From the NCBI GenBank assembly GCA_017400135.1, contig JAFPVJ010000003.1, positions 1 through 36,981 of the forward strand: a stretch of DNA of 36,981 bases. Reading direction: 5' to 3'. This DNA is from Bacteroidales bacterium. Its GTDB lineage: Bacteria; Bacteroidota; Bacteroidia; Bacteroidales; UBA932. Both the position numbers and the translations under genes were made by a program. The notes under the pieces are model-generated. The model saw only the letters and a program-made list of their open reading frames with translations. It was not told the DNA's origin and ran no database searches. This document shows positions 1 through 36,981 of the stretch, piece by piece. How positions within the stretch are numbered: the stretch's first letter is position 1; each line of letters starts with the position of its first letter.

Positions 1-25
1 CGTTATCTTTCTCAAGACATATACT

Positions 26-136
26 GCGGTGGCTATAGCGGCGGGGAACCACCTCTACCCATTCCGAACAGAGAAGTTAAGCCCGCCATCGCCGATGGTA
101 CTGCCCCACCAGGTGGGAGAGTAGGCAGCTGCCGTT
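26..136 (+). rRNA. rrf: 5S ribosomal RNA
   Basis: Structural RNA of the large ribosomal subunit. The core stretches typical of bacterial 5S are visible, including the CCGAACAGAGAAGUUAAGC region (64-82) and the GCCGAUGGUACUGC region (91-104). Helix I closes by pairing 27-34 with 127-134, including two G-U pairs, and this sets the approximate ends. It is presumably the last gene of an rRNA operon whose 16S and 23S genes lie upstream of the window. Exact mature ends are uncertain by a few bases. Confidence 0.95.
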
Positions 137-141
137 CTTTG

Positions 142-180
142 ACGTCCCGGACCAGGAAACTGGCCCGGGACGTTTCGTTT
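142..180 (+). terminator. Rho-independent terminator of the rRNA operon
   Basis: A 14-bp stem (142-155 with 160-173, one A-C mismatch) closes a GAAA tetraloop and is followed by the T-rich run TTCGTTT. It begins a few bases after the 5S 3' end, as expected for an rRNA operon terminator. Confidence 0.88.
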
Positions 181-204
181 ATGCCCGTTCCCACGGGCAT
201 AAAC
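177..204. repeat. Perfect 12-bp hairpin behind the 5S terminator
   Basis: Positions 177-188 are the exact reverse complement of 193-204, with a 4-base loop (TCCC). The left arm starts inside the T tract of the rRNA terminator, so this is a second hairpin in tandem. It could be a back-up terminator or a terminator for transcription from the right, but no T run follows on the plus strand. A weaker hairpin with one bulged G follows at 238-256. Confidence 0.6.
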
Positions 205-311
205 CAAAGAACGGCAGCGCCTACTGGCTACCATCCATTGGGGAGCGAACTCCCAAAACCCCTCCCCGTCGCTGCGCACCAAATACAAACCAAAGAACGG
301 CAGCTACCTAC
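205..311. repeat. Two inverted copies of the 5S rRNA 3' end
   Basis: The last bases of the 5S region (121-141) recur twice in opposite orientation. Positions 291-311 match the reverse complement at 20 of 21 bases; 205-224 match with a single-base deletion. The two copies also share an identical 18-bp direct repeat (201-218 and 287-304). No gene is seen between 181 and 316. The copies may be remnants of duplicated or inverted rRNA-operon ends, or an assembly artefact next to a repeated operon. Confidence 0.7.
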
Positions 312-316
312 GGCTA

Positions 317-348
317 TTTGACTTTTACAAGTATTATTGTAAATTTGC
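317..348 (+). promoter_or_regulatory. Bacteroidetes-type promoter for the beta-helix/ATP synthase operon
   Basis: TTTG (317-320) is followed after 19 nt by TAAATTTGC (340-348), an exact match to the Bacteroidetes -33/-7 pattern TTTG-N19-TAnnTTTGC. The start codon at 377 lies about 29 bases downstream, which leaves a short leader. This is the only convincing promoter before the atp genes, so it probably drives the operon from 377 to 8359. Confidence 0.78.
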
Positions 349-376
349 TCTTTGCGAACCATTATTCCGGATCAGT

Positions 377-3354
<2,978 letters not shown>

Positions 3355-3357
3355 AAT

Positions 3358-3600
3358 ATGCCCATCGAACTGAGGATCCTTTCTCCCGAACGGGAATTGC
3401 TCTCATGCCACGTCGAGCAGGTCGAACTGCCCGGCATGAAGGGCCGTTTCGTCGTGCTGAAAGACCATGCACCCATCCTCTCCGCCCTGGACCGGGGCGT
3501 GATTCGCTACCGGAGCGGCGGGGAAGACAAGGAAATGCCCGTTTCCTCCGGATTCGTGAAAGTGAAAGACAATGTCGTGACCGCCTGCGTCGAAGTATGA
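3358..3600 (+). CDS. atpC: F1Fo ATP synthase subunit epsilon, short form
   Basis: Central-stalk subunit linking the F1 head to the rotating c-ring. The 80 residues match only the N-terminal beta-sandwich domain (IELRILSPERELLS, VELPGMKGRFVVLKDHAPI, SSGFVKVKDNVVTACVE). The C-terminal two-helix domain, which in E. coli (about 138 residues) inhibits ATP hydrolysis, is absent. Short epsilon subunits are usual in Bacteroidetes, so this is not a truncation by mutation. The TGA stop overlaps the atpB start as ATGA, which suggests translational coupling. Confidence 0.93.
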   Translation: MPIELRILSPERELLSCHVEQVELPGMKGRFVVLKDHAPILSALDRGVIRYRSGGEDKEMPVSSGFVKVKDNVVTACVEV

Positions 3601-4649
3601 AGCGCCTGAGATACATACTGGTCCTGCTGCTCGCCGTCCTGCCCCTGTACGCCGGGGCGCAGGAGAGCGACGAGGTGGATCTGGATATCCAGGAGTATCT
3701 TTTCGGGCACGTGGGCGATGCTTACGAATGGCATATCACCACCGTTAACGGCAAGCCCGTCAGCATCCCGCTGCCGGTGATTGTCCGCAGCAAGACCACG
3801 GGCTGGCACTGCTTCAGTTCGAAGCATCTGGAAGAGGGCGCCCACGAGGGCTTCTACATTTCCACTTCAGAAAAATACAACGGCAAGATCGTCGAGCAAA
3901 ACGCCGCCGGCGAGGAGATCCGCCCCTTGGACCTGTCCATCACCAAGAACGTCCTGGCCCTGATGATCAACAGCCTGATCCTGATCCTCCTGGTCCTCTC
4001 CACCGCCCGCTGGTACCGTAAGCACGATGCCGTGGAAGAAGCCCCCAAGGGCTTCCCGGGCCTGATGGAAATGATGGTCACGATGGTCGAGGACGACATC
4101 ATCAAGGAGTGTGTCGGCAAGGATTACAAGCGCTATTCGCCCTACCTGCTGACAGCCTTCTTCTTCATCTTCATCAACAACCTGATGGGCATCGTGCCCT
4201 TCTTCCCGGGCGGAGCCAACGTGACCGGCAACATCGCCGTCACCCTCGTCCTGGCCGTCTGCACCTTCATCGCCGTCAACGTGTTCGGCAACAAGCATTA
4301 CTGGAAGGACATCCTCTGGCCGGACGTGCCGACCTGGCTCAAGGTCCCGGTGCCCCTGATGCCCGCCATCGAGATCATCGGCATGTTCACCAAGCCTTTC
4401 TCCCTGATGGTCCGACTCTTCGCCAACATCTTTGCCGGGCACTGCATGATCCTGGGCGTTGTGGCCGTGATCTTCCTGACGGCCAAGATGGGCGTGGCGA
4501 TGAATGCCGGTCTGAGCGCGGTCGCCATCTTCCTGGGCGTGTTCATGGATGTGCTGGAACTCCTGGTGGCCTTCATCCAGGCGTATGTGTTCACCATGCT
4601 GTCGGCCGTCTTCATCGGGATGTCCCGGCAGGAAGCGGAAACGGAATGA
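3597..4649 (+). CDS. atpB: F1Fo ATP synthase subunit a, with N-terminal extension
   Basis: Membrane subunit that forms the ion half-channels against the c-ring. The essential arginine is R273 in MVRLFANIFAGH. The reading frame is open from 3405, but the ATG at 3597 is chosen because it overlaps the atpC stop (ATGA) and starts a good signal peptide (residues 1-21, ending in YAGAQ). The protein is 350 residues against about 270 in E. coli. The extra part is the cleaved signal plus an extracytoplasmic segment (about residues 22-117) before the first membrane helix at about 118-136, as in other Bacteroidetes AtpB proteins. Confidence 0.95.
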   Translation: MKRLRYILVLLLAVLPLYAGAQESDEVDLDIQEYLFGHVGDAYEWHITTVNGKPVSIPLPVIVRSKTTGWHCFSSKHLEEGAHEGFYISTSEKYNGKIVEQNAAGEEIRPLDLSITKNVLALMINSLILILLVLSTARWYRKHDAVEEAPKGFPGLMEMMVTMVEDDIIKECVGKDYKRYSPYLLTAFFFIFINNLMGIVPFFPGGANVTGNIAVTLVLAVCTFIAVNVFGNKHYWKDILWPDVPTWLKVPVPLMPAIEIIGMFTKPFSLMVRLFANIFAGHCMILGVVAVIFLTAKMGVAMNAGLSAVAIFLGVFMDVLELLVAFIQAYVFTMLSAVFIGMSRQEAETE

Positions 4650-4675
4650 CATATTAACTTCAAACATTTGATATT

Positions 4676-4924
4676 ATGATGCTTTCAATGATTCTTCAGG
4701 CCGTTGCCGGAGCCGCCCTCGGAAGGGTGGGCGCCGCCTTCGGAGCCGCACTCGCCGCCTTCGCCGGCGCATTCGGTATTTCCAAGATCGGTAAGGCCGC
4801 CCTCGAAGCGGGCGCCCGTCAGCCCGAGCAGGCCGGTCACTACCGCCTGACCGCCATCATCGTCGCGGCGCTCGTCGAAGGCGCCTGCCTCTTCGCCATC
4901 GCCGTCTGTCTGATCGCCAAGTAA
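4676..4924 (+). CDS. atpE: F1Fo ATP synthase subunit c
   Basis: Hairpin protein whose multimer forms the rotating ring of Fo. The 82 residues contain two hydrophobic helices joined by the polar loop ARQPE (47-51). The ion-binding carboxylate is E68 in ALVEGACLF. When aligned on ARQP with the sodium-binding c subunit of Ilyobacter tartaricus, the positions of its sodium ligands Q32 and S66 are I35 and G69 here, so the ring is predicted to carry protons. Two ATG codons lie in tandem at 4676; the second could equally be the start. Confidence 0.95.
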   Translation: MMLSMILQAVAGAALGRVGAAFGAALAAFAGAFGISKIGKAALEAGARQPEQAGHYRLTAIIVAALVEGACLFAIAVCLIAK

Positions 4925-4927
4925 GTT

Positions 4928-5431
4928 ATGTCCCTCATTACTCCTGACTTCGGCCTGCTGGTGTGGATGACGCTGATTTTCGGCATCGTCTTCTTCGTGC
5001 TGGCCAAGTGGGGCTTCCCGCTGATCACGGGGATGGTGGACAAGCGCAGCGACCGGATCAACAAGAGCATCGCCGAGGCTCATGAGGCTGAGAAAATGCT
5101 TTCCGACCTGGCCGGCCGCCAGGAAAGGATGATCGAAGAGACACGCCGGGAGCAGGCCAGGATCCTGAAAGAGGCCGCCGACGCCCGTGACAAACTGATC
5201 GCAGATGCCAAGGAGCAGGCCCGGGACGAGGCCTCCAAGCTAATCGAGGAGGCCCGGACCCGGATCGCCGCCGAGAAGGAGAGCGCCTTGCGCGATATCC
5301 GCACCGAAGTGGCGGGTCTGTCCGTCGACGTGGCGGAGAAGGTCCTGCGCGAAAAACTGTCCACCGACGAAGCGCAACTGGCGCTGATCGACAAGATGAT
5401 CGGAGAGGTCACCGCCTCGAAGCCGAATTAA
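4928..5431 (+). CDS. atpF: F1Fo ATP synthase subunit b
   Basis: Peripheral-stalk subunit that holds the F1 head against Fo. The 167-residue protein has one N-terminal membrane helix (about residues 9-28, LLVWMTLIFGIVFFVLAKWG). A long charged helix follows, rich in Glu, Arg, Lys and Ala (about 35-145), the usual layout of subunit b. It begins three bases after atpE and ends two bases before atpH. Confidence 0.95.
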   Translation: MSLITPDFGLLVWMTLIFGIVFFVLAKWGFPLITGMVDKRSDRINKSIAEAHEAEKMLSDLAGRQERMIEETRREQARILKEAADARDKLIADAKEQARDEASKLIEEARTRIAAEKESALRDIRTEVAGLSVDVAEKVLREKLSTDEAQLALIDKMIGEVTASKPN

Positions 5432-5433
5432 AG

Positions 5434-5910
5434 ATGAACATCGGAGTCATTTCCCGACGCTATGCGACGGCCCTGCTGAAATATGTGACCGAATCCGGGC
5501 ACGGGGAGCAGGTGTACGCGCAGGTGAAGGCCCTTCTGGCGGATCCCGATACGGCACCCAAGCCCTTGTGCGAGGATTTGCAGAAGTTTACCGCCCTGCT
5601 TGTCAAGAACGACCGGATGCCGATGGTGAAGCTGGTTTTCAGCAGTTTCCTTCAGCAGTATGAGGCCCAGGCTGGCATCCACGTCGCCCGTCTCAAGACG
5701 GCGGTAGACAGTCCGGCCCTGCAGGAAAAGTTACAGGCCTTCGTTCGGGAAAAGATAGGCGGCACGGTGGAATTCAAGACGGAAGTCGACCCCGACCTGA
5801 TCGGAGGCTTCGTCCTCGATGTGGATGGCTGCCGGATGGATGCGAGCGTGGCCCGTCAGTTGGACGACATCCGGAAGCAATGGATTGAAAAGAACAAAAG
5901 AATTGTCTAG
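5434..5910 (+). CDS. atpH: F1Fo ATP synthase subunit delta
   Basis: Stator subunit that joins subunit b to the top of the alpha/beta hexamer. The 158-residue protein begins with the typical ISRRYATALLKYV and ends with the conserved pattern TEVDPDLIGGFVLDVDGCRMDASVARQLDDI. It sits in the expected place between atpF and atpA, three bases before the atpA start. Confidence 0.94.
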   Translation: MNIGVISRRYATALLKYVTESGHGEQVYAQVKALLADPDTAPKPLCEDLQKFTALLVKNDRMPMVKLVFSSFLQQYEAQAGIHVARLKTAVDSPALQEKLQAFVREKIGGTVEFKTEVDPDLIGGFVLDVDGCRMDASVARQLDDIRKQWIEKNKRIV

Positions 5911-5913
5911 CAA

Positions 5914-7494
<1,581 letters not shown>

Positions 7495-7498
7495 GGCC

Positions 7499-8359
7499 AT
7501 GGCGACGCTCAAGGAAATCAAGGGGCGGATCAATTCCGTCAAGAGTACCCTCAAGATCACCTCTGCGATGAAGATGGTCGCTTCGGCCAAGCTTCACAAG
7601 GCGCAGACGGCGATAGAGGGGATGCTGCCCTACGAACAATCCTTGAAGCATACGCTGGACGAACTGCTCAGGCAGGCCCGGCTGGAAGCCGATATCATGG
7701 AGCAGCGCCCGTTGAAACGGGTGACGCTGGTTTGCATCTCCTCCAATTCCTCCCTTTGCGGCGGCTTCAATGCCAACGTGATCCGGGAGGCCCGCTCCCG
7801 TCTGAAAGCCTTGCAGAAGGCGGAAGTGGAAGAAATCACCGTCCTGTCCGTCGGGCGAAAGATGGCGGAATCCATGCGCAAGGCCGGTTTTCCCTCACCC
7901 GAAGACTTTACGGAACTCTCCGCCAAACCGTCCTATGAAGCGGCGGCGGAGTTGTCCGACCGGCTTGTCGAAGATTTCCGGGAGAGCCGTACCGACCGGG
8001 TCGAACTGATCTACAACCATTTCGTCAGCACGGCGGTCCACAAGAGCGTCTGCGAAACTTATCTCCCGATGGAGACCCCGGTTCCGGCGGAAGGGGAGCC
8101 CTCCGAAGACGAATACATCATCGAGCCGGACAAGGAGGAACTGCTCTCCGTCCTGCTTCCCAAGACCCTCAAGCTCAAACTCTTTACCGTCCTGCTGGAT
8201 GCTTCCGCCGCCGAGCATGCCGCCCGTACCGTGGCGATGCAGATAGCTACCGACAACGCCGAAGACCTCCTGCAGGAGCTTTCCCTCGAATACAACAAGT
8301 CCCGCCAGGCCAAGATTACGGCCGAAATCCTCGACCTCGCCGGGGGAATGCAGGAATAA
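7499..8359 (+). CDS. atpG: F1Fo ATP synthase subunit gamma
   Basis: Rotor shaft that transmits c-ring rotation to the catalytic beta subunits. The 286-residue protein opens with ATLKEIKGRINSVKSTLKIT and has the conserved SAMKMVASAKLHKAQ. The C-terminal helix matches the family (VAMQIATDNAEDLLQELSLEYNKSRQAKITAEILDLAGG). It is the last gene of the operon, with a terminator a few bases after the stop. Confidence 0.97.
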   Translation: MATLKEIKGRINSVKSTLKITSAMKMVASAKLHKAQTAIEGMLPYEQSLKHTLDELLRQARLEADIMEQRPLKRVTLVCISSNSSLCGGFNANVIREARSRLKALQKAEVEEITVLSVGRKMAESMRKAGFPSPEDFTELSAKPSYEAAAELSDRLVEDFRESRTDRVELIYNHFVSTAVHKSVCETYLPMETPVPAEGEPSEDEYIIEPDKEELLSVLLPKTLKLKLFTVLLDASAAEHAARTVAMQIATDNAEDLLQELSLEYNKSRQAKITAEILDLAGGMQE

Positions 8360-8364
8360 AAAAC

Positions 8365-8398
8365 ATACAGGCCGGTCCCTGAGGGCCGGCCTGTATTT
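8365..8398. terminator. Bidirectional terminator between atpG and susD-like gene
   Basis: Positions 8365-8375 pair perfectly with 8386-8396 (11 bp). Three inner G-C pairs (8377-8379 with 8383-8385) follow a bulged T. On the plus strand TTTCT follows; on the minus strand a run of T residues follows (the A run at 8358-8363). It therefore serves both convergent operons and is better formed for the minus strand. Confidence 0.85.
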
Positions 8399-8417
8399 CT
8401 ATTGGGGTATCAGGATT

Positions 8418-9803
8418 CTAATAACCCGGATTCTGCTGAAGGACGCTACCGCACACATCCAGTTCTTCCTTCGGAATCGGAAGGACGTTGCGGTTGTCCG
8501 TCGGAGGGCAGGTGAAAGCACCGCTGACGACGGTTTTGCCGTTGCGCCAGTAGTCGAACGCAATCTGACCTTCGGCGAAGAGTTCCTTGCGGCGCTCGTT
8601 GATGATGTCGTCGATGTCGGTAGTGGTCGCATCCGTGTAACCCGAAATACGGTTCTGGCGAAGCGTATTGAGGTAAGGGACGGCTGCGGCGGCACCGCTG
8701 GACTTCAGGGAAGCCTCGGCAGCAATGAGATACACCTCGGCGAGGCGGATGACCTTGATGCTGTTGGCGTAGAGCGGAACATTGGAACCGGTCTTGCCGG
8801 GATACTTCATCGGGAAATAACCGGGCGTACCCTTTCCGGTCTCTGACTCACGCCATGCGACCATGTTGGAACGGACGTCGTTCGGATCAGCCTGCATGAA
8901 GTCATAGAAAGCCTTGGGGACCAGATACTCGGTGTAGCCGTCCGGGTGCGTATAGTAACCCGGGTTGTAACGCTGGGCGTTCCAGTCATCATTCTGGATA
9001 TACTCCAGGATCGTCTCGCTCGCATTGTCCACAGACCAGGAAGCGACATAGTTCTCGGGAGTGAGAAGCTTGTAGGGAGACTGGCTGATCACGGTCTTCG
9101 CATCCGCCAGGGCGAGATCGTTCTTGCCCCAGTACAGATAGGCACGGGCGCGCAGCGCAAGGGCGGCCCAGTAGTTGACGTGACCGTCGTTGACAGCCTT
9201 GTTCTGACCACTGTTGATGCAGGTGGTCAGGTCATCCACGATCTGCTGGTAGGTCTCATCCAGAGAGGCGCGGGGGCCCTTGTAATCGAGGGGATAAACC
9301 TCAGTGGCGAGGACGATACCCAGCTTGTTGGAGCTGCCCGACGTGGGGATGGGAGCGAAGAATGTGGCAAGATGGAAGTGGAACAAGCCACGCATGCCAT
9401 AAAGCTCGGCGATGTAGGGTGCGGCAGCCGCCTGGTCCTCCAGGGTGGCCGCGACCTCCAGGGCCCGGTTGATGTTGGCAATGGCCTTGTACAGATAGGC
9501 GTATGCGGCATAGGAATCATTGCTGGAAATGGCACGGGTGTGGATCATCTCAGCAAATTGGCCGGAACCTTTGTTTACCTCGGAATCAGGACCCAACTCG
9601 TCCGCATAGATGGCCAGTTCGGAAGCCATCGTGAACTGATCGCCGTAGGTTGCCAGATAATAGGCGCCGTTGACGGCATAGGACAGGTCTTCGATCGACT
9701 GGATGGCAGTAGACGTGGAAACGGAAGTGGACGGCTCCTGGTCAAGACCCTGGCAGGCGCAGAACGCCGCCGCGGCAAGGATGGAGTAAAATATCTTTTT
9801 CAT
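8418..9803 (-). CDS. SusD/RagB-family outer-membrane lipoprotein
   Basis: Surface lipoprotein that forms the lid of a SusC-type transporter and binds the substrate. The 461-residue protein starts with a lipoprotein signal (MKKIFYSILAAAAFCAC, acylated cysteine probably C17). The usual RagB/SusD features follow: an N-terminal helical repeat region (EDLSYAVNGAYYLAT) and the C-terminal pattern VIRLAEVYLIAAEASLKSS, IINERRKELFAEGQIAFDYWR and NRNVLPIPKEELD. It lies 26 bases after its SusC partner. No glycoside hydrolase or other enzyme that would reveal the substrate is adjacent. Confidence 0.95.
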   Translation of the reverse strand: MKKIFYSILAAAAFCACQGLDQEPSTSVSTSTAIQSIEDLSYAVNGAYYLATYGDQFTMASELAIYADELGPDSEVNKGSGQFAEMIHTRAISSNDSYAAYAYLYKAIANINRALEVAATLEDQAAAAPYIAELYGMRGLFHFHLATFFAPIPTSGSSNKLGIVLATEVYPLDYKGPRASLDETYQQIVDDLTTCINSGQNKAVNDGHVNYWAALALRARAYLYWGKNDLALADAKTVISQSPYKLLTPENYVASWSVDNASETILEYIQNDDWNAQRYNPGYYTHPDGYTEYLVPKAFYDFMQADPNDVRSNMVAWRESETGKGTPGYFPMKYPGKTGSNVPLYANSIKVIRLAEVYLIAAEASLKSSGAAAAVPYLNTLRQNRISGYTDATTTDIDDIINERRKELFAEGQIAFDYWRNGKTVVSGAFTCPPTDNRNVLPIPKEELDVCGSVLQQNPGY

Positions 9804-9829
9804 ATTACTTATTTTCTGAGAGCCTTGAA

Positions 9830-12800
9830 TTATTTAACGATGCAGACAGCCACGCGGTTGGACTCGGGAGATGCGGAAGCATCCTTGTCCGTACCCGCGG
9901 CGGCGGAAGTGATGCGGCTGGCGGCGATGCCGGCCTTCTTCAGCATATCGGCCACGACGGCGGCACGCTGCTGGGAGAGGGTCATGTTGATCTCATCGTT
10001 GCCGGTGCCGCTGTCGGCGTAACCGGTGATGGCAATCTTGGTGTCGGGATTGTCCTTCAGGATCTGGCTGATCTGACCCAGCTTGAAGGCCTCGTCCGGA
10101 CGGAGCTCGGCTTTGCCGATCAAGAAGAGGACTTCATCCTCATATTCGCCGTCCAGCGCATTGGCAGCACCCTTGACGGGGACTTCCTTGACGACTTCCT
10201 TGACGACCTCCACGGGGACTTCCTTGACAACCTCACGGATGATCTCACGGATTTCCGGAGTCATGACAGCCTTGGCGGCAGCCGGAGCGACGCGGGCACC
10301 CAGCGTGAGGCTGAGACCTCCCACGAAGGAACGGGTCACAGGCACGTCGACGGTGCGGTAACCGTTGATCGGGACATCAGGATCGACGTCCGGCGTCGCG
10401 GACCAGATCATCAGAGGATTGTTGGCCCGGAAGAAGATACGGAGGCTCTCCAGAGTCTTGTTGATCGGGAAAGTATAACCGAGAGTCACTTCGCGGAGAC
10501 GGATGTTGTCGGTGGACTTGATGTGACGGCTGGACCAGCGGTCGGAACGGTAGGGGTTGCCATAGATGACGCGGGGCCACTTGGCATCCTTGTTCTCGGG
10601 GGTCCAGTAATCAGCCGCCTTGGCCAGCTGGTTGAAGCTGCCCATACGCATACCGTCACTGACGGTGAAGTACTCCATGTAGTCGAAGAGGACACCGCCG
10701 AACTGGTAGGAAATCAGGAAGGACAGATCGAGGTTCTTCCAGGTGATGGTATTGGTCATACCGCCGATGAAATCAGGGATGGCTTTACCGACAACCGTCG
10801 AACCGGCATCTTCGTACTTATTGACCACGCCCTTGCTCTCATCCTCGGGATCCACCCAGAATTCGGCCAGACCGGTCTCGCGGTTGACACCCTTCATGAC
10901 GGGCAGATAGAAGGTGTACATGGACAGTCCCTCACGCATCAGGTAGAGGTTACCGTCGCCGTAAGCCACATCTTCATGGTCAGGCAGGCTGACGATCTTG
11001 TTCTTCTGCCAGGTGAAGTTGAAGTCGGTCGTCCAGGAGAAATCTTCAGTCTGGACATTCTTCGTGCTGAGCTCCACTTCGATACCGTAGTTGGAGAGGT
11101 TGCCGATGTTGGCGGTGTAGCTGCCGAAACCGGAAACGATCGAAGCGGGACGGCTGAAGAGGAGGGAACTCGTAAACTTATTATAGTATTCCACTCCCAA
11201 CTGAACGCGGTTGAACATGTTCCATTCGAAGCCGACGTTGAAGTTGCGGGACTTTTCCCAGCCAAGATCTTCGTTACCGGCCGTGGACCAGTAGATACCG
11301 GCATTGCCGCCGTACTGGTAACCGAGAGAATACAGACCCTTGTGGGAATAGTAGCCACCCGGGAGGTTACCGTTGGTACCATAGGACGCCTTGACCTTGA
11401 AATCGGTGAAGAGCGGATTGCCCATCATGAAGTCTTCCTTGCTCAGACGCCAGGCGGCGGAAACGGACCAGAAGTTGGCCCAGCGGTTGTTGGCACCCAG
11501 ACGGGAGGAACCGTCCCTACGGAACGATCCGGACAGATAGTACTTGTCGGCGAAGTTGTAATTGACGCCGGCCAGGATACTCTTCATCACGGAACGGGAA
11601 TAGGAGCCGCCGACATCCTTGTGCGTTGCCACGCTGAGGGCGGTCAGTTTCGGGGTAGGATAGTTGCTCGCAGCGGCATAGATGTAGTCGGTATAGTGGT
11701 CGGAATACTCATAGCCGGCCAGAGCGGAGATGTTGTGCTGTCCGAAACTGTTGTTGAAGTGCAAGATGGTGGAGTTGCTGAGGGTCTTGGACTGGAGGTC
11801 GAACTCGTCCTTCAAGCCGTTATACGAACCACCGTCCACGGAGGTCGGACCCCACCACATATACTGGCGGCTGTCCGCCCAGTCATAACCAAAGGTGTTG
11901 ACCAGGTAGAGCCAGGGGGTGAAGTTCAACGTAACGTCCACATTGGAGAGGCTGCGGGTAGTATTGGTGTTGTAATACTCGTAGCTGTTGTCCTCAAAGG
12001 CCAGGTGGGGGTTGTCCACGCTGCGGGACCACGAAGTACCGTTGAGCCATTCACCGTTCTCATCCTTCGGAGGAGCGGTAGGATCCTGCTGGAAAATGGA
12101 GGAGGTCGGAGTAGAAGTGCCCCAGCCCTGCTCCTGGTCGCTCTGGTCGTTGTAACCGTTGGTGGTGTTGAAGGAGATCATCTGGCGGAAGGAGGCCTTG
12201 AGCCAGCTGGTCAGCTTGTGATCCACGTTCACACGGCCGGAGAAACGCTGATAATTGGAACCGAGGACGATACCCTGGTTCTTGGTGAAACCGAGACCGG
12301 CATAGATCTGCGTGATCTCGTTACCGCCGCTGACGCCCACCTGGTGATTGGTAGTCAGTGCATTGCGGAACATTTCCTTCTGCCACTTGGTGCTGGTGTT
12401 GCCCGAAGGATCATAGAACCAGCCGTCCTCCTTGAGGTCATCCACCGTAATGGTTCCGAAGTCGTAACCGCCGTATTCGTGATAATAGCCGTCATAAGCG
12501 TCAGCCACCCACTGCATGAAGGTCGGGCCGTCCATGATGTCGAAGGCCTTGAAGTTGGCCAGCTGGGTGATACCCGCCTCACCGGTATAGGTGACGGTGG
12601 TCTTGCCGACCTGGCCCTTCTTGGTGGTGATGATGATGACGCCGTTCGCAGCGCGGCTTCCGTACAGGGAAGCGGCAGCGGCATCTTTCAGGACGGTCAT
12701 CGACTCGATGTCATCCGGATTGATGCTGTTCAGCATGGCGGTACTCTTGTAACCGACGGAGATGTCTCCGGTCGTCGCGGGATCCATGATCACACCGTCG

Positions 12801-13354
12801 ATGACATACAACGGGGTCGTGCTTCCGGAGATGGAACCGACGCCACGGATCTGGACCGTACCGGCGGAACCCGGGTCACCGTTGTCGGATGCGACGCGGA
12901 CACCGGAAACCTTACCCATAAGGCCCTTGTCGAGTGACTCCTTGGAGACCTTGGCGATCTCGTCACCCTTGACCTGGACGGCCGAACCGGTGAAAGCAGC
13001 CTTGGAAGCCGTACCGTAAGCGACGACGAGGACGTCATCCAGGAATTCGGTATCAGGCTCCAGAGCAACGCCGATCAGCGCCCTTCCGTTGACGGGCACC
13101 TCTTGGGTCTTGTAGCTCATGTTGCTGACCACGAGGACATCCTGTGCCCCGGCGGTGATGGAATAAACGCCTTCGGCATCCGTCAACGCGTAGGCCGTGG
13201 CATTCCCTTTGACGACGACTGCAGCGCCGACCAGCGGTTCTCCGTTGGAGGCATCGGTGACAACACCCTTGATCGAGATGCTCTGTGCGAACACGCTCGC
13301 GGATGCAATCATCAGCAGACACGCCATGAACAGTTTTACTTTTTTCATAAGCAT
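9830..13354 (-). CDS. SusC/RagA-family TonB-dependent transporter fused to a C-terminal OmpA-like domain
   Basis: Outer-membrane transporter that imports large nutrients using TonB energy. In order it has a signal peptide (ending near ASVFAQ), a carboxypeptidase-regulatory-like beta-sandwich (about 27-100), a TonB box around DDVLVVAYGT (106-115), a plug (about 115-245, with YVIDGV and SLYGSRAANGVIIITTKKG) and a large beta-barrel to about residue 1022 (GGLSLTLGARV). Unlike ordinary SusC proteins, which end there, this 1174-residue protein continues with a linker of Val-Lys-Glu-Pro repeats (about 1030-1062) and an OmpA-type peptidoglycan-binding domain (1074-1174). That domain has GYADSGTGN, with likely binding residues D1114 and R1130 in LSQQRA. 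The start is either 13354 or the second ATG at 13348; the second gives the more typical signal MKKVKLF. Confidence 0.94.
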   Translation of the reverse strand: MLMKKVKLFMACLLMIASASVFAQSISIKGVVTDASNGEPLVGAAVVVKGNATAYALTDAEGVYSITAGAQDVLVVSNMSYKTQEVPVNGRALIGVALEPDTEFLDDVLVVAYGTASKAAFTGSAVQVKGDEIAKVSKESLDKGLMGKVSGVRVASDNGDPGSAGTVQIRGVGSISGSTTPLYVIDGVIMDPATTGDISVGYKSTAMLNSINPDDIESMTVLKDAAAASLYGSRAANGVIIITTKKGQVGKTTVTYTGEAGITQLANFKAFDIMDGPTFMQWVADAYDGYYHEYGGYDFGTITVDDLKEDGWFYDPSGNTSTKWQKEMFRNALTTNHQVGVSGGNEITQIYAGLGFTKNQGIVLGSNYQRFSGRVNVDHKLTSWLKASFRQMISFNTTNGYNDQSDQEQGWGTSTPTSSIFQQDPTAPPKDENGEWLNGTSWSRSVDNPHLAFEDNSYEYYNTNTTRSLSNVDVTLNFTPWLYLVNTFGYDWADSRQYMWWGPTSVDGGSYNGLKDEFDLQSKTLSNSTILHFNNSFGQHNISALAGYEYSDHYTDYIYAAASNYPTPKLTALSVATHKDVGGSYSRSVMKSILAGVNYNFADKYYLSGSFRRDGSSRLGANNRWANFWSVSAAWRLSKEDFMMGNPLFTDFKVKASYGTNGNLPGGYYSHKGLYSLGYQYGGNAGIYWSTAGNEDLGWEKSRNFNVGFEWNMFNRVQLGVEYYNKFTSSLLFSRPASIVSGFGSYTANIGNLSNYGIEVELSTKNVQTEDFSWTTDFNFTWQKNKIVSLPDHEDVAYGDGNLYLMREGLSMYTFYLPVMKGVNRETGLAEFWVDPEDESKGVVNKYEDAGSTVVGKAIPDFIGGMTNTITWKNLDLSFLISYQFGGVLFDYMEYFTVSDGMRMGSFNQLAKAADYWTPENKDAKWPRVIYGNPYRSDRWSSRHIKSTDNIRLREVTLGYTFPINKTLESLRIFFRANNPLMIWSATPDVDPDVPINGYRTVDVPVTRSFVGGLSLTLGARVAPAAAKAVMTPEIREIIREVVKEVPVEVVKEVVKEVPVKGAANALDGEYEDEVLFLIGKAELRPDEAFKLGQISQILKDNPDTKIAITGYADSGTGNDEINMTLSQQRAAVVADMLKKAGIAASRITSAAAGTDKDASASPESNRVAVCIVK

Positions 13355-13402
13355 GAAAAGGTTAATGGTTAAACATAATTGTCAATTAATGTCTTATTGG
13401 TG

Positions 13403-13424
13403 TCAGTAATGCAGCGATTACTGA
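13403..13424 (-). promoter_or_regulatory. Stem-loop in the susC 5' leader
   Basis: TCAGTAAT (13403-13410) is the exact reverse complement of ATTACTGA (13417-13424) around a 6-base loop. If transcription starts near 13437 from the promoter proposed just upstream, the hairpin lies close to the 5' end of the susC mRNA. It could stabilise the message or be a DNA operator; the sequence alone does not decide. Confidence 0.45.
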
Positions 13425-13442
13425 TAAACGGTCATTTTTGGC

Positions 13443-13473
13443 CAAATATAATTTTATGTGCAAAAATGAGAAA
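13443..13473 (-). promoter_or_regulatory. Probable promoter of the susCD pair
   Basis: On the minus strand TATATTTG (13450-13443) matches the Bacteroidetes -7 element TAnnTTTG. TTTC (13473-13470) sits 19 nt upstream in place of the ideal TTTG. Predicted transcription starts about 80 bases before the susC start codon. The -33 element is one base off, so confidence is moderate. Confidence 0.5.
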
Positions 13474-13647
13474 CTAATTTCGGAAATGCAAATATGTAAT
13501 CTTGCTGAAATTGTGACACTTGGCCCCTCAAAAGCACTACTTTTGTTATCGAGACTCATCAAATCCGCGAGAAACGATAACAATTATTAAAAAATCTAGG
13601 CCTCATTCTTGCGAAATGAAACTTAAAAAATTTTTAATAAATTTTAT

Positions 13648-15161
13648 TTAATTCCGTTCCGTAAGGATTCGTTTCCCGAAGGCGGGCTTGACGATTTGGC
13701 GGGGGAGCCGGTCCGGCGCCGGGGCTTCCGCAGCGCGGGTAGAGGCGGCCTTGAGGTCCGTGCGGCCTGCAAGGATCAAAGCCTGGCGGAGCATGGGATC
13801 CTGCTCGTCTCCAAAGGCGTAACCCAGGTCGGGCCGGTCTTTTGCCTCGTAAACGGGCTTGAGGCCGTCCGGCATGGCGGGGCAGTTGCCGTTGCAGTCG
13901 CCGTAACGGCCGATCATCACGTACAGGCCCCAGTTGGAGACATCTTTTTTATAGGAATAGAGCGATGTATTCATGTCTGCCTTATAGTCATCGTACCATT
14001 CCTCTGCCCCGTACATGATGCCGGTGCAGAACTTTCCGTGGCTCTGCTCTCCGATCAGGGTGATGTCCATGTAGGGCATCAGACCGACGAGAAGGCTTTC
14101 GGAAGCGGAAGCGGTCCCGGAGTCGATGATGGCGTAAAGCCTGTTCAGGTCTACATGGCTCGAACGGGTGTCACAGGTGTAAGTGAAACCATCATCCTTC
14201 CAGGTGAAATCGGTTTGGAAATAAGTCTTGAGGGCATCTTTCCCGTATTCCTTGAGATAATAATCCGTCAGGGCCTTGTTGTAGATTTCCTGCTCGAAGA
14301 GGTCGCCTGCCTGGACGTTGGCTTTCGGGGCCAGCATGGAGGCCAGCACCTCTTCGGTCTTTACATAACCGCCGCCATTGTACCGAAGGTCCAGGATGAG
14401 TTCCGAGATGCCGGCGTTCCGAAACTGCTCAAAGACGGTGAGCAAATCGTCGATGGCCTTCAGCGTGAAGCTGGTGAAAACCAGATAGCCTACCTTCTTC
14501 CCTTCGATGTCGAAAACGGAATGGAAGACGACAGGGTTTTCATACATCTTGACGGCGGTCATGGAAACCTTGCGCCCGAGGTCGCCGGTCTCGGTGTCCA
14601 ACAGGGTAAGTTCGCAACTGCTGCTATAGAGGAAACCCTCCGTGATCAATTTATAGTAGTCGATGGTCGTCATGGGTATGCCGTTGATCCGCACGATGAC
14701 ATCCCCCCGCTTCAAACCGGCTTTTTCGGCCGGACTGTCCTTGTAGACGACCGTTACGACCGCGCAGACATACGTCTGGTCCAGCATCATCAAGATGATG
14801 TCGCAGCCGTAGGTGGTGGAGACGCCCTCCACGCTGGAAGAAAAGGCGTCATAGTCGTCCGTCACTTCCGTCCAGCGGTCATAATCCTTGCCATTCTGTT
14901 TGTAACGAATCTCCTGGACTTTTTCGATCGGGTTGGCATCCATCTCCTTGGTAAGCCAGCGGGTCAGTTGCCCGTTGATCTCGTCGGTCCAAAGATAATA
15001 GAGCGACATGCAGTTGGCGGCGAAATAATTGACACCGGTATAGGTACGGTTTTCGTCCTCCTTCTCCTCCGGATCGTCGGGACGGGTGGGTTGAACGCAG
15101 GCGATGAAGCCAAATAAACTCAATCCCAGCAGCAGCGTGGGTATCAGATGCAGTTTTTTCA

Positions 15162-15165
<4 letters not shown>
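13648..15165 (-). CDS. S41-family (C-terminal processing type) serine protease lipoprotein
   Basis: A 505-residue predicted lipoprotein (lipobox GFIAC, acylated cysteine C23), so it probably sits in the envelope. A PDZ-like region is visible around 115-190 (SPAEKAGLKRGDVIVRINGIP). The S41 core follows, with LILDLRYNGGG (257-266), the nucleophile region SGTASASES (349-357, serine probably S353) and the catalytic lysine in GEQSHGKFCTG (K378). These are the conserved Ser/Lys features of tail-specific proteases. The start ATG overlaps the TGA of the M3 peptidase gene upstream (ATGA), so the two are probably translationally coupled. Two ATG codons lie in tandem; the first is used here. The native substrate is unknown. 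Confidence 0.9.
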
Positions 15166-17258
<2,093 letters not shown>

Positions 17259-17265
17259 TGTCAGT

Positions 17266-18612
17266 TTAAAGGGTTTCTCGTTTCAGTTTTTCGACATAGC
17301 TGTCGATGCGGGCCAGTTCGCGTGGGATGCGGATGTGCTGGGGACAGTGGGACTGGCAGGTACCGCAGTTGATGCAGTGGTCGGCCTGACGGATGGTCTC
17401 CACGGACTGGTCGTAGAGGGCCAGATAGCGGCGTTTCAGTTTCTTGAAATCCGACTGCTGTGCGCTCTCAGCCACGAGACCGGCGTTGACCGCCTTGTTG
17501 TAACTCAGGAAGATACCGGGGATGTCAATGCCGTACGGGCAGGGCATACAGTAGTTGCAGGCCGTGCAGTCCACCAGGGGGAAGTCGCGTATCATCTGCG
17601 CCATTTCCTCGAGCAGGGCGAGGTCTTCTTCGCCGAGAGGCTGGAAGTGGCAGTAGGTGTCGCAGTTGTCCGTGAGATGCTCCATATAGGTCATGCCGCT
17701 CAGGGCGGTCAGCACGCCGGGATAGGTCCCGCAGAAACGGAAGGCCCAGGAGGCGATGGACCGGGCGGGTTCGCGCTCCTTGAGCCGTACGGCGACGGGA
17801 TCCGGCACGGCGCTGAGGCGTCCGCCGAGCAGGGGCTCCATGATGACGACGGGGATGCCCCGCTTCTGCAGTTCGTCATAGAGGTAGCTGGCGTTGACGT
17901 TGCGCCCCGAGGCGTGGTTCCAGTCCACATAGTTCATCTGGATCTGGACGAAATCCCAGTGGTATTGCTCGTGGAGGGACACCATGTAGTCGAAGCCGGT
18001 GACCGGACCGTGGAAGGAGAAGCCCAGGTTGCGGATACGGCCGGCTTCGCGCTCTTTGACGAGGAAGTCGATCATCCCGTTGTCCAGGAAACGGCGCTTG
18101 AAGTCCGCTTCGCCGCTCAGGGAATGCAGGAGATAGTAGTCCATCCGGTCGGTCTGGAAGATCTCGAAAGAGCGGTGGTACATCCGGAGGGAGGCTTCGG
18201 CACTGTGCCCCTGGAAGTTGGACATCTTGGTCGCGATGAGATACTTCTCGCGCGGGTGGCGCAGGAGGGCCTTGGCCGTCGCTTCCTCGCTCTGTCCCTG
18301 GAGGTATACGGGCGACGTGTCGAAGTAGTTGACGCCATGGGCGATGGCGTAGTCGACCAGTTCGTTGACACTGTCCTGATCCACGATGTCCTGACCATTC
18401 TCATCCTTTTTCATCTGCCAGCGCATGCAGCCGTAGCCGAGGATGGAAACGCGGTCCCCGCTGTTGGGATTGGTCCGCATTTCCATGGCACCGGGGCCCT
18501 GGTCGGCCTTGGTGGTGCCGATGCCGGCCTTGGAGGCCGTTTCCTTGCAGGCGGCGATGCCCAGCGTGGCAGCCCCTGCGCCGGTCGCTTTCAAAAACGC
18601 TCTTCTATCCAT
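17266..18612 (-). CDS. Aldo/keto reductase with C-terminal ferredoxin clusters and Tat lipoprotein signal
   Basis: A 448-residue protein combining an aldo/keto reductase barrel with a two-cluster 4Fe-4S tail. The N-terminus has the twin-arginine motif in DRRAFLK and a lipobox-like IAAC (C22), which suggests export in folded form and lipid anchoring. Barrel residues matching the catalytic set are visible in NYFDTSPVY (Asp, Tyr), LIATKM (Lys) and YYLLHS (His). The tail carries CTACNYCMPCP (about 347-357) and CINCGTCQSHCP (about 413-424). The start overlaps the end of the polyferredoxin gene by eight bases, which argues that the two work together. Most reductases of this fold use NADPH, which is not available outside the cytoplasm. 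The substrate is unknown. Confidence 0.88.
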   Translation of the reverse strand: MDRRAFLKATGAGAATLGIAACKETASKAGIGTTKADQGPGAMEMRTNPNSGDRVSILGYGCMRWQMKKDENGQDIVDQDSVNELVDYAIAHGVNYFDTSPVYLQGQSEEATAKALLRHPREKYLIATKMSNFQGHSAEASLRMYHRSFEIFQTDRMDYYLLHSLSGEADFKRRFLDNGMIDFLVKEREAGRIRNLGFSFHGPVTGFDYMVSLHEQYHWDFVQIQMNYVDWNHASGRNVNASYLYDELQKRGIPVVIMEPLLGGRLSAVPDPVAVRLKEREPARSIASWAFRFCGTYPGVLTALSGMTYMEHLTDNCDTYCHFQPLGEEDLALLEEMAQMIRDFPLVDCTACNYCMPCPYGIDIPGIFLSYNKAVNAGLVAESAQQSDFKKLKRRYLALYDQSVETIRQADHCINCGTCQSHCPQHIRIPRELARIDSYVEKLKRETL

Positions 18613-20053
18613 GGATGTGTACTTTTAAACCGTTGACGTGGATCGCGCTGTAGGGGCGCGAAGGGCAGAGATATTCGCAGGCGCCGCAGCCGATGCACTT
18701 GTCCTCGATGACGGCGGGCGTGCGCAGTGAGTACGGGTCGTCCGGATTCTTGGGCACCATCGTGATGGCTTCCGCGGGGCAGTGTCGGGCGCAGTTGCCG
18801 CAGGAGACGCCGTCGCGGTTGACCACGCACAGGTCATAGTCGACCGTCGCCGTGCCGATCTTGATGGCGGTCTTTTCTTCGGGCGTGATGGGGAGGATGG
18901 CGCCGGCGGGGCAGACTTCGGAGCATTTGACGCATTCCGGGCGGCAGTAACCGTTTTCGTAGGAGGATTCGGGCTGCATCAGGTGGTCCAGGTCGGTGCT
19001 GGGGCGCAGGACGTGGTTAGGACAGTTCGCGACGCAGAGCTGGCAGGCGGTGCAGCGGCCGTAGAAATGCTTGAGGCTTTGGGCGCCGGCGGGAATGATG
19101 CGTTCGGTTCGCTCGGGTTTGCGTTTGGCCTCGAGGGCGGCGAGACCGCCGTCCAACTTTTGTTCTTGGGCTTTCAAGGTCACTGCGCCGAGCGTTATGC
19201 CGGAAGCAGCGAGGAAAGCGCGCTTGGAGGTATCGACTTCCTCCTTCTTTTCATCGGCCTCCTTCTGCGCCGCCAGTTCGCGGTTGCGGCGGGCGGCTTT
19301 CCAGGTGTTGCCCAGGCGGATTGCGCCGAACTTGCAGTCCTCGATACAGTCGAAGCAGTCCACGCAGCGGCTGTAGTCGATCTTCTGGTTTTCGCTGTCG
19401 ATGCAGGAGGCCTTGCATTGCTTCTCGCAGCCGTGGCAGTGCGTACATTTGTCCGCGTCGATGACCGGACCGAAGACGGTGAAACTGGAGAACAGCCCCA
19501 GCGTCGTGCCCACGGGACAGATCGTGTTGCAATAGGTCCGCCCGCCGAACCAGGCCAGCAGGCCCGTCGCGACCAGCGTCACGGCGGCGACGATGACGAC
19601 AGCCCAACCCATACCCAGCGGATGAAGGATGCTTTGTACGATCCTTCCCCAGGCGCTGTACGGAGCCAGGAGGGCAATGAGGACCTGCACGTCACAGATC
19701 ATGGCTGCAATGAACAAGGTCAGGATACCCGTGCGCCAGCGGTTGTCTTTCTTATAATGGAAACGACGCTTCTTGCCTTTGCGTCGGCTGCTGATCCAGT
19801 TGACGATGTCCTGCCAAATGCCCAGCGGGCAGATGACCGAGCAGTAGATGCGTCCCAGCAGCAGCGCCAGCGCGACGAGGCCCGTCAGGATGGCGATGTT
19901 GAGGAGCGTTGCGCTACCGATGACCCGCATCACGGAAGGCAGGAACTGGACGTCAGCCATCCATCCCCACCACCCCGCGCCGATTCCGGCCAGCAGCAAG
20001 GTCACCCCTGTGAAAAATATCGCCGCCAGGGCAATCCGTATCTTCCTAAGCAT
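18605..20053 (-). CDS. NapH-NapG-like membrane polyferredoxin (fused quinol dehydrogenase type)
   Basis: A 482-residue iron-sulfur membrane protein. The N-terminal half resembles NapH: four hydrophobic helices (about 7-27, 45-67, 108-130, 150-170), two CxxxCP motifs (CSVICP 71-76, CNTICP 175-180) and two 4Fe-4S sites (from C203 and C230). A second signal-like stretch follows at 275-296 (SKRAFLAASGITLGAVTL), resembling a Tat signal with Lys-Arg in place of Arg-Arg. The C-terminal half then resembles NapG, with cysteine groups from C334, C374, C418 and C453. In known systems NapH and NapG are separate and pass electrons from quinol to a periplasmic reductase. No napA is nearby; the overlapping aldo/keto reductase is the obvious partner. 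Function as a quinol-linked redox module is inference. Confidence 0.85.
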   Translation of the reverse strand: MLRKIRIALAAIFFTGVTLLLAGIGAGWWGWMADVQFLPSVMRVIGSATLLNIAILTGLVALALLLGRIYCSVICPLGIWQDIVNWISSRRKGKKRRFHYKKDNRWRTGILTLFIAAMICDVQVLIALLAPYSAWGRIVQSILHPLGMGWAVVIVAAVTLVATGLLAWFGGRTYCNTICPVGTTLGLFSSFTVFGPVIDADKCTHCHGCEKQCKASCIDSENQKIDYSRCVDCFDCIEDCKFGAIRLGNTWKAARRNRELAAQKEADEKKEEVDTSKRAFLAASGITLGAVTLKAQEQKLDGGLAALEAKRKPERTERIIPAGAQSLKHFYGRCTACQLCVANCPNHVLRPSTDLDHLMQPESSYENGYCRPECVKCSEVCPAGAILPITPEEKTAIKIGTATVDYDLCVVNRDGVSCGNCARHCPAEAITMVPKNPDDPYSLRTPAVIEDKCIGCGACEYLCPSRPYSAIHVNGLKVHIHG

Positions 20054-20103
20054 AAACCAACTTGTATTTATGTCGCAATATAATCAAATCCTTTGAATAA
20101 ACA

Positions 20104-20745
20104 CTACCCCAGGATGACGAGTACGGGGGCGGGGTGGGAGAGGGTGAGGGTGATGCGGTCGGCGATGGCGCGGTTGAGGGAGGCCTTCCACCAGTTGTCG
20201 AAGACGACGCCGTCCGTAGGCCACTGCAGGCCCTCTGAATGGATCTGCAGAGTTGGATCCGGGGTGAACAAAGAGACCGGGCGGCCTTCTCCGACGTCGA
20301 GCGTCGCGCTGTCGCCCAGTGCCAAGGCGGTCGTGTAGTCAGAAACCAGGTCGACCATAACCCCCTTTGCAGAAAGGTCGAATTCCTTCTCGTATTCCAT
20401 CAGCAGCGACAGGTTGCCGAGGGTATGGTCTTCGCGGCGGCCGGTGGCGGCCAGGATATGGATCTCGGAAACCTCCGGGACCTGCTCCATCACATAACGG
20501 AAGGCCTTGGTCAGGTCGTTGCTTTCCTGCTCTTCAACCCGGACTACCGTCCCGGAGAAACGCTTCAGCGCCCGGCCGCAGACAGAATCCATGTCGCCGA
20601 TGACGACATCCGGCACCACCCCCCGTTTCTCCAGGGCCTGCAGGGCCCCGTCGCAGCAGACCACGATGTCCGCGCTCCGCAGCAGATACAGGGGATACTC
20701 CGTCCGGGGGAAGGATCCGTTGCAGACGATGGCGACCGATTTCAT
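20104..20745 (-). CDS. thiN: Thiamine diphosphokinase
   Basis: Transfers pyrophosphate from ATP to thiamine to make the cofactor thiamine diphosphate in the cytoplasm. The 213-residue protein has the family motifs VVCCDGAL (about 28-35), PDVVIGDMDSV (about 45-55), ESNDLTKA (about 73-80) and GRREDHTLGNL (about 101-111). The C-terminal beta-domain is less clear but present. It starts six bases after the LptG-Fmt gene and so is probably in the alaS operon. The 50 bases between its stop and the next minus-strand gene contain no convincing promoter or terminator. Confidence 0.93.
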   Translation of the reverse strand: MKSVAIVCNGSFPRTEYPLYLLRSADIVVCCDGALQALEKRGVVPDVVIGDMDSVCGRALKRFSGTVVRVEEQESNDLTKAFRYVMEQVPEVSEIHILAATGRREDHTLGNLSLLMEYEKEFDLSAKGVMVDLVSDYTTALALGDSATLDVGEGRPVSLFTPDPTLQIHSEGLQWPTDGVVFDNWWKASLNRAIADRITLTLSHPAPVLVILG

Positions 20746-20751
20746 ATAAAC

Positions 20752-23202
20752 TCAGGATTGAGACGTCGCGACACGTGTCTTGGCGATCTCCGCCTTCGAC
20801 GTGCCCGGGGTGCAATGGTATTTCGAAGCTTCGCGGAAGCCCAGCAGGAAGGCGCCCACGTCCATCCGCTTCTTGCCGGCGAGCTGGATGCTCTTCAGGG
20901 AGATGGCTCCGTCGACGGTACGCACCGCCAGGTAGCTCTTGCCGTCGGTCAGCAGGGTGCCCGGCGTCTCGGGACCGTCCCAGGCCATCTTCTCTGCCTC
21001 GAACACCTTCAGCTGCACGGGAGCGGAAGTGCCGTCCGTCAGCTCCGTGTAGGCCGTCGGATACGGGCTCAGGCCGCGGATTAGGTTGTAGATGTGGCGG
21101 GTCGTGTCGTTCCAGTCGATGTGGCAGAGCGCCCGGGTCAGCTTGGGAGCCGGACGGAGCGTCTCGGCGCCCTGGATGAAACTGCGCTGGATGCGCGTCT
21201 CCGCCGTACCGTCCAGGATGCCCTTGACGGTCTCCAGGACCAGGTCGGAACCCATTTCCATCAAAGCGTCGTGTACGTCGCCGGCCGTGTCGGTCTCGGC
21301 GATCTTGTGCTCCTGGCGCAGGATGATGCCGCCCGTGTCGATGTCCTTGTCGATCATGAAGGTCGTCACGCCGGTCATCGATTCGCCGTTGATGACGGCC
21401 CAGTTGATCGGAGCGGCGCCGCGGTACTGCGGCAGCAGGGCGGCGTGCAGGTTGAAGGTGCCCAGTTTGGGCATTTGCCAGACTTCCTCCGGCAGCATGC
21501 GGAAAGCAACGACTACGAACAGGTCGGCCTTCCAGGCTTTCAGTTGCTCGAGGAATTCGGGATCCTTCAGTTTCAGCGGCTGGAGGACGGGGATGCCGTG
21601 CTCGACCGCATATTTCTTGACGGCGGACTCGTTGACGCTCAAGCCCCGGCCGCTGGGCTTGTCGGCCACCGTGACGACTCCGACCACCTTGTGCCCGGTC
21701 TGGATGAGCTTGTCCAGGGGAGCGACGGCGAATTCGGGCGTGCCCATGTAGACGATGCGGCTCTTGCGGAACAGGCCCGCGACCTTGCGTTTGAACTTCC
21801 GCCACTGGTTCTTGAGCGTGTCGTTGCTGGAAAGGGACGCGTCGTTGACCGCCTTCCAGGTCAGATAAATGCCGATGGGCACCAGGACCGCCGTGGCGAT
21901 GAACGCACCCTCGGCACCGGTGATGGCGCCGTCCTTGGCCAGTTTGGAGCCGATCGTATCGACGATGTAGTACAGGACGAAGAAGAGGACGGAAATGATG
22001 GCCGGCACACCCAGGCCACCCCGTCTGACCAGCGCGCCGATCGGGGCGCCGATGAAGAACATGATGAAGCAGGCCAGCGCTTCGGCAAACTTCCGCAGGA
22101 ACTCCAGGTCCGCCCGCCGGAGGTAGAACATGTATTCGTAGGACTCCCGGCTGAAGGCGGTGATTTCCGAAACCATCTGGTTGGCGTTGTCGGATGCGTT
22201 GCGGTAGGCACGGGCCTCCCGGGTGATGTTGTCCCATTTCAGCATCCGGTCGGAGCGGTAATCCGTCTTCACCCGGTTGACGAAGGAGGTGTCCAGCTGC
22301 TGGTACTTGGAGAGGATGCCGTTGCTCATCAGGCGGTTGAACTGCTGCTCGCGGGTCTCCTGTTCGATCTGGCGGAGCGAATCCTTCTCGTGCTTGAGCT
22401 GAACCACGTTCATGCACTTGATCTGGTCGCTGTACTTGGTGGAGTCGGTCTTCTCGAAGGCGTAGTTCTCCAGGGAGATCAGCATCTCCTGCTTCTCGAA
22501 TTTGACCTTCTGCAGCTCCAGGGACGTATCCCTGTATTTCATGGAGTTGGTCTCCTGGTAATTGGAGCCGTTGTAGAGCGTGAAGGTGAGATACTCCTTG
22601 GTGTCGGACATCTTCAGCCGGGCGGAATCCGCCAGCATCAGGCCGACGTTGCCGCGGCCGCGGCTGTGGTCATAGACCATGATGCCGTGCATCATTCCCG
22701 TCTTGTCGTCCGTGGACTCCGTGCGCAGGACATAGCCCTCGATGCCGTCGTAGAAGGTGCCGGCCGGGATCTTGATCTCATCCTTGGTCTTGAGGATGTC
22801 GTCGTGGAGGGTGTAAATCTTGTTGTAGGAGTAGGGGACGAGGTTGTTGGACGAGAAGAAGGCGCCGACGGTGATCAGGGCCGAGGCGAAGATGATCGGC
22901 ATCATCACCCGCGTGACCGAGACGCCGGCGGCCTTGAGGGCCGTGAGTTCGCTGTGCTCGGCCAGCTGGCCCATCACCATCATAGAGGAGAGGAGGGTGG
23001 CGAGCGGCAGGGCGAGCGGCAGGATCAGGAAACTGCCCCACATCAGGAACTCCGCGACGACCTTCAGGCTCAGGCCCTTGCCGACGAGCTCGTCGATGTA
23101 TAGCCAGAGCGACTGCATCATCAGGATGAACAAGACGATCAGCAGGATCGCGAAGAACGGTCCTATGAACGACTTGAGTATGAAGCGGTCGATCCTTTTC
23201 AT
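20752..23202 (-). CDS. fmt: LptG/YjgQ-family permease fused to methionyl-tRNA formyltransferase
   Basis: A single 816-residue frame joins two normally separate proteins. Residues 1 to about 470 are an LptF/LptG-type permease of the lipopolysaccharide export system: one helix near 12-32, a helical block at 50-118, an extracytoplasmic domain and a C-terminal helix block (about 372-450). After a very basic linker (WRKFKRKVAGLFRKS, 467-481), residues 482-816 are a complete methionyl-tRNA formyltransferase. It opens RIVYMGTPEFAV and has catalytic residues N584 and H586 in FNLHAALLPQYRGAAPIN and D622 in DIDTGG; the C-terminal tRNA-binding domain ends near KKRMDVGAFLLGF. No ATG or GTG start lies at the junction. 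The linker is positively charged and follows the last helix, so the enzyme would face the cytoplasm. A sequencing or assembly indel remains possible. Confidence 0.9.
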   Translation of the reverse strand: MKRIDRFILKSFIGPFFAILLIVLFILMMQSLWLYIDELVGKGLSLKVVAEFLMWGSFLILPLALPLATLLSSMMVMGQLAEHSELTALKAAGVSVTRVMMPIIFASALITVGAFFSSNNLVPYSYNKIYTLHDDILKTKDEIKIPAGTFYDGIEGYVLRTESTDDKTGMMHGIMVYDHSRGRGNVGLMLADSARLKMSDTKEYLTFTLYNGSNYQETNSMKYRDTSLELQKVKFEKQEMLISLENYAFEKTDSTKYSDQIKCMNVVQLKHEKDSLRQIEQETREQQFNRLMSNGILSKYQQLDTSFVNRVKTDYRSDRMLKWDNITREARAYRNASDNANQMVSEITAFSRESYEYMFYLRRADLEFLRKFAEALACFIMFFIGAPIGALVRRGGLGVPAIISVLFFVLYYIVDTIGSKLAKDGAITGAEGAFIATAVLVPIGIYLTWKAVNDASLSSNDTLKNQWRKFKRKVAGLFRKSRIVYMGTPEFAVAPLDKLIQTGHKVVGVVTVADKPSGRGLSVNESAVKKYAVEHGIPVLQPLKLKDPEFLEQLKAWKADLFVVVAFRMLPEEVWQMPKLGTFNLHAALLPQYRGAAPINWAVINGESMTGVTTFMIDKDIDTGGIILRQEHKIAETDTAGDVHDALMEMGSDLVLETVKGILDGTAETRIQRSFIQGAETLRPAPKLTRALCHIDWNDTTRHIYNLIRGLSPYPTAYTELTDGTSAPVQLKVFEAEKMAWDGPETPGTLLTDGKSYLAVRTVDGAISLKSIQLAGKKRMDVGAFLLGFREASKYHCTPGTSKAEIAKTRVATSQS

Positions 23203-23223
23203 CGGCGGGCGGGGTCGGGAGAT

Positions 23224-25848
23224 TTAGCAGGTGGCGGCGGCCATGAGCGCTTCCATCGCCTGGCGAAGGCCGTTTACGTCCTTGCCGCCGGCAGAGGCGA
23301 GGCCCGGCTGGCCGCCACCGCCGCCCTGGATGCACTTGGCGGCTTCGCGGATGTCCTTGCCGGCGTTCTTGCCCGCGGCGACGAGGTCCTGGGAATACAT
23401 CAGCAGCAGCTGGGGCTTGCCTTCATATTCGAAGGCGGCGCAGACGGCCAGGTTTTGGGCCTGGGTCTGAACCTGCGCGGCGGAGGCCCGCAGCATGGCG
23501 GGCTCGACGCTCATCGTCAGGACGGCGATCCGCCGGCCGCCGATCTCCTGGGCGCCTTCTTCGATACGGCGCGCCATTTCGGCAGCTTTCTGCCTGGCCA
23601 GCTCTTCCGCCTGCTTCTTGTACGTGGAATTCTCGGAAACCATCTTCTGGATGGCGCCAGCGAGGTCGGGGACGTTGTTGAAGAAGCTGCGGGCGGTCTT
23701 GAGCATCTCGGCCATTCCGTTCACCAGGGCTTCTGCCTCCTCGCCGGTCACGGCCTCGATGCGCCGGATGCCGGCCGCGATGGCCGCCTCGCTGACGATG
23801 CGGAAGTAACCGATGTTGCCGGTCGCGCCGGTGTGGCAGCCGCCGCAGAGCTCGACGCTGTCGCCGAACTTGACGACGCGGACGACATCACCGTATTTCT
23901 CGCCGAACAGGGCCATCGCTCCCATGGCGCGGGCCTCGTCCATCGAGGCGTCGCGTTTCTCGCGCAGCGGATGGTTCGCCCGGATCAGGGCGTTGACCCG
24001 GCGCTCGACCTGGGCGATCTGCTCGTCGGAGAGCTTCTCGAAGTGGGAGAAGTCGAAACGGAAGTATTTGTCGCAGACGAAGGAACCCTTCTGCTCCACG
24101 TGGGTGCCGAGGATCTCGCGCAGGGCCTGGTGAAGCAGGTGGGTGCAGCTGTGGTTGTTGGCGATCTTCTGGCGGCGCGCGGCGTCGACGACCAGGGTGA
24201 AACGCCCGGTGCAGTCGGCGGGAATGCGCTCGGCCAGGTGGATAGTCAGGTCGTTCTCCTTGATGGTGTTGAGGATGGCGATCTTCTCGCCGTCCTCGGC
24301 GACGATGTAGCCGGTATCGCCGACTTCGCCGCCCATTTCGCCGTAGAACGGGGTGCGGTCGAAGACCAGCTGGAGCATCTCCTTGTTCTTCTGCTTGACG
24401 GTCCGCTGCTTGAGCAGGACCGCGCCTTCGACGGTCGTGGTGTCGTAGCCTGCGAACTCCACTTCGCCCGCGTGGTACTCGGTCCAGTCGCCGAATTCGT
24501 TGGCGGTGGCGTTGCGGGCGCGCTCCTTCTGCTTCTGCAGTTCGACGTTGAAGCCGTCCAGGTCCACGGTGAAGCCGTGCTCGGCGGCGATCAGCTGCGT
24601 CAGGTCGATGGGGAAGCCGTAGGTGTCATAGAGTTTGAAGGCATCTTCGCCCGCGATGACCTTGGTGGCCTTGGACTTCTCCATGTATTCGTCCATCAGG
24701 GAGATGCCGCGGTCGAGGGTCTTGAGGAAAGCCATTTCTTCCTCGCGGATGACGCTTTCGATGAGGCGCTGCTGGGCGACGAGCTCGGGATAGGCTTCGC
24801 CCATGTCGCTGATCAGCTGAGGGACCAGCCGGCAGAGGAAAGGCTCGCTGAAACCGAGGAAGGTGTAGCCGTAGCGTACGGCACGGCGCAGGATCCGGCG
24901 GATGACGTATCCGGCCTTGACGTTGCTGGGCAGCTGTCCGTCGGCGATGGAGAAGGAGATGGTGCGGACGTGGTCGGCGATGACGCGCATCGCGACGTCG
25001 GTGTCGGCGCTCTCGCGGTACTTGTGGCCGGAAAGCTCCTCGATCCGGGCGATCATGCCCGTGAAGACGTCGGAATCATAATTGGAATTCTTGCCCTGCA
25101 GGACGGCGCAAAGGCGCTCGAAACCCATACCGGTGTCGATGTTCTTGGCCGGAAGCGGCTCCAGGTGGCCGTCCGCCTTGCGGTTGAACTGCATGAAGAC
25201 GAGGTTCCAGATCTCGATGACGTGGGGGTCGCTCTGGTTGACCAGGTCGCGTCCCGGGATGCCGCTGGCCGCCTTTTCCTCGGCGGTGCGGATGTCGATG
25301 TGGATCTCGGAGCTCGGGCCGCAGGGACCGGTGTCACCCATTTCCCAGAAGTTGTCGTGCTTGTTGCCGAGGATGACGCGGTCGGCGGGCAGGTGCTTCA
25401 GCCAGGCGTCGCGCGCTTCGGTGTCCAGGGAGGTGCCATCCTCCTCGCTGCCCTCGAAAACGGTCGCGTAGAGGAGGCTGGGATCGATGCCGTAGACCTC
25501 GGTCAGGAGTTCCCAGGCCCAGTCGATGGCTTCCTTCTTGAAATAGTCTCCGAAGCTCCAGTTGCCGAGCATCTCGAACATCGTATGGTGGTAGGTGTCG
25601 TGTCCGACTTCCTCGAGATCGTTGTGCTTTCCGCTGACGCGCAGGCATTTCTGCGAATCGGTCGCCCGCTTGAACTTCGGCGCGGCGTTGCCCAGGAAAA
25701 TGTCCTTGAACTGGTTCATGCCGGCGTTGGTAAACATGAGCGTGGGGTCGTTCTTGACCACCATGGGCGCAGAGGGCACGACCGTGTGTCCCTTGGAAGC
25801 GAAGAAATCCAGGAATTTCTGTCTTATTTCTTTTGATGTCATAGTCAT
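23224..25848 (-). CDS. alaS: Alanyl-tRNA synthetase
   Basis: Charges tRNA-Ala with alanine and edits mischarged Ser or Gly. The 874-residue protein has the class II catalytic core at the N-terminus ([47 protein letters not shown]). The editing-domain zinc ligands follow (HSCTHLLH near 563 and CGGCH near 666). The glycine-rich C-Ala domain ends the protein ([16 protein letters not shown]). Length matches the family. It heads a minus-strand group with lptG-fmt 21 bases downstream. The start could be 25848 or the second ATG two codons later. Confidence 0.97.
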
Positions 25849-25866
25849 CGTATGTTAATGCAAAAT

Positions 25867-25875
25867 GCAAAATTA
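25867..25875 (-). promoter_or_regulatory. Possible alaS promoter (-7 element)
   Basis: On the minus strand this reads TAATTTTGC, an exact match to TAnnTTTGC. No TTTG is found about 19 nt upstream, so the -33 element is missing. The short distance to the alaS start (19 bases) would leave an almost leaderless transcript. Confidence 0.45.
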
Positions 25876-25897
25876 GCTAAAAAAATAAAAAAAGAGG

Positions 25898-25906
25898 TAT
25901 ATTTGC
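25898..25906 (+). promoter_or_regulatory. Possible promoter of the M23 peptidase operon (-7 element)
   Basis: TATATTTGC matches TAnnTTTGC exactly and sits in an A-rich stretch, 22 bases before the first M23 start codon. No TTTG is seen at the -33 position. It is back to back with the alaS element, about 22 bases apart, so the two divergent promoters overlap. Confidence 0.5.
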
Positions 25907-25928
25907 GTTCTGCAGGCATTCAAATCCC

Positions 25929-26939
25929 ATGTCCGAGCCCAAGAAATTCGATCTCAATCCCGAGACTCTTCTGTACGACCTCTCGTCGGAGCCCATCCTC
26001 CGGCGCCTGGCCCGTTACGGCCTGCTTTTCCTGGCCAGCCTGCTGCTGGCGGTGCTGTATTTCTGGATCCTTTTCGGCGTCCTGGGCCTGGATACGCCCA
26101 AGACCGCCATCCTGAAGAACCGGAACGACCGCTGGGCGGCCCGGATGGCCGTGATGAACCGTGACCTGGATCGCAGCGAGGAGACGCTCCGGGACCTGGA
26201 GATGCGGGGCGGTGACGTCTACCGCTCCGTCTTCGGCATGTCGCGGCTGCCCGCCGGCATCCTCGGCGAGGACCTGGCGGTGAGCGGGGACGAGGAAGTG
26301 CTGGAGGAGATCGGACACAACAGCCTGCTGCGGAACACCTATCTCCGGCTGGACCGGCTGACGAAACGGACCTATCTGCAGAGTAAATCCTTCGATGAAG
26401 TGGCTGCCTTGTCCAAACGGGCCGGCGACATGGCCTCCTGCATCCCGGCCATTCCGCCGATCGATCCGGATCCGCGCCATTTCAACATTTCCAGCCCCTT
26501 CGGCGTGCGGGTGGACCCGATTTTCGGCGACGCCCGGATGCACACGGGCGTGGATTTCTCCACGAAGAGGGGGACTCCGATCTATGCGACGGGGGACGGG
26601 ACGGTCGAGTCCGCCCAGTTCCTTTTCACCGGCTACGGCAACGTCGTGACGATCAACCACGGCTTCGGTTACAAGACGATGTACGCCCACATGAACGAGG
26701 TTTTCGTCGTGGAGGGGATGCCCATCAAGCGCGGGCAGTGCATCGGCACGGTCGGGCGCAGCGGCAAGGCGACGGGCGACCATCTCCACTACGAAGTCCT
26801 GTACCGGGACAACAAGGTCAACCCGGCCAATTTCTATGACCTTTCGATGAGCAAGACGGAATATGCCACGATGGTGCAGAAACGCGAGGAGGAATCTCCC
26901 GCGGTGCTGCGCTCGGGCTTCCGTGTCAGAAGCAGATAA
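25929..26939 (+). CDS. Membrane-anchored M23-family metallopeptidase, first copy
   Basis: A 336-residue protein predicted to cut peptide cross-links in peptidoglycan or to activate another wall hydrolase. It has one N-terminal membrane helix (about 33-55, LLFLASLLLAVLYFWILFGVLGL), an extracytoplasmic helical region, and a C-terminal LytM/M23 domain. The zinc ligands are complete: HTGVD (His and Asp) and GDHLHYEV (HxH). A helical region plus a LytM domain resembles the Bacteroidetes homologues often encoded next to alaS. A second M23 gene follows after four bases. Confidence 0.92.
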   Translation: MSEPKKFDLNPETLLYDLSSEPILRRLARYGLLFLASLLLAVLYFWILFGVLGLDTPKTAILKNRNDRWAARMAVMNRDLDRSEETLRDLEMRGGDVYRSVFGMSRLPAGILGEDLAVSGDEEVLEEIGHNSLLRNTYLRLDRLTKRTYLQSKSFDEVAALSKRAGDMASCIPAIPPIDPDPRHFNISSPFGVRVDPIFGDARMHTGVDFSTKRGTPIYATGDGTVESAQFLFTGYGNVVTINHGFGYKTMYAHMNEVFVVEGMPIKRGQCIGTVGRSGKATGDHLHYEVLYRDNKVNPANFYDLSMSKTEYATMVQKREEESPAVLRSGFRVRSR

Positions 26940-26943
26940 GACG

Positions 26944-27882
26944 ATGGCAGCGGAAAAGATCAGGGAAACGTTGAGGAGATTCAAGGAGGCGCACCGCACC
27001 TTCTGGCGCATCCTTGTCGGCGTGGTCAAATACGCCCTGCTGTCCGTCCTGATGGCGGCTGTTTACTATGCGATTTTCGCCGCCTTCGTCAGCACCGATA
27101 CGGAGAAGCGTCTCCACAGGGAGAACAAGCTGTATGAGAAGCTCTATCCCGGGATGCAGGAACGGGAGGCGCTGGTCTACGACGTGATCGACCACCTCCA
27201 GTTCCGGGACGCCCGGATCTACAAGGATGTCTTCTATGCTCCGGCGCCCAGCCTGGATCCCGTCGCGACCACGGAATTCTTCTCCGGGAGCGATACGATT
27301 CCGGATCGCAACATTCTGAAATACACGGCTTTGAAGGCTGATGCCCTGCTCTCCGTCGCGGATCGCGTGGAGGCGGCGATGCAGGAGGTTGCCGCGCATT
27401 ATGGCCAGGCGCTGCCGCCGCTTTCGCTGCCGCTGTCCGGCATTTCATACGTGCAGGTGGGCGCTTCGACGGGAGAGCGGATGAACCCCTTCTACAAGGT
27501 GAACGCCCGGCACAACGGCCTGGACATCATCGCCTCCCAGGGCGATCCGGTGTTCGCCGCGGCGAAGGGTCGGGTCTCTTCCGTCGTCCGTTCCTTCAAG
27601 GGCGAGGGCAATGTCGTGGAAATCAACCACGGGGACGGCTACGTGACCCGCTACTGCCACCTGGGCGACATCTACGTGTCCCAGGGTCAGACGGTGCCCG
27701 TCGGCAAGAAGATCGCGGCGATCGGCCTTTCCGGCAACTCCTTCGTCCCGCACCTGCATTTCGAAGTCCTCAAGGATGGAGAATACCGGGACCCCGTCCA
27801 CTATTTCTTCGCCTCGGTCTCCCCGTCCGACTATGCGAACATGTTGTACATGTCGGTGAATACCGGCCAATCGATGGATTAA
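26944..27882 (+). CDS. Membrane-anchored M23-family metallopeptidase, second copy
   Basis: A 312-residue paralogue of the preceding gene with the same layout: a membrane helix at about 25-48 (VVKYALLSVLMAAVYYAIFAAF), a helical stalk and a C-terminal M23 domain. The zinc-site residues are present in HNGLD and PHLHFEV, so it is predicted to be active. The frame is open upstream to 26863, but the ATG at 26944 is chosen because it lies just after the stop of the first copy and gives a short cytoplasmic tail before the helix. The similarity of layout suggests an old tandem duplication; the two sequences have diverged strongly. Confidence 0.91.
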   Translation: MAAEKIRETLRRFKEAHRTFWRILVGVVKYALLSVLMAAVYYAIFAAFVSTDTEKRLHRENKLYEKLYPGMQEREALVYDVIDHLQFRDARIYKDVFYAPAPSLDPVATTEFFSGSDTIPDRNILKYTALKADALLSVADRVEAAMQEVAAHYGQALPPLSLPLSGISYVQVGASTGERMNPFYKVNARHNGLDIIASQGDPVFAAAKGRVSSVVRSFKGEGNVVEINHGDGYVTRYCHLGDIYVSQGQTVPVGKKIAAIGLSGNSFVPHLHFEVLKDGEYRDPVHYFFASVSPSDYANMLYMSVNTGQSMD

Positions 27883-27896
27883 ACCTTTCCTACAAA

Positions 27897-28214
27897 ATGG
27901 AGAAACTATACTATACGATCAGCGAGACCGCTGAAATCCTGGGGGAGAGCACCTCTCTCGTCCGTTTCTGGTCCAACTCCTTCCCGAAGTACATCAAGCC
28001 CTACCGCAACGCCAAGGGCAACCGTCTGTTCACCGCGGAGGACATCGAGACCCTCAAGCAGATCCACTACCTGGTCAAGACCAAGGGCCTGACCCTCGAC
28101 GGGGCCGCCATGCAGCTCGCCTCCGGTCGCAGCAACGTGGACAAACGGGTCCGCGCCCTGGATTCGCTCAAGGAAATCCGCGCGCAGCTCGTGGAAGTGC
28201 GCAAATCGCTATGA
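27897..28214 (+). CDS. Short MerR-family transcription regulator
   Basis: A 105-residue protein consisting almost entirely of a MerR-type winged helix-turn-helix (YYTISETAEILGESTSLVRFWSNSFP, then GNRLFTAEDIETLKQIHYLVKTKGLTLDGA), followed by a short helix. It lacks an effector-binding domain or metal-binding cysteines, so its signal is unknown. In Bacteroidetes genes of this type commonly follow the M23 peptidase next to alaS. Its TGA stop overlaps the nif3-like start (ATGA), which implies translational coupling. Confidence 0.9.
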   Translation: MEKLYYTISETAEILGESTSLVRFWSNSFPKYIKPYRNAKGNRLFTAEDIETLKQIHYLVKTKGLTLDGAAMQLASGRSNVDKRVRALDSLKEIRAQLVEVRKSL

Positions 28215-29014
28215 CGGTCCGGGACATCACGGCGGTGCTGGAGGGCTTCGCACCGCTCTCCATCCAGGAGAAATGGGACAACAGCGGCCTCTGCATCGGG
28301 TCGCCGGACCAGGAAGTGCACGGCATCCTGCTGGGCTTCGACTGCACGCCGGCCTTGATCGACGAGGCTGTCGCCGTCGGGGCGGATCTGGTCGTGACCC
28401 ATCATCCCCTGATTTTCGGGGGGCTGAAACGGATTGTCCCGGAAGATCCCGTCGGGCTGGCGGTCATCAAGGCTGTCCGCGCCGGGATCGCCGTCTATGC
28501 GGCCCACACGACGGCCGACAAAGTGCCGTCCGGCGTGAGCGGGGCGATGGCCCGCCGGCTGGGTTTGGAGAACGTTTCCATCCTGGAACCCGACGGGACG
28601 CGTTTCCTGGACGGAACGGAGGAAACCGTGGGACTGGGCGTGGTCGGGGACTGGCCCGAACCGCTTTCCTGCGAGGAGGCCCTCGCCCGCGTCAAGGAGG
28701 CCTTCGGCTTGAAGAACGTGCGCTGCTCGCGCTTCATTCCGGAGAAAATCCGTCGCGTGGCGATGTGCGGCGGGTCCGGATCCTCCCTGATCGAGGCGGC
28801 CCGCGCGTCCGGAGCGCAGCTTTACCTGTGCGGAGACGTCTCCTACCACCATTTCTTCACGCCGCCGGGATTCGTCCTGATGGACATCGGCCATTTCGAG
28901 AGCGAAGTGGAGATTGTGGACATATTATTTTCTTTGTTAAGGAAAAAATTTCCTACCTTTGCAGTTCGCGTCAGTAATGCGCTGAAAGACAGTAACCCGA
29001 TTCAATATTTATAG
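28211..29014 (+). CDS. Nif3-like dinuclear metal centre protein
   Basis: Member of the conserved Nif3/YbgI/GTP cyclohydrolase I type 2 family; the physiological role is unsettled. The 267-residue protein has the metal-site motifs VVTHHPLIF (about 59-67), AHTTADK and the C-terminal GHFESE, with DNSGL near the start. It lacks the large internal PII-like insertion found in longer Bacteroidetes homologues (about 365 residues). The C-terminal KKFPTFAVR segment is encoded by an unusually AT-rich stretch that doubles as a candidate promoter (28933-28962). The zinc-ribbon gene follows after seven bases. Confidence 0.93.
   Translation: MTVRDITAVLEGFAPLSIQEKWDNSGLCIGSPDQEVHGILLGFDCTPALIDEAVAVGADLVVTHHPLIFGGLKRIVPEDPVGLAVIKAVRAGIAVYAAHTTADKVPSGVSGAMARRLGLENVSILEPDGTRFLDGTEETVGLGVVGDWPEPLSCEEALARVKEAFGLKNVRCSRFIPEKIRRVAMCGGSGSSLIEAARASGAQLYLCGDVSYHHFFTPPGFVLMDIGHFESEVEIVDILFSLLRKKFPTFAVRVSNALKDSNPIQYL
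28933..28962 (+). promoter_or_regulatory. Candidate promoter inside the 3' end of nif3-like gene
   Basis: TTTG (28933-28936) and TACCTTTGC (28954-28962) lie 17 nt apart; the usual spacing is about 19. The second is an exact TAnnTTTGC match and falls in the codons for the Nif3 C-terminal motif FPTFA. The surrounding 45 bases are much more AT-rich than the gene. Transcription would start about 55 bases before the zinc-ribbon gene and could serve dnaB and rnf as well. Confidence 0.5.
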
Positions 29015-29021
29015 TTTTTAT

Positions 29022-29834
29022 ATGGCGACAACGAAAATCAAGAAAGTCGAAACCCCCATCGATGAGCGGGAAACCTTCGTATCCCTCCAGAAGTCCTTCG
29101 CCGACTCCGAGGCCAATATCCAGGAGAAGCTCAAGACCCTCTATGCCCTGCAGGAAGCGGACAATGAGATCGAGAAGATCGTCCAGCTGCGCGGTGAGCT
29201 GCCGGCCGAAGTCGCGGCGCTCGAGGGTGACGTGGCGACGATCGAAGGAAAGATCGCGCATGTCAACGAGCTCATAGAGGAATACCTCCGCTCCATCGAA
29301 CTCAACAAGCAGAATATCGTCGATTACGACGCCCAGATCGAGAAGTACAAGGCTCAGCTGGACAACATCAGCAACAGCCGCGAGTACGACTCCATCAACA
29401 AGGAGCTTGAGAATCAGGACCTGCTCCGCCAGATCGCCGTCAAGAACATCGGCGAGACCCGCATGGCCATCGAGGAAAAGAAGGAGTTGCTCGAGGAGCT
29501 CGGCCGCCGGCTCGAGATCCGCAACGAAGACCTGGCCGCCAAGCGCGAGGAGCTCTCTGTCATCAAAGAGTCCACGGCTGCCGAGGAGGAGAAACTCCAG
29601 GCCCGCCGCGAAGCCCTGGCCGCCAAGATCGACGCCCGTACGATGAGCGCATATACCCGCATCCGCCAGAGCGTCCATAACCACCTCGCGGTGGTGCCCG
29701 TGTTCAACGGCGACTCTTGCGGAGGCTGCTTCAACACCGTCACCCCCCAGCGTCTCATCGAGATCGCGGGCGGCAAGAAACTGGTCATTTGCGAACACTG
29801 CGGACGTATCATCGTCAATCCGACTGCCGAATAG
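29022..29834 (+). CDS. Coiled-coil protein with C-terminal zinc ribbon (C4 type)
   Basis: A 270-residue cytoplasmic protein with a long charged helical, probably coiled-coil, region (about 25-220) and a C-terminal C4 zinc ribbon. The ribbon cysteines are CGGC and CEHC, with the intervening TVTPQRLIEIAGG typical of the family. Homologues without known biochemical function occur next to nif3-like genes in many Bacteroidetes; a nucleic-acid or protein scaffold role is often guessed. dnaB starts 21 bases downstream. Confidence 0.9.
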   Translation: MATTKIKKVETPIDERETFVSLQKSFADSEANIQEKLKTLYALQEADNEIEKIVQLRGELPAEVAALEGDVATIEGKIAHVNELIEEYLRSIELNKQNIVDYDAQIEKYKAQLDNISNSREYDSINKELENQDLLRQIAVKNIGETRMAIEEKKELLEELGRRLEIRNEDLAAKREELSVIKESTAAEEEKLQARREALAAKIDARTMSAYTRIRQSVHNHLAVVPVFNGDSCGGCFNTVTPQRLIEIAGGKKLVICEHCGRIIVNPTAE

Positions 29835-29855
29835 GAGTCACGATACCACATTTTT

Positions 29856-31385
29856 ATGCCTGAAACCAACCAAAGGTCTTCTTCCCGCAAGAAGAATCAG
29901 GCAGTAGATTTGGACACCATAGGGCTTGAGATGGGCAATAAACCCCCTCAGGCTCTTGATGTTGAAGAAGCTGTCCTGGGAGCGATGCTCATCGAGCCCG
30001 CCGCCGTCGACGAGGCGATGGAGGAGCTCTCCGCGTCCTGTTTCTACGACAAGCGCCACCAGATGATCTTCGAGGCGATGTCGTCCCTCGTCCTGGAGCA
30101 TACGCCCATCGACATCATCACGGTCAGCGCCAAGCTTAAGGAGAAGGGTACGCTCGAAGATGTGGGCGGTCCCGTCTATCTGGCGGGGCTCTCGCAGAAA
30201 GTCGGTGCGGCTGCCCACATGGAGTATTACATCAAGATCCTCAAGCAGAAAACCATCCAGCGGGATCTGATCACGGCTTCCCACGAGATCCTCAAGAAAT
30301 CCTACGACGATTCCGTCAAGGTGGACGACCTGATCGACATCGCCCAGACCCGGGTGTACAATGCGATCCAGAACAACGTCAAGAAAGAAGTCCAGGATAT
30401 CGGCTCCATCATCAACACCGCGATGGAGGACATCCAGGAGAGGCAGGGTCAGACGGGGTACAACGGCGTCCCGTCCGGTTTCCCTTCCATCGACCGCGTC
30501 ACTCAGGGCTGGCAGAAGTCCGACCTCATCATCCTGGCGGCCCGTCCGTCCGTGGGTAAGACGGCGTTTTCGCTCAACCTGGCGCGCAACGCCGCCGTGG
30601 ACCACCACATGCCGGTCGCTTTCTTCTCCCTGGAAATGTCCGCCATCCAGCTGGCCAAGCGCCTGATGACCTCCGAGTCCGGCCTGAGCGCCGACAAGAT
30701 CAAGGGCGGTGCCAAGTTGGAGAACTACGAGTGGGAGCAGTTGGAGATGAAGCTGCGCAACCTGATCAAGGCACCTCTCTACATCGACGACACCCCGGGC
30801 ATCCCCGTCATGGAGTTCCGCACCAAGGCCAAGACCCTCGTGAAGAACAAGGGCGTGCGCCTGATCGTCGTGGACTACCTCCAGCTGATGCAGGGCCCCG
30901 CCGAGCTCCGCGGCATGCGCGAGCAGGAAGTGGCGGCGATTTCCCGTACCCTCAAGGCCACGGCCAAGGAGCTGGACGTGCCGATCATCGCCCTGTCCCA
31001 GCTGTCCCGTAATGCGGTGCAGCGCGGCGGCGGCAGCGGCAAGCCCGTCCTGAGCGACCTGCGTGAATCCGGCTCCATCGAGCAGGATGCGGATATGGTC
31101 ATCTTCATCCACCGTCCCGATGCCATCGGCCTTTCGGAGAATCCGGAAGACAAGGAAGTGACCCAGATCATCATCGCCAAGCACCGTAACGGCGAGACGG
31201 GCGAGATTCAGATGCTCTTCAAGAGCGAGCAGGTGCGGTTCGTCGAGATGGACGAGGCCCTGGCGGCCCAGGCGATGAGCATTCCGTCCAGCATGAACAA
31301 CGCTTCGCAGGATGCCGAGGGCGGCTATGATCCTTTCTCCGGCTACGCTCCCTTCCAGGGTGGATTCGACAACAAAGGCTTTTAG
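29856..31385 (+). CDS. dnaB: Replicative DNA helicase DnaB
   Basis: Hexameric helicase that unwinds DNA ahead of the replication fork. The 509-residue protein has the N-terminal primase-interaction domain (PPQALDVEEAVLGAMLIEP). The RecA-like motor follows, with Walker A ARPSVGKTAFS (about 230-240), Walker B LIVVDYLQLM (about 336-345) and the late motif IIAKHRNGETG. No intein is present. Unusually for a replication gene, it runs directly into rseC and the rnf genes with a three-base gap. Confidence 0.97.
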   Translation: MPETNQRSSSRKKNQAVDLDTIGLEMGNKPPQALDVEEAVLGAMLIEPAAVDEAMEELSASCFYDKRHQMIFEAMSSLVLEHTPIDIITVSAKLKEKGTLEDVGGPVYLAGLSQKVGAAAHMEYYIKILKQKTIQRDLITASHEILKKSYDDSVKVDDLIDIAQTRVYNAIQNNVKKEVQDIGSIINTAMEDIQERQGQTGYNGVPSGFPSIDRVTQGWQKSDLIILAARPSVGKTAFSLNLARNAAVDHHMPVAFFSLEMSAIQLAKRLMTSESGLSADKIKGGAKLENYEWEQLEMKLRNLIKAPLYIDDTPGIPVMEFRTKAKTLVKNKGVRLIVVDYLQLMQGPAELRGMREQEVAAISRTLKATAKELDVPIIALSQLSRNAVQRGGGSGKPVLSDLRESGSIEQDADMVIFIHRPDAIGLSENPEDKEVTQIIIAKHRNGETGEIQMLFKSEQVRFVEMDEALAAQAMSIPSSMNNASQDAEGGYDPFSGYAPFQGGFDNKGF

Positions 31386-31388
31386 TCC

Positions 31389-31811
31389 ATGGCACAGGAA
31401 ACGGTATCCCATTCCGGGAAGATCCTCTCGGTCGACCCGCAGTTCATCCAGGTGGAGATCGTCTCCGAGTCCGCCTGCGGCGCCTGTCACGCCAAGGGTC
31501 TGTGCGGCGTCGGGGATCAGAAAGTCAAGCAGGTCACGGTTCCTACTCCCGTTTCCCCTTTCTATGAGGTCGGGGAAGAGGTTTTCGTGGACCTGAAGGC
31601 TTCGATGGGGCACAAGGCGGTCTGGATCGCCTACGCCCTGCCCCTGGTCGTGCTGCTCACCGTCATCGGCATCCTGCTGAAGGCGGGCGCGGGCGAGCTG
31701 GTCGCCGGCCTGGCCGGCATCGGCGCCGTGGCAGTCTATTATTTCTGCATCTGGTTGCTGCGGGATCGCCTTCGCGACCAGTACATCTTCACGATACGGA
31801 AAAAACAATAA
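31389..31811 (+). CDS. rseC: RseC-family membrane protein (SoxR reducing system)
   Basis: A 140-residue membrane protein of the RseC/RnfH-associated family. It has an N-terminal cysteine-containing domain (CGACHAKGLCG, about 33-43) and two adjacent membrane helices (about 78-96 and 101-120). RseC proteins are commonly encoded next to Rnf complexes; in E. coli RseC acts with RsxABCDGE in reducing SoxR. In Bacteroidetes it precedes rnfB, as here with a ten-base gap. Its exact role in this organism is unknown. Confidence 0.88.
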   Translation: MAQETVSHSGKILSVDPQFIQVEIVSESACGACHAKGLCGVGDQKVKQVTVPTPVSPFYEVGEEVFVDLKASMGHKAVWIAYALPLVVLLTVIGILLKAGAGELVAGLAGIGAVAVYYFCIWLLRDRLRDQYIFTIRKKQ

Positions 31812-31821
31812 AACATATTCT

Positions 31822-32724
31822 ATGACGACAACATTTCTTTGGACCATCGGAATCCTCGCCGGCCTCGGTCTGCTGCTCTCCCTCGTCCTCTTCTTCATCG
31901 CGAAGAAGTTCCGGGTCGAGGAAGATCCGCGGATCGATGAGATCGAGAAGGTGATGCCGGGCGCCAACTGCGGCGGCTGCGGTTTCGCCGGCTGCCGGGC
32001 GTTTGCGGATGCCGCGGTCAAGGCGCCCAACCTGGACAACCATTACTGTCCGGTCGGCGGCGACGAGGTGATGAAGAAAGTGGCCGGGATCCTGGGTTTC
32101 GAGGCGCAGGCGAAGGCCCCGATGGTGGCGGTCGTCCGCTGCAACGGCAGCTGCGAAAAGCGTCCGACGACCAACATCTATGACGGCGTGCAGTCCTGCA
32201 AGGTCAAGGCGGCCCTTTATGCCGGCGACACCGGCTGTTCCTTCGGCTGCCTGGGTTGCGGCGACTGCGTGGCGGCCTGCCAGTTCGGAGCGATCTCGAT
32301 GGATCCCGCCACCGGCCTTCCGGTCGTGGACGAGAGCAAGTGCACCGCCTGCGGCGCCTGCGTCAAGGCATGCCCGAAGAGTGTCATCGAGCTTCGCAAC
32401 AAGGGCCCGCGCGGCATGCGCGTCTATGTCTCCTGCATCAACAAGGACAAGGGCGCCGTTGCCCGCAAGGCCTGCAAGGCGGCCTGCATCGGCTGTCTCA
32501 AGTGCACCAAGGTCTGCCCGCACGAGGCGATCGTGGTCGAGAACAACCTGGCTTACATCGATTTCGCGAAGTGCAAGCTCTGCCGCAAATGCGTCCTGGA
32601 ATGCCCCACCGGCGCCATCCACGACGTCAATTTCCCGAAGCCCCTGCCGCCGAAAGCGGCTCCGGCGCCCAAACCGGCCGCAGCGCCGGCCGTTGAAGTA
32701 AAAAAGGAGGAAAGCAATGGCTAA
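31822..32724 (+). CDS. rnfB: Electron transport complex subunit RnfB
   Basis: Ferredoxin-docking subunit of the Rnf complex, at the cytoplasmic face. The 300-residue protein has an N-terminal membrane helix (about 6-27). A cluster site with C50, C53, C58 and C76 follows (ANCGGCGFAGC). Four further ferredoxin-like cysteine groups start near C139/C143, C174, C218/C222 and C251. A Pro/Ala/Lys-rich tail ends the protein. It overlaps rnfC by eight bases. Confidence 0.97.
   Translation: MTTTFLWTIGILAGLGLLLSLVLFFIAKKFRVEEDPRIDEIEKVMPGANCGGCGFAGCRAFADAAVKAPNLDNHYCPVGGDEVMKKVAGILGFEAQAKAPMVAVVRCNGSCEKRPTTNIYDGVQSCKVKAALYAGDTGCSFGCLGCGDCVAACQFGAISMDPATGLPVVDESKCTACGACVKACPKSVIELRNKGPRGMRVYVSCINKDKGAVARKACKAACIGCLKCTKVCPHEAIVVENNLAYIDFAKCKLCRKCVLECPTGAIHDVNFPKPLPPKAAPAPKPAAAPAVEVKKEESNG
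32704..32710 (+). promoter_or_regulatory. Strong Shine-Dalgarno sequence for rnfC
   Basis: AAGGAGG lies six bases before the rnfC ATG and within the last codons of rnfB. It matches the anti-Shine-Dalgarno end of 16S rRNA nearly perfectly. Such sites are uncommon in Bacteroidetes and are not visible before most genes here. It fixes the rnfC start at 32717. Confidence 0.7.
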
Positions 32725-34108
32725 ACTGACGACATTCTCCATCGGCGGCGTCCATCCGGACGACAGTAAGATCGCCCGCGACTGCGCCATTGAGGTGCTC
32801 CCGCTGCCCCCGACCGTTTATGTTTCCATGGCCCAGCACCTGGGCGCTCCGGCCAAGCCCGTGGTCGCCGTCGGCGACACCGTCAAGGTCGGCACCGTCC
32901 TCGCCGAGCCGGGCGGCTTCATCTCCGCCTTCGTCCACAGCCCCGTGTCCGGCACGGTCAAGTCCATCGGTCCCCGCAAGGACATCGCCGGTAACCCTGT
33001 CACCCATATCGAGATCGCCGTCGAAGGCGACGAGTGGGAGGAGAGCATCAACCGGAGCGACAAGCTCGACACGGAGATTCCCGAGGATACGGCCGCGATC
33101 CTGGACCGCATCCGGGCCTGCGGCGTCGTGGGTCTGGGCGGTGCGACTTTCCCCACTCACGTCAAGCTCAATCCTGCGGGCGGTGCCACGGCCGAGTGCC
33201 TGATCATCAACGGCGCGGAGTGTGAGCCCTACCTGACCAGCGACTACCGCATCATGCTGGAGCGGAGCAAGGAGATCGTCGTCGGCGTCGCCATCATGAA
33301 GAAGGTGCTCGGCGATCCCCGTACCGTCATCGGCATCGAGGAGAACAAGCCCGAGGCCATCACCGCGATGGATGCGGCCGTCTACGACCTTGGTTATCAC
33401 GGGATCGAGGTGCTGCCCCTGAAGAAGAAATATCCGCAGGGCGGTGAGAAACAGCTCATCGACGCCGTGATGCACCGCCAGGTGGGATCCGGCGCCCTGC
33501 CGATCAGCGTCGGCGCTGTCGTGCAGAACGTGGCGACCGCCCTGGCCGTGTATGAGGCCGTCCAGAAGAACAAGCCTTTGATCAGCAATACCCTGACCAT
33601 CACGGGCGACTGCCTGCCGGAAGAGAAGCAGCACAACTACCTCTTCCGCATCGGCATGCCCCTGTCCTTCATCGCGGAATACGCCGGCGGCGTGCCGGCC
33701 GAAGCCGCGAAGCTGATCAGCGGCGGTCCGATGATGGGCAAGGCCATCGCCAATCTGGATGCCGCGACCGTCAAGGGTTCCTCCTCCATCCTGTACCTCT
33801 CCGAGGCTGCGACCAAGCGCGGCAAGGAGAGCTACTGCATCCGCTGCGGACGCTGCGCGGACGCCTGCCCGATGGGCCTGGAACCGTTCCTCCTGCGCCG
33901 CCTGTACAAGGCCGGCGACCTGGAAGGCCTCGAGAAGGAAGCCGCCCAGGATTGCATCGAATGCGGCTGCTGCCTTTACAGTTGTCCTGCCAACATCCCG
34001 CTCCTGGACCAGATCCGCATGGCGAAGGGCCAGGTGATGGGCGTCATCCGGGCCCGCGCCGCGGCCGCCAAGGCCGCTGCGGAAGCCGCGAAAGAACAAG
34101 CTAAATAG
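32717..34108 (+). CDS. rnfC: Electron transport complex subunit RnfC
   Basis: Peripheral subunit that exchanges electrons with NAD(H). The 463-residue protein has a biotinyl-like beta domain near the N-terminus (VVAVGDTVKVGTVLAEP...SPVSGTV), the glycine-rich nucleotide/flavin region GLGGATFPTHVK (about 138-149) and the NGAECEPYL motif. Two 4Fe-4S sites follow: CIRCGRCADACP (C374-C384) and CIECGCCLYSCP (C413-C423). The Ala/Lys-rich C-terminal tail is short compared with gammaproteobacterial RnfC. Confidence 0.97.
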   Translation: MAKLTTFSIGGVHPDDSKIARDCAIEVLPLPPTVYVSMAQHLGAPAKPVVAVGDTVKVGTVLAEPGGFISAFVHSPVSGTVKSIGPRKDIAGNPVTHIEIAVEGDEWEESINRSDKLDTEIPEDTAAILDRIRACGVVGLGGATFPTHVKLNPAGGATAECLIINGAECEPYLTSDYRIMLERSKEIVVGVAIMKKVLGDPRTVIGIEENKPEAITAMDAAVYDLGYHGIEVLPLKKKYPQGGEKQLIDAVMHRQVGSGALPISVGAVVQNVATALAVYEAVQKNKPLISNTLTITGDCLPEEKQHNYLFRIGMPLSFIAEYAGGVPAEAAKLISGGPMMGKAIANLDAATVKGSSSILYLSEAATKRGKESYCIRCGRCADACPMGLEPFLLRRLYKAGDLEGLEKEAAQDCIECGCCLYSCPANIPLLDQIRMAKGQVMGVIRARAAAAKAAAEAAKEQAK

Positions 34109-34117
34109 TCACGCGTT

Positions 34118-35080
34118 ATGGATAAACATCTGGTTTCACCCAATCCACATATCCACTCGGCGGTCTCGACGGCCTCCCTCATGCGGGATGTAATCATTGC
34201 GCTGGTGCCGGCGATTGTGGTTTCGGTCCTGTTCTATGGCTGGGCCGAACTGCTGGTACTCGCCGTCAGCGCTGTTTCCTGCGTGCTGATCGAGTGGGCG
34301 ATCGCCAAGTTCCTTTTCAAGGACATGAACCTCTTCTGTCCCTCCGCGGCGACGGTGACGGGTCTACTGCTGGCGATGAACCTGCCGGTCACCACCCCCT
34401 GGTGGATCGTGCTGATCGGCGCCCTCTTCGCCATCGGCGTCGTCAAGATGTCCTTCGGCGGCATCGGACAGAACGTGTTCAATCCTGCCATCGCGGCCCG
34501 TGTCTTCCTGCTGGTCTCGTTCCCGCAGCAGATGACCAACTGGGCGGCCCCCGCCGGCTTCATCTCCAGCGTGGACGCCTTCTCCGGCGCGACCCTGCTG
34601 GGGCAGGTGCATGCGCTGGGCGCCCTGCAGGCCGACAAGCTCGTGTCGCTGCAGACGCTGTTCTACAACATCGGCGGTTCCGCCGGTGAGATTTCTGCGC
34701 TGGCGCTGCTGGTCGGCTGGGTCTATTTGCTGGTGCGCCGGGTCATCAAGCCCTGGATCACCCTCAGCATCTTCGCGACGGTGGCGCTGGTCGCCCTTGT
34801 TTTCCACCTGGTCGATCCTTCGATGTACACCGGCCCGCTCTTCAACCTGCTCAGCGGCGGTCTGATCCTCGGCGCCTGCTTCATGGCGACGGATTACGTG
34901 ACTTCGCCGATGAGCGACTGGGGCGGCGTCATCTACGGCGTCGGCATCGGCTTCCTGGCGATGATGATCCGCTACTTCGGCTCCTATCCGGAGGGCGTTT
35001 CTTTCGCCATCCTGCTGATGAACATGACCGTGCCCCTGCTCAACCGCTGGTTCCACGGCAAAAAGTACGGGAGGGCATAG
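34118..35080 (+). CDS. rnfD: Electron transport complex subunit RnfD
   Basis: Multi-spanning membrane subunit carrying covalently bound FMN. The flavin attachment motif SGAT lies at 156-159, with T159 the expected phosphodiester-linked threonine. The 320-residue protein has at least eight hydrophobic stretches and the family motifs FGGIGQNVFNPAIAARVF (about 113-130) and MATDYVTSPMSDWGG. rnfG follows after three bases. Confidence 0.96.
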   Translation: MDKHLVSPNPHIHSAVSTASLMRDVIIALVPAIVVSVLFYGWAELLVLAVSAVSCVLIEWAIAKFLFKDMNLFCPSAATVTGLLLAMNLPVTTPWWIVLIGALFAIGVVKMSFGGIGQNVFNPAIAARVFLLVSFPQQMTNWAAPAGFISSVDAFSGATLLGQVHALGALQADKLVSLQTLFYNIGGSAGEISALALLVGWVYLLVRRVIKPWITLSIFATVALVALVFHLVDPSMYTGPLFNLLSGGLILGACFMATDYVTSPMSDWGGVIYGVGIGFLAMMIRYFGSYPEGVSFAILLMNMTVPLLNRWFHGKKYGRA

Positions 35081-35083
35081 CGT

Positions 35084-35707
35084 ATGGCGGCAAAATCGAC
35101 TTTGACCAACATGGTCCTTTGCCTGACAGGCGTCTGCCTGGTCTGCGCTGCGATTCTCGGCGGCATCTATGCGCTCACCTTCGAGCCCATCCGGAAGGCC
35201 AATGAGAATATCCTGAAGGCGTCCATCGGTGCCGTCCTGCCCGAAGGCGTCGAGATTTCCGAGCCGCAGACCCACGAGTGGGAAGGCGTGTCTTATGAGT
35301 ACTATCCGGCCGTCAAGGACGGGAACGAGGTCGCTTACGCAGTCAAGTCTACGACGGTCGGTTTCGGCGGTCCGCTGAGCCTGATGGTCGGTGTCCTGAA
35401 AGACGGGACGGTCTTCAACACCTCGGTGCTCGCTTGTACCGAGACGCCGGGCCTGGGTGCCAAGTGCCAGGAGTCCGGCTCTCACTTCCGGACCCAGTTC
35501 CAGGGCTTCGGTCCCGACAAGAAGTTGAAAGTGACCAAGGACGGCGGCGACGTGGACGCCATCACGGCTTCCACCATAACTTCCCGCGCTTATGCGCTGG
35601 CGGTGAGCAACGCCGTGGCCGTCGTCAAGTACCTGGGCGGTGAAGATGTGTCCGTGGATTCTGCCACGGGAGCCTCTTCTCCGGTCGTAATCAAAGAGGG
35701 GGAATAG
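35084..35707 (+). CDS. rnfG: Electron transport complex subunit RnfG
   Basis: Single-helix subunit with a second covalent FMN, on the outer side of the membrane. The N-terminal helix is at about 10-31. The conserved TETPGLGAKC lies at about 119-128 and the flavin motif TASTIT at 161-166, with T164 the expected attachment site. The 207-residue length fits the family. FMN would be attached by an ApbE-type transferase, which is not encoded in this window. Confidence 0.95.
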   Translation: MAAKSTLTNMVLCLTGVCLVCAAILGGIYALTFEPIRKANENILKASIGAVLPEGVEISEPQTHEWEGVSYEYYPAVKDGNEVAYAVKSTTVGFGGPLSLMVGVLKDGTVFNTSVLACTETPGLGAKCQESGSHFRTQFQGFGPDKKLKVTKDGGDVDAITASTITSRAYALAVSNAVAVVKYLGGEDVSVDSATGASSPVVIKEGE

Positions 35708-35710
35708 TCT

Positions 35711-36295
35711 ATGGGAAAGAAACTTTCATTGATCCTGGACGGATTCGTCAAGAACAATCCGACCTTCGTGCTGGTATTGGGTATGTGCCCGACGCTGGCC
35801 ACCACCACCTCGGCCTTGAACGGCCTGGAAATGGGCCTCGCCACGCTTTTCGTGCTGGTATTGAGCAACATCGCCATCTCGCTGCTGGCACCCATCGTGC
35901 CGGATAAGGTGCACATCCCCGTCTATATCGTCGTGATCGCGACCTTCGTGACGGTCCTGCAGTTGATCATGCAGGCCTATACGCCGGGCGCCTACACGAC
36001 CCTGGGCCTCTTCATTCCCCTGATCGTGGTCAACTGCATCGTGCTGGGCCGCGCCGAGGCTTTCGCCAACAAGAACGGCGTGCTGGACAGTGCGCTGGAC
36101 GGCATCGGGGTGGGCCTGGGCTTCACCCTGTCGCTGACGGTCATCGGCATCGTCCGCGAGATCTTGGGCAGCGGTTCCGTCTTCGGTTGGAAATTCATCC
36201 CCGGCGACGGCATCCTCGCTTTCGTGATGGCGCCGGGCGCCTTCCTGGTCCTGGGCTATCTGATGGTCCTCTTCAACAAATACCTTAAGAAATAG
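35711..36295 (+). CDS. rnfE: Electron transport complex subunit RnfE
   Basis: Integral membrane subunit paralogous to RnfA, forming part of the ion-translocating core. The 194-residue protein has about six hydrophobic segments and conserved cysteine motifs in GMCPTLATTTSA (about 23-34) and VVNCIVLGRAEAFA (about 103-116). These match the sites that coordinate the intramembrane iron-sulfur cluster in Rnf/Nqr structures. It is preceded by rnfG at three bases and followed by rnfA at six. Confidence 0.96.
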   Translation: MGKKLSLILDGFVKNNPTFVLVLGMCPTLATTTSALNGLEMGLATLFVLVLSNIAISLLAPIVPDKVHIPVYIVVIATFVTVLQLIMQAYTPGAYTTLGLFIPLIVVNCIVLGRAEAFANKNGVLDSALDGIGVGLGFTLSLTVIGIVREILGSGSVFGWKFIPGDGILAFVMAPGAFLVLGYLMVLFNKYLKK

Positions 36296-36301
36296 CGCCT
36301 T

Positions 36302-36901
36302 ATGGAATATTTTGCCATTATCATTTCCGCGATATTCGTCAATAACATCCTGCTGGCGCAGTTCCTGGGTATCTGCCCCTTCCTGGGTGTTTCCAACAAG
36401 ATCAGCACCGCCACGGGCATGTCCGGAGCCGTCTGCTTCGTGATTACGCTCGCGACGCTGGTGACCTATCTGATCAACCAATACCTGCTGGTGCCCTTCG
36501 GCCTGGAGTTCCTCCAGACGATCGCCTTTATCCTGGTGATCGCATCCCTGGTGCAGGTCGTCGAGATTGTCCTGAAGAAGATCAGCCCCTCCCTTTATCA
36601 GGCCCTGGGCATCTTCCTGCCCCTGATTACCACCAACTGCGCCGTGCTCGGCGTGGCGATTACCGTCGTGACCAAGGAGTTCACCTATGGCGGCACGTCC
36701 CACATGATGAACCTCGGTCAGGCGATGGTCTATGCCTTCGCGACCGCCATCGGCTACGGCATCGCGATGATCCTCTTCGCCGGCCTTCGCGAGCATTTGG
36801 AGGGCAACGAAGTCCCCAAAGCCTTCAAAGGCCTGCCTATTGCCATGATTACCGTCGGTATCATGGCGATGGCCTTCCTCGGTTTCTCGGGGATGGTCTA
36901 G
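36302..36901 (+). CDS. rnfA: Electron transport complex subunit RnfA
   Basis: Integral membrane subunit that pairs with RnfE in inverted topology. The 199-residue protein has six hydrophobic segments and the two expected cysteine motifs, GICPFLGVSNK (about 23-33) and TTNCAVLGVAI (about 117-127). It is the last gene of the rnf run; 80 non-coding bases follow up to the window end. Confidence 0.96.
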   Translation: MEYFAIIISAIFVNNILLAQFLGICPFLGVSNKISTATGMSGAVCFVITLATLVTYLINQYLLVPFGLEFLQTIAFILVIASLVQVVEIVLKKISPSLYQALGIFLPLITTNCAVLGVAITVVTKEFTYGGTSHMMNLGQAMVYAFATAIGYGIAMILFAGLREHLEGNEVPKAFKGLPIAMITVGIMAMAFLGFSGMV

Positions 36902-36931
36902 ACATGCGCATTTGCGCCAAAGCCAGGGTGC

Positions 36932-36981
36932 GGTTGGGAAAGCGGAAACTCTAACCCCTTCGGGGGAATGCTTTCCCAACC
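36932..36981. terminator. Long perfect hairpin after rnfA
   Basis: Positions 36932-36943 are the exact reverse complement of 36970-36981 (12 bp). Inside lies a second hairpin with a UUCG tetraloop (36955-36958 with 36963-36966). The window stops at the last base of the arm, so a T run cannot be seen. A small GCGC/GCGC stem precedes it at 36906-36917. Terminator of the rnf operon is the likeliest reading; a repeat element or structured leader is possible. Confidence 0.5.

Follow-up and report, generated by a model that had tools for sequence, protein, structure and literature searches.

We found that a permease of the LptF/LptG family and a methionyl-tRNA formyltransferase (Fmt) are encoded as one gene in a Bacteroidales genome, and comparison with relatives confirmed that this fusion is real and conserved among uncultured bacteria of the gut. 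The gene lies on the minus strand at 20752..23202 of the window, by which we mean the whole stretch of 36,981 nucleotides that was analysed. Most likely it makes a single chain, in which a working Fmt would be tethered to a working LptF; we put the probability of this reading at about three in four. A frame change at a gene overlap would have joined the permease gene to fmt. In LPS export the permease half would then act together with LptB and a partner LptG, and the Fmt half would hang on the short basic cytoplasmic tail of the permease and formylate initiator Met-tRNA as usual, but anchored to the inner membrane and produced in a 1:1 ratio with the permease. The simplest explanation for its retention is that the two genes were translationally coupled beforehand and that, in cases such as the window gene, fmt has lost its separate start; no specific benefit of the tether would be needed, though one may exist.

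A permease half and a formyltransferase half in one frame

The open reading frame runs from 23202 to 20752, starts with ATG, and encodes 816 amino acids before its stop codon, with no interruption. A sequence-only reading of this DNA had described a complete permease followed by a complete Fmt in this frame, and the open reading frame together with Pfam and NCBIfam profiles confirmed it. The neighbors lie on the same strand. Directly upstream is alaS (23224..25848; PF01411), whose end is 21 bases from the start of the fusion, and directly downstream is a thiamine pyrophosphokinase gene (20104..20745; PF04263). A scan for sigma-70 sites found 0 against 1.2 expected, and a scan for terminator-like sites found 9 against 4.9 expected. 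At 17266-20053, 3′ of the operon, lie two genes that overlap at their ends, one for an iron-sulfur membrane-type protein and the other for an aldo/keto reductase with 4Fe-4S motifs. The genome itself (G000) is a draft of 2.31 Mb in 28 contigs, 88.6% complete.

The permease half comprises residues 1-450 (21853..23202, minus strand). Residues 6-450 match the LptF_LptG profile (PF03739) over all of its 353 positions (E 3.9e-68), scoring 230.5 bits against a gathering score of 27.9. The sequence-only reading had labeled this half LptG type, but the profiles favor the other member: the LptF model (TIGR04407, LptF_YjgP) gives 161.4 bits and the LptG model (TIGR04408) 109.9 bits, both below their equivalog cut-offs of 230 and 240. 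Among 19 members, the best E-value was likewise lower with the LptF model. The only other LptF/LptG-family member found in the genome, a protein of 362 aa (locus L192, 1489-2577, on contig C19), has the opposite preference, 163.5 bits with LptG and 122.6 with LptF, again with both under cut-off. Since the fused half scores higher as LptF and the other member higher as LptG, the fused half is LptF-like and is more likely LptF than LptG. Sequence-profile searches matched it to solved LptF and LptG chains. A structure model predicts long helices, a beta-rich domain, and then further long helices in this half, but it is shallow (19 sequences, pTM 0.45) and gives no reliable arrangement of the domains. 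The second permease gene lies four bases from a gene that, from its sequence, reads as tgt, so both permease genes adjoin tRNA-related genes.

Residues 480-816 (20755..21765, minus strand) make up a complete Fmt, with Formyl_trans_N at residues 482-658 and Formyl_trans_C at 687-789 (Pfam). The protein scores 242.3 bits with the fmt equivalog model TIGR00460 (NCBIfam), above its cut-off of 201.5, and 145.4 bits with the ArnA model, below its cut-off of 777. R519 is present, as are N584, H586, and D622, which we take to be the catalytic Asn, His, and Asp of Fmt. All three stand where the sequence-only reading had placed them, and they are invariant in 91/91 fused proteins. When the modeled structure was searched with Foldseek, the 11 best rows were Fmt structures at 31 to 37% identity; the 50 rows listed were all formyltransferase-type folds, and no LptF or LptG was among the matches listed. 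A second intact fmt elsewhere in the genome would have spoken against the fusion, but a search for formyltransferase domains in the 88.6% complete draft gave the fusion as its one Fmt match. Deformylase (two matches) and FolD are encoded in the genome as well; the second deformylase match (G000:C19:74329-74763) has an in-frame TGA inside. Given an invariant active site, an Fmt-like fold, and the presence of deformylase and FolD, the Fmt half probably carries out formylation.

The same domain search touched on other formyltransferases. With PF00551, a PurN-type protein was not found in the window's draft genome, and matches of PurN size (about 190 to 220 aa) occur in only part of the genomes of the genus, so purine synthesis may differ across it. 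Part of the genus also carries a further formyltransferase-domain protein of about 290 to 330 aa (for example, G551:C3:315205-315735), possibly PurU or a sugar formyltransferase.

Occurrence of the fused gene among relatives

A search of 149 genomes of the family, the window's own included, returned full-length fused matches in many genera. We examined 109 of them at the locus, and 108 had both genes. Fifty of these 108 classified genomes, the window's among them, carry the fusion, under nine genus codes, and 58 have split genes; in two of the fused cases (G102 and G067) the contig breaks off beyond the join. All classified genomes are fused in g1 (11/11), g6 (10/10), g15 (11/11), g16 (11/11), g17 (3/3), g3 (1/1), and g5 (1/1), as are 1/2 in g2 and 1/3 in g23. 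For the other 40 of the 149, none of the matches listed spans both halves. The sequence-only reading had proposed looking for the same architecture in relatives, with separate genes in close ones counting against it. The window's genus is fused in 11/11 classified genomes. Separate permease and fmt genes do occur in other genera, where they indicate the ancestral state and do not refute the fusion.

Within the genus, an fmt above the cut-off was found in 140 of 151 genomes. In 136 of the 140 it lies in a frame of at least 791 codons, the size of the fusion, a count that is based on frame length, with the permease half not individually confirmed; of the remaining four, three share a frame with permease sequence and one is truncated at the edge of its contig. 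Five over-cut-off matches lie in frames shorter than 791 codons, in G560, G623, G632, and G672. The one in G632 is truncated at the contig start and shares a frame with permease sequence; in G560 part of the permease is masked, but a single frame crosses the join; that on contig C38 of G672, also truncated at the contig start, is in frame with the permease end; and in G623 the fmt itself is cut. The last, on contig C20 of G672, is an additional free fmt of about 50% identity with no permease match beside it, and that contig is most likely a contaminant. The 11 of 151 genomes with no over-cut-off fmt were taken to reflect draft incompleteness; one of them (G581) was looked at in part.

Named public loci gave a similar picture. 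Of 588 confirmed loci, the best 80 were analysed: 45 are fused, 12 have the two genes without a shared open frame, and in 23 fmt alone was matched within the examined stretch. One of the 12 (L137) looks like a fusion with an early in-frame stop in the permease and an open Fmt frame. Among the close fused matches is L117, at 60% identity, from a record named Candidatus Cryptobacteroides. Where the flank is long enough, alaS lies directly 5′ of the fusion in 41/41 fused named loci and has the same upstream place in 6/11 split ones. The thiamine pyrophosphokinase gene is directly 3′ in 20/45 fused loci with flank, under a rule that disallowed overlap, and in several further ones it starts just inside the end of fmt.

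We also searched 393 genomes of the order, 6 of them from this family, and 395 of the phylum, of which only the window's own is from the family. A fused match would be expected near the top of such match lists, and among the matches listed no fusion in one open frame came from outside the family. The match in G162, from another family, spans both halves with two stops and is two separate open reading frames. In four Rikenellaceae/Alistipes metagenome-assembled genomes (MAGs; L155-L158), permease and fmt are adjacent and in one frame with a stop between them, and alaS is not upstream. Since the frame is retained in many MAGs, neither chance nor a local indel accounts for the fusion, and both were ruled out.

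The linker and the form in which Fmt is made

The sequence-only reading had placed the join near residue 481, in a strongly basic linker. The position was close, and we refined it: the linker proper is residues 451-479 (21766..21852, minus strand), with a predicted helix at 460-478, and Fmt begins at about 480-482. The linker is indeed basic, with a median net charge of +4 in 91 fused proteins, but the permease tails of unfused relatives look alike, at +3 (46 of 58 split tails were measurable, with charge taken from a slightly different point than in the fused linkers). Its basic character is therefore not special to the fusion. The linker is also translated and under purifying selection, as judged from substitution rates and the near absence of length change in close relatives. 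In 28 independent pairs of relatives that are 76 to 95% identical (drawn from 91 of the 95 fused loci, the others being cut or containing N), dN/dS was 0.108 for the permease, 0.157 for the linker, and 0.102 for Fmt, and the linker alignment had one gapped codon column beside 957 codons compared.

The C-terminal tail of LptF/LptG-family permeases is cytoplasmic, as established by the LptB2FG structure, and the modeled helices flanking the beta domain agree with that topology. Fmt is thus probably cytoplasmic and tethered to the inner membrane, which by this reasoning supports the placement proposed in the sequence-only reading. Less can be said for its remark that nascent formyl-Met proteins are made there. 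The enzyme modifies Met-tRNA ahead of initiation, so no need for a membrane location follows.

A free Fmt could still be made, by internal initiation or by proteolysis of the linker, and the fusion would then serve co-expression or yield tethered and free forms side by side. We consider this unlikely overall. An in-frame ATG occurs at codons -25 to -3 before the YMGTPEF core of Fmt in 20/50 fused genes of the family and in 35/45 named fused loci, most of which are close to the window's genus. Start codons recur at particular positions: ATG at -10 in 15/45 and at -8 in 9/45 named loci, ATG at -10 in 5/11 g1 genomes and at -23 in 6/10 g6 genomes, and GTG at -15 in 4/11 g16 and at -4 in 3/3 g17 genomes. 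Moreover, basic linkers can be protease-sensitive. Because of these ATG codons, a free Fmt may also be started in many relatives, the window gene not among them. There, the sequence-only reading was borne out in finding no ATG or GTG start at the join, and TTG is absent from codons -25 to -3 as well. All three start codons are missing from this stretch in 19/50 family genes, the window's included, and in 7/45 named loci (ATG alone is missing in 30/50 and 10/45), which argues against internal starts as a general explanation. ATG is also frequent at -25 (11/45 named loci), far from the likely Fmt start, so an ATG in the linker need not mean initiation. Finally, the purifying selection on the linker and its nearly fixed length among close relatives speak for the single chain.

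Origin, meaning, and known systems

In split relatives, permease and fmt lie head to tail in the same order as in the fusion. By the start nearest the Fmt core, the two genes overlap in 38 of 58 split pairs and lie within 74 nt of each other in 57 of 58; the exception, G006, has them 1,228 nt apart. The two frames differ in 54 of the 58 pairs and agree in four. Translationally coupled genes typically overlap by a short stretch (PMC10666635). Given these overlaps and short distances, a gene pair with coupled translation was probably the source of the fusion.

In our main tree of 40 chosen rows, rooted on g11 for the count of gains and losses, the fused rows fall into clades A (g1, g17), B (g2, g6), and C (g3, g5, g15, g16). 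Split groups separate these three clades, and no fewer than three changes are needed. A single clade of all fused rows was rejected (p 0.0025), which suggests repeated fusion. A+B (p 0.0007) and B+C (p 0.0001) were also rejected, and A+C held together was not (p 0.65) and scores slightly better; the clades were named after the tree had been seen, which weakens these AU values. In a FastTree of 101 rows, 7 of 108 having been dropped as too short, G059 (g23) is fused and stands apart from the other fused rows, again with a minimum of three changes. If gains are preferred to losses, these trees point to two or more fusions within the 40-row set, with G059 in addition.

The trees give no direction and do not distinguish gain from loss, so the history could instead be one old fusion followed by several splits, which would also suit the unrejected A+C. 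We regard this as rather unlikely. On the g11-rooted tree, three gains are enough, whereas the alternative takes one gain and four losses. The split groups mostly have out-of-frame overlaps or short gaps, so that every split would have required its own change of frame, stop codon, and start codon. Between the clades, the linkers also differ in length and sequence.

Repeated fusion could further be taken as a sign that the tether has a function, with Fmt held at LptB2FG so that initiator formylation, and through it translation, follows the state of LPS export, or in order to favor initiation close to the membrane. Consistent with this, no clear reversal was seen within the genus, and the alaS gene upstream in all 41 fused named loci with enough flank places the permease between two tRNA-related genes. 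However, gene adjacency and overlap already explain repeated fusion, and an enzyme that acts before initiation has no obvious use for a membrane location; we therefore think a functional tether quite improbable, and regulation that ties translation to LPS export is conceivable but finds no support here. It is similarly doubtful, if slightly less so, that the only formyltransferase has become an obligate part of the LPS exporter, coupling export capacity and initiation physically and stoichiometrically, and that this evolved more than once. An assembly or binning artefact, in which a lost stop or base joined two genes of a draft in 28 contigs, has a negligible chance and was rejected on the evidence of relatives, since the fusion recurs in 50/108 family genomes and 45 of the best 80 named loci from many projects and purifying selection runs through the join.

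Our preferred reading remains the single chain from an overlapping gene pair. If the chain is intact, widespread gut and rumen bacteria would carry out initiator-tRNA formylation, a near-universal bacterial step, at the membrane, with the enzyme attached to a subunit of the LPS exporter. Fmt would then be shown to tolerate permanent tethering, the ratio of two important functions would be fixed, and nature would have provided a test of coupling between envelope assembly and translation initiation. The gene would also be a clear example of how coupled genes that overlap can merge, which in this family probably happened on more than one occasion. By title and the start of the abstract, we found no description of the fusion in the literature, although domain-architecture databases may list it. 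Both of its component families are known.

The known systems each share part of this architecture. Known Fmt (TIGR00460; E. coli 1FMT and 2FMT) is a free cytosolic protein with the same two domains and the same catalytic Asn, His, and Asp; the fused Fmt differs in following a membrane permease with no start of its own. The LptB2FG permeases LptF and LptG (PF03739; 6MIT and 5X5Y) share the full-length profile match and, as here, occur with a second family member in the genome. The fused permease differs from them in carrying a C-terminal Fmt, in scoring below the LptF and LptG equivalog cut-offs, and in exceeding the 353 positions of the profile by about 90 residues, counted up to the linker. 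ArnA is likewise a fusion protein and has a formyltransferase domain from this superfamily, but it formylates a sugar nucleotide and its partner is an oxidase domain. The lptF-fmt pairs of related Bacteroidales genera have the same two genes in the same order, often overlapping, and differ from the fusion in being two open frames, each with its own start and stop.
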